Virus record (IMG/VR): IMGVR_UViG_3300005974_000001
Location: 1-43,888 of that record
Strand: one strand, 5' to 3'
Source of the DNA: a virus
Length of the DNA stretch: 43,888 bases
The notes below the pieces were generated by a model. The model was given only the letters and a program-made list of their open reading frames with translations. It was not told the origin of the DNA and ran no database searches. Made by a program: the position numbers and the translations under genes. This document shows, piece after piece, positions 1-43,888 of the stretch (the stretch's first letter is position 1; every line of letters begins with the position of its first letter).

Positions 1-80
1 ACAAGTCAGACGACCTCACAGAGGAGCAGAAGTCCTTTGCTCACTTCTGGTGTGGCTACTTCTACGGAAAACTCACGTAA
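1..80 (+). CDS. 3' end of hypothetical protein (complete copy at 43615-43845)
   Basis: Partial frame that stops with TAA at 78-80. It is the last third of the 76-residue gene that is complete at the other end of the window, cut only because the circle is opened here. It is not an extra gene. Confidence 0.85.
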   Translation, partial: KSDDLTEEQKSFAHFWCGYFYGKLT

Positions 81-123
81 AGGAGATCAAGTGACGCAAG
101 CAGAGGCAATCCGCAAGCTCAGC
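1..123. repeat. Terminal direct repeat, copy 1 (circular overlap)
   Basis: These 123 bases are identical to 43766-43888. The repeat spans the end of one gene and the start of the next, so it reads as overlap left by assembling a circular or circularly permuted molecule. It does not look like a biological terminal repeat with its own signals. Confidence 0.95.
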
Positions 124-255
124 CACTACGGGGTTACAAGTAGGCACCGACTCAAGAAGCTGATCGACTCCGGTGACATCGAGGCACGGGGCCCTGAGGG
201 TCTGGCATCTGGGGTCCGGAGGTTCATCGCTCGACAGCATGGACCGGTCCGATGA
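91..255 (+). CDS. Small HTH DNA-binding protein, possible excisionase or repressor
   Basis: 54 residues from a GTG start, chosen because AAAGGAG stands 5 bases upstream; a longer frame exists but lacks such a site. The protein is basic and reads like a MerR/excisionase-type winged helix: an early helix (QAEAIRKLSHYGV), a recognition-like helix (SRHRLKKLIDSG) and a short strand with arginines. It lies in the plus operon that crosses the circle junction and overlaps the next gene by ATGA. A recombination directionality factor for the integrase or a small repressor are both possible; fold and role are inferred. Confidence 0.6.
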   Translation: MTQAEAIRKLSHYGVTSRHRLKKLIDSGDIEARGPEGLASGVRRFIARQHGPVR

Positions 256-404
256 CCCCCAAGACCGCACTGGGGTATCTGGTCCTGATCTTCGGTCTGG
301 CGCTCCTAGTTCAAGCTGGCCTCCTTGAGGCTCTGATCTCCGGGCTCCTGGGGGCTGTAGTGAATGGAGTCCAGAGCCAGGCTCAGGTTGTACCTGTGTT
401 GTGA
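252..404 (+). CDS. Small single-pass membrane protein
   Basis: 50 residues. The start overlaps the stop of the HTH gene (ATGA). One long hydrophobic segment (about residues 6-37, LGYLVLIFGLALLVQAGLLEA and on) is followed by a short polar tail. It overlaps the next start by four bases, so the three genes are translationally coupled. No family is recognised. Confidence 0.6.
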   Translation: MTPKTALGYLVLIFGLALLVQAGLLEALISGLLGAVVNGVQSQAQVVPVL

Positions 405-1147
405 GGCTCCCTAAGGAGGAGATAGCCAGGGTCAAGCCTTTACTGGCCCTGGCGGAGCCCAAGAACAGTCCATACCCCTATCTCAAGAACGCATTCATCG
501 ACCACGAGAGGCTCTATGTCGGCGGTCATGATGCACTAGGTTGGGTGCCAGTTGAGGGCCTAGAGTATCCGACTCTGGTTGATGCTCGGGAACTCAAGAG
601 CACGCTGGTCAAGATCAAGGGGGAAGCCGAACTAACTCTCGAAGGGTCCAAGCTCAGGGTCAGAGGGGTCGGCGGAACCAAGAAGAACCCGACCTTCATT
701 GACGAGCTTCTGACTGAGGCTCCCAATGAGTCGGGACACAGGTTCAACAGGTTCCCCTGGCCGGCCAAGGCTTCAGTCAAGGTACCCGCCTTAGACTTGG
801 TCAGCTTCAAGACTGAGGACTTCAAGGAGGCTCTGAGCTTCATCAGAGCAACCGAGAACTGGGAGACCCACCAGGGTTACCCTCAAGGAACCTGGCCTAC
901 TGTCTACCTGGCCTCCCGCTATGGTGAGCTTCTGATGGCCTACAGGCCCAACATCGAGTCTGTGGTCTACAAGTGCATCGACGCACAAACCAGCCTGGAA
1001 GGCAAGCTAGGTTTCGACCCCAAGCTACTGTCCAAGGCTGTGGCTTGCCTGAAGGAGTCTCAGTCGGTCTTGAGTGTCCCGGCTAGCAGGAGGGAGGTCA
1101 CCCTTTCGGATGGGATCACCGAAGTACGAGTAGCCACGAAAGCATAG
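401..1147 (+). CDS. Possible DNA sliding clamp (DnaN-like)
   Basis: 248 residues from GTG. The N-terminal 95 residues have the cadence of a beta-clamp domain: LPKEEIARVKPLLALA, a strand with LYVGGHDALGWVPV, then VDARELKSTLVKIKGEAELTLEGSKLRVRG. The C-terminus (FDPKLLSKAVACLK then VTLSDGITEVRVATKA) resembles the last clamp strand pair. DnaN usually has about 370 residues in three domains; this one has room for two, as in T4 gp45-type clamps, which assemble as trimers. It is the last gene before the terminator at 1148. The assignment is motif-level only. Confidence 0.45.
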   Translation: MRLPKEEIARVKPLLALAEPKNSPYPYLKNAFIDHERLYVGGHDALGWVPVEGLEYPTLVDARELKSTLVKIKGEAELTLEGSKLRVRGVGGTKKNPTFIDELLTEAPNESGHRFNRFPWPAKASVKVPALDLVSFKTEDFKEALSFIRATENWETHQGYPQGTWPTVYLASRYGELLMAYRPNIESVVYKCIDAQTSLEGKLGFDPKLLSKAVACLKESQSVLSVPASRREVTLSDGITEVRVATKA

Positions 1148-1183
1148 AAGAAGCCCCTAGTCCTAGTGACTGGGGGCCTTCTT
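1148..1183. terminator. Bidirectional hairpin terminator
   Basis: Long stem: AAGAAG-CCCC-TAGT (1148-1161) pairs with ACTGGGGGCCTTCTT (1169-1183), with one bulge and one G-T pair and a 7-base loop. Each strand ends in a T-rich CTTCTT arm. It sits one base after the stop of the clamp-like gene and faces the minus-strand gene ending at 1194, so it can stop transcripts from both sides. Confidence 0.75.
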
Positions 1184-1193
1184 GTGTCTGGGG

Positions 1194-1298
1194 TCAGTGG
1201 CTCTCAGTGAAGCTGGGCTCGGGCTTCAGGGACTCCCGGTACTCCTGGTAGGCCCGCTTGCTACCGAACAACAACTTGACGTACAGCCAGTGAAACAT
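1194..1298 (-). CDS. Small hypothetical protein
   Basis: 34 residues (MFHWLYVKLLFGSKRAY...), with an aromatic, slightly hydrophobic N-terminus and an acidic/proline tail. Codons look like those of the phage (C/G-ending). There is no strong ribosome site; GGAGCAC lies about 13 bases upstream, inside the preceding small gene. No family recognised. Confidence 0.4.
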   Translation of the reverse strand: MFHWLYVKLLFGSKRAYQEYRESLKPEPSFTESH

Positions 1299-1303
1299 GG
1301 GTC

Positions 1304-1390
1304 TCAATTGACGTGCTCCTGTGGCTTCCAGGTGAAGACCCAGCCTGTCCCGTCGTACTCCCAGGTGAGTCCCTTGAGTGTGGGTTCCAT
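1304..1390 (-). CDS. Very small hypothetical protein
   Basis: 28 residues (MEPTLKGLTWEYDGTGWVF...), five bases upstream of the 34-residue gene. Codon choice (TAC, GAC, GTC, TTC, ACC) fits real phage genes better than the overlapping longer frame on the same strand. No clear Shine-Dalgarno, so translation is uncertain. Confidence 0.35.
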   Translation of the reverse strand: MEPTLKGLTWEYDGTGWVFTWKPQEHVN

Positions 1391-1473
1391 GGATGAAGAC
1401 TAGCAGGCCTGTCAAGGGTCAGACCCCCTGAAATCTGGACTTTTAGACTTGCTGAGGTTGGCTATCATGGTCT

Positions 1474-1498
1474 CAGACCCAGCTACAAGCTGTGCTTG
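1474..1498. promoter_or_regulatory. Dispersed operator-like repeat, copy 1
   Basis: A 25-bp stretch identical to 5810-5834. Its core is the 13-bp dyad CAGCTACAAGCTG (1480-1492). It lies in the 125-bp gap between divergent genes 1304-1390 (minus) and 1516-1815 (plus), just before the ribosome site of the latter. A weak promoter (TATCAT at 1463-1468) may precede it. Role as a repressor site is inferred. Confidence 0.5.
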
Positions 1499-1515
1499 GC
1501 TCAAGGGAGGACCTG

Positions 1516-1815
1516 ATGCCAACCAAGAGCATCGAGAACCGCTTCAGCTACCTCAAAAGGCAAGCCAGGGAAGAAGCCTGGAAACTCGGGCATCACCCGG
1601 AGTACCTGACCAGGGTCAAGAACACTGAGGACCGAGCGGCAGGGGAGGCCGGCTGCTTCAAGTGTGAAGCCAAGCTCTATGTAGACACCGAAGAGGGCTT
1701 CAAGGGCACCATGCTAGAGCATCCATGCCCGTACAGGCCCACCAGGTACACCTACCTAGTGGTGGTAGATGACCCTGATGAGCTTGCCGGATTCGAGAAA
1801 AGAAGGGTGGACTGA
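1516..1815 (+). CDS. Hypothetical protein with a CxxC motif
   Basis: 99 residues. Start chosen at the ATG that follows AAGGGAGGA (1502-1510). Charged helical N-terminus (SIENRFSYLKRQAREEAWKLG), then GCFKCEAKLYVDTEEGFKG, which resembles half a zinc knuckle, and a C-terminal strand (YTYLVVVDDPDEL). It stands alone on the plus strand between minus genes and directly behind the operator-like repeat, so it may be individually controlled, as a lysogeny gene would be. No family recognised. Confidence 0.65.
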   Translation: MPTKSIENRFSYLKRQAREEAWKLGHHPEYLTRVKNTEDRAAGEAGCFKCEAKLYVDTEEGFKGTMLEHPCPYRPTRYTYLVVVDDPDELAGFEKRRVD

Positions 1816-1824
1816 ACCCTGATG

Positions 1825-1938
1825 CTAGGGACGCCTACCCATGTTGGGGTTCGGCTTCACCGGGTCACCCAGGATCTCCAGGATTGCAGCTCGGGTTCGG
1901 ACTGAGGGAATCCTGATGGATTTCTCCACCTGATCCAC
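1825..1938 (-). CDS. Small basic protein or out-of-frame C-terminal segment
   Basis: 37 residues from GTG (MDQVEKSIRIPSVRTRAAILEILG...), with a helix that could bind DNA. The same frame stays open upstream, overlapping the end of the AP2 frame 1865-2458. The tail of that frame looks non-coding, while this frame looks coding. It is either a separate small gene or the real C-terminus of the AP2 protein displaced by a frameshift. Confidence 0.4.
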   Translation of the reverse strand: MDQVEKSIRIPSVRTRAAILEILGDPVKPNPNMGRRP

Positions 1939-2458
1939 CCAACTGGAGTCCTTGCTGACTTCTCCACTCCCTTGATGCCCGGCCTGCTGAGTCCTCGTCC
2001 GTGAAGTTCCCCAGCCATGCCCGCTTCTTACCTTGTGCCGGCTGTGCTGACCATGAACCTCTGGACCAGTAAACCCCATTGTACACCGAGACCTCTGTGT
2101 CCTCGATGGGGTCTATGGACTTGAGACCGTTGGAGTCCCTGGGGAGCCTTCTGATGTCATCATCCCAGTAGCGGCCAGCCCAGACACCGGACTTGTTAGC
2201 GGTCTTAAGAGCTAGGAGCCTGCATTCCTCGAAGTCCGGGCACTCGGTCTTGCATCTCTGGGATCTCCTGTTGATCTCCTTCCTGGTCAGACTCTCATCG
2301 TCAGTGACAGTTGATGTCCAGTCGATATCTGAGTCTTCGTACTCTTGGAGGCAGGGCTTGAGTTCCTTAGCCAGTTCGGGACTGCTGGTTGGTTCGAGCT
2401 TAGAGGCTTGAGTCCTCGATTCCTTATTAGCTCCCTTGCCTTCGATGGGGTAACTCCT
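1865..2458 (-). CDS. WhiB-like plus AP2 DNA-binding reading frame without a start codon
   Basis: Open frame of 197 codons with no ATG, GTG or TTG before a GTG at 2086. Its middle has the WhiB signature: a cysteine (ELKPC), then RCKTECPDFEEC and, 13 residues later, GVWAG. WhiB proteins bind a 4Fe-4S cluster through four cysteines and end in a GVWGG turn; here the central spacing is C-x3-C instead of C-x2-C. Downstream is an AP2 domain (YNGVYWSRGSWSAQ ... AWLGNFTDEDSAGRA). The frame overlaps the CHC2 gene in the -1 phase and looks coding exactly where the CHC2 frame stops looking coding, so it may be joined to it by a frameshift. Likely a DNA-binding, possibly redox-sensitive regulator. Confidence 0.55.
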   Translation of the reverse strand, partial: RSYPIEGKGANKESRTQASKLEPTSSPELAKELKPCLQEYEDSDIDWTSTVTDDESLTRKEINRRSQRCKTECPDFEECRLLALKTANKSGVWAGRYWDDDIRRLPRDSNGLKSIDPIEDTEVSVYNGVYWSRGSWSAQPAQGKKRAWLGNFTDEDSAGRASREWRSQQGLQLGGSGGEIHQDSLSPNPSCNPGDPG

Positions 2459-2661
2459 TCAACGGATGCAACCAGGGTGACTGCATTGCCTTTCCTCTGG
2501 CAAGCGTGACACTTGAACCCGGTAAGAGACACTGAAGCCGACTGGTTCCTGTCAGGGTGGAAGGGGCACCGGATAGCCTTCCAGGTTCCGTGCCCCCGAA
2601 CGCTCCCATCCCAGCCATAGGCCTCCAAGATTGGGGCAATGGGGATGGGCTCTCTATCCAT
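2287..2661 (-). CDS. CHC2 zinc-finger primase domain protein
   Basis: 124 residues. The first 80 are a DnaG-type zinc-binding domain: CPFH (Cys32, His35), a strand, then CHAC (Cys51, Cys54), followed by GNAVTLVASVEGVTPSKARELI, the usual helix after CHC2. This domain recognises template DNA for primer synthesis. There is no TOPRIM core in this protein; that half is encoded at 10384-10989 on the other strand. The last 45 residues (rich in S, T, K) look out of frame and overlap the WhiB-like frame in the -1 phase. The start overlaps the stop of the preceding gene. Confidence 0.75.
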   Translation of the reverse strand: MDREPIPIAPILEAYGWDGSVRGHGTWKAIRCPFHPDRNQSASVSLTGFKCHACQRKGNAVTLVASVEGVTPSKARELIRNRGLKPLSSNQPAVPNWLRNSSPASKSTKTQISTGHQLSLTMRV

Positions 2662-2851
2662 GGGTGTGCGCGTCTCGGATCACACAAGAGGTGCAGAGAG
2701 CCATATCCTGCTTCTCATTCTTCCACTTGCCCCCCCCGGCGACCTCGACCTGGTAGCCCACTTGCAGAGCAAACGCCTTGGAGGGCTTGTGTTCCTCAAC
2801 AGCCCGATCAATCACCCTTAGTGCATAGTCGGTCAAGAAAGACTTAGACAC
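2654..2851 (-). CDS. Small hypothetical protein with a CxxC
   Basis: 65 residues from GTG, preceded by GGAGGAG four bases upstream. Helical N-terminus (SFLTDYALRVIDRAVEEH), a glycine turn, then ALCTSCVIRDAH. It overlaps both neighbours by eight bases. No family recognised. Confidence 0.65.
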   Translation of the reverse strand: MSKSFLTDYALRVIDRAVEEHKPSKAFALQVGYQVEVAGGGKWKNEKQDMALCTSCVIRDAHTHG

Positions 2852-3071
2852 TCAACTCCTCCAAGGGATTCAATCGCTCCAGATAGACGATCCACCAACG
2901 GCCAGCCCAATACTCTGCTGAAGCACTCAGGGAGACAACACCAAAGCTTGCAAGGCCATCCTCGATAAGCCAACCTCCAGGGCTTTCCCTGATGACCCTG
3001 GCTAGTTCAATAGCGTCAGTGTCACCCAGGCAGTTGGCGATCTCCTCGAAGTCATCTAGCTTGATCCTCAA
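2844..3071 (-). CDS. Small hypothetical protein
   Basis: 75 residues from TTG with GAGGGTG upstream. Acidic N-terminal helices (DDFEEIANCLGDTDAIELARVIRES) are followed by tryptophan-rich strands (EYWAGRWWIVYLERL). It overlaps the resolvase-like gene by four bases, so it is translationally coupled. No family recognised. Confidence 0.65.
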   Translation of the reverse strand: MRIKLDDFEEIANCLGDTDAIELARVIRESPGGWLIEDGLASFGVVSLSASAEYWAGRWWIVYLERLNPLEELSV

Positions 3072-3415
3072 TCTACACCCTCAACGTATCGTGCCAAGAG
3101 GCGGATTCCCATCTCTTCCCTGACTACAAACAGACCCTCAGATGCTCGCTTGTGGGGCATGGTCACCAGCAGGATGGGTTCTAGATCGACCTTCTTAGCG
3201 TTGCTCGTTGCCTGGGGCCAGCCTCTACGGATTGCTTTGTAGGGGTCCGACCAGTTCTTAGCTTCGATAGCGAACGTCCCGGTATTGATGAAGTCAGCCG
3301 GCCCCCAGGGTGTGTAATGGTTGCTCCCTGAACGCTCAGCTTCCGGGAAGGGAATCCTGAGGAGCTTCAGGTGGCCGTTCTCACCCCTGGTTCCTTTGGC
3401 TCTCTCTTTGCTCAT
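3068..3415 (-). CDS. Hjc-like Holliday junction resolvase (PD-(D/E)XK nuclease)
   Basis: 115 residues. The catalytic set of Hjc/VRR-type nucleases is visible in order: KGTRGE with Glu12, WGPADF with Asp41 and FAIEAKN with Glu51-x-Lys53. Such enzymes cut four-way DNA junctions or branched replication products before packaging. Length is close to archaeal Hjc (about 120-140). It sits among replication and recombination genes and overlaps both neighbours by four bases. A VRR-NUC enzyme of a different branch is the main alternative. Confidence 0.7.
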   Translation of the reverse strand: MSKERAKGTRGENGHLKLLRIPFPEAERSGSNHYTPWGPADFINTGTFAIEAKNWSDPYKAIRRGWPQATSNAKKVDLEPILLVTMPHKRASEGLFVVREEMGIRLLARYVEGVD

Positions 3416-3702
3416 GAGGCCACAGAATGCTCTGTAGGGGGTTCCCTGACACCCTCAGAGGCGTTTTTAGTCCCCGCAGGTAGGGTGACTACCCCCTTGG
3501 GTGTCAAAGCCTTAGAAGTCCCCTGGGAACCCCCTGGCTTACCCCAGACACCACCTGGCCTCAACTCCAGCCCACGAGAAACAGGATCGTGACAGACCAC
3601 TGGGTCAATGCCCGTCTGGTGCCTATCGAACGCTGTGACTCCAGTGAAGATCAGACCACAAGCACTACACAGGCACTGGCTACGATTCCTGAGTTCAGCC
3701 AT
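3412..3702 (-). CDS. FDXHR-type zinc-binding protein
   Basis: 96 residues with GGAG seven bases before ATG. The N-terminus CLCSACGLIFTGVTAFDRHQTG carries the CxxC and the FDxH signature that names the FDXHR family, common in actinophages and of unknown role. The C-terminal half is glycine/proline-rich and low in structure. Placement between a nuclease and small early genes fits an early accessory role; zinc binding is inferred from the Cys/His pattern. Confidence 0.75.
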   Translation of the reverse strand: MAELRNRSQCLCSACGLIFTGVTAFDRHQTGIDPVVCHDPVSRGLELRPGGVWGKPGGSQGTSKALTPKGVVTLPAGTKNASEGVREPPTEHSVAS

Positions 3703-3850
3703 GGATGTACTCCACTATCAGGTCCTCAAGCTTCCTCCTAGCAATCGGGTCCCAACCACTCTCGAAAGCAGCACTGGGGGTTGTGTACTCACAGACCTCT
3801 AAGCCCTGGTCTCTGAGCCAGTCAGTCCAATTCCGGATATCAGACTCCAT
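3695..3850 (-). CDS. Small hypothetical protein
   Basis: 51 residues (MESDIRNWTDWLRDQGLEV...). The ATG is preferred to upstream alternatives, which would overlap the previous gene; AAAGGAG lies about 14 bases upstream, rather far. It overlaps the FDXHR start by eight bases. It could be a small helical regulator; no family recognised. Confidence 0.5.
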   Translation of the reverse strand: MESDIRNWTDWLRDQGLEVCEYTTPSAAFESGWDPIARRKLEDLIVEYIHG

Positions 3851-3875
3851 GCTTACTTGGATACTCCTTTCAATC

Positions 3876-4172
3876 TTAGAACTTGGGGACCATGCGTTCA
3901 CGCCACTCACCTTCCTCATAGCCATTGTCAAACCCCAACTCGTAACCCTTGGTGTAGGCTTGGGCCAGTTCCTCAGCCACCCAGGAGAACTTCAGCCTGA
4001 AGCAAGCGTCCTCAGGTGGGACTCCGTCCGCAGCGATGAATCTGTAGTTCTCGTCCTTGACCTCGTAGAGAAGGCAGATGCCCTCAGGATTGAAGTCCTC
4101 ATCAAGATACCTACGAGCCATCGGAAGCCTGAGATTGACAGCTTCCTCGACGCTAAAGACTTCATACTCCAT
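3876..4172 (-). CDS. Hypothetical acidic protein
   Basis: 98 residues (MEYEVFSVEEAVNLRLPMAR...). Mixed alpha/beta composition, with a strand (GICLLYEVKDENYRFIAADG) and an acidic C-terminal helix (AQAYTKGYELGFDNGYEEG). Start and stop abut or overlap its neighbours. No family recognised. Confidence 0.7.
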   Translation of the reverse strand: MEYEVFSVEEAVNLRLPMARRYLDEDFNPEGICLLYEVKDENYRFIAADGVPPEDACFRLKFSWVAEELAQAYTKGYELGFDNGYEEGEWRERMVPKF

Positions 4173-4390
4173 CAGACATCCTGATCCAACTCTGGGTAAA
4201 TAGCTTTCAGTTCCTCCCAGGTTTCCCTCAAATGATCCGCAAGGGTCTCTAGGTGCTTCCAGTCCCGCTGAAGCCGCTCAGGAACCTGCTGAAACCTCAA
4301 CCCATAAGAAACGATCGCCTCGTAGATACCCCCTTCATTCTCGACCTTCGCTCCCAGGTCTTCGAGTTCATCAATCGAGTAGCGATCCAT
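4172..4390 (-). CDS. Hypothetical helical protein
   Basis: 72 residues, almost all helix (RLQRDWKHLETLADHLRETWEELKAIY), with coiled-coil spacing. Its ATG overlaps the TGA of the upstream gene. No family recognised. Confidence 0.65.
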   Translation of the reverse strand: MDRYSIDELEDLGAKVENEGGIYEAIVSYGLRFQQVPERLQRDWKHLETLADHLRETWEELKAIYPELDQDV

Positions 4391-4566
4391 CAGTAGGCCC
4401 CAGGGTCAAGGGTGGGAACCTGAGTCTCCTGGATTTCCTTGAGCAGTTCATCAGGGACCAGGTTCTTGACCTGCTTCACTAATTCCTTGGCATGCTTAAA
4501 GCCATCCTCAGAATCGGCTGTCAGAATCTCGACCTCGATCTGGTCAGTGTTCACATAGAACTTCAC
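4390..4566 (-). CDS. Small hypothetical protein
   Basis: 58 residues from GTG (MKFYVNTDQIEVEILTADS...), a beta-hairpin-like start followed by a helix (GFKHAKELVKQVKNLVPDELLKEI). GGAGGT lies just upstream, inside the end of the previous gene, which it overlaps by four bases. No family recognised. Confidence 0.6.
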   Translation of the reverse strand: MKFYVNTDQIEVEILTADSEDGFKHAKELVKQVKNLVPDELLKEIQETQVPTLDPGAY

Positions 4567-4736
4567 ATTACCTCCAGCTTCACAGTGACTTCGGCATTGC
4601 TTTCCTTGTCCAAAAACAGCCCCATGGCTCCCGATGCCTTGAAGGCCTGGTCCCCAAACCGGAAGACCAGATCAACATCAGTCCGTGGAAAGTTCTCGAA
4701 GTCTGAGAGTTTGTTCAGGAACTCCTCTAGCTGCAT
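4563..4736 (-). CDS. Small hypothetical protein
   Basis: 57 residues with GAGGGGAAG directly before ATG. Sequence MQLEEFLNKLSDFENFPRTDVDLVFRFG..., then strands ending LEVM. N-terminal helix and C-terminal strands suggest a compact fold. It is coupled to the next gene; no family recognised. Confidence 0.6.
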   Translation of the reverse strand: MQLEEFLNKLSDFENFPRTDVDLVFRFGDQAFKASGAMGLFLDKESNAEVTVKLEVM

Positions 4737-4779
4737 CTTCCCCTCGATTGTTGATCTTCGGAAAGCCTATCAGGCATGA

Positions 4780-5001
4780 CTAGTCAATGCAAGGGGCCGC
4801 CCGGTAGGTCTCGCCTTTATGGTCCGGGTCCCAGTAGACATAGCCATCCCCAAGGAACCAATCGCCCTTAGGGTCAGGCTCTAGGGCCAGCCAACCAATA
4901 GTCACGGTGCTCGGGTAGAGCCTCCTACCGCATACCTCACAGCCGTTCGAGCCACTGTAGATAGCCCCGGATTCAGTGATTACCTTCCTAACCCTATGCA
5001 T
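4780..5001 (-). CDS. Small CxxC protein
   Basis: 73 residues from the ATG that lies inside the end of the ATPase gene. Contains NGCEVCGRRLYPS, a zinc-knuckle half, followed by aromatic strands (GDWFLGDGYVYWDPD) and a late cysteine (APCID). It could bind one zinc. No family recognised. Confidence 0.6.
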   Translation of the reverse strand: MHRVRKVITESGAIYSGSNGCEVCGRRLYPSTVTIGWLALEPDPKGDWFLGDGYVYWDPDHKGETYRAAPCID

Positions 5002-5785
5002 TGTCAATCAGGGTCGCAGTCGGGTAGTCCATCACCATCGGTATCGTCACTTGGTCCTTTCCATCTCGGTTCTTGAGCACGATCACCCGGAACTCATGAG
5101 GTCCAGGCCTGTACAAACCTAGTTCGATCTCCAGGTGCTTGTGTGGCTTGTACTGGCCATCGGACAGTTGGGGGGCCACATTGCCGTTGGCTGCGTAACC
5201 CTCTTTCACGTGATGAAGAACCAAGACCCCACAGCCCAGGTGCCTAGCTACCATCTTGATCTGGTTCCAGAGTTGATCCCAGGACCCATAATCGTCACTG
5301 GGCCTCTCGATATTGGTGGCAATATCAAGAACCAGAAGCTCCGGGTAGTCACCCCAGATATCCGCGAGGGCGTACGACTTCTGAACCACTGCCTCCAGGC
5401 TGATACTCGGGCTGTTGTCCACTATCAGATTTGGGAAGGCCTTCCTGATTTCAGCCTCGTAGTCCTTGATTGCTTCCCGATAGTCAGGGTTGGTCTCCTT
5501 GATGGCCTTCTTGATGTCCTCCTTCAACTCACCCGTTGCCATGGCTGCAAGGTTCAGGCTGACGTTGCGCTCACTGGTGTCCGCAGACAGATACAGGGTC
5601 TTGGCCCCTGACTGCGCTGCAAAGTTCAGAGCAAACAAGGTCTTGCCAACACCTGGCGCAGCAATGACTACAATGCTTTCGCCAGCGTAGAGTTCGACCA
5701 CCCTGGCCAAGCTCGGGAAGGGCACCCTGATTTGCTTGAGGGTCTTGGCCCAACTGTTAGTTAGTGCGCCGGCACCTGTCCTCAT
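4994..5785 (-). CDS. DnaB-like helicase/RecA-fold ATPase
   Basis: 263 residues, a single RecA-fold core. Walker A AAPGVGKT (42-49), a LYLSAD strand, DNSPSISLEAVV typical of DnaB motif H2 surroundings, Walker B LLVLDIA (150-156) and a VLVLHHVK motif (186-193) before the arginine-bearing C-terminus. DnaB replicative helicases have about 450 residues with an N-terminal collar; that domain is missing here. It probably drives strand separation or remodelling at the phage fork. A RadA/Sak4-type annealing ATPase is the main alternative. An operator-like repeat precedes it. Confidence 0.75.
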   Translation of the reverse strand: MRTGAGALTNSWAKTLKQIRVPFPSLARVVELYAGESIVVIAAPGVGKTLFALNFAAQSGAKTLYLSADTSERNVSLNLAAMATGELKEDIKKAIKETNPDYREAIKDYEAEIRKAFPNLIVDNSPSISLEAVVQKSYALADIWGDYPELLVLDIATNIERPSDDYGSWDQLWNQIKMVARHLGCGVLVLHHVKEGYAANGNVAPQLSDGQYKPHKHLEIELGLYRPGPHEFRVIVLKNRDGKDQVTIPMVMDYPTATLIDNA

Positions 5786-5861
5786 GTCTCTCCAGAAAGG
5801 TAAGGGGACCAGACCCAGCTACAAGCTGTGCTTGAGTCCAGTCCCCTGGTTTGCCGGTTAG
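5786..5861 (-). promoter_or_regulatory. Leader with operator-like repeat copy 2 inside a hairpin
   Basis: The gap between two minus genes holds the second copy of the 25-bp repeat (5810-5834; dyad core CAGCTACAAGCTG at 5816-5828). It is flanked by GGGGAC (5804-5809) and GTCCCC (5840-5845), which can form an enclosing stem. This could be an operator, an attenuator, or both, controlling the ATPase gene separately from upstream genes. Confidence 0.5.
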
Positions 5862-6344
5862 CTACTCAGCAGCCATGACCGCGATCAGGGCATCGTAAGG
5901 CCCATGGTTGCCATTCTCACGGTTGAACACCAAAGAGACCCGAGCGCCTTCCTTGATGCGACGTGCAATCTCAGGTGCGTCCTGGGGACTCACGTTCTCT
6001 CGGTCGAGAATCCCCTGGAACATCTTCTCCAGCTTGCCTCCCTTGCCCGGCGTGAACTGGGTCCGGGTGTAGATGCTGTGGTGCCACTGCTCCTCACGGA
6101 CAGGAGAATCAGGGTCCTCAGGATTGACCTTGGAGCCGGGACCCCAGTCATCGAGAGCGATCTTGAAGCAGAACTGATCGTGACCCTTGTTGAACTGGTC
6201 ATCCTCCTTCTTGATCTTCTTCAGTTCAACGATCGTGCCGGTATAAGGTTTGAGCGTCTTGAACTTGGCCCCACCGCCAGAACCACCCTGAAGCTTGCTG
6301 GGGTTCTCGAAGTCGGCAAGGGCATTCTCATCAATTACGGTCAT
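5862..6344 (-). CDS. Possible single-stranded DNA-binding protein
   Basis: 160 residues with AAGAGGT before ATG. After a flexible glycine-rich start come alternating strands (KPYTGTIVELKKIKKEDDQF, DQFCFKIALDDWG) like an OB fold, a linker, then a helical region and a final strand (ARVSLVFNRENG). The position between a nuclease and a DnaB-like ATPase fits an SSB role. There is no diagnostic motif and the usual acidic SSB tail is absent, so the assignment rests on shape and context. Confidence 0.4.
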   Translation of the reverse strand: MTVIDENALADFENPSKLQGGSGGGAKFKTLKPYTGTIVELKKIKKEDDQFNKGHDQFCFKIALDDWGPGSKVNPEDPDSPVREEQWHHSIYTRTQFTPGKGGKLEKMFQGILDRENVSPQDAPEIARRIKEGARVSLVFNRENGNHGPYDALIAVMAAE

Positions 6345-6377
6345 GGTTACCTCTTGGTTGTGTCTGGGTTTGGTCTG

Positions 6378-6527
6378 CTAGTCAGTTCGGATATCGAAGC
6401 GATCCTGGGCATACTGAGACCTAAGTCTCTTAAGCCCTTCTTCGTCAGTCTCCACAGTCAGCACTTGTTTGCCCGGTCCCTTGAAGCCCTCCTTGGTCCG
6501 ACTCAACTGGAACACTGTGACCTTCAT
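6378..6527 (-). CDS. Small hypothetical protein
   Basis: 49 residues (MKVTVFQLSRTKEGFKG...), a strand-turn-strand start and a charged helix (DEEGLKRLRSQYAQ). Its ATG overlaps the stop of the preceding gene (ATGA). No family recognised. Confidence 0.55.
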   Translation of the reverse strand: MKVTVFQLSRTKEGFKGPGKQVLTVETDEEGLKRLRSQYAQDRFDIRTD

Positions 6528-6721
6528 TCATCCACCTGTGCAGCTAGCAGGAACTCAATGCCCTTAATCTCCCTGAGGAGTTCTTCATCGAAGGGATGAA
6601 GCCTCCCTGAACTGACTCGTTCCTCTAGGCCAGGGTGCTTGTCATAGAAGTCCTGAAGCCTGTCAAGCAACTCACCTTTGGTTACCACCTGGACCCTAGG
6701 TGTAGCCGCCACAGACCTCAC
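6524..6721 (-). CDS. Small hypothetical protein
   Basis: 65 residues from GTG. Helical, charged (KGELLDRLQDFYDKHPGLEERV ... DEELLREIKGIEFLLAAQ). It overlaps the zinc-knuckle gene by 26 bases and the next gene by four. No family recognised. Confidence 0.55.
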   Translation of the reverse strand: MRSVAATPRVQVVTKGELLDRLQDFYDKHPGLEERVSSGRLHPFDEELLREIKGIEFLLAAQVDE

Positions 6722-7106
6722 ACCTTTCCCTACCGAACTGCTTGCTGGTTTGCTTGATCAGGAAAGCCAACTGGTCAGCATCAAAGCCTGTATGGCCTAG
6801 CGGTTTCTCGCAGATTTCACAGACTGGTGCTCCAAGAAGGCTCTCTGGTACTCCCTGGTCGTCCTGCCTTTGGAACTCCACTGGGGGATTCCCTTCAGGG
6901 CTTCCCGGGTCTCCTCGATCGGGATCATTCTCGGGATCATGGTTTCGATCGCCCCGAAGACTTCCTTGATCTCCTCCAGGGTCATGAAGGGACCCCCTGG
7001 AGTCAGATTCCTTGATGGCCTCAGTGAGTTCCTTGAGGGTTTCTGCGATCAGATGAAGCTCATCCCTGATTTGAAACAGGACTACGGCAGTCTCAGGTTC
7101 TCTCAT
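6696..7106 (-). CDS. Hypothetical protein with coiled-coil start and zinc-knuckle end
   Basis: 136 residues; ATG chosen because AAGGA lies six bases upstream. Residues 5-35 form a coiled coil (VVLFQIRDELHLIAETLKELTEAI). The middle is low-complexity G/D/P/N. The end has CEICEKPLGHTG and CEVCGG, four cysteines that could bind zinc. In the low-complexity part another minus frame (6797-6985) has better codon choice, so this gene may contain a frameshift or overlap a second gene. Confidence 0.5.
   Translation of the reverse strand: MREPETAVVLFQIRDELHLIAETLKELTEAIKESDSRGSLHDPGGDQGSLRGDRNHDPENDPDRGDPGSPEGNPPVEFQRQDDQGVPESLLGAPVCEICEKPLGHTGFDADQLAFLIKQTSKQFGRERCEVCGGYT
6797..6985 (-). CDS. Overlapping alternative reading frame
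   Basis: 62 residues (MTLEEIKEVFGAIETMIPRM...) inside 6696-7106 in another phase of the same strand. Over its first 45 codons it uses the C/G-ending codons typical of this phage, and it predicts regular helices. The last part (VKSARNR) looks random. It could be an overprinted gene, or the true continuation of the coiled coil after a frameshift. Confidence 0.35.
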   Translation of the reverse strand: MTLEEIKEVFGAIETMIPRMIPIEETREALKGIPQWSSKGRTTREYQRAFLEHQSVKSARNR

Positions 7107-7264
7107 CGAATCCTTCCTGGCCTCTCCGGGTCGTGCCAATGGTCCTTACCTTCAATGAGGCCCTTGGCTTTCAAGTCGATATCCTCAGGACTCAGAGACC
7201 CACAGCAAAGGCCGGCGTCCCTGATCTTCCGGTACTTCTTCTTGCAGGTTCCACACCAGGCCAT
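7103..7264 (-). CDS. Small Cys-rich protein
   Basis: 53 residues (MAWCGTCKKKYRKIRDAGLCCGSLS...). CxxC followed by CC 13 residues on suggests a small zinc-binding fold. Its ATG overlaps the TGA of the gene before it, and its TGA overlaps the ATG of the next. No family recognised. Confidence 0.55.
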   Translation of the reverse strand: MAWCGTCKKKYRKIRDAGLCCGSLSPEDIDLKAKGLIEGKDHWHDPERPGRIR

Positions 7265-7596
7265 CAATCATCCCCAGCCTGATTAGCCCACTTGGTGACA
7301 CGCTCAAGATCGCTCTCGAAACAATGCCAGGTGCCCTCATCGAACTTGACAAGGGCGGTCCGGCACTCATCCTGGTTGTGGGTCTTAACAACGGACCCCA
7401 AACGCCCAACAGAATCCTTGACTACATCACCAACCTTGAGTGGCCGAGGACCCCACTTGACGGTCAAGGTGACCCCACCCCTCAGCTTGCCCACAACCTC
7501 CCCCGGAATGTAGGGAAGAAGAACCTCGCTAGTTCTCCTTGCAACCGAAACGAACTTCTGGTCATCAGGGTCGGTAAAGACGATCTGGTCAGTCAC
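7264..7596 (-). CDS. Hypothetical protein, SH3-like barrel possible
   Basis: 110 residues. The second half (KVGDVVKDSVGRLGSVVKT then TALVKFDEGTWHCFESDLERV) reads as a five-strand SH3/KOW-like barrel of the kind found in small nucleic-acid-binding proteins. It overlaps both neighbours by a few bases and follows the nuclease in the same operon. The fold is inferred from strand pattern only. Confidence 0.6.
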   Translation of the reverse strand: MTDQIVFTDPDDQKFVSVARRTSEVLLPYIPGEVVGKLRGGVTLTVKWGPRPLKVGDVVKDSVGRLGSVVKTHNQDECRTALVKFDEGTWHCFESDLERVTKWANQAGDD

Positions 7597-8420
7597 TTGG
7601 CCTCCAGGATGTCAGGCAACTCAACGGTGTTCTTCTCTCCGGCGTTACTGAACGTGCAGGTATTCCTGAAGTCACAGTGCTTGCAGGCCCCATTGAAAGG
7701 ACCTTGAATCAACGGACTCGAATAGCGGACTTCCTCCAGGCCGTCGTAAAGACTGACCAGTTGATCGAAGTCCAAGGACCGGGGGACCGTAACCACTTCA
7801 GCCTTAGAACCCCTGGTGTAGACAAGCTCAGAGAAGTCAACGTCGCAGCCATGAAGCTCCTCGTAGATGACTGCGTACTGGTCCACCTGGATCGCATCTG
7901 AGGCCCTGGGGGCACCGGTCTTGTAGTCCCTGACAATCAGCTTCTTGTCTGGGTTGTAGTAAACCCGGTCGATGTAGCCCTTGATCGGAAACTCAAGACC
8001 GATGTCAAGCTCGAACTCAACCTCAGTAGACTGTTCCCAGGAAGGCTCAAACCAGGTCTCCCAGTCCTTCCAGCCGCTCATACCTGGGGTATCAAACTGG
8101 TTCGTGGTCCCCAAGAAGTTCTGAATGTGAGTACCGAACCCCTCGGACAACCAGTACTCCCAGTTTCGGGAAACTGCCGTTCTCGGGAGGTCACGGAAAC
8201 CCTCGAATTCCTGAAGCTCATTGCGGCAGTACTGGACTAGTTCCCCCTCGGTAGGGTAGGTCCCCAAATCGTAGTGCTGGTAGGCCGCATGGAGAATCTT
8301 GCCGGCAACTTGCTCCAGAGAGTCAGAGCCTCTTTCGTCTCCTATCACGTACTTCTTGTGGTAACGAAGCCCGCAGTCCGATGCTGTCTTGAGTTGGTTG
8401 AAAGAGTAGTGGGTCCGCAT
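7593..8420 (-). CDS. Cas4/RecB-like nuclease with Fe-S cluster
   Basis: 275 residues. PD-(D/E)XK nuclease core: His44 in GKILHAAYQHY, Asp151 in GYIDRV, Asp165-x-Lys167 in RDYKTG and a QY motif at 181. One early cysteine (Cys16) plus a C-terminal cluster (Cys246, Cys249, Cys255 in ACKHCDFRNTC) is the 4Fe-4S arrangement of Cas4 and AddB. Such enzymes resect DNA ends for recombination. No cas1 or CRISPR array is near, so a phage recombination exonuclease is most likely. Confidence 0.85.
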   Translation of the reverse strand: MRTHYSFNQLKTASDCGLRYHKKYVIGDERGSDSLEQVAGKILHAAYQHYDLGTYPTEGELVQYCRNELQEFEGFRDLPRTAVSRNWEYWLSEGFGTHIQNFLGTTNQFDTPGMSGWKDWETWFEPSWEQSTEVEFELDIGLEFPIKGYIDRVYYNPDKKLIVRDYKTGAPRASDAIQVDQYAVIYEELHGCDVDFSELVYTRGSKAEVVTVPRSLDFDQLVSLYDGLEEVRYSSPLIQGPFNGACKHCDFRNTCTFSNAGEKNTVELPDILEAK

Positions 8421-8545
8421 TACTCCCCTCGGAATACTGGAGCCAGACCGACGATCCAGGCCCAGTACTGGTTGTAGGTCATCGGTGGTTCTCGGTCGTA
8501 GAGCTTCTTGTACTCCCGCTTGAAGGCATCGTAGTCAGCGATCAT
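8420..8545 (-). CDS. Small hypothetical protein
   Basis: 41 residues (MIADYDAFKREYKKLYDRE...), one charged helix then an aromatic segment (YNQYWAWIVGLAPVF). AGGAGC lies seven bases upstream of ATG. The TAA overlaps the ATG of the nuclease gene, so the two are coupled. No family recognised. Confidence 0.55.
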   Translation of the reverse strand: MIADYDAFKREYKKLYDREPPMTYNQYWAWIVGLAPVFRGE

Positions 8546-8645
8546 TTTTGCTCCTGTATGGAGGGCCGGCTTTACCTTCAGCTAGCTCTTTACGGACCTC
8601 ATCCTCGACGGTCTTTGGGTTGATGATATGAGTAACCTTGGTCAT
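8535..8645 (-). CDS. Very small hypothetical protein
   Basis: 36 residues (MTKVTHIINPKTVEDEVRKE...), with GGAGGAG before ATG and overlaps with both neighbours. No family recognised. Confidence 0.5.
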   Translation of the reverse strand: MTKVTHIINPKTVEDEVRKELAEGKAGPPYRSKNDR

Positions 8646-9040
8646 GACTCCTCCAGTGACGCCTTATTCGTGGACGCTGCCAGTTGCGCAACTTTCCCCC
8701 AGGACTCCCCGTCATCCTGCATGGTCTGGGCCCATTCAAGGATCATGAGAGCCCCCGGCTCTAAATAGTCACGGAGGTTCAGGCAATCAAGAGTCCGCCG
8801 GATGGAAACCCGATTATCAAGGGATAAGGACTCATCATGAACCCCGAAGAACTCCTTCAGAACCCAAGCAGCGATGCAGTATCGAGTGTTGCCATCATTG
8901 TCCTGGTAGACGTTTTGACAGCCATCCTCCCAGGAGAGCGGGTCCACCCAGTCCGGCCCATAGGCTTCCGCTGCTTTACCCAGAAGTTCAATAGCCTTCT
9001 CGGAAGTGAGAGTGTTCATAACAGTAGGAGTGCTCACCAT
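8642..9040 (-). CDS. Hypothetical protein
   Basis: 132 residues. Helical start (TSEKAIELLGKAAEAYGPDW), a cysteine-containing loop (WEDGCQNVYQDNDGNTRYC) then helices (IAAWVLKEFFGV, GALMILEWAQTMQ, WGKVAQLAAS). It resembles small soluble proteins often found in actinophage early regions, but no named family is recognised. Start kept at the first ATG, which overlaps the membrane gene; another ATG lies seven codons in. Confidence 0.65.
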   Translation of the reverse strand: MVSTPTVMNTLTSEKAIELLGKAAEAYGPDWVDPLSWEDGCQNVYQDNDGNTRYCIAAWVLKEFFGVHDESLSLDNRVSIRRTLDCLNLRDYLEPGALMILEWAQTMQDDGESWGKVAQLAASTNKASLEES

Positions 9041-9207
9041 GCCCCCCAGAAATAGCCAACCAGCAGTCCGATAGCCAGGGTCACAATCAGGATGACCGTG
9101 CCCAGCATGACTTCAGAGTCGTCATTCATGGTTCCCCCAAAGATGAAACCGATTATCAACCCAACAGTCAAAGCCGCAACCAATAACCAGATGCAAACTG
9201 AAGTCAT
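9034..9207 (-). CDS. Small two-pass membrane protein
   Basis: 57 residues with GAAGGAGG before ATG. Two hydrophobic segments (about residues 5-25 and 35-56) with a short acidic turn MNDDSE between them. An early membrane protein of this shape could act in superinfection exclusion; that is only a guess from size and place. Confidence 0.6.
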   Translation of the reverse strand: MTSVCIWLLVAALTVGLIIGFIFGGTMNDDSEVMLGTVILIVTLAIGLLVGYFWGAW

Positions 9208-9377
9208 TAATCCTCCTTCAGTTCGGGGAATGCAGCCTTGAGGACATCCACGGCGCGAAGGATTCCATGAGCCTGGTCCCAGTGGATGTCCCTCTCAATC
9301 CAACGGTCTGCTGTCGTCTCAAGCCCCTTAAGCACACGCCTAAGATCAGCCACTGAAATAAACTCGCCCTGCTGCAT
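9207..9377 (-). CDS. First gene of the leftward operon, small helical protein
   Basis: 56 residues (MQQGEFISVADLRRVLKGLETTADRW...), with AAGGAGGTAAA before ATG. Helical throughout. Its TAA overlaps the ATG of the membrane gene. It is the first coding gene after the tRNA-like leader. No family recognised. Confidence 0.6.
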   Translation of the reverse strand: MQQGEFISVADLRRVLKGLETTADRWIERDIHWDQAHGILRAVDVLKAAFPELKED

Positions 9378-9400
9378 TTTACCTCCTTGCTCTCCTTCAG

Positions 9401-9482
9401 AGGTAGGTAGAAGAATCGAACTCCGTGCCTTGCAGCACCCCTAGAGTTCAAACCTAGTTTACGCCCATGCGCGGTACCTACC
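9401..9482 (-). tRNA. tRNA-Ser-like gene (anticodon UGA)
   Basis: Acceptor stem of seven perfect pairs (GGTAGGT at 9482-9476, ACCTACC at 9408-9402). Anticodon arm CTAGG-TTTGAAC-TCTAG gives UGA with U33 and A37. A long variable arm (GTGC-6-GCAC) as in class II serine tRNAs. T arm GGAG-TTCGATT-CTTC. The D arm is poor: only a three-pair CGC/GCG stem, with three extra bases before the anticodon stem. No CCA is encoded. It lies in the untranslated leader of the leftward operon. Functional tRNA is plausible but not sure. Confidence 0.55.
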
Positions 9483-9511
9483 GAGATAGCGCCGGGATTC
9501 GACTGGGAACC

Positions 9512-9540
9512 ACCCTACCAGAGGGACCGCAACAGCGCAA
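9512..9540 (-). promoter_or_regulatory. Candidate leftward early promoter
   Basis: Reading the minus strand, TTGCGC (9540-9535) and TAGGGT (9517-9512) are separated by exactly 17 bases. It would start the leader carrying the tRNA-like gene and the early operon. The -35 match is weak. Confidence 0.35.
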
Positions 9541-9543
9541 CAC

Positions 9544-9572
9544 TTGCTGAAGTCTTGTGGTCGTGCTAAGCT
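9544..9572 (+). promoter_or_regulatory. Candidate rightward promoter for the structured RNA
   Basis: TTGCTG (9544-9549), a 17-base spacer, then TAAGCT (9567-9572), which fits the TAnnnT form of actinobacterial -10 boxes. A start near 9580 would be the 5' edge of the folded region. It is divergent from the leftward promoter. Confidence 0.45.
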
Positions 9573-9579
9573 GACAGCA

Positions 9580-9831
9580 TGCCCGGGAAATCCGGGTGTT
9601 CAACCTGGTAGACATCCAGGCAGGTTGGTAGGCACCTGACGCCTGCGGGGGAGGTTGTTGGCCCCTTGAATGCCCGTTAGAGGGGTTACAGACCCCTTGC
9701 AGGGATGGGCTCCTGCACCGAGAGACGGAGCGCCTTGTGAGAATTGGCGCAGTGAAGCTTTCGGGAATACGCGGAAAGAGTGCTACCCGGTGTGACTAAC
9801 TGGGTGAGGATGACCGGGGAAGCTATCTTCA
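9580..9831 (+). ncRNA. Structured non-coding RNA candidate A
   Basis: About 250 bases without a convincing frame, made of consecutive hairpins: CCCGG/CCGGG near 9590, CAACCTG/CAGGTTG (about 9602-9630), GGGG/CCCC near 9650, GGGGT/ACCCC around 9682-9695, TGCAGG/CCTGCA (9698-9717), GCGCC/GGCGC (9730-9750), and ACCCGG/CTGGGT near 9790-9813. It holds the 23-nt element (9669-9691) that recurs at 38927-38949. It may be an independent RNA or the leader of the rightward operon. No known RNA family is recognised. Confidence 0.5.
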
Positions 9832-9864
9832 GACACTCAGACACTCAGACATTCGGAGGATGAT

Positions 9865-10041
9865 ATGGGGAAGAAGAGAAACACCCGAGGGAAAGTGAGG
9901 CTCGGAGTGATGGTAGGGAGTAGGGGATGGGAAAAGAGAGTTAAAGGGGTCAGCAGGGAGAAGGAACTTCAGATGCTTATCAAGTCTCAGAAACTTGATG
10001 ACAGCAACTCGGTAAGAAGGAAATCTAAGGACTGGTACTGA
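9865..10041 (+). CDS. Small basic hypothetical protein
   Basis: 58 residues (MGKKRNTRGKVRLGVMVGSR...), rich in K and R, with GGAGGA four bases before ATG. Its stop overlaps the start of the next gene (TGATG). It opens the rightward operon behind RNA candidate A. It could bind nucleic acid; no family recognised. Confidence 0.6.
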   Translation: MGKKRNTRGKVRLGVMVGSRGWEKRVKGVSREKELQMLIKSQKLDDSNSVRRKSKDWY

Positions 10042-10160
10042 TGATCGAGTTCATAGCAGGGTTCACCATTGGATACCTGGTATCCCTGGTGATCACAGAG
10101 TTCACTGAGAGATTCAGTAGACACCAGGAACCAACAAAGGATACCCGGAGGAATCAATGA
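10041..10160 (+). CDS. Very small membrane protein
   Basis: 39 residues. One hydrophobic stretch (IAGFTIGYLVSLVITEF) then a charged tail. Starts on the TGATG overlap with the previous gene and overlaps the next by ATGA. No family recognised. Confidence 0.5.
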   Translation: MIEFIAGFTIGYLVSLVITEFTERFSRHQEPTKDTRRNQ

Positions 10161-10297
10161 GTCACCTGGAGGAGGTACAGAAGGTCAGGGAGATACTAGA
10201 GAAAGCCTTCAACACCAAGATCACCGAGTCTGAAGTCCAGGAAGCCTGGGAGAGACTAAACAAGAGGATCAATGAAGAACACCGAGAAACTCGATAG
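10157..10297 (+). CDS. Small helical protein
   Basis: 46 residues (MSHLEEVQKVREILEKAFN...), all charged helix with coiled-coil spacing. ATACCCGGAGG lies ahead of ATG. No family recognised. Confidence 0.5.
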   Translation: MSHLEEVQKVREILEKAFNTKITESEVQEAWERLNKRINEEHRETR

Positions 10298-10442
10298 GCA
10301 TATCAAGAGGGTCAGGAGAATCCTCCGAGAGCCAGATGTCAACAAGGCTGCTAGGGAGTGGATTGAGTTCCAGAGGGAGTTAGATGAAGAACACAACCGA
10401 GCTAGCCAACCTCTATCATCAACAGTATCTAGAGTCTGGTAA
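10272..10442 (+). CDS. Small helical protein overlapping the primase core gene
   Basis: 56 residues (MKNTEKLDRHIKRVRRILRE...). It overlaps the previous gene by 26 bases and the TOPRIM gene by 59. The part before 10384 looks coding; the end (SQPLSSTVSRVW) looks like read-through of another frame. AGGATCA precedes the ATG. Confidence 0.45.
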   Translation: MKNTEKLDRHIKRVRRILREPDVNKAAREWIEFQRELDEEHNRASQPLSSTVSRVW

Positions 10443-10989
10443 TGACTATTGGGAGTCCAGGGGGTTCAATGAACAGACTATTGCTAGGTTTAAACTAGGG
10501 TTAGTAGTTAGTCCTAAGACCGTAGACTCGGTGTACTTCAAAGGTTCACCTACTATCCCTTACCTGACCCCAGATGGTTATGCTTACCAGATCAGAGTCA
10601 GGAGTCCCAAGGATGGGGGACCCAAGTACCTACCTCTGGTCAGAGAACATCCAGGAGAATCTAAGGTTCATCTGTTCAACGCTAGGGACTCTCTAGAGTC
10701 TGGTGTCTACATCACCGAGGGAGAGATTGACTGTATAACACTAGTTCAGTTAGGGTACCCAGCAGTTGGAGTTCCGGGTGTCAGTAGTTGGAGAAGCCAC
10801 TGGAGATACCTCCTGGAGGACTCTGAACCAACACTGATCCTGGACCCAGATGAAGCCGGCAACCAGGGTAGAGAGTTCATCAAGAGGGACCTTAATTGCA
10901 CCGAGATTCATCTGGAAGACCTGGACCTCAATGACCTGTTAGTACACCGGGGTCCAGAATCCATTCATAAACTACTGGGAGGTAAGTGA
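10384..10989 (+). CDS. TOPRIM primase core (DnaG-type)
   Basis: 201 residues. After the DnaG-like start (YWESRGFNEQTIARFKLGLV) and strands (TIPYLTPDGYAYQIRVRSP) comes a TOPRIM domain: EGEIDC (Glu112), ILDPDEAGNQG (Asp154, Asp156) and a last acidic patch LEDLDLNDLL. These residues hold the metal ions for primer synthesis. The zinc domain normally at the N-terminus of DnaG is absent and is encoded at 2287-2661 on the opposite strand, so the two proteins may act together. AGAGGGAG precedes the ATG. Confidence 0.85.
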   Translation: MKNTTELANLYHQQYLESGNDYWESRGFNEQTIARFKLGLVVSPKTVDSVYFKGSPTIPYLTPDGYAYQIRVRSPKDGGPKYLPLVREHPGESKVHLFNARDSLESGVYITEGEIDCITLVQLGYPAVGVPGVSSWRSHWRYLLEDSEPTLILDPDEAGNQGREFIKRDLNCTEIHLEDLDLNDLLVHRGPESIHKLLGGK

Positions 10990-11165
10990 TGGGACTTGAT
11001 GGACTACTGAGTGAACTCAGGAATGTCAACTGGCTTATTGAAACCCAGAAGGAAGTGCTCTCCAGAGTCCAGACAGAAGCCTTCAAGAAGTTCACTCAGG
11101 AGAAGCTTGACGCTCTGAAGCACCGGAAGGCTGAACTGGAGAAGCAGATTCAGGAGTCAGAGTGA
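10989..11165 (+). CDS. Small coiled-coil protein
   Basis: 58 residues, helical (LLSELRNVNWLIETQKEVLS ... KLDALKHRKAELEKQIQES). GGAGGTAAGTG sits at the end of the TOPRIM gene. It overlaps the next start by four bases. No family recognised. Confidence 0.6.
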   Translation: MGLDGLLSELRNVNWLIETQKEVLSRVQTEAFKKFTQEKLDALKHRKAELEKQIQESE

Positions 11166-11581
11166 CTTACCTGGCTGCCTGGTATGACATGGGGGAATAC
11201 CGTTTCTCAACCCATGAGACCCTAAAGGAAGCTGAAGCTCAAGTTGAATACCTGAAGGGGGATGGGTTGAGCGAGAATGTCTACCTGACTGAGGTCAAGG
11301 ATCACTGGGAGCACAACTCAGATAGTCAACTCGTTGACTCTTGGGCTAGAAAGTTTGGATACCTGGGTGACTGGATCAGGGGCTTCCAAGTTGACCACCC
11401 AGAAGATGGAGACTTCGAGGTCGTCTACTTTCAGAAGTGGGGGAACCTCAACATGCCCAACTCCATGCCACAGGCAACCTGGGCTCAGACCCTAAATGCC
11501 ATCGAGGAACTAAAAGAGGACAAGGACATCTACCGCATTGAAATCTACCGAGCCACCGGAGCTGGATGGGTGAAGAAATGA
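11162..11581 (+). CDS. Hypothetical protein
   Basis: 139 residues from GTG, overlapping the previous stop. Starts with strands typical of a small alpha/beta domain (TYLAAWYDMGEYRFSTHETLKEAEAQVEYLK), then a tryptophan-rich middle and a last hairpin (DIYRIEIYRATGAGWVKK). No family recognised. Confidence 0.65.
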   Translation: MTYLAAWYDMGEYRFSTHETLKEAEAQVEYLKGDGLSENVYLTEVKDHWEHNSDSQLVDSWARKFGYLGDWIRGFQVDHPEDGDFEVVYFQKWGNLNMPNSMPQATWAQTLNAIEELKEDKDIYRIEIYRATGAGWVKK

Positions 11582-11679
11582 AGTGGTCCAAGACCCTCAA
11601 GGACAAACACTGGGACAAGTTGGTCAGGAATAACGACTCAGAGACCGTCAAGGAAATCCTGAGGAGACTGGACAAGTGA
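11578..11679 (+). CDS. Very small basic protein
   Basis: 33 residues (MKWSKTLKDKHWDKLVRNND...). Starts on an ATGA overlap and ends on a GTGA overlap with the next gene. No family recognised. Confidence 0.45.
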   Translation: MKWSKTLKDKHWDKLVRNNDSETVKEILRRLDK

Positions 11680-11942
11680 ACTACTGCAAGCCCTGCAATC
11701 GATATGGCACTGGTGGCTGCCAGAAGTGTGAAGGCCGCCTCCTCTCAGGAGACAAGTTTCCTTACCGGGTCTATTCCCCGCAGGTCTTTGTGCGCTGTCA
11801 TCACTGCTGGAATCTGAGCCCCCTGTGTCAGTGTAATGCCCGGTCCTTCAAGCACCTCCTGAGGCCTCACTACACCCCGTACGATGCAGTCTTCTCACCT
11901 GAACTGATCGAGAGCTACCGGGAATGGTTGAGGGAGATGTAA
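11676..11942 (+). CDS. Cys-rich zinc-binding protein
   Basis: 88 residues from GTG with GAGGAGACTGG upstream. Cysteine pairs CKPC, CQKC, CHHC and a later CQC imply two zinc sites in about 50 residues. C-terminal helix (SPELIESYREWLREM). It may be a nucleic-acid or protein adaptor. No named family recognised. Confidence 0.6.
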   Translation: MNYCKPCNRYGTGGCQKCEGRLLSGDKFPYRVYSPQVFVRCHHCWNLSPLCQCNARSFKHLLRPHYTPYDAVFSPELIESYREWLREM

Positions 11943-12115
11943 TGGGCGACCTACCTCTAGGGGTTGGTGTAGACCCCAGGGTCGGCTGCATCCGAAGCGT
12001 GAGCCACTTCAGTTGTGGCAAGGAAACCGTCGATGGCATCTGGTGTGAGGAGCACCGGGAGGAGTTCTATGGCAGACAAGAAGATGGGGTTCACTTGTCC
12101 GAAGTGCGGGCATGA
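11942..12115 (+). CDS. Small Cys-containing protein
   Basis: 57 residues from ATG preceded by GAGGGAGATGTA. Contains CIRSVSHFSCG and CEEHREEFYG, a possible Cys/His zinc site. The last third overlaps the following zinc-ribbon gene in another frame. Confidence 0.5.
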   Translation: MGDLPLGVGVDPRVGCIRSVSHFSCGKETVDGIWCEEHREEFYGRQEDGVHLSEVRA

Positions 12116-12191
12116 CAAGTACAGCTGGTGGGTCACCGAGGGCATTGTGAAGTGCAAGAAGTGTGGGTATGAGTGGGAGGAGAAACGATAG
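12069..12191 (+). CDS. Zinc-ribbon protein
   Basis: 40 residues. Classic ribbon: CPKCGH (two cysteines), 15 residues, CKKCGYEW. This is the minimal form of the ribbons found in transcription and translation factors. GGGAGGAG precedes the ATG. A role in binding RNA polymerase or DNA is possible but not shown. Confidence 0.65.
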   Translation: MADKKMGFTCPKCGHDKYSWWVTEGIVKCKKCGYEWEEKR

Positions 12192-12205
12192 TCACTTCGG
12201 GTGCC

Positions 12206-12349
12206 ATGGACCCAGAGGAGCTTGATCAGATGATCTTCTCAGTCATCGATGACTGCCTGGGGATTAGGGACTACCTACCGGACCATGCAGACTCTGTGGC
12301 CCTAGACGATGCGATCCACCTACTGAAAGAGACCTGGAGGAGTCTATGA
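12206..12349 (+). CDS. Small acidic protein
   Basis: 47 residues (MDPEELDQMIFSVIDDCLG...), acidic helices. It overlaps the next start by four bases. No Shine-Dalgarno better than TTCGGG is seen. No family recognised. Confidence 0.45.
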   Translation: MDPEELDQMIFSVIDDCLGIRDYLPDHADSVALDDAIHLLKETWRSL

Positions 12350-12495
12350 AGGTGACTAGGGAATCCAAGTACACCATTGAGCTTGATCACCGGGAGGCTG
12401 CTACCCTGTCGTACATACTGGAGGGACGCACTCATCCTGTCAGTGCGGACAACTTCGCCAACGAACTTCTGAAGCACCTACCAGTCCACCCTTAA
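12346..12495 (+). CDS. Small hypothetical protein
   Basis: 49 residues (MKVTRESKYTIELDHREAATL...). The layout, a strand with helix EAATLSYILEG, is similar to that of the small protein at 42206-42352 (ENIIITLTNEEARNLLDDL). TGGAGGAG lies seven bases upstream. No family named. Confidence 0.55.
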   Translation: MKVTRESKYTIELDHREAATLSYILEGRTHPVSADNFANELLKHLPVHP

Positions 12496-12535
12496 GTGCA
12501 GCGAAATGGCAACCCTTAGGGGTGCAGGAGGACTC

Positions 12536-12694
12536 ATGGATATCCGCAAGGAAGTCAAGTGGGCTATCGGACTCGATGACGAGGAAGCCAAGGAGCTTTG
12601 CAGGCTTGTCAAGATTGGCTACGAACATTCGGGTCCACCCAGTGAGGTTGCAGCACGGTTGCTAGACGAGCTACCCAAGCTTCCCTGGCAATAG
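12536..12694 (+). CDS. Small hypothetical protein
   Basis: 52 residues from the ATG that follows CAGGAGGACTC; a longer frame begins at 12506 without such a site. Helical (DIRKEVKWAIGLDDEEAKELCRLVKIG). Last gene before the terminator-like hairpin. Confidence 0.55.
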   Translation: MDIRKEVKWAIGLDDEEAKELCRLVKIGYEHSGPPSEVAARLLDELPKLPWQ

Positions 12695-12765
12695 CAGCGA
12701 TCTCCAGCAGTACTGTGATATAGTGGTCTCACCTGAAGGTGCCAACTGACGAGTGAGGCACAACA

Positions 12766-12802
12766 GGGGGTCGGTCCCTCCCCGCCGGCCCCCTCTCTCT
12801 TT
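12766..12802 (+). terminator. Hairpin terminator
   Basis: GGGGGTCGG (12766-12774) pairs with CCGGCCCCC (12785-12793), nine pairs with one G-T, a 10-base loop, then a pyrimidine tract TCTCTCTTT. It separates the small-gene cluster from the last two genes before the integrase. Confidence 0.6.
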
Positions 12803-12813
12803 GGAGGACTCTG

Positions 12814-12984
12814 ATGGACGATGAACTCAAGCACGTCTTCATTAGCAAGGACCGGGTCTACCGTTGCATCATTCACGACCGGTGGTTCACATTCGAGGCA
12901 GTCAGGGACATCTGGTTCAGGGAGGACCCGAACATCACTGACATCGATGCGGCTTCCAGGCTCTGCGATATCGAGGGATCATGA
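12814..12984 (+). CDS. Small hypothetical protein
   Basis: 56 residues with TTGGAGGA before ATG. Strand-rich start (HVFISKDRVYRCIIHDRWFTF), then acidic helix. ATGA overlap with the next gene. Confidence 0.55.
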   Translation: MDDELKHVFISKDRVYRCIIHDRWFTFEAVRDIWFREDPNITDIDAASRLCDIEGS

Positions 12985-13157
12985 ATGAGGACCGGATTCC
13001 CTGCAATTCCGCAGATGAGATGGATGCACTGAGTAGGCGCTGGAAGAACTACCTGAAGTGGAAGCCCGGGGAACGCAAGGCCATCAAGGGGCTTCACAAC
13101 AGGAAGAAGCGTCGAGTGGCCAAGGATGAGATCAGGGGGTCACTGAGCGACTTCTAA
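12981..13157 (+). CDS. Small basic protein
   Basis: 58 residues. Helical and strongly basic in the second half (WKPGERKAIKGLHNRKKRRVAKDEIRG), so DNA or RNA binding is plausible. It directly precedes the integrase region. Confidence 0.55.
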   Translation: MNEDRIPCNSADEMDALSRRWKNYLKWKPGERKAIKGLHNRKKRRVAKDEIRGSLSDF

Positions 13158-13297
13158 GCCCCGATAGCCCCCTGGGGTTACCTGACCTACCAGTGGCCTC
13201 CTAAAACGCCTCAGAGGTCGCTGAGAGCACTGCCTAGAGGCATCCTGGGGACCTGTACTCTGGAGGCCAGTACAGCCTAGGGGTTCAAGGGGGAGTC
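13158..13297. promoter_or_regulatory. Gap before the integrase with inverted repeats
   Basis: 140 bases without a gene. Contains CCCC-CTG-GGGG-like dyads near 13168-13178, the inverted pair GTGGCCTCC (13193-13201) and GGAGGCCAG (about 13263-13271), and CTAAAACGCCTCAGAGG (13201-13217), which recurs with one mismatch and one extra base, inverted, at 3453-3470. It could hold the integrase promoter and control sites; no convincing -35/-10 pair is seen. Confidence 0.3.
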
Positions 13298-14371
13298 ATG
13301 GCATGGATCAGGAGACCGGAGCCAGGGGTCTGGAAGGTCGGCTACAGGGTCGGTGGGACCGAGAGGTCCAAGACCTTCAGGAGGTCGAAGGGGCACACCT
13401 ACAAGGATGTTCTGGAGTTCAAGCGATCCCTAGAAAGAGGGCCCCAGAAGACCCAGGGGAGTGCGACAGTCGAGGAGTTCTCGAAGGCCTGGCTGGAGTC
13501 CCTGGCTCTGAAGCCCAAGACTGTTACTAACTATCAGAGCCTACTGAACGCCCAGATAATCCCCAGGTTTGGTAGCAGATCCTTGGAGTCTTTGAGTCCT
13601 CTGGAGGTCCAGTCCTGGGTGACTCAGATGCAGGTCGGCCCCTACCAGGCCAGGAATGCCCTCAGGGTTCTCAGGCAGCTTCTGGAGGTAGCAGTCGATA
13701 ACGGGTACATCCAGGCCAATCCGGCTAGAGGGGTCAAGCTACCAAGAATGCCCAGGAAGGCCATGAAGCTTCTGACCCTAGATGAACTGTATCGCCTAGC
13801 CAGTGTGATGCCCCGTAACTATGGGGGCCTAGTACTCGTCTATGGATTGTGCGGCCTACGGTTCGGTGAAGGTATTGCCCTCCAAGGTAAGCACGTCAGA
13901 GGCAGCAGACTGCTTGTAGAGGCCCAGGTATCCACTGTTACCGGCAAGCAGATATTGACCAGCACGAAAACCCACCAGTCCAGATTGGTGGTCCTTCCCC
14001 GCTCACTGCAGGAGCAACTATCAGGAGAGCCAGATGAACTTCTATTCCCAGCCCCCAGAGGCGGACACCTGCATTACACCCATTGGACTCGAAGGCTGCT
14101 TGTGCCGGCCCTCAAAGAGGCTGGACTGGATCATTCCCTAAGGACCCACGACCTCAGGCACACCTGCGCCGCACTGCTGATCTCCCAGGGTGTGCATCCC
14201 CAGGTGATCCGTAGACATCTTGGACACTCCTCCATCCAAGTGACCCTCGACACCTACGGGCACCTGCTTCCCGATGAGCAGGACTCCCTCCAGGAAACCT
14301 TGAACGGGCTCGAACCTGCGGCCAGAATGCGGACTGCTGAACCTGAGAGCCAGCCCATAGACCCTGCCTAG
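13298..14371 (+). CDS. int: Tyrosine integrase
   Basis: 357 residues with AAGGGGGAGTC before ATG. N-terminal arm-binding region (1-50), SAM-like core-binding domain (about 55-145), catalytic domain from 155. Catalytic residues are all present: Arg188 (GLRFGE), Lys224 (TSTKTHQSR), His284 and Arg287 (HDLRH), His310 (HLGHSS) and nucleophile Tyr320 (LDTYGH). Length is normal for actinophage integrases. The gene ends ten bases before a tRNA-derived attP. It shows the phage is temperate. Confidence 0.95.
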   Translation: MAWIRRPEPGVWKVGYRVGGTERSKTFRRSKGHTYKDVLEFKRSLERGPQKTQGSATVEEFSKAWLESLALKPKTVTNYQSLLNAQIIPRFGSRSLESLSPLEVQSWVTQMQVGPYQARNALRVLRQLLEVAVDNGYIQANPARGVKLPRMPRKAMKLLTLDELYRLASVMPRNYGGLVLVYGLCGLRFGEGIALQGKHVRGSRLLVEAQVSTVTGKQILTSTKTHQSRLVVLPRSLQEQLSGEPDELLFPAPRGGHLHYTHWTRRLLVPALKEAGLDHSLRTHDLRHTCAALLISQGVHPQVIRRHLGHSSIQVTLDTYGHLLPDEQDSLQETLNGLEPAARMRTAEPESQPIDPA

Positions 14372-14381
14372 CAGGCATTTT

Positions 14382-14422
14382 GGGCCCGTAGCTCAATGGT
14401 TAGAGCATCCGTCTCATACACG
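14382..14422 (+). other. attP: Probable attP core: 5' half of a CAU-anticodon tRNA gene
   Basis: 41 bases match the tRNA plan from position 1 to the anticodon 3' stem: acceptor strand GGGCCCG, D arm GCTC-8-GAGC, anticodon stem TCCGT, loop CTCATAC (anticodon CAU) and ACG. The sequence then leaves the tRNA pattern. It follows the integrase gene directly, as attP sites do. Integration would be inside a host tRNA-Met or tRNA-Ile(CAU) gene. Most tRNA-type attP sites carry the 3' end of the tRNA; this one carries the 5' half. Confidence 0.75.
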
Positions 14423-14426
14423 TAAA

Positions 14427-14490
14427 AGACCCCCAGGGACCCCTGCTGACCAGGTGTTTTACCTGAGCCTCAGGGGACCTCTGGGGGTCT
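14427..14490 (-). terminator. Large hairpin terminator of the late operon
   Basis: AGACCCCCAG (14427-14436) pairs with CTGGGGGTCT (14481-14490) in ten perfect pairs, continued by GG/CC and six more pairs after one mismatch and a bulge. An inner hairpin CAGGT-GTTTT-ACCTG occupies the loop. On the minus strand the stem is followed by TTTTACG, fitting termination of late transcripts before attP. Confidence 0.65.
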
Positions 14491-14521
14491 ATGCGGCCTG
14501 TTTGCGGCCTGATCAGCTAGT

Positions 14522-14534
14522 CAGCTACAAGCTG
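14522..14534. promoter_or_regulatory. Third copy of the operator-like 13-bp dyad
   Basis: CAGCTACAAGCTG, the core of the 25-bp repeats at 1474 and 5810, lies just after the late operon's last stop. The flanks here differ. It may be a repressor or integrase-accessory site. Confidence 0.35.
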
Positions 14535-14536
14535 TA

Positions 14537-14653
14537 TCAGCGCTTGGCCTTACCCGAGCCCTTGGGGGCAGAGCCCACGTCGGTAGCCCGGCGCGTCTCC
14601 AGGACCATGTTCTCACGGCCTGAAGGGATGGGCGTGCAACCGTACTTGTCCAT
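14537..14653 (-). CDS. Small hypothetical protein
   Basis: 38 residues (MDKYGCTPIPSGRENMVLE...), with GAGAGGGGG before ATG. Ends in a basic Gly/Ser/Lys tail. Last gene of the late operon. No family recognised. Confidence 0.5.
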   Translation of the reverse strand: MDKYGCTPIPSGRENMVLETRRATDVGSAPKGSGKAKR

Positions 14654-14656
14654 ATG

Positions 14657-14758
14657 TCACCCCCTCTCGGTGAGGAAGTCTTCCAGGGTTTCAGCCTTGG
14701 TGCCGAGATTGGCCTTCTGCGCCCCGGTCAAGGACTCCCACCATTCCCTGGTTCTCAT
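14657..14758 (-). CDS. Very small hypothetical protein
   Basis: 33 residues (MRTREWWESLTGAQKANLG...), helical. Its ATG follows the TAG of the lysine-rich peptide by one base. No family recognised. Confidence 0.45.
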   Translation of the reverse strand: MRTREWWESLTGAQKANLGTKAETLEDFLTERG

Positions 14759-14818
14759 CTAGTAGCGCTTGACCTTCTTGGGCTTGGGCTTAGCCTTGGG
14801 CTTGGCCTTCTTCATCAT
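14759..14818 (-). CDS. Tiny Lys/Pro-rich peptide
   Basis: 19 residues, a repeated KAKPKAKPKPK pattern. Its ATG pair overlaps the last codons of the tailspike gene. A similar basic tail ends the protein at 16528-16779. Could be a translation-coupled peptide or not made at all. Confidence 0.35.
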   Translation of the reverse strand: MMKKAKPKAKPKPKKVKRY

Positions 14819-16524
14819 GGGTTCACTCTCCTGATCGCTTCGTCGTACCCTAGACCAACAGTGCCGGCCCACTCATTGGCTGCGCCTACCTCGTCTGCAA
14901 CCCCGGTCTCGGTGCCTGCTAGGAAGTTGAGACACTTGTTCTTGCCCCACTTGGCATCAGGTCCGCCGGCATCAACTACTAGCTTCTGAAGTGCCCCAAG
15001 CTCATCGAGGCCCTCGGTTCCAGCCATGGCATTCAAGCGCCCAAGAGCACCAATGCCTCCCTGGTCTGCCAACGCAAGCCCGGTAGCGGTAATGGCCACC
15101 TGAAAGGCATTCCAGTTCACGCTCTTGTCGGGCATCGTATAGGTGTGTGTGCCCGTAGCCCCGGTGGTGTTGTATTGCCGATACGCAACCCCGGTAGCAG
15201 AACGCCTTCCTGAGGTTGATCCATCACCCCCAGTGTCTGAGGCCTCGGTGTAATCATCGGGTGGAGTCAACTGGTTGGTGAACAGATCGGCGGTACACCC
15301 GACCATTGCCAGCACGAAGGTCCCCGACTCAGTTACGTCAATCGAGGGGACATCGAAGGTTGTGGACCCACTGTTGGCGCTGTTGGTGACCTCGTAGTCC
15401 TGAATGAAGTTCTCAGCGTCTGCACCCAGGCATTCGATGATTGCGCCGGCCGGGTAGCTTGTTGTTGCGCAGGTCCAGGTGTTGTCACCCTCTGAGGCCC
15501 CGGCGATCTTCCAGTAGATGTAGGTGTTCGGGACCCCGTTGCTTGAAGTGGTGAATACTTCCTGAGCTAGCAGGGTCCAACCCTCAGGGGCCTCGGTGAT
15601 ACTCTCGGTTCCCCGGATGTTGATGATGGCGATAAGTCCAGAACCTTCTGTGGCATTCGCTGAAGACAGAGTGATAGACGCTGCGCCCGTGCCACCACGA
15701 ACCTGCTTGCTTAGCTCGTTGATCTCCTGGCCGCCTTCGGTGGGTTCCCAGTCCGGTCGGACGGTGGTGTCATCATCCTCCCAGTAGTTGTCCACCCATA
15801 GGTTACCTTCCCCATTAGGGTTGAAGGAAGCTACCGGACCACTGATGCCGCAGAACTCGTTGTACTTCCTGCCGAATGCGTTTCGCTGGTAGGTGATATT
15901 AGTGCCCTGAAATTCCTTGGTGGACACCGAGCCACCATAGGTGCAGTAGGAACCGTTGTTGTTGAAGAAGTTGTCCTCTACCAGGATGTCATCCGGCTGA
16001 CCGTTGGAGCCATAGATGCTCAGGGCTGCACTGTTGCCAGGGTCGGTACCTGAGTCCATGTGGTTCTTGCGGATGATGATCGCAGAGGCCGGCCCATCAG
16101 TGGACACACAGGTTTGGTGGGAGCCGTCGTTGTGGTGGTTGTCGTGCAGGTAGGACTCCTCGATCACCACATTGGAGTTGACGAACTTGATCTGAGTCCG
16201 GTACTCGCTGATGTTGCATCTGGAGACGGTGAACTCTGACCCGAAGATGCCGATCCTGGAGTCGGTCCCGGTCCCGATAAGTTCGCAGTCCTCGATGATG
16301 GTTCCGGTGGTTCCGTTGGAGCAGTCAATGCCACGGATGCCAGACGAAGTGATCTTGCAGTTCCTGATGGTGACATCGTCATGTAGGACAGTGATGGTCC
16401 CGGTGATGTCCAGGTCTTCGATCACCTGGGAGTCCGAACTGGTCGAGAACCCAGCAGAAGGGGTCAGGGTACCGGAAGTCCCAGTGTTGGTCTCATCGAC
16501 TTCGGTTCCGTGGCTGACTGCCAT
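14815..16524 (-). CDS. Tailspike/minor tail protein with right-handed beta-helix
   Basis: 569 residues. Residues about 30-250 show the parallel beta-helix rhythm (VIEDLDITGTITVLHDDVTIRNCKI; TTGTIIEDCELIG; SEFTVSRCNIS; NVVIEESYLHDN), as in pectate-lyase-like spikes. Residues about 275-455 are a beta-sandwich that binds or decorates, and the end (GLDELGALQKLVV ... VGAANEWAGTVGLGYDEAI) is a helical tail typical of actinophage minor tail proteins. It probably binds or degrades host surface glycan. No catalytic residues could be assigned. It sits after the lysis genes. Confidence 0.75.
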   Translation of the reverse strand: MAVSHGTEVDETNTGTSGTLTPSAGFSTSSDSQVIEDLDITGTITVLHDDVTIRNCKITSSGIRGIDCSNGTTGTIIEDCELIGTGTDSRIGIFGSEFTVSRCNISEYRTQIKFVNSNVVIEESYLHDNHHNDGSHQTCVSTDGPASAIIIRKNHMDSGTDPGNSAALSIYGSNGQPDDILVEDNFFNNNGSYCTYGGSVSTKEFQGTNITYQRNAFGRKYNEFCGISGPVASFNPNGEGNLWVDNYWEDDDTTVRPDWEPTEGGQEINELSKQVRGGTGAASITLSSANATEGSGLIAIINIRGTESITEAPEGWTLLAQEVFTTSSNGVPNTYIYWKIAGASEGDNTWTCATTSYPAGAIIECLGADAENFIQDYEVTNSANSGSTTFDVPSIDVTESGTFVLAMVGCTADLFTNQLTPPDDYTEASDTGGDGSTSGRRSATGVAYRQYNTTGATGTHTYTMPDKSVNWNAFQVAITATGLALADQGGIGALGRLNAMAGTEGLDELGALQKLVVDAGGPDAKWGKNKCLNFLAGTETGVADEVGAANEWAGTVGLGYDEAIRRVNP

Positions 16525-16527
16525 GAG

Positions 16528-16779
16528 CTACTTGGCCTTCCTGGTCTGGGTCTTACGAGGGGCCCGGCGTTTAGGGGTCGCTTTGGGTTCGGGCTTGGTG
16601 GCCCATTGGACCTGAGAGATTGGGAGCATGTAGGCCTGAGGTCGGGAGGCCGTCAGTTCAAGGTCGGTAGTGAAGCTGCCCCAGACCTCTGGCTTGCTGT
16701 TCCCGGTGTAGTTGTAGAACAGGCTGATGCACAGAGCCTCAGTGTCGCCCCAGATCGTCGCTTTCTCGCCTAACATCAT
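16528..16779 (-). CDS. Hypothetical protein, beta-rich with basic tail
   Basis: 83 residues from the ATG behind AAGGAAAGC. Strands in the first 65 residues (EALCISLFYNYTG; VWGSFTTDLELTA), then a lysine/arginine/proline tail. It overlaps the upstream coiled-coil membrane gene by 41 bases. Its position next to the tailspike suggests a small virion or spike-assembly protein. Confidence 0.5.
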   Translation of the reverse strand: MMLGEKATIWGDTEALCISLFYNYTGNSKPEVWGSFTTDLELTASRPQAYMLPISQVQWATKPEPKATPKRRAPRKTQTRKAK

Positions 16780-17068
16780 GCTTTCCTTCGTTGTGACCAA
16801 TGGCCCGCCAAAGCTTGCCGTGCTCCTCAGACCTCTGTTCGATCAGTCCGCTTACAGTGTCCTTGATCTTCATGACCTGGTCTTTGAGGGAACTACCACC
16901 GTTGACGGTTAGCTCTCCCTTGATCCTTGCGATGTCCTCTTTGATCCTGGGGACCTCACTGACATCAAGGAGAATTTTCCTGATAGTCCTGGAGAACCAG
17001 ATAATGAAAGCGATAACCAAACCACTGGTGACTGGCCCCAGGAGCTGGTCAAGGAAGAACTCCACCAC
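16739..17068 (-). CDS. Membrane-anchored coiled-coil protein, lysis-cassette type
   Basis: 109 residues. One transmembrane helix near the N-terminus (VTSGLVIAFIIWFSRTI), then a coiled coil (PRIKEDIARIKGELTV; DQVMKIKDTVSGLIEQRSEEHG). This plan matches small membrane proteins (DUF2746-like) that follow endolysin genes in actinophages and may act as a second holin or spanin-like partner. It starts on the endolysin stop. Confidence 0.6.
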   Translation of the reverse strand: MVEFFLDQLLGPVTSGLVIAFIIWFSRTIRKILLDVSEVPRIKEDIARIKGELTVNGGSSLKDQVMKIKDTVSGLIEQRSEEHGKLWRAIGHNEGKHDVRRESDDLGRH

Positions 17069-17961
17069 TACTTACCCGCGAGTTGCTTCACCATTTCGGT
17101 GACCAGCTTCGAGTAGTCAACCTCCACCCTGGCCTCATTGAGGGCTTTGGCAATGGCCTTGGCTTCGCGGTCACGAGTCACCATATCGGCAACCCGCAAA
17201 GCAGTAGACAGGTCGTAGACACCATCCTCAGGAAGCCTCTGTAGTTGCTGGACCAGCTTCAGGGCACCTTCAGTGACAGGCCCGAAGTGACCATCGTCGA
17301 AGCGATCAAACCGGAACTTCTCCTCTAGAAGCCCAGGGTGATAAGCGTCAAGGTAGGCCTTGATCTGCCATTGCATGATGCGGACCTTGTGGCCCCGATC
17401 GCCTTGTTTCAGCACGTCGTCTTCCTCATTGGTCAGATAGTTCAATGCCCTTAGCAGGTCTGCTGGCACGTCTTCGGGCCTACGGATGTACTCGAAGTGC
17501 ATCGCATCAGGCCGGTTCTGGTATCTACCACCCCAGTAGAACCCGCAGGCTTCCCAGATGCGCACAACCTCAGGGGGGATATCGCTGATGAAGCGGGAGC
17601 CCATTGGGTTGCAGGGGGCATTGATGTCTACCGCGAGGCCCCAGGAGTGGTTCGAGGGGTACTGAGTCCCCCGGATAGGCCTGCACGCATAGCCCCAGGT
17701 TCCTCCGCAGGCGCCCTGACCTTCTGACATAATGTCATAGCCAAGGTTCTCGGTGGCCTCAAAGAGCGCTGCGATCAGAGGGGCAATCTCTGCCCGGACC
17801 AGGACTGTGACTCCAGCCTTGCGGACCGCTAGCTGCTTGCCCCGCTGGCAGTTGGGCCACCCGGCACCCCAACCTCTCTGGCTGGCATTGTTCCGGGGGA
17901 CCCCAGCGTGGGGATTGGGGCCATAGTTACTCAGTTGGTAACTCAAGGTCCCAATCCTCAT
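17068..17961 (-). CDS. Endolysin: M15 peptidase plus peptidoglycan-binding domain
   Basis: 297 residues. VanY/M15 D-Ala-D-Ala carboxypeptidase-type domain: zinc ligands His105 and Asp112 in NHSWGLAVDIN, and His155 in DAMHFEY with Asp152. A C-terminal peptidoglycan-binding domain follows (184-260: VLKQGDRGHKVRIMQWQIKAYL ... HFGPVTEGALKLVQQLQ), with a helical tail. It cleaves cross-linked peptides in the host wall at lysis. It lies downstream of the holin. No signal peptide is visible, so release depends on the holin. Confidence 0.88.
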   Translation of the reverse strand: MRIGTLSYQLSNYGPNPHAGVPRNNASQRGWGAGWPNCQRGKQLAVRKAGVTVLVRAEIAPLIAALFEATENLGYDIMSEGQGACGGTWGYACRPIRGTQYPSNHSWGLAVDINAPCNPMGSRFISDIPPEVVRIWEACGFYWGGRYQNRPDAMHFEYIRRPEDVPADLLRALNYLTNEEDDVLKQGDRGHKVRIMQWQIKAYLDAYHPGLLEEKFRFDRFDDGHFGPVTEGALKLVQQLQRLPEDGVYDLSTALRVADMVTRDREAKAIAKALNEARVEVDYSKLVTEMVKQLAGK

Positions 17962-18058
17962 CGCCTACACCATCAGACCCATCCTCATCCTGGCAGGAGT
18001 GGTCACCAAGCAGGGCAAGCTCCTCGTCTGTTGGCTCTCCAATCTCCCAGGAAGACAT
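17927..18058 (-). CDS. Small acidic protein overlapping the endolysin start
   Basis: 43 residues (MSSWEIGEPTDEELALLGD...), strongly acidic with one cysteine. It lies between holin and endolysin and overlaps the endolysin by 35 bases. Role unknown; it might couple translation of the endolysin. Confidence 0.5.
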   Translation of the reverse strand: MSSWEIGEPTDEELALLGDHSCQDEDGSDGVGDEDWDLELPTE

Positions 18059-18061
18059 CAA

Positions 18062-18256
18062 CTACGCCTTGTCAGCAGGGGTCACGCGGTCACGAGTCAG
18101 TCGGGTCAGGATTGCAAACACCAGGGCATAGCCGGCGGCCACAGTCCCCAGAATTGCTTCAGACTGCTCAGGGGACACTGCGACACCAAAGACCACAGCA
18201 AGGCCAAGGACAGCCTTCACGAAGTCCAGAACAACAACGGGCTCTCCATCGAACAT
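18062..18256 (-). CDS. Holin
   Basis: 64 residues from the ATG behind CAAGGAGTAACC. Two transmembrane segments (about 8-28, VLDFVKAVLGLAVVFGVAV; about 35-53, ILGTVAAGYALVFAILT) joined by a short polar loop, then a charged tail RLTRDRVTPADKA. Size and place before the endolysin fit a class II holin that triggers lysis. Confidence 0.75.
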   Translation of the reverse strand: MFDGEPVVVLDFVKAVLGLAVVFGVAVSPEQSEAILGTVAAGYALVFAILTRLTRDRVTPADKA

Positions 18257-18279
18257 GGTTACTCCTTGTTTCTCAGAGG

Positions 18280-18774
18280 TCAACTTGTATTCCCATGCCA
18301 AACCCCGGCGAGGTAAGGCGATGATGCATCTACAGACAAGACATCGAGTGGGGCTCCTACGTTCTGCCAGACAACCAACTCAACGTAGTCACCCTCCTCT
18401 AAAGCATATGCGGTGTCTGCCCCAAAGCGGTGGGTTGATGCTGTATCAACATCAGGAATCTCCTCATCAATTGCAAGCGACCCGTTGATCCTAATAAACA
18501 CGTGCCTGATACCAGATGAGCTGGCTTCCCAGCGGACACCCGAATAGAAGCTCCACACTCCTGGGGTCTGAATCGTGTACCTGGTGTTGTTGGTTACTGA
18601 GTCGTGACCATCATCAGTGTCAAAGGTCGCAGCGTTGTTGAAGGCAATAGCAGTGAAGGTAGTGTTGGGAATCTCCTGGTCCGTAGACCTCCAAAGCCTG
18701 AAAGAGGGAACAACGAAGTTGCTCTTCATTTCAGAGGCTAAGGTCCCTCTAGTGATCCTGGTTGAGTCACCCAT
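18280..18774 (-). CDS. C1q/TNF-like tail fibre tip
   Basis: 164 residues. The body reads as a jelly roll of the C1q family: VPSFRLWRSTDQEIPNTTFTAI, TRYTIQTPGVWSFYSGVRWE, IRHVFIRINGS, then TAYALEEGDYVELVVWQNVG and a final strand AGVWHG. Phages use such trimeric knobs to bind receptors. It follows a related-looking protein and precedes the holin; host-range role is inferred. Confidence 0.65.
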   Translation of the reverse strand: MGDSTRITRGTLASEMKSNFVVPSFRLWRSTDQEIPNTTFTAIAFNNAATFDTDDGHDSVTNNTRYTIQTPGVWSFYSGVRWEASSSGIRHVFIRINGSLAIDEEIPDVDTASTHRFGADTAYALEEGDYVELVVWQNVGAPLDVLSVDASSPYLAGVWHGNTS

Positions 18775-19334
18775 TACAGAAGCCCCACACGAGTCACCGA
18801 CAGGAAGCTACCTGGGCCACCTTGCGCCCCAAGGATTTCTTCCTCCCCGTCATTGCCTGAGTCTGTGAGTACGGTAAGCGTATTCCCTGCCAGCAAGGGG
18901 AAGGGTGGTGAGATAAGTGGTAGGGGGTTAGAGTTGCCACTACCTCCAGCTAGGTGGTTGAAGTTCCTAGCCACCACCTTTGTAACCCCTGAGCCATCAT
19001 CCACCCTGATGAACCCACTGATGAGTCCATTGTCGTCTGAGGCTGCATAGTCCAGCAGGGAAGTCACAATGTAGAGCCCGTCATAGCCTCTAGGGTGTAC
19101 GTACTCCCCACTGGCATTCGTGGACACGGGAAAGCCGGGAGCCTTCCGAGAGCCATAGTCAGTATTGAATACAGTAAAGTCCACAACGTTGTTAGCAGAG
19201 TTGGCTGGGATTGCTTGCGTGCCATCAACAAAGAGGACAGTACCGGCAAAGGAGTCCCCACGTCTGACCTCATCAGGGGACGCATAGGCTCTGAGCCTGA
19301 AGTCCAGGATGTCCTGAAGGCTGTTGAAGGTCAT
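18774..19334 (-). CDS. Tail fibre or baseplate protein
   Basis: 186 residues; the ATG overlapping the nozzle gene stop (ATGA) is preferred over an upstream start. N-terminal helix (NSLQDILDFRLRAYA), then beta-rich domain with GLYIVTSLLDYAASDDNGLISGFIRVDD, again jelly-roll-like. It may connect the fibre tip to the tail. Confidence 0.55.
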   Translation of the reverse strand: MTFNSLQDILDFRLRAYASPDEVRRGDSFAGTVLFVDGTQAIPANSANNVVDFTVFNTDYGSRKAPGFPVSTNASGEYVHPRGYDGLYIVTSLLDYAASDDNGLISGFIRVDDGSGVTKVVARNFNHLAGGSGNSNPLPLISPPFPLLAGNTLTVLTDSGNDGEEEILGAQGGPGSFLSVTRVGLL

Positions 19335-21169
19335 GCGAAGCTCCGCAGTTGGAGATAGCAAACACCCTGAAGATCGTCCCGGGCAGGGTTGTAGTACAGG
19401 TCGGTCTGAGAGCCACCCCACTGGACCCGGTCCACATACACAGACCTGGTGGTCCCGAACTCGGTGAAGCTCACAGGCTCGCCATCCTCTGCAATCTGTC
19501 TGAGCCTTGCTACCTCAGTGGCTGGGTCGTAGTGAACCTTCTGACCATTGAGGTCAGTTACCTCATCTGCAAGTACGACAGGAAGAATCCACTCGGTCCC
19601 ACGCCTGGGGATAGGGTTGGCCCTCATGGTCCATCTGCTGATGACTGGCGACTCGGTGGTGTCGGTGGCTCTATTGAGCGTAAGGATCAGTTGGGCATAC
19701 TGGCCGACTGGGGGGTCGCCATTGCCATCCCTGATGAGGATCTCCCCGCCTGTCCCACCAGTGGCGAAGTTTCCGGTGCTGTAGGTCTCATCCATAACCG
19801 AAGTGCCATCGACCAGAATCTCGACACCGATACTCGACCCTGCTGGCATGGGTTCGGTCTTGATCAGCAGTCTCTCAAAGACCTTGTTGTCAGCCAGGTC
19901 GAAGGTGATCCTGCCTGAGTTGATGTTGCCAGTGGAGACCCGGTCATCGGACTGGGCAAAGACCCCAGTGTCATTGATCAAGAATGTCAACGTCTCGTCA
20001 AACCACACAGCAGACCAGACTGGCTGACCACTACTGGACACGGTTGCCATAACGTCTGTGGCATACGCTGGGGTCAGTGAGTCTGTGAACTCTCTGAGGT
20101 CGATACGCCCAAGGCCTGCCCTAGTACTGCTGGTGTCCCCATAGCCGAACCACACAAACTGCTCATGGGGAGCCAGCGCATGAACTGGTCCGGGAGTTTC
20201 GACAAGGGGGCCATAGGAAAGGTCGCCGTTGGCCCCAGAGACTGCCAGGCGTACGCCTTTAGAGGTACCCAGAATCACAACACCCACATAGCTTTGGATG
20301 CTCAGTACGTATTCCCCGTCCGGCAACTGGGCTGCCTGAGTCGGTGACGCCAGTGCGGTGCCATCCTCCCTGATGCTGATCCGGTAGACATAGGAGGCCC
20401 GACCCTGCTGGAAGCCACAGTAGATATGGGAGTCACCCTCACCAAAGCAGAGCCAGTCACCATTGAGGACTGAACCATCAGTCAGGTTCTCGGGCGTAGC
20501 AGTACTAGTTGTGTCGGTGATGTTGTAGAGCGTAGTGCCAACACCAACCATGAGGCGACCCTTGACGAAACCGATAACCCCAGGGTTCGGTGGGGAACTG
20601 GCATTGATGTCGTTGATCAGAGTGATGGTGGAACCATCTTCGGTTTCGTAGATTCCCTGATCGGTAAGCAGGTAGACCTTCCTACCATCGCTAGTCATCG
20701 AGTGGCCAACAGCGGAGTCGGGGAGCGTTTCAGAATCCCAGGACCCAGTGTCTTCAACGTCGGTGCGATGGAAAAGAGTGGTGTCCCCCTGGCCCAGAAC
20801 AAAGATTCTGTCGCTAGTGGTGACCATGTTGCAGGGCTCGGTGGAGTTGGGGGCCGGACCGCTGACGCCTACCTCATACACGTCATAGAGGAGTTCTAGG
20901 TTGCCTTCATCCCAGGGGCTGATACCCACAGACTCTTTGAAGCGTTCACGGTTTGAGCGTCTGGTTCGTAGGTCAAACCAATTCTGTCCGGCACCCAGCT
21001 TCCAGGAGTCGGCAGAACGTCTCCATAGGTCAGCGGGGTTAAGGGATCGCTCGCCTAGCTCCTCTGAGTCGTCTGCCTGCTGCCTGATGGTCTCCAGGGT
21101 CGAGGAGACATAGCCAGCCAAATCGACCATGTAACCGACCCCATCGAGTGTGACTGGGAAGTAGCCCAC
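19331..21169 (-). CDS. Large tail protein with beta-propeller, possible nozzle
   Basis: 612 residues. N-terminus (VTLDGVGYMVDLAGYV ... WKLGAGQNWFDLRTRRSNRERFKESVGISPWD) is the start seen in many actinophage tail proteins. Residues about 95-390 contain repeated blades (SDRIFVLGQGDTTLFHR; DGRKVYLLTDQGIYE; GDSHIYCGFQQGRASYVYRI; GVVILGTSKGVRL), a propeller-like set. The rest is beta-sandwich. Gene order (adaptor, then this) fits the tail nozzle of short-tailed phages; a long-tail minor protein is the alternative. Confidence 0.6.
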   Translation of the reverse strand: MGYFPVTLDGVGYMVDLAGYVSSTLETIRQQADDSEELGERSLNPADLWRRSADSWKLGAGQNWFDLRTRRSNRERFKESVGISPWDEGNLELLYDVYEVGVSGPAPNSTEPCNMVTTSDRIFVLGQGDTTLFHRTDVEDTGSWDSETLPDSAVGHSMTSDGRKVYLLTDQGIYETEDGSTITLINDINASSPPNPGVIGFVKGRLMVGVGTTLYNITDTTSTATPENLTDGSVLNGDWLCFGEGDSHIYCGFQQGRASYVYRISIREDGTALASPTQAAQLPDGEYVLSIQSYVGVVILGTSKGVRLAVSGANGDLSYGPLVETPGPVHALAPHEQFVWFGYGDTSSTRAGLGRIDLREFTDSLTPAYATDVMATVSSSGQPVWSAVWFDETLTFLINDTGVFAQSDDRVSTGNINSGRITFDLADNKVFERLLIKTEPMPAGSSIGVEILVDGTSVMDETYSTGNFATGGTGGEILIRDGNGDPPVGQYAQLILTLNRATDTTESPVISRWTMRANPIPRRGTEWILPVVLADEVTDLNGQKVHYDPATEVARLRQIAEDGEPVSFTEFGTTRSVYVDRVQWGGSQTDLYYNPARDDLQGVCYLQLRSFA

Positions 21170-22017
21170 TACTTGATCCTCCAGGGCCAGTTGCTCTGGA
21201 GTCTGCGGACCTCATTCTGGATCAAGCTCTGGTATTGAGCCCGGATGAAGTCAACGCCCCTCATGGTTGCCTGGGGTGGGACTTCCTCGATGCCGGCAAC
21301 AGGGTTAGCGTTGATGTCGATGCGCTGGATTTCCTTGGTCATCAGAAGCCTGGAGGCAGCACCATAAACCAAAATCTCATGAGCAGACTCAGGAAGTCCG
21401 GTGTCTTCTGTGATGTCCTCGGTCAGGTCTGAAGGCAGATCACCAAAGGTTGCCTTGTAGTGCAGGGTCGCTTCAAGGTCGTCAGGGTAGGTGTAGGGAT
21501 AGTGGGGTCTGATGATGCTGTCCGGCCCCACATAGGAGAATTCGTAGTCGTAGTGGTCGTAGCCGGAGAGCTTGTACTCCAGAAGGTACGGATGCAGGAT
21601 GTCCGTCAGTGAGATCGGGTAGTCGTAGTCAACTGTGTCGAAATCGATGGTTGCGGTCTTCTGACGGTAGACACCATTCTGGGGGAGGAGTCGCAGTTCA
21701 TCCTCGACCGCCTTCAGGATGTCATTGGTCGGGTAGTCCGGGGAGACTGTGATGATGTCCCCGGCAGTGTGTGATGCCGCGTCAGAGCCCAGGTGACCAC
21801 GCTCAACCGTCAGGGTCTTAGTAGAAGTATTCGCATCCCAGATATGCAGAAGCTCTCGGTTGATCTCGAAGTAGGAACCTGCGGTCAGACCATTCAGGTC
21901 ATAGGTGGTGACAACAGTGTCCGTCGAGTCATTGATGTCCGCGTTCAGCCTGTTGATGGACTCAGTGCGAACACCTAGAAGCCGCCGGACTTCCCGGACT
22001 ATCTCGTTACTGTTCAT
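21169..22017 (-). CDS. Head-tail adaptor-like protein
   Basis: 282 residues from the ATG near the end of the preceding gene; a TTG lies eight codons upstream. Helical start (SNEIVREVRRLLGV), beta insertion (AGSYFEINRELLHIWDANTST), helix, a tyrosine/aspartate-rich beta part, and a C-terminal helix (ATMRGVDFIRAQYQSLIQNEVRRL). The mix resembles gp4/gp6-type connectors under the portal. Assignment rests on order and composition. Confidence 0.5.
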   Translation of the reverse strand: MNSNEIVREVRRLLGVRTESINRLNADINDSTDTVVTTYDLNGLTAGSYFEINRELLHIWDANTSTKTLTVERGHLGSDAASHTAGDIITVSPDYPTNDILKAVEDELRLLPQNGVYRQKTATIDFDTVDYDYPISLTDILHPYLLEYKLSGYDHYDYEFSYVGPDSIIRPHYPYTYPDDLEATLHYKATFGDLPSDLTEDITEDTGLPESAHEILVYGAASRLLMTKEIQRIDINANPVAGIEEVPPQATMRGVDFIRAQYQSLIQNEVRRLQSNWPWRIK

Positions 22018-22315
22018 CGACTCTACTGACTGGGCCTGCAAGCTCCGGGTAGGCTTCGGTGACTTGCTTCATCTCCAGAAGCTGTTGATCGGTGGGCCGC
22101 TGCTCAATCTGGTGAGCTTCATCCATGGTGGCTTCCCGATAGGCGGACCCCTTGCTGGTGGGAGGCTGGAGGCCGTCTTTCACCAGACGCCTGTAGGCCT
22201 CATCGTCCTTATCCCACTGGGCCTGCTTGACCTTGGCTTGATGGTTGCCTGAGCGTGTGGGAGTGGCAGAGCCAGCGATGCTGATACTCAGAAGCTTCTC
22301 ACGGTAAGCGTTCAA
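22007..22315 (-). CDS. Hypothetical structural-region protein
   Basis: 102 residues, polar and helical (AKVKQAQWDKDDEAYRRLVKDG; TDQQLLEMKQVTEAYPEL). Overlaps both neighbours by a few bases. Could be a small head protein; no family recognised. Confidence 0.55.
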   Translation of the reverse strand: MNAYREKLLSISIAGSATPTRSGNHQAKVKQAQWDKDDEAYRRLVKDGLQPPTSKGSAYREATMDEAHQIEQRPTDQQLLEMKQVTEAYPELAGPVSRVDEQ

Positions 22316-22641
22316 TCTTCCTCCACAGTTAGCCCGGCTGCCACCAGGATGTCCCTTTCCTCGGAACTCACTTCATAGGTCCTGCCACCAAAGTACAGAT
22401 ACTTAGCGGCGCTATGCTCATCGATGGTGCCGTGAAAGCGGACTTCATCATCTTGTGTGATGTAGACATTCTTGCCCCAGGGGGCATTGTTGAGTCGACC
22501 CCAAAGGGTGTGAGGTCCCCTGTGGTCAAGGTGTTGTTCCCTACCAACCTTCTGGGGAACCGTTGGGGGAGTAAAGAAGAATGCCATGGGAGTCCTGGTT
22601 GGTTTGGGGGCCCAACTATCGTTTCTAGCCAGGTCCCCCAA
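22312..22641 (-). CDS. Hypothetical head-region protein
   Basis: 109 residues. Late strands (NVYITQDDEVRFHGTIDEHS; YLYFGGRTYEVSSEERDILVAAG) suggest a small beta fold. Lies right after the capsid and small alanine-rich genes, where head completion proteins are common. No family recognised. Confidence 0.6.
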   Translation of the reverse strand: MGDLARNDSWAPKPTRTPMAFFFTPPTVPQKVGREQHLDHRGPHTLWGRLNNAPWGKNVYITQDDEVRFHGTIDEHSAAKYLYFGGRTYEVSSEERDILVAAGLTVEED

Positions 22642-22651
22642 ACACTAGTTG

Positions 22652-22879
22652 CTAGGCACCATCGTCAATAGCGGTGCCGTCTTCCTCGATCCAGTTGGTA
22701 CCATTGGACCAAGCGAAGGTTGCACTGCCCTCTGCGCCATCGGTGACGTAGATCAGGCAGCCGGTGTAGTCAGCAGCATCCGGAACACCCGCAACATCGA
22801 AACTCGGAAGCGGGATCGGCGTGTCCGTCTGACTCAGTGCGCTCACAAAGGCCGGAGTGGCCTCAGCTTCAGTAGCCAT
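22652..22879 (-). CDS. Small protein next to capsid, possible head decoration
   Basis: 75 residues with CTAGGAG before ATG. Ala/Thr-rich start, then beta segments (CLIYVTDGAEGSATFAWSNGTNWIEEDG). Such short beta proteins behind the capsid gene often decorate heads or tip fibres. Inference from place and size. Confidence 0.5.
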   Translation of the reverse strand: MATEAEATPAFVSALSQTDTPIPLPSFDVAGVPDAADYTGCLIYVTDGAEGSATFAWSNGTNWIEEDGTAIDDGA

Positions 22880-22888
22880 CAGTTACTC

Positions 22889-23854
22889 CTAGCTGTTGTC
22901 GCCAAGCGAGCTTGCACTGTCGATGCGCCACAGAGACTCCTGACGGAAAATCTTGTAGCCACCGAACCAGTACCAACCCATCGGGCGGAATCGCATCAGC
23001 TTGTCGGTCACCGGACCAGGCATCACCTGGGGCAGGGAGTCAGAGACCGTCGAGGAGTACGCCTTGGCAAGGGCTTCCCAGCCCACAACCAGGGTCGAGT
23101 ACAAGTCCACGGTCCCGCCGTCGCCACCATCTTCGGTAAGCAGGGCACGCGGGGTCTCAACGAATCGAACACCCTCGTAGATGCCGATGTCGCCTCGCCA
23201 GATGTTCATCTGGGAGATGCCATAGACGTGGGGGTCTCGCCAAGCAGCGGTGCCGGTTTCCTGCCTCAGGTCCACCGAAACGTGCGGGTGAATGAAGGCG
23301 GTGTACAGGCCGGCCGACTCGCTGATCCCAGGAACGTTGGCGGCCCGCAGGTTCGCAACCACCTTACGGATGTCCCGAGACTGCAAGATATCAGCAGCAA
23401 GAACATTAGTAGCCTGGCTGTTGGCCTGGGTGGCAGTAGCGTCCGAATAGTGGACGTTGTCACCATCATGCAGGACATCACGAGTGATCGTGTCAATCGA
23501 GAGCCCGGCGTTGTAGCCCAGCAGGTTTGCGACCACGGGGTCCACGTCCAGGTAGCTAGTACCCCGGATGCGGGCAGTGGTCACAACAGCGTTACCGTAC
23601 TCGTCCAGCACCACGTCAACATTCGAGTCAGAGAACGTCACACCATCGACGTCAACCTTCTCACTCAGAGGCGTGGTAGCCGCAGCAAGGTCGGCGGTCT
23701 TCGTAAATCGAACGGTCGAACCACGCTTATCGAGGTTGGTGGCCTGAACCGAAGCGATGCGGTCGTAGAACAGTTCCGGTCGAAGGGCAAACCGGGTGAA
23801 CAAGTCCCAAGAGACCTGATCGAACCCGGAATCCCCGGTTCCATAGATTGCCAT
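22889..23854 (-). CDS. Major capsid protein
   Basis: 321 residues. N-terminus GFDQVSWDLFTRFALRPELFYDRIASV, a central VDGVTFSDSNVDVVLDEYGNAVV, and TRDVLHDGDNVHY, IRKVVANLRAANVPGI, YTAFIHPHVSVDLRQE are typical of the HK97-fold capsid group called N4-gp56-like, which build heads without a cleaved delta domain. Length is normal. It follows a scaffold-like gene, and an RNA hairpin presents its ribosome site. Confidence 0.85.
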   Translation of the reverse strand: MAIYGTGDSGFDQVSWDLFTRFALRPELFYDRIASVQATNLDKRGSTVRFTKTADLAAATTPLSEKVDVDGVTFSDSNVDVVLDEYGNAVVTTARIRGTSYLDVDPVVANLLGYNAGLSIDTITRDVLHDGDNVHYSDATATQANSQATNVLAADILQSRDIRKVVANLRAANVPGISESAGLYTAFIHPHVSVDLRQETGTAAWRDPHVYGISQMNIWRGDIGIYEGVRFVETPRALLTEDGGDGGTVDLYSTLVVGWEALAKAYSSTVSDSLPQVMPGPVTDKLMRFRPMGWYWFGGYKIFRQESLWRIDSASSLGDNS

Positions 23855-23855
23855 T

Positions 23856-23880
23856 TAGGGGTCCTTATGACCCCCGATCG
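23856..23880 (-). promoter_or_regulatory. Hairpin over the capsid ribosome-binding site
   Basis: On the minus strand GGGGTC and GACCCC (23874-23858) make six pairs around an ATAAG loop, with AAGGA spanning loop and stem just before the capsid ATG. It separates scaffold and capsid genes and could tune capsid translation or mRNA stability. Confidence 0.45.
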
Positions 23881-23882
23881 GA

Positions 23883-24332
23883 CTACTGAAGGTTGGCGAA
23901 ACCCTTGTGTTGAGAGTACAGAGCCATAGCCTCATCCTTGGAGAGTCCGGGCTTCAACCACGGTTTATCAGCATTGGGGTCAATGCTTTCACCTGTGGTC
24001 ACTGCATCGGACATCCGGGCGTGAGCCTGCTGCTCATCTGCTGGGACTTCTGGTGCTGTGGTTTGGGGGGTCAGAAGTCCGTAGCGCTCTGCGGCCTCTC
24101 GAACCTTGTCGGGTGCGCTCCAGTCAACATCATCTACCTTCTGGAACAACGGCAAAGCCGGATGATCCTCAGGGATGCCAGCCTTCGACAAAGCGAGATT
24201 GCGTTCAAGGTCCCGGACTTTCTTCTGGTTCTCCTCAAACGCCTTGCGCAGAGAAGCAATACCTGAAGATTCCTGGGGTTCCTCGACGGGTTCCTCTTGG
24301 TAGTCGTACTCGGGGTTAGAAATATCGGTCAT
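23883..24332 (-). CDS. Scaffolding protein
   Basis: 149 residues from the third of three close ATGs, best spaced behind AAAGGG. Acidic disordered start (PEYDYQEEPVEEPQES), a coiled coil (IASLRKAFEENQKKVRDLERNLALSKAGI), linker, and a short C-terminal helix (SKDEAMALYSQHKGFANL). Charge pattern, coiled coil and place directly before the capsid gene are those of phage scaffolds. Confidence 0.75.
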   Translation of the reverse strand: MTDISNPEYDYQEEPVEEPQESSGIASLRKAFEENQKKVRDLERNLALSKAGIPEDHPALPLFQKVDDVDWSAPDKVREAAERYGLLTPQTTAPEVPADEQQAHARMSDAVTTGESIDPNADKPWLKPGLSKDEAMALYSQHKGFANLQ

Positions 24333-24424
24333 TGTCATCATCCCTTTCTAGGCCGCACAACGCCGGGAGAAACGCTGTGGCTCCTCTGGGCCAAGACCCC
24401 TATGGCCTTAGCTCACCATTAACT

Positions 24425-25798
24425 CTAGTTTGTAGCACTTCTCAAACCAGCGATGCCGGATTCTGCTGTAATTGCTGATCCGCCACCCTGGAATTTTGAG
24501 ACTCGACCCTCTTGACGCCTTCTGATCCTCTCTCGCGACTGGGAATCACCTTCAAAGACTGCACCAAGGGCTTCCTCTTGGGAGACTCCAGGTTGGACTT
24601 CACCGGGTAGTTGACCGAAGATCTGCCTCTGCATGGCCATGGCCGAGAACTGATCAACTGCCTGACCCGGATCAACGCCCAAGCCGGCCAACCTCTCAGA
24701 CTGACCCTGCGAGAGATCACCGAATCCAGTACGCCTGGCTGTGGCCCCAATCTGTGCAGCGGTAACATGTTGAAGGATGACCTTCTCTGCACGGTCTGGG
24801 TCAATAAAGTAGCTAGCCAGTGCAGCATCCGAGTTGGGTCCGTAGTACTGAGCAAAGGTCTCACGGACATCTGAGGGGGCAAACTGCATCGCAGTCCAAC
24901 CCTCCATGATGCGTGACTGTAGCTCTTGAAGACTCAAACCCCTGTTGACGAACTCTGCGAAGTCTTCGGGCTCATCGTAGAAACCTTCAGGCATGCCAAC
25001 CGAGCGCATCATCTGGGTGACACGATCCCGGTAGGTCATGTAGTCAGCCTCAGACATTGCAAGCTGACCGTTCTGCTTTCGGTTGCCAGGGAAGTAAACC
25101 TCATACCTAGGGCTTTCCCTGACTTCCTCCATCGCTAGGGCTGCATCCCCAGTCTCCTGCCACTTGTCGGCATAGACCTGGAGAAGTTCCTCAGGCATGT
25201 GGGGATACCTGCGCCTGGCTTCATCAACGAAGGACCTGCCAACATCATTGGGAGGCGTAGTGTCAGGGAAGGGAGACTCAAGCTGCTCAAGCTGCTCAAC
25301 CGACTGGAATCCGAAGTAGTCCAGGACTCCAGATGCCTTGTGAGTCGATGCCTCGATCTGCTGCTTGGTACTTACCTGGGGGACACCGTAGAGCTTATAG
25401 AGGGCATCAACCTGGGCCTGGTTTCGTGCATGATGTCGAGTGCCATCTGAGGTTACCAGCCAGTATTCCCCAGACCCATACATGAACTTGGCATCCTGGG
25501 GGGCCTTGCCTTCGATATGGCTAGGCGAACCAATCGGCTTAGCTCCCCAGGAGAATGGGTTGACCTTGTCACCAGAGGCCACAGCTTCCATGCCAGAGAT
25601 GCCACCGAAGACCGTAGATGCTCGGGGCCCCTCAACGAAGCCGGCACGAATGCTTAGCTGGCCTTCAGCAGCATCAATGACTGAACCATAGATCTTGGTC
25701 AGAGAAGGAATCTCGGCAGGGTCAAGCCGGTATCGAGTCTTGGTGCCTTCGTTGACCAGGAAGACAACACCGTCAACTGGCGACCTGTAGAGCCTCAT
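24425..25798 (-). CDS. Probable internal virion protein
   Basis: 457 residues. N-terminal beta region (MRLYRSPVDGVVFLVNEGTK), a second similar strand motif (YGSGEYWLVTSDGTRHHA), then long helices (EADYMTYRDRVTQMMRSVGM; EDFAEFVNRGLSLQELQSRI; RAEKVILQHVTAAQIG). It shares this strand-then-helix plan with the 533-residue protein next to it (GKHIYLMWRVPNGANGG; NGKMYIRQSTEEGYRDWEL). Between the head and lysozyme genes, it is likely an ejected or inner-core protein. Confidence 0.5.
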   Translation of the reverse strand: MRLYRSPVDGVVFLVNEGTKTRYRLDPAEIPSLTKIYGSVIDAAEGQLSIRAGFVEGPRASTVFGGISGMEAVASGDKVNPFSWGAKPIGSPSHIEGKAPQDAKFMYGSGEYWLVTSDGTRHHARNQAQVDALYKLYGVPQVSTKQQIEASTHKASGVLDYFGFQSVEQLEQLESPFPDTTPPNDVGRSFVDEARRRYPHMPEELLQVYADKWQETGDAALAMEEVRESPRYEVYFPGNRKQNGQLAMSEADYMTYRDRVTQMMRSVGMPEGFYDEPEDFAEFVNRGLSLQELQSRIMEGWTAMQFAPSDVRETFAQYYGPNSDAALASYFIDPDRAEKVILQHVTAAQIGATARRTGFGDLSQGQSERLAGLGVDPGQAVDQFSAMAMQRQIFGQLPGEVQPGVSQEEALGAVFEGDSQSRERIRRRQEGRVSKFQGGGSAITAESGIAGLRSATN

Positions 25799-27396
25799 CG
25801 CACACCACCCTGGACACGACCACCAAACATGGGTTCAGCATCATCGAGGGCCTGCGATACCACATTGCCCTTGTTGCGCTTCATGCCTTCCTTCCTCAGG
25901 AACTGTTCGATGGAGTAGGCGTCATTCATCCTGACCAGCTTGGCGAACATCGGATCAGTCTCGTCGGGGACTTCACCCCAGATGTTCTGGACCATCCCAC
26001 GAGCCAGGGTTGCAATGTCGTCATAGGCAAGCTCGGGGTTCTCATGCTCGGGGAACATCGCCAAACGCTGCTTCTTCAGTTGCTCAACCAGAAGGTCAAC
26101 AGAGCCTGGGTTGGTCCTAAGTTTGTAGGCCCACTGTCCGATCATCTCATCGGTCCAGGTGCGCATGCCGATGGGTCCAAGCCATTGCTTCACAAGCTGC
26201 TGGACTCGGTCTTCGCCTTCGAGTCCAAGAAGCTGACCGGACTGACGCTCAAAGAAGGTGATGGCATCCCCGGCCTTACGGACGCCTTCCTCGTGTGCGG
26301 CATTCTCTAGACGCTGAACACCCTGCTCTAGCCAGCCATCCTCACCGGGCTTCACACCAAAGAGGGTCAACACGCTCGGGGTCTGCTGCTTCCGCATATC
26401 AATGTTGTACTCTGGCCTGAGAACCTGAGGCTTGTAGTACCTTGACAGGATTCGAGCTTCCTTCTCTGAGGTTGCGTACCAACCAAGCCACTGGCCACCC
26501 TTCTTGGTCCTGGTCCTTAGGTAGTGCTTACTGGTCTTGGGGTCGTAGTAGAGGACCGCAGAAGGCAGAGCCCACTGGGCTTCCTCATCTGCATATCTGG
26601 CTCTTTGGCCTGGGCCAGTGAGTTCCCAGTCCCGATAGCCTTCCTCTGTGGACTGCCGGATGTACATCTTGCCGTTGGTGGTCCTGATGATGCGGTCATT
26701 CTCACCGAGATACTTGCCAGCGAAGGGGCTAGCGTCAGGGTGGTAGGGGTCGATCTCCTTGAGGATTGAGTCATTGAACTGCTCCTCAGTGATGTCACCC
26801 CGGGTCCACTTGTCAGCCAGGAAGCCACTTAGGGCCATGCTGGGGTTCTGGTAGCCGGTATCAATCAGAGCATTCCGAGCCCTGATCCTGTTGTCCTGGA
26901 GCCTCTGTTCGGCTGCCTTCGGATCGCCTGCGGAGAGCTTGATCCACTCTCTTTGCCCAGGAGTCCGGGTCTGCCAGTATCTGGTGGACTCCAGTTGCCC
27001 CTGGGTGGGTGGCCTACCTTCAACCAGTGAGCGAGCATAGATACTCATAACCTCAGGGTCCCGAAGCATCGGGTTCACCTTGGCCTCACGGTTGTAGTTG
27101 GCTACCCAGGTGGCGAAAGGATGCTCGGCAGTGTTCTCAATCTGTGAGGTCTTGCCGGCCCGGATGGCACCAATGGCCTTGAGTTCCCTTGAACTAATCT
27201 CTCTTTGGACCCTGGTCTCTGACTCTGGGAGCCCATCGGTCATCGCATTCCAGGCTTCACCGTTGGGAACATGCCAGACCATTGGGGTTCCCCGGCCACC
27301 ATTGGCCCCATTGGGAACGCGCCACATGAGGTAGATATGCTTGCCGTCCAGTCGCCAGATTTCAGCGCCACCGGGCATACTGTTCAACTGAGGCAT
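25795..27396 (-). CDS. Probable internal virion protein
   Basis: 533 residues, overlapping both neighbours. Repeated short beta units at the N-terminus and about 240-290, helices elsewhere. Contains MSIYARSLVEGRPPTQGQLE and YQNPSMALSGFLADKWTRGD, helix-turn-helix-like segments that recur in the 355-residue protein (FNSMLGRDPTELELRQYQG). Probably part of the DNA-ejection apparatus. No enzyme motif is seen. Confidence 0.5.
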   Translation of the reverse strand: MPQLNSMPGGAEIWRLDGKHIYLMWRVPNGANGGRGTPMVWHVPNGEAWNAMTDGLPESETRVQREISSRELKAIGAIRAGKTSQIENTAEHPFATWVANYNREAKVNPMLRDPEVMSIYARSLVEGRPPTQGQLESTRYWQTRTPGQREWIKLSAGDPKAAEQRLQDNRIRARNALIDTGYQNPSMALSGFLADKWTRGDITEEQFNDSILKEIDPYHPDASPFAGKYLGENDRIIRTTNGKMYIRQSTEEGYRDWELTGPGQRARYADEEAQWALPSAVLYYDPKTSKHYLRTRTKKGGQWLGWYATSEKEARILSRYYKPQVLRPEYNIDMRKQQTPSVLTLFGVKPGEDGWLEQGVQRLENAAHEEGVRKAGDAITFFERQSGQLLGLEGEDRVQQLVKQWLGPIGMRTWTDEMIGQWAYKLRTNPGSVDLLVEQLKKQRLAMFPEHENPELAYDDIATLARGMVQNIWGEVPDETDPMFAKLVRMNDAYSIEQFLRKEGMKRNKGNVVSQALDDAEPMFGGRVQGGVR

Positions 27397-28589
27397 TAGA
27401 CGAACCTGCGAATGCTAGTGGGCTTGAAGTAGAGGTTTCTAATCTCTACGTTCTTCCCTGTCCGGGGGGCATGGAGAATCTGACCGTTACCCATGTAGAG
27501 AGCCACGTGACCAGGCTTGCCTACCAGGTCTCCAGGTTGGGCTTCAGCCAGGCTGTTGACCTTCTTGCCGGACTGCATCTGGTGCCCTGAGAACCTGGGA
27601 AGGTTGATACCCATCTGCTTATAGACCAACTGGATCAACCCGGAACAGTCCAGGCCCTTCTGGGGGTTGACGCCTCCCCAAAGGTACGGGACCCCCAGGT
27701 ACTGCTGGGCGATCTGGATAGCCAGAGCACCAGAGCCCTGTTCGGGATTGGGTGGTAGCCCACCGTTGCGTTGGAGGGTCTGCTGCCTGACCGAGGTTGG
27801 CAGGTCATCCAGGTCAGCATCAGTGAGGTCGAAGTCGGCAAGGAATCGCTTGGAGGGTCCGTACGCCTGGTAAAGCTCACCAAGGGCACGCTCAAGCCCG
27901 AAGTCGGATTCTTCCTCTGCGGTACCACTGAAGGGATTACCTACCCCAGAGGCTCTTTCTGCTGGGTTGCCTTGCATCATCGAGGATACCTGGGCAAGCA
28001 TTTGGCCCCACATATCCATGTCCTGCTGGACTGTGGGCTCAGTCTGTGTAGGGTCTACGGGGTCGGGGTTGCCTAGGTTGATAGCAGCAGATGGCTGGAT
28101 GTTGACCATCCGACGCCTGGCAGTCCGGTTCATCCCGATAGGAACCCGACCGTTGGGTGCAGTCCGGTTGGCTAGAGCCCTGTCTGAGCCGGCCCCTCGA
28201 CCACCACCGAATGCCCGAAGAAGGCTCTCGGCTTCATTCCAGCGTTGGGCATAGCGATGTCTGTACTGCCTGGCTGGCCTCTGAATCCTTGCAGCCAGTT
28301 CAGCACCTGAGATACCCTGCCGATCGAACTGGGGGATTGAACTGTAGAACTTGCGGGCCGCATACTCGACATTGGTTAGCTGAGCCGGGGTCCCCCAACC
28401 TTGGGAAGGCCGCTGCTGGAAGACACCTAATGAGTCATGGTCATTCCTGTTGCCAAGGTGGCCAAGGTTGCGTAGCCCAGACTCCACAATTCCAGTAGAG
28501 AGTGCAGCAGTGATTTCACGAGGACCATAGCCCATCTGCTTGCCAACTCGGACAATGGTATTGACGATGTTGGGATCATAGCGAGCCAT
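27396..28589 (-). CDS. Virion peptidoglycan hydrolase: lysozyme-like plus NlpC/P60
   Basis: 397 residues. N-terminal lysozyme/transglycosylase-like domain (1-100) with likely catalytic Glu36 in GIVESGLRN and SLGVFQQRPSQGWG, the actinophage version of this fold. A linker follows. C-terminal NlpC/P60 peptidase: Cys315 (DCSGL), His361 (GHVALYMG), His373 (ILHAP). It sits among internal virion genes far from the holin, so it most likely opens the wall during DNA entry, not lysis. Confidence 0.85.
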   Translation of the reverse strand: MARYDPNIVNTIVRVGKQMGYGPREITAALSTGIVESGLRNLGHLGNRNDHDSLGVFQQRPSQGWGTPAQLTNVEYAARKFYSSIPQFDRQGISGAELAARIQRPARQYRHRYAQRWNEAESLLRAFGGGRGAGSDRALANRTAPNGRVPIGMNRTARRRMVNIQPSAAINLGNPDPVDPTQTEPTVQQDMDMWGQMLAQVSSMMQGNPAERASGVGNPFSGTAEEESDFGLERALGELYQAYGPSKRFLADFDLTDADLDDLPTSVRQQTLQRNGGLPPNPEQGSGALAIQIAQQYLGVPYLWGGVNPQKGLDCSGLIQLVYKQMGINLPRFSGHQMQSGKKVNSLAEAQPGDLVGKPGHVALYMGNGQILHAPRTGKNVEIRNLYFKPTSIRRFV

Positions 28590-29656
28590 TAGCTTAGCCT
28601 CCCGATCATGGACCTAAGAGTCGAGAAGCCGCTTTCGAGTGTCCCGAAGTCCTCTGAGTAATCCTGCTGCTGTGTCCGCATTTCCCGCTCATCCTGCTTG
28701 TTCTCAAGGATTGCGGTGTTCATTGCGGCATTCGGATCACGCTCCTGGCCGTCTGGCATGTCAGGCCTGTTGGTTGCACCTTGAGCACCAAAGGCAGTCA
28801 GTTCAGCATCGGTTTGACCCTGGAGTTCGGCCTGGTGGTAATAGGAGGTTCGGTCTCTCTGGACTGCTTCCTCGTATTGGGCTCGGTGTTCATTCTCGAA
28901 GATGCCCTGGTACTGCCTGAGTTCCAGTTCAGTAGGGTCCCGGCCCAACATGCTGTTGAAAGTGTTGTAGATGGCACCCTTGATTGCCTCGGGGTTTGGT
29001 GCCAGATAGACCTCGGGCACATAATCCGGGACCGCCTCATCGAATGCTTCAGGGTTCTCCTTGAGCATATCGAGGGCTTTTCGCCAGGCGGTGCTTCGGT
29101 GGCCTGGACCCATACCGAACTGCTCACCACCCTGATTGGCATAAGTGAGCACCATCGCATAGGCTTCCTGGGTAGCAGGGTCCCAGACTCCTCGACGGTA
29201 AGCGGAAGTCAGAAGGCCGGCCTGGACCAACTCGACCTGAAGTCTGGCAATGTCCTCAGGGGAAGTGAACGGTGCATCAAGCTGGTCCCCCTCGTAGTAG
29301 ATGGGAATCCAGCCGGGATGCGAGTCCTGGGGTTGCCACTCGAAGGGAACCCCAAAAGGGGACATCCCCGCGTCCATGCGACCCTGGAGCCGGAAGTCCC
29401 TAATGGCCCCAGCGTCAGCGGTCATCCTGGGAGACGGACCTTCACCGGAACCTAGGCCCTGGACTCTGAGGCCTTCATAATCCCGGCGGGCTTGACTGAG
29501 TCTGTTCGCTGGGGTTGGTGAACCCCTAAGAGCCGTATTGGCGCGTATTCCGGGGTTCTTGACCTTGCGTCTAGGCTTTCGTGTTCCTGCCGCCCTTGCT
29601 CTGGTGGTCCTAGGGGTTGCCCTATAGATACCTCTTTCTCTAACCAAGGCCAGCAC
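28589..29656 (-). CDS. Probable internal virion protein
   Basis: 355 residues. Basic, disordered start (TTRARAAGTRKPRRKVKNPG), then helices with YEEAVQRDRTSYYHQAELQ and a Gln/Asp-rich end. A segment WDPATQEAYAMVLTYANQGG resembles peptidoglycan- or ejection-associated repeats. Overlaps the 1515-residue gene by 17 bases. Role inferred from neighbours. Confidence 0.45.
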   Translation of the reverse strand: MLALVRERGIYRATPRTTRARAAGTRKPRRKVKNPGIRANTALRGSPTPANRLSQARRDYEGLRVQGLGSGEGPSPRMTADAGAIRDFRLQGRMDAGMSPFGVPFEWQPQDSHPGWIPIYYEGDQLDAPFTSPEDIARLQVELVQAGLLTSAYRRGVWDPATQEAYAMVLTYANQGGEQFGMGPGHRSTAWRKALDMLKENPEAFDEAVPDYVPEVYLAPNPEAIKGAIYNTFNSMLGRDPTELELRQYQGIFENEHRAQYEEAVQRDRTSYYHQAELQGQTDAELTAFGAQGATNRPDMPDGQERDPNAAMNTAILENKQDEREMRTQQQDYSEDFGTLESGFSTLRSMIGRLS

Positions 29657-32600
29657 CCGCCAAACTCATAGACCCAGAGCCCAAGGAACCCATTGGGTTG
29701 TCTAGTGCTTCCATGTAGTCCAATCCTGGCTCAAGTTCCTCATCGAGGAGTTCCCGCATGAACAGTCTTTCCCAGGCTGCCCGGAAGGCCGGCTCCTTTT
29801 CAGACAGTTCCTCACCGAGGTTCCTAAGCTGGTCTCGTGCATAGATGAGTTCGCTTCTAGTGGACCTGGCAAAGCTGTCAGGCTGGAGCCCCAAAGAGAC
29901 CGCTAGGGCCTGAACCTGCTTTCTGGCCTCTAAGTATTCAGCGATGTAAGGGCCAACCTCGGTGTTGCGTAGCTTCGGGTCCTGGATTGCACGCTCCATA
30001 TCCCCAATCAACTGCTGGGGTGGGGGCCTTCTAGGTGAATAGTCAGCACGCCCGAACCCTGGGTACTTATCCTCAAGGTCCATGCGAACCATTCTCAGGA
30101 ACATTCTTGCTTCATCAGACTGTAAACTGCCGAACATTGCCAATGCGTTCTGCTGCTGTTTCTGATACGCCTGGTAGCCAAGCGCATTGTTTGACGCATG
30201 GGCAATCTGGTCTGGAGTCATTCGGACTCGGTCGCCACGAATGATCTGGTCAGTGAAGCTCAGGTAATCGAAAGTCCCAGGCTCGGGGTCGGTAGTGAAA
30301 TAGCCGACAACATCCTTGTACTGCTCATAGAGTTCAGGGTTCTCACGGATGAACCTGTTGCCTTCGATCGTTACTGGCATTTCCCGGTTGGACCTGGTCT
30401 TGTTGAAGAAGGTCATTTCCAGGTTGTTCAAGCCGAAGACGTGCTCAGTCAGGGCAATGGCTTCTGACTCGCCGTACTCCTCTTGCCATTCACGGACCTG
30501 ATCACCAATGGCCCTGAAGTGAATCCAGTCACCGGTCTCAAGCTTCGACTTCATTTCGACCTGAGGGCCAGTGGGCAGGGTCGTTTGAGCGAGAGCCTGC
30601 AACAGAAGCCTGGTGGTTGCCTTCTCGGCTGCGACCTTCTGCATTGCCTGAATCTGAGTCTCATCAGACATGTCCCAGCGCCCAGATGCTGCTTCCAACT
30701 GGAGCATTTCAGCATTGGCGCTCATCCAGGTGGGCTGCTGTCTGGAGAATGCGGCGATCAGCTTCCTAGCCCAGGCCGGCAGAAGTGCATCAAAGAAGTC
30801 TGCTCCTGGGTCCTGCTGCTCATCACCACCTGGGGCCCCATAGGGGAAGAACAGTTCTCTGGCGAAATGATCCCCTGGGAGGTCCCGCATGAAGGGCTTC
30901 AGAGGTACCTGGAGGATCGGCCCGAAGCCAGGGAGAACCGAACCACCGATCATGTTGAGGCCCTGGACAGACCCGGTCATCGCAAGCTCTGTATTAGGTC
31001 CAGTACCAAGGAACCTCGAAGCCAGAGCCCCAGCCATCGGGTAGGCGAAGATTTCCTGACCGAAGTCATCCCGGTAGAAGAACCCTCGGCCCTCATTGTG
31101 GTCCGTGTCTCTGGCACCCTCGATAGCCTGCTGGCCTCTGCGAACAACCTTGGGGTTCTCGAACCCGATCTTGGACCAGGTGGTCAGAACCTCCTTCCAG
31201 GCATCACCGAACGGAATCAGCAAGCGAGTCATATCGAAGAAATTGTTACGCTTGCTAAGGTCGTACAGAAGCTCCTTGACCTCGGTCACCCCATACTGCT
31301 TGGCGACCGCGTCAATACCTTCAAGAGTGCCAGTACCCTTGCCCTGGGCCTGTTGCTTGATAAGCCTTATCTGGCTGGGGGAAAGGTTATTCTTCTGGGC
31401 TGAATCTATGAGCTTCTTGGCGCTCTTGGCATCAAGGAAGCTAGCCATCTCGGTCATGCGAGCCCAGTAAGCCTGCCGGAAAACCGGAGACCTAGCCAGC
31501 GCATTGGTCGGCTTAGTGGCTAGCCACTTGAACATCCAGTCAATGCCCTTTCGAACACCATCCCCCGGGCGCTGTGGGGGTCCCATCTTCTGACCGCCAA
31601 CCCAATCAGGGAGGCTGTCCAGCTTGGTCTCCAGGAAAGCATTCACCTTCTTAGCATCAAAGGTGCCATTCCTGATGCGCTGACCGTCTAGCTTTCCATC
31701 CTTGATAGCAAGCAGAAGGTCGGGGTCTCCGCCAGTTAGGTCATTGACTCGCTCGACAACCTCATCAATGTACTTGTCGGACTGCTCTCTAGTAGAAAGA
31801 ACATGCTCACGATGTCTGGTGTCGCCAAGCATTTCCCGGTAGACCTTGAGGGGACCATCCCAGAAGTCCTGCTTGATGGCATCAATGCCAATTAGGCCCC
31901 GACCATTGTCATAGACCGCAGCGTCGGGTATCAAGCGCTCAATGGGGCTGGAGGAAAGCTTGGAGAGTTCGTCTGCTACTGAACTGATGTAATGCTGGGT
32001 TCCCTTCTTGTGCCTGGTCCACTCGTTTAGGCCAACAACCCCCGGGTATCGCCAGTTGGTTTCCCGGTCAAGCGCTGCCTGGAACTCAGGGACATCGGTA
32101 AAAAACTCATCGAGGACTGTGGTCCCACCGATGCCGTACTTCTGGGCTCCCTTGGACAACTTCTCGTCAGCTTTCAGTGCAGCCCTAGAGATGACTCCTG
32201 AGCCATTGGCGGCCATCTTCTGAAGTAATGGCGACCCCTCGTTGTACCTGGCCATGAACCAGCCAAGGAACGCGGCAGGATTATTCACGAACCGAGAGGT
32301 CGAGGTTGCAGCGACCCGGACAAGCTCCTCAGACATCACCCGGATTGTGTAGGCACCACGAAGAAGTTGGGCGGCCTTGAAGACATCAACAAACAAAAGC
32401 TCAAGAGCGTCCCGACTGAACTCGGATGCTGGCAGGTCCATCACTGTTCTAAGTGCAGCGGCAGTCGGGCCCCGGGTGGTCATGGCCCTCAGGGCTCTTG
32501 CATCAGGGACTGGAACCCCTCGACCAAGAAGCTCAGCCACAGAATGTGGAGTAGGTAGCGCCTCCTTGGTGAACGGGTTATAGAGAGCAAGGACCGTATC

Positions 32601-34187
32601 TGCCGTTTCCCCTGAGGCGGCCTTGATCCAGTAGGCACGCTCCTCATTGTTGGGGTTGAACAGATTGGTCAGGATGTCGCGGCGCTTCTTCAGGTTGGGT
32701 TTGGTCAGTTCTTTGCCGTATAGGCTCTCAACGATCTGGTCATCGATGGCCTTGACGAACGAGTCCCTGGACCACTCTAGGAGTTCATCGTAGTTATTGA
32801 CCTTGGCAAAGCCCCGGTTGACCTGTTCGATGCGCTCTTTAGACATCCCGGCAGTTCTGAGGGTGTTCTGAAGGTTCTGCCAGGAAGCCTGGGGATCATC
32901 AAGGCCAATGATCCCTCTGGGAAGACTGGCACCTAAGCGGGTGAATCCATCAGGCATCACCCGGCCAATCTGGGAAAGGTAATCCCTGGTAGCCATTCGA
33001 TTGGCTGAAGGCTTCAGGCGTACCTGAGTGCCCATCGCAGGCATCAGCAACTTCTTGACTGCATCCGGGTCAGTCTCATCAGCGATGGCAAGGGCAGTCT
33101 GGCGGTCCAGACCCTTAATGTGCTCCATGAGTTCGGTAACCGAGTTGCGGCCTGCCAGGTACTCGAACACCTTCTTGCCGGCCTCTGAGTTCCCCCAGGT
33201 CTCGATGTTCTCGGCAACCGTGGACTTCCTGCCGTTGATCCCGGTGACCAGAGCTTCTTTGAGGGCCTGCATGCCATTAGGTGCCTGGAAGGTTCTGGCA
33301 GCCTGACGAGCCTTGCTGGTTGGCCCCAGGACCGCTGAAGTGGGGTCCAGGAAGATTGAGTTCCCCAGGTCGAGAATCGAGGAAGTGATGTTGTACTCTC
33401 GGGAGCCTGGTTCCACGGCAGCCCAAGGCAGGAACGTTCTAGCGACTCCAGGGGCGAGGGCCCGGCCAGGGGTAAGCCAAACCCCAGTCTCAGGGTCGGT
33501 AAAGTGTTCCTTGCTGCTCAGGTTTGACTCATGCCTGACGGACCCACCAGGAAGCCAGCCAGAACCAAGGTCGATGCCCTTACCAGATCGCCACTGCTTG
33601 TAGGCAACCTCGACCATGGTGTCGTAGTTGCCAGACCCCTTGTCCCTTGGGTTCACCCGGCCAAGGGTCCCGATCTGCATCAGAGAGGCCGAGACTGCCT
33701 GCTGAAGGGACTCCTGGAGCATGAAGGCAGTCCTGGTGGCCCCACGCAAGGGAGCCAGGACGGGCTCAAAGCGTCCAGGAGAATGCTCTGGCTTGCTCTC
33801 TGGGTCGGTCTCGGCTAACCTGCGATCAACATCCTGGACTTCCCAAGGCTTGTCAGCATTCAGGTTGGTATCCCGTTTGGCCTGAGCAAGCGTCTTAGGG
33901 TCTACGAGTTCACCGACCTGGAATCCCCCAGTAGCCTCATACTGTAATTGGTAGGCCCTCTGAGCCAAGGCAATCGTCTGGGGGTCCTCAGGGGATAGGC
34001 CGGCCATTCCCGCAGCGGCAGTAAGCCCGGTGTGCATACCAGGATAGTTGGAGGCGATAGACCCCACGCGGGCAGCCAGTTCGGGGGTTGCCTGGGCCAT
34101 GAAGTTGGCACGCCGAGCATCCCGCATGGCAACCTCTCGGCCTAGCTGCTCCTCATACTGAGGGGATCGGACTGGCCGGATCGGCAT
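29640..34187 (-). CDS. Very large internal virion protein (1515 residues)
   Basis: The largest gene, a tenth of the genome. Mostly helical and soluble, with segments such as GRALAPGVARTFLPWAAVEPG, LRGAYTIRVMSEELVRVAAT, RMTEMASFLDAKSAKKLIDS and MTRLLIPFGDAWKEVLTTW. It lacks the repeated coiled coil of a tape measure. Similar giant proteins between portal and lysozyme genes in short-tailed phages are ejected with the DNA. No polymerase motif is seen, so a virion RNA polymerase is unlikely. Ends in a Gly/Ser-rich tail. Confidence 0.55.
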   Translation of the reverse strand: MPIRPVRSPQYEEQLGREVAMRDARRANFMAQATPELAARVGSIASNYPGMHTGLTAAAGMAGLSPEDPQTIALAQRAYQLQYEATGGFQVGELVDPKTLAQAKRDTNLNADKPWEVQDVDRRLAETDPESKPEHSPGRFEPVLAPLRGATRTAFMLQESLQQAVSASLMQIGTLGRVNPRDKGSGNYDTMVEVAYKQWRSGKGIDLGSGWLPGGSVRHESNLSSKEHFTDPETGVWLTPGRALAPGVARTFLPWAAVEPGSREYNITSSILDLGNSIFLDPTSAVLGPTSKARQAARTFQAPNGMQALKEALVTGINGRKSTVAENIETWGNSEAGKKVFEYLAGRNSVTELMEHIKGLDRQTALAIADETDPDAVKKLLMPAMGTQVRLKPSANRMATRDYLSQIGRVMPDGFTRLGASLPRGIIGLDDPQASWQNLQNTLRTAGMSKERIEQVNRGFAKVNNYDELLEWSRDSFVKAIDDQIVESLYGKELTKPNLKKRRDILTNLFNPNNEERAYWIKAASGETADTVLALYNPFTKEALPTPHSVAELLGRGVPVPDARALRAMTTRGPTAAALRTVMDLPASEFSRDALELLFVDVFKAAQLLRGAYTIRVMSEELVRVAATSTSRFVNNPAAFLGWFMARYNEGSPLLQKMAANGSGVISRAALKADEKLSKGAQKYGIGGTTVLDEFFTDVPEFQAALDRETNWRYPGVVGLNEWTRHKKGTQHYISSVADELSKLSSSPIERLIPDAAVYDNGRGLIGIDAIKQDFWDGPLKVYREMLGDTRHREHVLSTREQSDKYIDEVVERVNDLTGGDPDLLLAIKDGKLDGQRIRNGTFDAKKVNAFLETKLDSLPDWVGGQKMGPPQRPGDGVRKGIDWMFKWLATKPTNALARSPVFRQAYWARMTEMASFLDAKSAKKLIDSAQKNNLSPSQIRLIKQQAQGKGTGTLEGIDAVAKQYGVTEVKELLYDLSKRNNFFDMTRLLIPFGDAWKEVLTTWSKIGFENPKVVRRGQQAIEGARDTDHNEGRGFFYRDDFGQEIFAYPMAGALASRFLGTGPNTELAMTGSVQGLNMIGGSVLPGFGPILQVPLKPFMRDLPGDHFARELFFPYGAPGGDEQQDPGADFFDALLPAWARKLIAAFSRQQPTWMSANAEMLQLEAASGRWDMSDETQIQAMQKVAAEKATTRLLLQALAQTTLPTGPQVEMKSKLETGDWIHFRAIGDQVREWQEEYGESEAIALTEHVFGLNNLEMTFFNKTRSNREMPVTIEGNRFIRENPELYEQYKDVVGYFTTDPEPGTFDYLSFTDQIIRGDRVRMTPDQIAHASNNALGYQAYQKQQQNALAMFGSLQSDEARMFLRMVRMDLEDKYPGFGRADYSPRRPPPQQLIGDMERAIQDPKLRNTEVGPYIAEYLEARKQVQALAVSLGLQPDSFARSTRSELIYARDQLRNLGEELSEKEPAFRAAWERLFMRELLDEELEPGLDYMEALDNPMGSLGSGSMSLAGAGLG

Positions 34188-34717
34188 TAGGGTCCTTCCA
34201 TGGTTTCGGGTGCCTCAGGGACCCCAGGGCCAATGGGGGCTCCCTGAGGCATTGCACTGGGCTCAGGACCCTGGGGCATCCCTCGCATGGGCATCAGGCC
34301 TCTAGGGGCTCCCGACTGGGGCATGGGGCCAGTGCGCACCGGAAGGCGCTCCACAAGCTCTCTGAGGGATTCGAGTCCAGACACCCGGTAGAGAGCCCGG
34401 ATCATCTCATCAGGGTCTTCAGGCAGAATTGTCGCCTGGTCACCATTGAGTCCCGCAGTGAGCGGTTCATTTGGCCTCGATGACGGTGCGGAGAGGGGAG
34501 TAACTGCACCGGGCGGAGGGCCTTGCATTCTCCCACCCATGGGGTTTGGGCCTTGCTGGCTAGGGGCTGGCATCTTGGTCCCGGTGTTGTACGGGCGTGC
34601 TGTGCCCATATGGCCGGCAGTGCCTCCAGTGGGATTCGACGCATTCAGGTCTGACCGGTTTGCATAGGCGACCCCAGGTTGGCCAACTCGCTTGCCTCCA
34701 CGTCCCTTTCTAGGCAT
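34187..34717 (-). CDS. Low-complexity Pro/Gly/Met-rich protein
   Basis: 176 residues, disordered N- and C-terminal thirds (QQGPNPMGGRMQGPPPG; MPQSGAPRGLMPMRGMPQG) around one helix (PDEMIRALYRVSGLESLRELVERL). Start and stop touch portal and the giant gene. Possibly a flexible head or portal-associated linker. No family recognised. Confidence 0.55.
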   Translation of the reverse strand: MPRKGRGGKRVGQPGVAYANRSDLNASNPTGGTAGHMGTARPYNTGTKMPAPSQQGPNPMGGRMQGPPPGAVTPLSAPSSRPNEPLTAGLNGDQATILPEDPDEMIRALYRVSGLESLRELVERLPVRTGPMPQSGAPRGLMPMRGMPQGPEPSAMPQGAPIGPGVPEAPETMEGP

Positions 34718-36555
34718 CAGGCACCAGCCCCTACAGCCATAGCCGGGGCTCTACCACCAGCGGGGCCACTGGGCTGCCTCAGAGATCGTAGGAGTTGTGC
34801 AATGTTCTGTTGATCCGAAGAAACCTCGGGTACAACTCCACCGCCTGCCTCAGCTCCGGCTCCTGGTGGAGATAGCCCCGGTTGCGCTTCAGGGGATTCC
34901 GGGGTGGTGAGTTCTGCTTGTCGCTCCTGGGCTTCTCGCTGCGCCTCTTGGATTGCATCTGCCAGGTCCTTGTTATCGTTGTGCACCTTCTTGATGATGT
35001 TGGCAACGTCAACTGCCGCGAGGGCTCCTGCTGCAATCTGTTGGCCCAGGGCCTCTAGAAGCATCTGCTCAAGCCTGCTGGACATCACCCGGTCAAGCTC
35101 AATCTCCGGGTCATCAATCAGGGGGTCGATCATCGCTGCGGTCTCTGGGCTCATGATCCCCATGCCGACACGCTGACCAAGGCCAAGGATGACCCCGTTG
35201 ACGTCAGCACCAGGCATTGAGTAGGTGACCATGTTGACGCTGGTGTCGAAGATGTCATTGGCGACATAGTCAACGGTCTTCTTGGTGGACTTGAACCCGG
35301 AGACGTAGAAGGACTTCTTCTTGTTGCCGAAGTAGGCCTTCATGACTGCGATAGCCCGCTCGTTCTCCTTGACGGCCGCTCGGGCTAGTTGCTCCTGGTA
35401 CTTCTGGATTCGGAAGTCGATCTGAGCGCTCATGTTGATCTCAGACTGACGCCCGGTCCTGATGTTGGTGGTCGATTCCCCACCGAACTGAGGGGCTACA
35501 CCATGGAGCCTGATAGCCCTTTCCATACGGTCGATGGACTCGCCGGTTTTGTAGCCCGGTTGTAGCTGGACTGCCTCGACAGCACCATCGGTCAGGGTGT
35601 TGATCTCACCAGTGAGCCCGTCCTTCCACTCGCCACCCTGAAGATGCGGGGGCCGGCCATTCTGACCAATGATGACCAGATCAGGGAAGACCGCCTTCTG
35701 GACTGCAATGAGGTCCAGGGCCATCAACTGCGCCATCCCGGTGTAGATACCAATGGTCTGGTTGAACTGACCTTGCAACTTCGATAAGGTCACCCTTCGA
35801 GGGGAAACCACCAGAGGTATTTCTGCACGGTTGGGAATGCGCTCCAGTTCCGCATAGCCCCTACCTGGGACCTGGCCGTAGATATGGGGACTTGAACTCT
35901 TGCCGACGACAATCAGAACATGCTCAACATCGTCGGTGTATTCAACAATGTCGAACATGGCCTCCATATCAATGGCCTTGCCATGCACGTCACCCATCGA
36001 AAGCCCGTCAAGCTTGCCCAGGGTCCGGTAGTTGCGCTCCAGCCAGGCTCGGGTCTTCTGATAGGAGAAGATGCAATCATCAGGCTCAATGGAGTCGATG
36101 TCCGAAGACGGGGCCGGGAAGGCGGCCATCGGGGACCTGATCTCCCATTGGGGAATCTCCTTCTTGAAGTCCGGCTTGATGAAGGTCGGGGCAGACGCAT
36201 ACCCGATCAGATACAGGGCCTTACGGAACAGCTTGGTTCTGATGTCGTTCTGCTGCCACCAGGACAAGTTGGCTAAGCGCCTCTGGTCTGCCCTCTCGAC
36301 CTGTCGCTTGATCCTGGGGTTGATCGCAGGGTAAGTCAGGTCTGGGGTGGTCGAGGACACCCGGAAGGCAGTCTGCTCAATGCCCTCGGAGATAAGGTTG
36401 GCCACTGCCGGCTTCTCAGCCTTGTCCAACTCCGGGAGAGGAATGACCACTTCGCCATCTGCAACCTCCCTGATCCTCATCATCTCCTGGATCGCGGGAT
36501 GCTGTGACTTCTTGCGGTCCTCCCAGAGGGCCAAGATTTCTTCGACTGTCTTCAA
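34717..36555 (-). CDS. Portal protein
   Basis: 612 residues. N-terminal helices (KTVEEILALWEDRKKS), then wing/stem-type mix including RRLANLSWWQQNDIRTKLFRKALYLIGYA, FSYQKTRAWLERNYRTLG, and a crown-like glutamine/alanine-rich helix (ADAIQEAQREAQERQAEL) before a disordered Gly/Pro end. Length, composition and place after the terminase fit a portal ring protein that serves as the packaging channel. The disordered tail is longer than usual. Confidence 0.8.
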   Translation of the reverse strand: MKTVEEILALWEDRKKSQHPAIQEMMRIREVADGEVVIPLPELDKAEKPAVANLISEGIEQTAFRVSSTTPDLTYPAINPRIKRQVERADQRRLANLSWWQQNDIRTKLFRKALYLIGYASAPTFIKPDFKKEIPQWEIRSPMAAFPAPSSDIDSIEPDDCIFSYQKTRAWLERNYRTLGKLDGLSMGDVHGKAIDMEAMFDIVEYTDDVEHVLIVVGKSSSPHIYGQVPGRGYAELERIPNRAEIPLVVSPRRVTLSKLQGQFNQTIGIYTGMAQLMALDLIAVQKAVFPDLVIIGQNGRPPHLQGGEWKDGLTGEINTLTDGAVEAVQLQPGYKTGESIDRMERAIRLHGVAPQFGGESTTNIRTGRQSEINMSAQIDFRIQKYQEQLARAAVKENERAIAVMKAYFGNKKKSFYVSGFKSTKKTVDYVANDIFDTSVNMVTYSMPGADVNGVILGLGQRVGMGIMSPETAAMIDPLIDDPEIELDRVMSSRLEQMLLEALGQQIAAGALAAVDVANIIKKVHNDNKDLADAIQEAQREAQERQAELTTPESPEAQPGLSPPGAGAEAGGGVVPEVSSDQQNIAQLLRSLRQPSGPAGGRAPAMAVGAGA

Positions 36556-36625
36556 TGAGGCCTCTGGAGTCTATAGTTAAACCTTGGTGAGTATCTGTAC
36601 CATAATCGGTAAACCAGATGTTGGT

Positions 36626-38479
36626 TTATGCAGTCAATTCACCAGGAAGCTTGCCGGCCCATGAGGGTCTTCGGCTTCTGATGGGGGTGTCGAACTCGAA
36701 CTTCAGGTTGGGCAGGTGATACTCAAGGAACCAGTGGGCCATAACCTGGTCATCGGTTGCACCCTCAGGCCACTTCAGAAGCTCGCTGATCAGGTAGTTG
36801 GACTTCATCCTTGAGGAAGAAGGAAGGTCCATGGGGAACCTGACGAGTCCCTGCCTATAAGCCCTGGCGATGGTCTGGACCCCATACTCCGGGTCAGCCT
36901 TGTTGATGTTGGTCTGATGCGGAATCAGGCTGATGTTGTTCCTGGCCAGCCAAGACCTAATAAAGTGCGTCTGAAGCATGAAGCGTTGGGCACCATTGGC
37001 CTCAACGATCAGATAGTGGATCGGTAATCCCATGCTCTTGGCTCGGGTGGCCCAGTCCTCCATGAGCCCGGTGTATCTATCGCCTACTAAATCAAGGAAA
37101 TCATCAGCACGAAGCTGGGCCTTCTCGATGTCCATCAGGATGCGGTACTCGGTGTTGACCTGATAGACCCACCACTGGATAGCCCACCACTTAGTCGGTG
37201 AGGGGTCTACGGTGACGATGCTCAGGTGGTGCCCGGAGAAGTAGTCAGGAAGCTGTAGGAGCCTTCTTTCCCTTTCCTCACAGCCTGGTAGCTCCTCACC
37301 AGTCCTGGGGTCAATGCCTCCCCGGATATCCAGGAGGGTCACAAGCTGGTTGGCAGGGTCGGTGTCCTCTTGCTGGTAAGTGACCTCGAAGATGCGGGGG
37401 TTGTTAGCCTTCTGCCGGCGCAACTCTCGCCAGGGAAGCCTCACCGGGTCTAACAAACAGCCTTCAGGGTAAGGCTTGGCAGACCGCTTGTGGTCCCCTT
37501 CGCACTTATCGTCGTAGTGAGCCTTGTAGATGACGTGGTGGTACTTCCTGGTTCCTTCGGCTTCCTCGTCGTCCTCATCGTCAGGGACATCCTTGAGGTC
37601 CAGGGCGAACCGATAGCCATCGTCAGCACCGAGCCTCTGGCCAATCAGGAACAGTGCCCCACCGGGCTCCAGACGAGACTCTGCTTCCTGGGTCCACCAC
37701 TCCTGCCACTGCTCTCTGGATTCCACCATCTTCATGTTCTTCCGGTGGACCAGGTCATCCCAGACGATGAAGTCAAAGCGGCCACCCAGGAACCCGGAGT
37801 CCTGACCATGGGCCACTACGGTGGGTTCCTTCTCGATGGTCTTTCGGGAGTCGTACTGCTCTACAATGAATTCATCGCCTCTCCATAGGTCAGCGGCCAC
37901 CGGTTTGAAGCGTCCGTAATCCTGAGAAACCACTCCTCTTGCACCCACCATGGGGTCGGTTCTTTCGAGGGTGGTCTTGAGGCGACGAGAGTATTGTTTG
38001 GCAGATGCGTGGACTCGATGTCCAAGCTGGACTCTAATGCTTCGGTCCCGGACGATGAGCCAGCAGACGATGTCATGTGTGAAGGTTGTGGTCTTACCTC
38101 CGCCTGGAGGCATGTTGCAAACCACGTACTCCTTGTCCTCGGTTCCAAGGTATTTGATGACCTCCTGAGCCGCCATCGACTGCCAGGGGACTGTGGTTCT
38201 GCCCAGGTAGTGCTCTCTAAAGAACTGAAAGTCATCCCAGCCACGCTTGGCGGTCTCTGACAACTCCTCATACCTGAGAGGGTCAGGGATGTTGACTTCA
38301 ACCCAGGCTTCCTTGCGTTCCTCCCGCTTGTCTGGGGTGTCCTTGAGGCCGTTTTCACGGTTGAGGATCGTCTGGTAGGAGCGGATACCACACTTACGCA
38401 TGGCCTCCTTCTTGGTGTGCCCCTGGGCTATAAGCCTGTCGAACTTCCTCCAGGTGGCCTCCTTGATCTGATAGGGCAT
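36626..38479 (-). CDS. terL: Terminase large subunit
   Basis: 617 residues. N-terminal HTH-like segment (WRKFDRLIAQGHTKKEAMRKCGIRSYQTI, 10-38) that may replace a small subunit. ATPase: Walker A PPGGGKT (124-130), Walker B FIVWDD (237-242), coupling region after it. RNase H-type nuclease with IVTVDPSPTKWW, YLIVEANGAQ and a late acidic stretch. It cuts and packages DNA into the head. No separate small terminase is recognised. Confidence 0.9.
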   Translation of the reverse strand: MPYQIKEATWRKFDRLIAQGHTKKEAMRKCGIRSYQTILNRENGLKDTPDKREERKEAWVEVNIPDPLRYEELSETAKRGWDDFQFFREHYLGRTTVPWQSMAAQEVIKYLGTEDKEYVVCNMPPGGGKTTTFTHDIVCWLIVRDRSIRVQLGHRVHASAKQYSRRLKTTLERTDPMVGARGVVSQDYGRFKPVAADLWRGDEFIVEQYDSRKTIEKEPTVVAHGQDSGFLGGRFDFIVWDDLVHRKNMKMVESREQWQEWWTQEAESRLEPGGALFLIGQRLGADDGYRFALDLKDVPDDEDDEEAEGTRKYHHVIYKAHYDDKCEGDHKRSAKPYPEGCLLDPVRLPWRELRRQKANNPRIFEVTYQQEDTDPANQLVTLLDIRGGIDPRTGEELPGCEERERRLLQLPDYFSGHHLSIVTVDPSPTKWWAIQWWVYQVNTEYRILMDIEKAQLRADDFLDLVGDRYTGLMEDWATRAKSMGLPIHYLIVEANGAQRFMLQTHFIRSWLARNNISLIPHQTNINKADPEYGVQTIARAYRQGLVRFPMDLPSSSRMKSNYLISELLKWPEGATDDQVMAHWFLEYHLPNLKFEFDTPIRSRRPSWAGKLPGELTA

Positions 38480-38634
38480 CAGCTACTCTTAGCCCCTTCA
38501 GGGGTATCAAAGAGGTCTTCTTCAGGGTAGTGGGCCAGGTACTTCCTACCGCAGGAGTCGCATTCCCAGTTGGTCTTCAGGGGCTGGATTGCCTTGCCAC
38601 AGTTGCACCTACGCTTGTACCTGAGGTTGCTCAT
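38479..38634 (-). CDS. Zinc-ribbon protein at the head of the late operon
   Basis: 51 residues. Cysteines CNC (10, 12) and CDSC (25, 28) make a compact zinc ribbon, then an acidic tail. Its TGA overlaps the terminase ATG. Being first in the late operon, it could be a packaging or regulatory partner; function unknown. Confidence 0.6.
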   Translation of the reverse strand: MSNLRYKRRCNCGKAIQPLKTNWECDSCGRKYLAHYPEEDLFDTPEGAKSS

Positions 38635-38648
38635 TCCCACTGGCTTCT

Positions 38649-38690
38649 CCGGGGTCTAGGTAGCCTGGAGAGGTAAGATAGGGACCCCGG
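38649..38690. promoter_or_regulatory. Eight-base dyad upstream of the late operon
   Basis: CCGGGGTC (38649-38656) and GACCCCGG (38683-38690) are perfect inverted repeats 26 bases apart, in the leader before the zinc-ribbon gene. TATCTT on the minus strand lies between the arms. Could be an operator or RNA stem controlling late expression. Confidence 0.4.
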
Positions 38691-38697
38691 AAACTTT

Positions 38698-38733
38698 CTG
38701 GATTCTTTTGCTGACTTTTACAGCAGAATCCAG
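38698..38733. promoter_or_regulatory. Long perfect hairpin/dyad
   Basis: CTGGATTCT (38698-38706) pairs with AGAATCCAG (38725-38733); inside, GCTG (38710-38713) pairs with CAGC (38721-38724). Thirteen pairs with one asymmetric TTT gap. It sits between the late operon leader and the gene-free region; operator, terminator or origin element are possible. Confidence 0.45.
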
Positions 38734-38904
38734 CATGGGCTCTGAAAGGTCTGGTAGAAGAGGGTCAGGAACATCCCGGGTCTGGCTTCCACGGACTACG
38801 ACTCACAGTCTGGTCCTCAGACTAAGACTTAGAGCCCAGCTTCTAGGACTGGACCCGGGAGTCCTCATCAGCCTCAGTGTGACTGGGGGGCGGAAGTAAA
38901 GACC
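38734..38904. other. Gene-free stretch
   Basis: No convincing gene. A plus frame of 63 codons (38708-38899) has random-looking composition. AGTCTG-GTCCT-CAGACT makes a small hairpin near 38810. Probably contains promoters for the late operon and for RNA candidate B. Confidence 0.3.
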
Positions 38905-39075
38905 TAAGGTCTTAGGTACCCGCTCAAATGCCCGTTAGAGGGGTTACAGTCCTTATTGTCCAGGTAGGCTCTGGCGCAAGGGGGAGATCGGAACCCCCGG
39001 ATAGCGGGTGGTATGCTGACCCTTAGACCCGAAGGGTTGAGGTTGATGGGATTAGTGTGTTCACTGCGAAAGCAG
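38905..39075 (+). ncRNA. Structured non-coding RNA candidate B
   Basis: No frame. Contains the exact 23-nt element shared with candidate A (38927-38949), hairpin GGGGG-AGATCGGAA-CCCCC (38981-38999), hairpin ACCCTT-7-AAGGGT around 39018-39036, and a long-range pair ACCCGCT (38918-38924) with AGCGGGT (39003-39009). CCTAAG-GT-CTTAGG stands at its 5' edge. The fold is inferred by eye. A tRNA was considered but the T loop and acceptor do not fit. Confidence 0.4.
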
Positions 39076-39080
39076 GGAGG

Positions 39081-39205
39081 CCCAGACCCCAAAAGCCCCT
39101 GGGAACGCTAACCCCCAGAGTCTCCAGACCCCCGGATGCCGGCTAACCCCTCAGACCTCAGACCCCTAGAATCCCCCCTTAGACCCCCCAGACTCCAGAC
39201 CCCAG
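39081..39205. repeat. C-rich tract with repeated CAGACCCC-like units
   Basis: At least six copies of (C/T)AGAC(C/T)C(C) within 125 bases (for example at 39083, 39125, 39152, 39159, 39180 and 39196), with far more C than G on the plus strand. Irregular spacing. Iteron-like; a candidate replication-origin or packaging-recognition element. Confidence 0.45.
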
Positions 39206-39236
39206 GGACATAGTAGTGCTTGTTGGTCCTTGTGGA

Positions 39237-39251
39237 ATCTTCTTAGAAGAT
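39237..39251. promoter_or_regulatory. 15-bp palindrome
   Basis: ATCTTCTTAGAAGAT, perfect seven-base arms around one T. Typical size of a dimeric repressor site. No adjacent gene; lies in the dyad-rich region. Confidence 0.4.
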
Positions 39252-39268
39252 GTCACTGGAGTCCCTAA

Positions 39269-39340
39269 GTTACTGTCTAGTAACAACCAGGAACCCAGAG
39301 TCTCACCCGGTGGAGATACTGGGTGTTACCAGAAGTAACA
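39269..39340. promoter_or_regulatory. Pair of GTTAC/GTAAC dyads
   Basis: GTTACT-GTCT-AGTAAC (39269-39284) and TGTTAC-CAGAA-GTAACA (39324-39340) share the half-site GTTAC. Two similar dyads 55 bases apart suggest a protein that binds both, such as a repressor or an origin-binding protein. Confidence 0.45.
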
Positions 39341-39461
39341 GTTATACTAGAGGCACCCGGATAAGCCAGATATCACTGAGTCAGACCCTCGGTCAAAGAG
39401 TCCCATACCCAGATAGACCAGGGGATTCTTAGTGATAATGGAAAGTATAGAGGGAGGGGAT

Positions 39462-39510
39462 ACCTCCTCCGGAGGTGCCGGGGGCCTCGGCAGACCCCGG
39501 GTCATCTTTT
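39462..39510 (+). terminator. Tandem hairpins with T-tract
   Basis: ACCTCC-TCC-GGAGGT (39462-39476) followed by CCGGGG-11-CCCCGG (39478-39500) and then GTCATCTTTT. The second is a good rho-independent terminator on the plus strand and could end a transcript through RNA candidate B. Confidence 0.5.
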
Positions 39511-39704
39511 CCCCTTTGGGTGATATGTGAGCGGCTGGTTGACATAAGGTCGATTATCGGGGCGTCTCCGGGAGCCTCTGGGGGAGGGATGCCAGGGGAG
39601 GCAGGGGATTGAGTGTACCCTACATGCTTCTGGACTATGGGCCGGCCCCCGGGACCCAGTAGCCCCTGGGGGGGGCAGCACCCTAACTAGTCCCTAGGGG
39701 CTAT
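39511..39704. other. Gene-free G-rich stretch
   Basis: No gene. G-runs (GGGGGAGGG near 39590, GGGGGGG near 39669) and a lone TTGACA at 39539-39544 with no matching -10 box at normal spacing. Confidence 0.3.
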
Positions 39705-39718
39705 TGACCAAATGGTCA
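39705..39718. promoter_or_regulatory. Operator-like dyad
   Basis: TGACC-AAAT-GGTCA, five-base perfect arms, flanked by ATTG and CAAT that extend the symmetry loosely. Lies upstream of the rightward block starting at 39945. Confidence 0.4.
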
Positions 39719-39767
39719 GCCAATCCACTTGCCAACACCAACATCACCGGGTAAGTTGTTGTCAGTT

Positions 39768-39787
39768 CGGTTCGACGGTCTGAACCG
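39768..39787. promoter_or_regulatory. Hairpin in the leader of the rightward block
   Basis: CGGTTC-GACGGTCT-GAACCG, six perfect pairs. It could be an operator or an RNA stem. From here to 39944 no other feature is seen apart from the ribosome site. Confidence 0.35.
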
Positions 39788-39944
39788 GGGGTCTTACCTC
39801 TAGGCGGACCATCTCTGAGCCTTGGACCTTGGCAACTTCATAGTGGTTCTTTCCCCCCTAGTTACTCTCCTGTCCACCAATCTAGCTGTCCGAGTCTTGG
39901 GTGGTTAGGGTGGCCAGGGATGGTCACTAGGGAAAGGAAATGCA

Positions 39945-40166
39945 ATGCAATTCACGAGACTTCCCGCCACCATGGTCCGTGTGGGAGATGTCATCCGGGA
40001 TGCGTTCTCGGGTGATGAGGAGTTCGTGGTTGAGGAGATTCACGGCATGGAGGGTCAGAATGCATTGGCCTTCCTGGGTGAGGCCCTGGATGGGTCCGGA
40101 AGCAGGCGACTCCCAGTATTCACCACCGAGTGGGTTCAAGTGAAGGTTGTCCCGCTTGGTAGCTAG
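39945..40166 (+). CDS. Small hypothetical protein
   Basis: 73 residues; AAAGGAA seven bases before ATG. The sequence MVRVGDVIRDAFSGDEEFVVEEIHG, then strands (RRLPVFTTEWVQVKVV), looks like a small beta barrel. A shared leader motif CACTAGGGAAAGG precedes it. First gene of the rightward block. Confidence 0.6.
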   Translation: MQFTRLPATMVRVGDVIRDAFSGDEEFVVEEIHGMEGQNALAFLGEALDGSGSRRLPVFTTEWVQVKVVPLGS

Positions 40167-40177
40167 CTAGCAACACC

Positions 40178-40216
40178 GGGAGAATGGTTCTTCCTAGGTT
40201 CGATTCCTAGGCTCCC
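40178..40216 (+). other. T-arm minihelix resembling a tRNA 3' end
   Basis: GGGAG (40178-40182) pairs with CTCCC (40212-40216) around an 11-base strand and a perfect T-arm, CTAGG-TTCGATT-CCTAG. D and anticodon arms are missing, so it is not a functional tRNA. It lies in the leader of the next gene; ACGAACCA follows. Confidence 0.35.
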
Positions 40217-40245
40217 ACGAACCAACTAGGGGAAAGGGAAACACC

Positions 40246-40551
40246 ATGAGCGACGCACCTTGCGGACCTGGCAAGTTCGAGGGCCAGCCTGAGTGGTTCA
40301 GGGAGGCCTACGAGGGTACCACCTTCGTCATTGAGGCAGGCAGCGTCCAGTACCCAGAGGGTTGGTACGGCCTAATCCCTCTGGGTGATGGTGAGGCATG
40401 CATTGCCCATGAGGACAGCCAAGGGTTCGTGAGTCTGTACGGTCAGGGTTCACACTCCGAGATGTTTGGCCTCATGGACTCGATCGAGTCTGACTACCTG
40501 CAACCAACCACTAGGGGAAGGCAACCCAATGGACGAGATAGTCACTTCTGA
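40246..40551 (+). CDS. Hypothetical protein
   Basis: 101 residues with GGGGAAAGGG before ATG. Mixed fold (EWFREAYEGTTFVIEAGSV; GWYGLIPLGDGEACIAHED). It overlaps the next gene by 23 bases. No family recognised. Confidence 0.6.
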   Translation: MSDAPCGPGKFEGQPEWFREAYEGTTFVIEAGSVQYPEGWYGLIPLGDGEACIAHEDSQGFVSLYGQGSHSEMFGLMDSIESDYLQPTTRGRQPNGRDSHF

Positions 40552-40840
40552 TCTGGCCAAGTTCGGGTACCGGGAGCTTGAGATTGCTTCTCGACTTCTG
40601 AGCGCCTACGTCAAGGAGCCTGACATCCTAGGGAACGGGGTTCAGGTGTTCATGAACATGCACTCTGGCTACGTGTTCCTGTCGGATGAGGACTACAACA
40701 CGGCCATGATGAACGGGGACAAACTGGAGATTTACTACTGCTGCTCAGAGTGTGGGGACGAAGGCTTCCTTGAGGACCTTGCCGGCAATCACCACCTTGA
40801 CGAGTACGGGACCCTGATTCACGGGGATAACGACAACTAG
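40529..40840 (+). CDS. Hypothetical protein with CCxxC
   Basis: 103 residues from the ATG that follows GGGGAAGG; an upstream start lacks a ribosome site. Helical start (KFGYRELEIASRLLSAYVKE), then YYCCSECGDEGF, a possible zinc knuckle, and an acidic end. No family recognised. Confidence 0.6.
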   Translation: MDEIVTSDLAKFGYRELEIASRLLSAYVKEPDILGNGVQVFMNMHSGYVFLSDEDYNTAMMNGDKLEIYYCCSECGDEGFLEDLAGNHHLDEYGTLIHGDNDN

Positions 40841-40912
40841 GCGCTAGCAATGCCAGGCAGGACCCTTAAGGGGTACGGGCATCATAGCCCACCTGCCTAC
40901 TGGGTATCAACC

Positions 40913-40927
40913 ACAGCCTTTGGCTGT
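40913..40927 (+). promoter_or_regulatory. Short hairpin before a GTG start
   Basis: ACAGCC-TTT-GGCTGT, six perfect pairs, 18 bases upstream of the GTG at 40946. It may insulate or control that gene. Confidence 0.35.
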
Positions 40928-40945
40928 CAAGGGAAAGGGGGGCAA

Positions 40946-41119
40946 GTGAAGGTCTACATCGTGTTGGGTATCAACGATGGTGGCAGTTCCTGGATTGAAG
41001 AGGTCTTAGGCAGTGAGGACGAAGCCTATGGGCTCAGGGACACACTGAACGAGGGTAGGGCACCCCTTGACGCTATCTACTGGGTTGAAGTCCATGACGT
41101 CCGCAGCCTGACCAATTAG
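40946..41119 (+). CDS. Small hypothetical protein
   Basis: 57 residues from GTG, preferred because AAAGGGGGG lies just upstream; a longer frame begins at 40850. Strand start (KVYIVLGINDGGSSWIEEVLG), helix, then YWVEVHDVRS. Resembles small alpha/beta proteins often seen in actinophages; no family named. Confidence 0.55.
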   Translation: MKVYIVLGINDGGSSWIEEVLGSEDEAYGLRDTLNEGRAPLDAIYWVEVHDVRSLTN

Positions 41120-41149
41120 GTCAACCAAGAACAACAGTTGGGGGGGGAG

Positions 41150-41920
41150 ATGCACAAGCTGATCAAGATCATGCTTGACCAGTACCAAGAATCAGACCAG
41201 AAGCTTCACGACCAGGAGACTCCTGAGGGATTAATCTGGGGAGTCCGGACGGTTCATCCAGACCTGCGTAGTTCGAGAGGGTACCGGTGGCGCTGGGGGT
41301 GGAATGAGGCTTCTGGGCCATTCGAAGGCCACAAGGGACCATGCCCGCTGACTGCAGGTGACGGGATCTGCGTAGCCAAGAACTGGGAAGGTATGGCATC
41401 AGGAGGGATTCCTGCCTCTACCCTACTCCTGACCGGCTACCTCCCAGATGATGTTCTGGGGGAGGACCATAACAAGGTCCGCGTCAGGAGGGCCTTTGTG
41501 GTAGACATTGTTGATGGGGTTCCCCTCATCAGCAAGTATGGAGAACGCGCAGACCTCAGGGGTGCAGACCTCTGGGGTGCAGACCTCAGGAATGCAAATC
41601 TCAGGGGTGCAGACCTCAGGAATGCAAATCTCAGGGGTGCAAACCTCAGGAATGCAAACCTCAGGAATGCAGACCTCAGGGGTGCAGGCCTCGGGAATGC
41701 AAATCTCAGGAATGCAAACCTCAGGAATGCAGACCTCTGGGGTGCAGGCCTCGGGAATGCAGACCTCGGGAATGCAGACCTCAGGAATGCAGACCTCAGG
41801 AATGCAAATCTCGGGAATGCAGACCTCGGGAATGCAGACCTCAGGAATGCAAGCCTCTGGGGTGCAGACCTCAGGGGTGTAGACCTGAGTCCAGACCAGT
41901 TGAAGGTCTGCATTCGCTAA
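41150..41920 (+). CDS. Pentapeptide-repeat protein
   Basis: 256 residues. A globular N-terminal half (1-133, with WGVRTVHPDLRSSRGYRWRWG and VRRAFVVDIVDGVPLI) is followed by 23 uninterrupted pentapeptides A(D/N)LxX (134-248), which fold into a right-handed quadrilateral beta-helix of nearly six coils. DNA-mimic members of this family block gyrase; most phage members are of unknown role. The DNA of the repeats is itself a 15-bp tandem array, a sign of recent expansion. G-run and GAG stand directly before ATG. Confidence 0.85.
   Translation: MHKLIKIMLDQYQESDQKLHDQETPEGLIWGVRTVHPDLRSSRGYRWRWGWNEASGPFEGHKGPCPLTAGDGICVAKNWEGMASGGIPASTLLLTGYLPDDVLGEDHNKVRVRRAFVVDIVDGVPLISKYGERADLRGADLWGADLRNANLRGADLRNANLRGANLRNANLRNADLRGAGLGNANLRNANLRNADLWGAGLGNADLGNADLRNADLRNANLGNADLGNADLRNASLWGADLRGVDLSPDQLKVCIR
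41549..41893 (+). repeat. 15-bp tandem repeat array coding the pentapeptides
   Basis: About 23 copies of a GCAGACCTCAGGAAT-like unit, each one pentapeptide. Units differ at few positions (GAC/AAT, AGG/TGG/GGG, GGT/AAT), and several neighbours are identical. Not a CRISPR: there are no spacers and it is in frame with the protein. Confidence 0.85.
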
Positions 41921-42020
41921 GGCCGAAACACCTGGACTGCCTCAACCGTAGGTTGGACCTGGCTGTCCGGGTGTCCATCGGTGAATCCGATGCTGATGAG
42001 GCCAAGGCAAGGGGGAGTAG
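41921..42020 (+). other. Short gap with an orphan open frame
   Basis: 100 bases before the next ATG. One plus frame running through it (HLDCLNRRLDLAVRVSIG...) has helix-like composition but no usual start codon, so it may be a remnant. CAAGGGGGAG at its end is the ribosome site of the next gene. Confidence 0.3.
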
Positions 42021-42197
42021 ATGATTGCAGCGCTATTGCAACCAGGTGACCGCTTCCAGGCCGGCTACTCAGGAGAGGTCTTCGAGGCCTCCAGTCTGAC
42101 CCTGGATGAGTCCAGAGCAGCGATTCGGGCTCTGGGGTCCGATGGTCGGGTAGTTGACTTCTTAGTCACCCGTACCTATCAAGTCACTAAGCACTAG
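42021..42197 (+). CDS. Small hypothetical protein
   Basis: 58 residues (MIAALLQPGDRFQAGYSGEVFEA...), with GGGGGAG before ATG. Strand-helix-strand plan. No family recognised. Confidence 0.55.
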   Translation: MIAALLQPGDRFQAGYSGEVFEASSLTLDESRAAIRALGSDGRVVDFLVTRTYQVTKH

Positions 42198-42205
42198 GAG
42201 AACCA

Positions 42206-42352
42206 ATGAAGGTTGAGTCCGAGAACATCATCATCACACTGACCAATGAGGAGGCCAGGAACCTTCTTGACGACCTCAAGGGTGCCCGGGAAGCCAACCT
42301 CATCTACGACAGCACCAATGACCTGATTGCAATGCTGGAGGAGAGGCTGTGA
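42206..42352 (+). CDS. Small hypothetical protein
   Basis: 48 residues (MKVESENIIITLTNEEARNLL...). Strand then two helices, the layout of the protein at 12346-12495. The leader motif GCACTAGGAGAACC precedes it. No family recognised. Confidence 0.6.
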   Translation: MKVESENIIITLTNEEARNLLDDLKGAREANLIYDSTNDLIAMLEERL

Positions 42353-42510
42353 AGATCAGCATCAACGGGCCAGACCACCGCTACCTCTGGAATGACCGAG
42401 ACGAGACTGTCCGGGTCTACCGCAAGCCTTCGGGACTGGTCGAGGAATGGACCGGGATCGGTTCGTACTGCCAGTTCGTAGAGGCCACCATGAAGTTCGA
42501 GGGGGAGTAA
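42349..42510 (+). CDS. Small hypothetical protein
   Basis: 53 residues from GTG overlapping the previous stop. Strand-rich (HRYLWNDRDETVRVYRKPSG), one cysteine. GGAGGAGAGG lies upstream. No family recognised. Confidence 0.55.
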   Translation: MKISINGPDHRYLWNDRDETVRVYRKPSGLVEEWTGIGSYCQFVEATMKFEGE

Positions 42511-42560
42511 GCCCCTGGGGTAGAATGACTGCGGGACCGACCCTGAGGAAGGGGACAGCG

Positions 42561-42815
42561 GTGTTTGTACGCTACATAAACATTGACGGCGCAATCACCC
42601 CTGTGAATGGATACGACAGGGAAGCCATCGAACGCCTAACTCCCGAGCAGTGGGAGGAATTCAACGAAGGGGATGGAACGAAGGAGTCTTGGATTGAATA
42701 CCTCAAGGCCTATGAAGCTCGCACTCGTAACGTGATCCTCCGTCCCTATCCCGAGCATTCAGGAGGCGCAGCGCTTGACGAGGGAATTGGCGTTTTGGGC
42801 ATGAGCCAAGACTGA
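42561..42815 (+). CDS. Hypothetical protein
   Basis: 84 residues from GTG; AGGAAGGGG is well spaced before it. An ATG at 42525 in the same frame is the alternative. Starts with strands (FVRYINIDGAITPVNGYD), then helix (TPEQWEEFNEGDGTKESWIEYL). TAGAAT at 42519 may be a -10 box. Confidence 0.55.
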   Translation: MFVRYINIDGAITPVNGYDREAIERLTPEQWEEFNEGDGTKESWIEYLKAYEARTRNVILRPYPEHSGGAALDEGIGVLGMSQD

Positions 42816-42839
42816 GCACTGAGAAGAAGGGAACCAGGA

Positions 42840-43034
42840 ATGCAGAGCGTCTACGGGACCTACATTGCCATCGATCAGGACGCGCTCACAGACTACGCAC
42901 TACAGGAGGGCTACTCATACGATCTGATCCGGAAGGCGTTCCTGCGAGTTGAGCCAGACGAGGGCACCTGGTACAGCGTGGAGGCCCAGAACCGGTTCGC
43001 CGGCACTTTGAAGTGGCTGAACCGAAGGAGGTAG
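42840..43034 (+). CDS. Small hypothetical protein
   Basis: 64 residues with GAAGGG before ATG. Alpha/beta (GTYIAIDQDALTDYALQEG), basic end LKWLNRRR. Followed by a gap (43035-43140) with hairpin CACTGG-ATT-CCAGTG. No family recognised. Confidence 0.6.
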   Translation: MQSVYGTYIAIDQDALTDYALQEGYSYDLIRKAFLRVEPDEGTWYSVEAQNRFAGTLKWLNRRR

Positions 43035-43140
43035 GGGTACCTGACTGCGACCAGCGGGGGGTTCACTGGATTCCAGTGGGCCTCTCGGTGACAACAGTCA
43101 GAGTCACCAGACCCAGACCCAGCTTGGAAAGGGGAGAGCA

Positions 43141-43269
43141 ATGGAGAGGTACCAGGCTACCAAGCCGAAGTTCGGGGACTTAGGAAATGGATTCAAGCTC
43201 TTAGTGGTACTGGGATGGATCATGGTGGTCAGCTTCGGTCTGACCTTCCTGAACGGGTTAGCAGGCTGA
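43141..43269 (+). CDS. Small membrane protein
   Basis: 42 residues with AAAGGGGAGAG before ATG. One transmembrane helix (KLLVVLGWIMVVSFGLTFL). Polar N-terminus. No family recognised. Confidence 0.55.
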   Translation: MERYQATKPKFGDLGNGFKLLVVLGWIMVVSFGLTFLNGLAG

Positions 43270-43307
43270 TGACTGAGTTCCAGATCGAGAACCTTCAAGG
43301 GAGTGAA

Positions 43308-43463
43308 ATGCGATACACGATCTACGACGAGTTGTCTAAGGTCTGCATTGGCCTGTTTCCGAACCGATCGATGGCCAACCATGAACTGGACCAGATGGGA
43401 GGCCATTCGTTCAGCGTTATCCCCATCGTGATCTTCAAGGAGCACTATGAAGACCAGCCTTGA
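43308..43463 (+). CDS. Small hypothetical protein
   Basis: 51 residues; ATG chosen for the AAGGGAG site five bases upstream. A 13-codon longer version would start on the stop of the membrane gene. Strands and helix (MRYTIYDELSKVCIGLFPNR; HSFSVIPIVIFKE). No family recognised. Confidence 0.5.
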   Translation: MRYTIYDELSKVCIGLFPNRSMANHELDQMGGHSFSVIPIVIFKEHYEDQP

Positions 43464-43614
43464 TGAACTCCTGAGGCTCCTGGAAGTCAAGGCGAACGTT
43501 CGAGCAGCAGGGGATCAGGTTTCAGACTTCAGTGTCGGCCGGCACCAGGGGGCACTTGAAGTCCTAGACGAGATCAGAAGGTACCTGGACCCAGAGGACA
43601 GGATCGGGGAGTAG
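43447..43614 (+). CDS. Small helical protein
   Basis: 55 residues (MKTSLDELLRLLEVKANVRA...), with AAGGAG before ATG, overlapping the previous gene by 17 bases. Helical and charged. No family recognised. Confidence 0.55.
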   Translation: MKTSLDELLRLLEVKANVRAAGDQVSDFSVGRHQGALEVLDEIRRYLDPEDRIGE

Positions 43615-43845
43615 ATGGCACAGTTGCCGGGTGATGATGGTTGGTTGGTTGGAAGCGAGGGGAGCATCGTATCCGTCTCCCGTCCGAGGTTGGATGATGA
43701 CGAATGCATTGTGAGCTTCGACGCTAGGAACATGCAAGAGGTTGGTCAGGCCCAGTTCGCCATTCACAAGTCAGACGACCTCACAGAGGAGCAGAAGTCC
43801 TTTGCTCACTTCTGGTGTGGCTACTTCTACGGAAAACTCACGTAA
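43615..43845 (+). CDS. Hypothetical protein crossing the circle junction
   Basis: 76 residues; ATG directly follows the previous TAG. Beta start (GWLVGSEGSIVSVSRPRLDDD; CIVSFDARNM), then HKSDDLTEEQKSFAHFWCGYFYG, a helix found in small actinophage proteins. Its last 80 bases are repeated at 1-80. The HTH gene follows (91-255 in the other copy). Confidence 0.6.
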   Translation: MAQLPGDDGWLVGSEGSIVSVSRPRLDDDECIVSFDARNMQEVGQAQFAIHKSDDLTEEQKSFAHFWCGYFYGKLT

Positions 43846-43888
43846 AGGAGATCAAGTGACGCAAGCAGAGGCAATCCGCAAGCTCAGC
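43766..43888. repeat. Terminal direct repeat, copy 2 (circular overlap)
   Basis: Exact copy of 1-123. It includes the last 33 bases, from GTG at 43856, of the start of the HTH gene found complete at 91-255. Confidence 0.95.

Follow-up and report, generated by a model that had tools for sequence, protein, structure and literature searches.

A WhiB-AP2 reading frame overlapping a phage CHC2 primase gene and its predicted ATC start

How is an open reading frame translated that encodes two protein domains and lacks an ordinary start codon ahead of the second one? The question is raised by a minus-strand frame, 2458-1865, in a 43,888-nt viral record, the whole of which was analyzed and is referred to here as the window. 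The first-pass annotation of this DNA had reported in this frame a WhiB cysteine signature ending in GVWAG followed by an AP2 domain, and no ATG, GTG or TTG upstream of the AP2 part. Both statements hold. Profile matches agreed with the two domains, and the frame, 197 codons without a stop, is free of all three start codons over its first 124 codons. Other start-less stretches in the genome had a weaker coding signal, except those opposite large genes.

WhiB-like and AP2 domains in one frame

Judged by motif and profile, the WhiB and AP2 domains in this frame are real. Residues are numbered from an ATC codon at 2446, the proposed start discussed below; the WhiB-AP2 gene would then span 1865-2446 (minus strand, 193 codons before the stop), as delimited by open frame, domains and codon usage. 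The WhiB-like [4Fe-4S] domain (2174-2353, minus strand, residues 32-91) displays the pattern C-x32-C-x3-C-x5-C followed by GVWAG, with C32, C65, C69 and C75 at all four conserved positions. The turn after the last cysteine is one residue away from the strict G(V/I)WGG consensus. With Pfam PF02467 this part scored 24.4 bits (E 4e-5), above the curated cut-off of 23.6; E-values with the PHROG WhiB families ranged from 4e-5 to 1e-3, and blastp against a set of five proteins gave 9e-8 with Gordonia phage WhiB proteins. The Gordonia proteins aligned with the frame have KPC, C-x3-C-x5-C and GVWAG in common with it. From family membership, binding of a [4Fe-4S] cluster and interaction with a sigma factor are predicted.

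The AP2 DNA-binding domain (1949-2092, minus strand, residues 119-166) remained below the Pfam PF00847 cut-off (16 bits versus 33.3, E 0.015). Against the PHROG HNH/AP2 families (PHROG 99) the E-value was 2e-4, and alignment of phage HNH-AP2 proteins with the frame by hhalign gave 93% (E 3e-7) over residues 119-166. A PDB search returned weak top matches, among them WhiB1 and the plant AP2/ERF protein TEM1 (7et4, E 0.054). Because the assignment is by profile similarity (hhalign, PHROG, PDB) and the Pfam cut-off was not reached, the domain is filed as AP2-like. An AlphaFold model of WhiB-AP2 alone, calculated without supplied homologues, had a pLDDT of 39, too low for use.

The closest known counterparts are actinophage Wbl proteins such as Gordonia IDyn gp70 and Sukkupi gp72 (PHROG 14304, 9926 and 12112; PF02467), which share the four cysteines and the C-x3-C-x5-C spacing. 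As here, the IDyn and Sukkupi domains begin with EMKPC or ELKPC and carry the GVWAG phage variant; WhiB1 has C-x2-C in place of C-x3-C. WhiB genes are common among phages, and in some clusters replication genes are found nearby (PMC8612146); in IDyn the WhiB gene overlaps a helicase gene, comparable to the overlap described below. Unlike WhiB-AP2, the Gordonia phage proteins are devoid of an AP2 domain, and each starts at an ATG of its own. Fusion of a Wbl domain to another domain is known from WblP, a Wbl-ECF sigma fusion of plasmid SCP1, in which the partner is a sigma factor and not AP2 (PMC6282962). The AP2 part is 38% identical over 48 residues to that of phage HNH homing endonucleases (PHROG 99 and 3593); here the HNH nuclease domain is absent and a WhiB domain stands in its stead.

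The pairing of WhiB with AP2 had been considered unusual, and our scans, which are sensitive to close relatives or strict motifs only, recovered the same phage only. A protein scan and four DNA patterns applied to viral contigs returned nothing else, nor did 50,697 phage records and 72,556 plasmids. Seven pattern matches in genome contigs were rejected as chance frames. Three weak AP2 matches were obtained in 397 genomes of the phylum to which a Frankiales MAG belongs, and no WhiB motif was seen at the loci examined. We found no description of the pairing in the literature searched. It is likely to be rare. In terminase-related sister phages (L022-L025, of which L022 and L023 are partial records) the CHC2 locus was present in none; contig L022 represents the same phage in another part of the genome and does not cover this locus. 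WhiB proteins with other C-terminal extensions occur in L024 and L025 (their WhiB loci are L029 and L030) and in the CHC2-related L004, and in one of these proteins, L032, the extension has CxxC pairs and resembles a zinc ribbon. The C-terminal parts of WhiB proteins seem to be exchanged among phages.

Overlap with the CHC2 gene and the layout in related phages

The WhiB frame overlaps, in the -1 phase, the gene for a CHC2 zinc-ribbon primase (ORF1; 2287-2661, minus strand, ATG start, 124 aa; Pfam PF01807 3.7e-7, PHROG DNA primase 1e-16). Counted from the ATC, the overlap is 160 nt. ORF1 is roughly 30-54% identical to actinophage CHC2 ORFs.

Which frame is read was examined by codon usage, with 20 confident genes of the same phage as the reference. 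The WhiB-AP2 stretch 2446-1950 had a mean score of 0.20, and none of 67 equally long, stop-free non-coding stretches scored higher. Within the overlap the CHC2 frame scored -0.22, which is non-coding-like. Past about 1950 the score of the WhiB frame drops to -0.30. The frame ending at 1825, over its 37 codons, reaches 0.30 and outscores 98.8% of non-coding frames. The coding signal thus leaves the CHC2 frame for the WhiB frame near 2430, and near 1950 it moves on to the frame ending at 1825. Two such switches, near 2420 and 1960, had been noticed earlier; the first is clear, the second is genuine but less certain. The KPC which is conserved in the Gordonia phage WhiB relatives maps to 2353-2351 in the WhiB frame. 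Genuine coding must therefore extend upstream to 2353 or beyond, and initiation or slippage has to fall within 2458-2353.

The locus was compared with 12 annotated actinophages in which the Toprim half of the primase is a second ORF that overlaps the CHC2 ORF. The overlap is usually 149-191 nt long, and the second ORF is in the +1 frame in every case. Ten of the 12 have the start of this ORF within the CHC2 motif E-(E/G)-V-(S/T)-(Y/F), at the Y/F codon of E-(E/G)-V-(S/T)-(Y/F)-A-E-A or a close equivalent. The start is ATG (from TAT GCA) or TTG (from TTT GCA). The Shine-Dalgarno (SD) sequence sits in the E-E-V or E-G-V codons, with duplex energies of -7.5 to -14. In Naca the second ORF is annotated to start further in, and a TTG is present at the motif position. 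Nested starts were seen at the actinophage loci L007, L008, L033, L035, L036, L038-L041 and L044, and also at L004 and L009. The nested CHC2/second-ORF layout appears to be widespread in actinophages; in the literature we found no description of CHC2/Toprim nesting with an SD written into a conserved motif.

In HINdeR (gp53/52), Dennebes (gp63/62) and others the ORF2 start and its embedded SD lie in the CHC2 motif, as is predicted for the present locus. There, however, ORF2 is Toprim in the +1 frame and starts with ATG or TTG; the ORF2 of the present phage is in the -1 phase, encodes WhiB-AP2 and has a predicted ATC start. Judged from the sequence, WhiB-AP2 is in the place which the Toprim ORF holds in the relatives. 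The Toprim primase half of the present phage is encoded alone at 10384-10989 on the plus strand and has an ordinary ATG. Unlike in related phages, it is far from its CHC2 partner and on the opposite strand.

Where does translation of WhiB-AP2 start?

The CHC2 motif here reads V-E-G-V-T-P-S-K-A. In its DNA, GAAGGAGTTACCCCATCG, AAGGAG is followed by seven bases and then by ATC. The SD (2454-2459, minus strand) lies within the CHC2 codons for V-E-G-V, and the ATC (2444-2446, minus strand) is the first start-like codon past the in-frame stop at 2461-2459. The duplex energy is -9.0 kcal/mol compared with a median of -5.3 for genes of the same phage. No other start-like codon within 2458-2353 is preceded by an SD; for CTG 2374, the alternative candidate, the SD energy is 0.0. 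By chance, the 34 available codons should contain about 0.04 such pairs of an SD and a near-cognate codon. In addition, the ATC is one base off the position at which the second ORF of the relatives starts. The match in position could be a coincidence, because ORF2 here is in the -1 phase and encodes a different protein, whereas it is +1 in all relatives.

Starts other than ATG, GTG or TTG are rare, which counts against initiation at ATC. So does the fact that E-G codons favor an AAGGAG-like SD in the motif whether it is used or not. A homologue with an intact canonical start that would confirm the boundary of WhiB-AP2 was not found in the collections searched. On the other side stands a precedent in Streptomyces, where the start codon of infC is ATC and that of sigR is GTC; through these non-canonical starts IF3 autoregulates infC and represses sigR (PMC5472188). 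In these host genes the starts are experimentally proven, and in the phage the use of ATC is predicted. The precedent makes an ATC start in an actinophage plausible. Of the options that had been left open at the outset, a non-standard start codon is thus favored, i.e. ATC 2446 with its strong, well-spaced SD at the start site of the relatives' ORF2. We regard a nested WhiB-AP2 gene which starts at this ATC as the best-supported account, probable rather than assured.

A WhiB frame without a canonical start and a codon usage which changes frame at about the expected places would also be seen if a programmed -1 frameshift in CHC2 (2458-2353) produced a CHC2-WhiB-AP2 fusion, perhaps with a +1 shift near 1950 that adds a tail; even the AAGGAG upstream resembles the SD-like elements of some bacterial frameshift sites. 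Yet an X-XXY-YYZ slippery heptamer was absent from the overlap searched (2478-2287), and nowhere in the overlap can both tRNAs re-pair with at least two of three bases after a -1 slip. The full join would take two unrelated shifts, and the second is unnecessary because the AP2 domain is already complete within the WhiB frame by about 1948. Furthermore, relatives have independent starts at the CHC2 motif, WhiB relatives are stand-alone genes, and a CHC2-WhiB-AP2 fusion was not found in any collection searched. A frameshift is unlikely, and the proposal in the first-pass annotation of two shifts joining CHC2, WhiB, AP2 and tail into one protein found no support. Could a start have existed and been lost? 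A recent mutation might have removed a canonical start or an in-frame fusion and left WhiB-AP2 silent or barely expressed. The ATC is but one base from ATG, and that two contigs share the defect is in keeping with a fixed mutation. However, codon usage and both domains are intact, internal stops are absent, and the ATC, a known actinobacterial start (PMC5472188), is preceded by an SD at ideal spacing. We concede a small chance to such a loss.

Both sequences are metagenome assemblies, and the frame breaks might thus reflect a sequencing or assembly error. Against this, a contig from another metagenome, IMGVR_UViG_3300025354_000006, has the same DNA, with three substitutions and no gap in 8,458 bases. 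The sites in question are outside homopolymers, and the nested-gene model requires no indel. An error is highly improbable, and the assembly indel considered earlier is correspondingly unlikely. One substitution, at 2412 in the overlap, alters an amino acid in the CHC2 and WhiB frames alike; being the only one between the two copies at this locus, it is too little to gauge selection on the frame. Finally, WhiB-AP2 may start at another codon in 2458-2353, such as the CTG at 2374, or the AP2 part alone may be made from GTG 2086, which has a moderate SD (-5.9). The former has no SD energy at all, and the latter does not explain why the WhiB domain is conserved and has a coding signal. We consider either start decidedly unlikely.

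A possible regulator and its genome

With the ATC start as the preferred reading, the locus would be a nested gene pair. ORF1 would encode one half of a split phage primase, the part with the CHC2 zinc ribbon. ORF2, WhiB-AP2, would begin at ATC 2446, within ORF1 but in a different frame, with its AAGGAG supplied by the codons of the conserved V-E-G-V. If IF3 represses ATC starts here as well, the output of WhiB-AP2 from an mRNA shared with the primase part would be low and IF3-sensitive; such a control by IF3 is predicted. WhiB proteins bind to region 4 of the primary sigma factor SigA, and WhiB7 has an extra AT-hook for DNA (PMC6282962). In WhiB7/WblC as in WhiB-AP2, a distinct element for DNA binding comes after the WhiB domain; in the former this is a short AT-hook, in the latter an AP2 domain. 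By analogy, the WhiB domain may hold an iron-sulfur cluster and dock on region 4 of the main sigma factor of the host, and AP2 may provide the sequence-specific contact with a DNA target, i.e. the role of the AT-hook in WhiB7. By the same analogy, WhiB-AP2 is most likely a transcription regulator of the phage.

Taken as a whole, a regulator with a new domain pairing would be translated from an AUC nested in a primase gene at a level set by host IF3, a switch tied to the fidelity of initiation, and the ORF2 of an old nested pair would have been exchanged for one in a new frame. This full scenario is possible, and we put it forward tentatively. Gene callers assume ATG, GTG or TTG and miss such genes; the present one would appear in their output only as a short AP2 piece. 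If ATC is indeed the start, this is a testable phage case of regulation by start-codon choice with IF3 as a clear host factor. WhiB-AP2 is also a natural variant in which the division of work between a WhiB domain and its DNA-binding partner can be studied.

The window is a whole phage genome, because its ends (1-123 and 43766-43888) share 123 identical bases; it is circularly closed or permuted, because contig L002 spans the junction. It encodes terminase, major head protein, endolysin, integrase, a DnaB-like helicase and the Toprim primase half. RNA families and tRNAs were searched for, and none was found. The CHC2 matches were overwhelmingly to phages of Mycobacterium, Rhodococcus and Streptomyces, and WhiB domains are actinobacterial (PMC6282962). 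Both observations make actinobacteria the likely hosts.

The best reading of the frame that stops at 1825 is a candidate mini-ORF of its own (1825-1938, minus strand, 37 aa, GTG 1938 or 1929), which overlaps ORF2 at its end; the alternative is a frameshifted tail. Its codon usage is coding-like (top 1.2%), its SD is weak (-5.5/-6.6), and a homologue of the mini-ORF was not found. It ends at a convergent gene. Elsewhere, at about 41549-41886, an internal direct repeat was observed, in which a stretch of some 280 bases is an 86% match to itself at an offset of 60 bases. This suggests a 60-base tandem unit in the plus-strand ORF 41138-41920.
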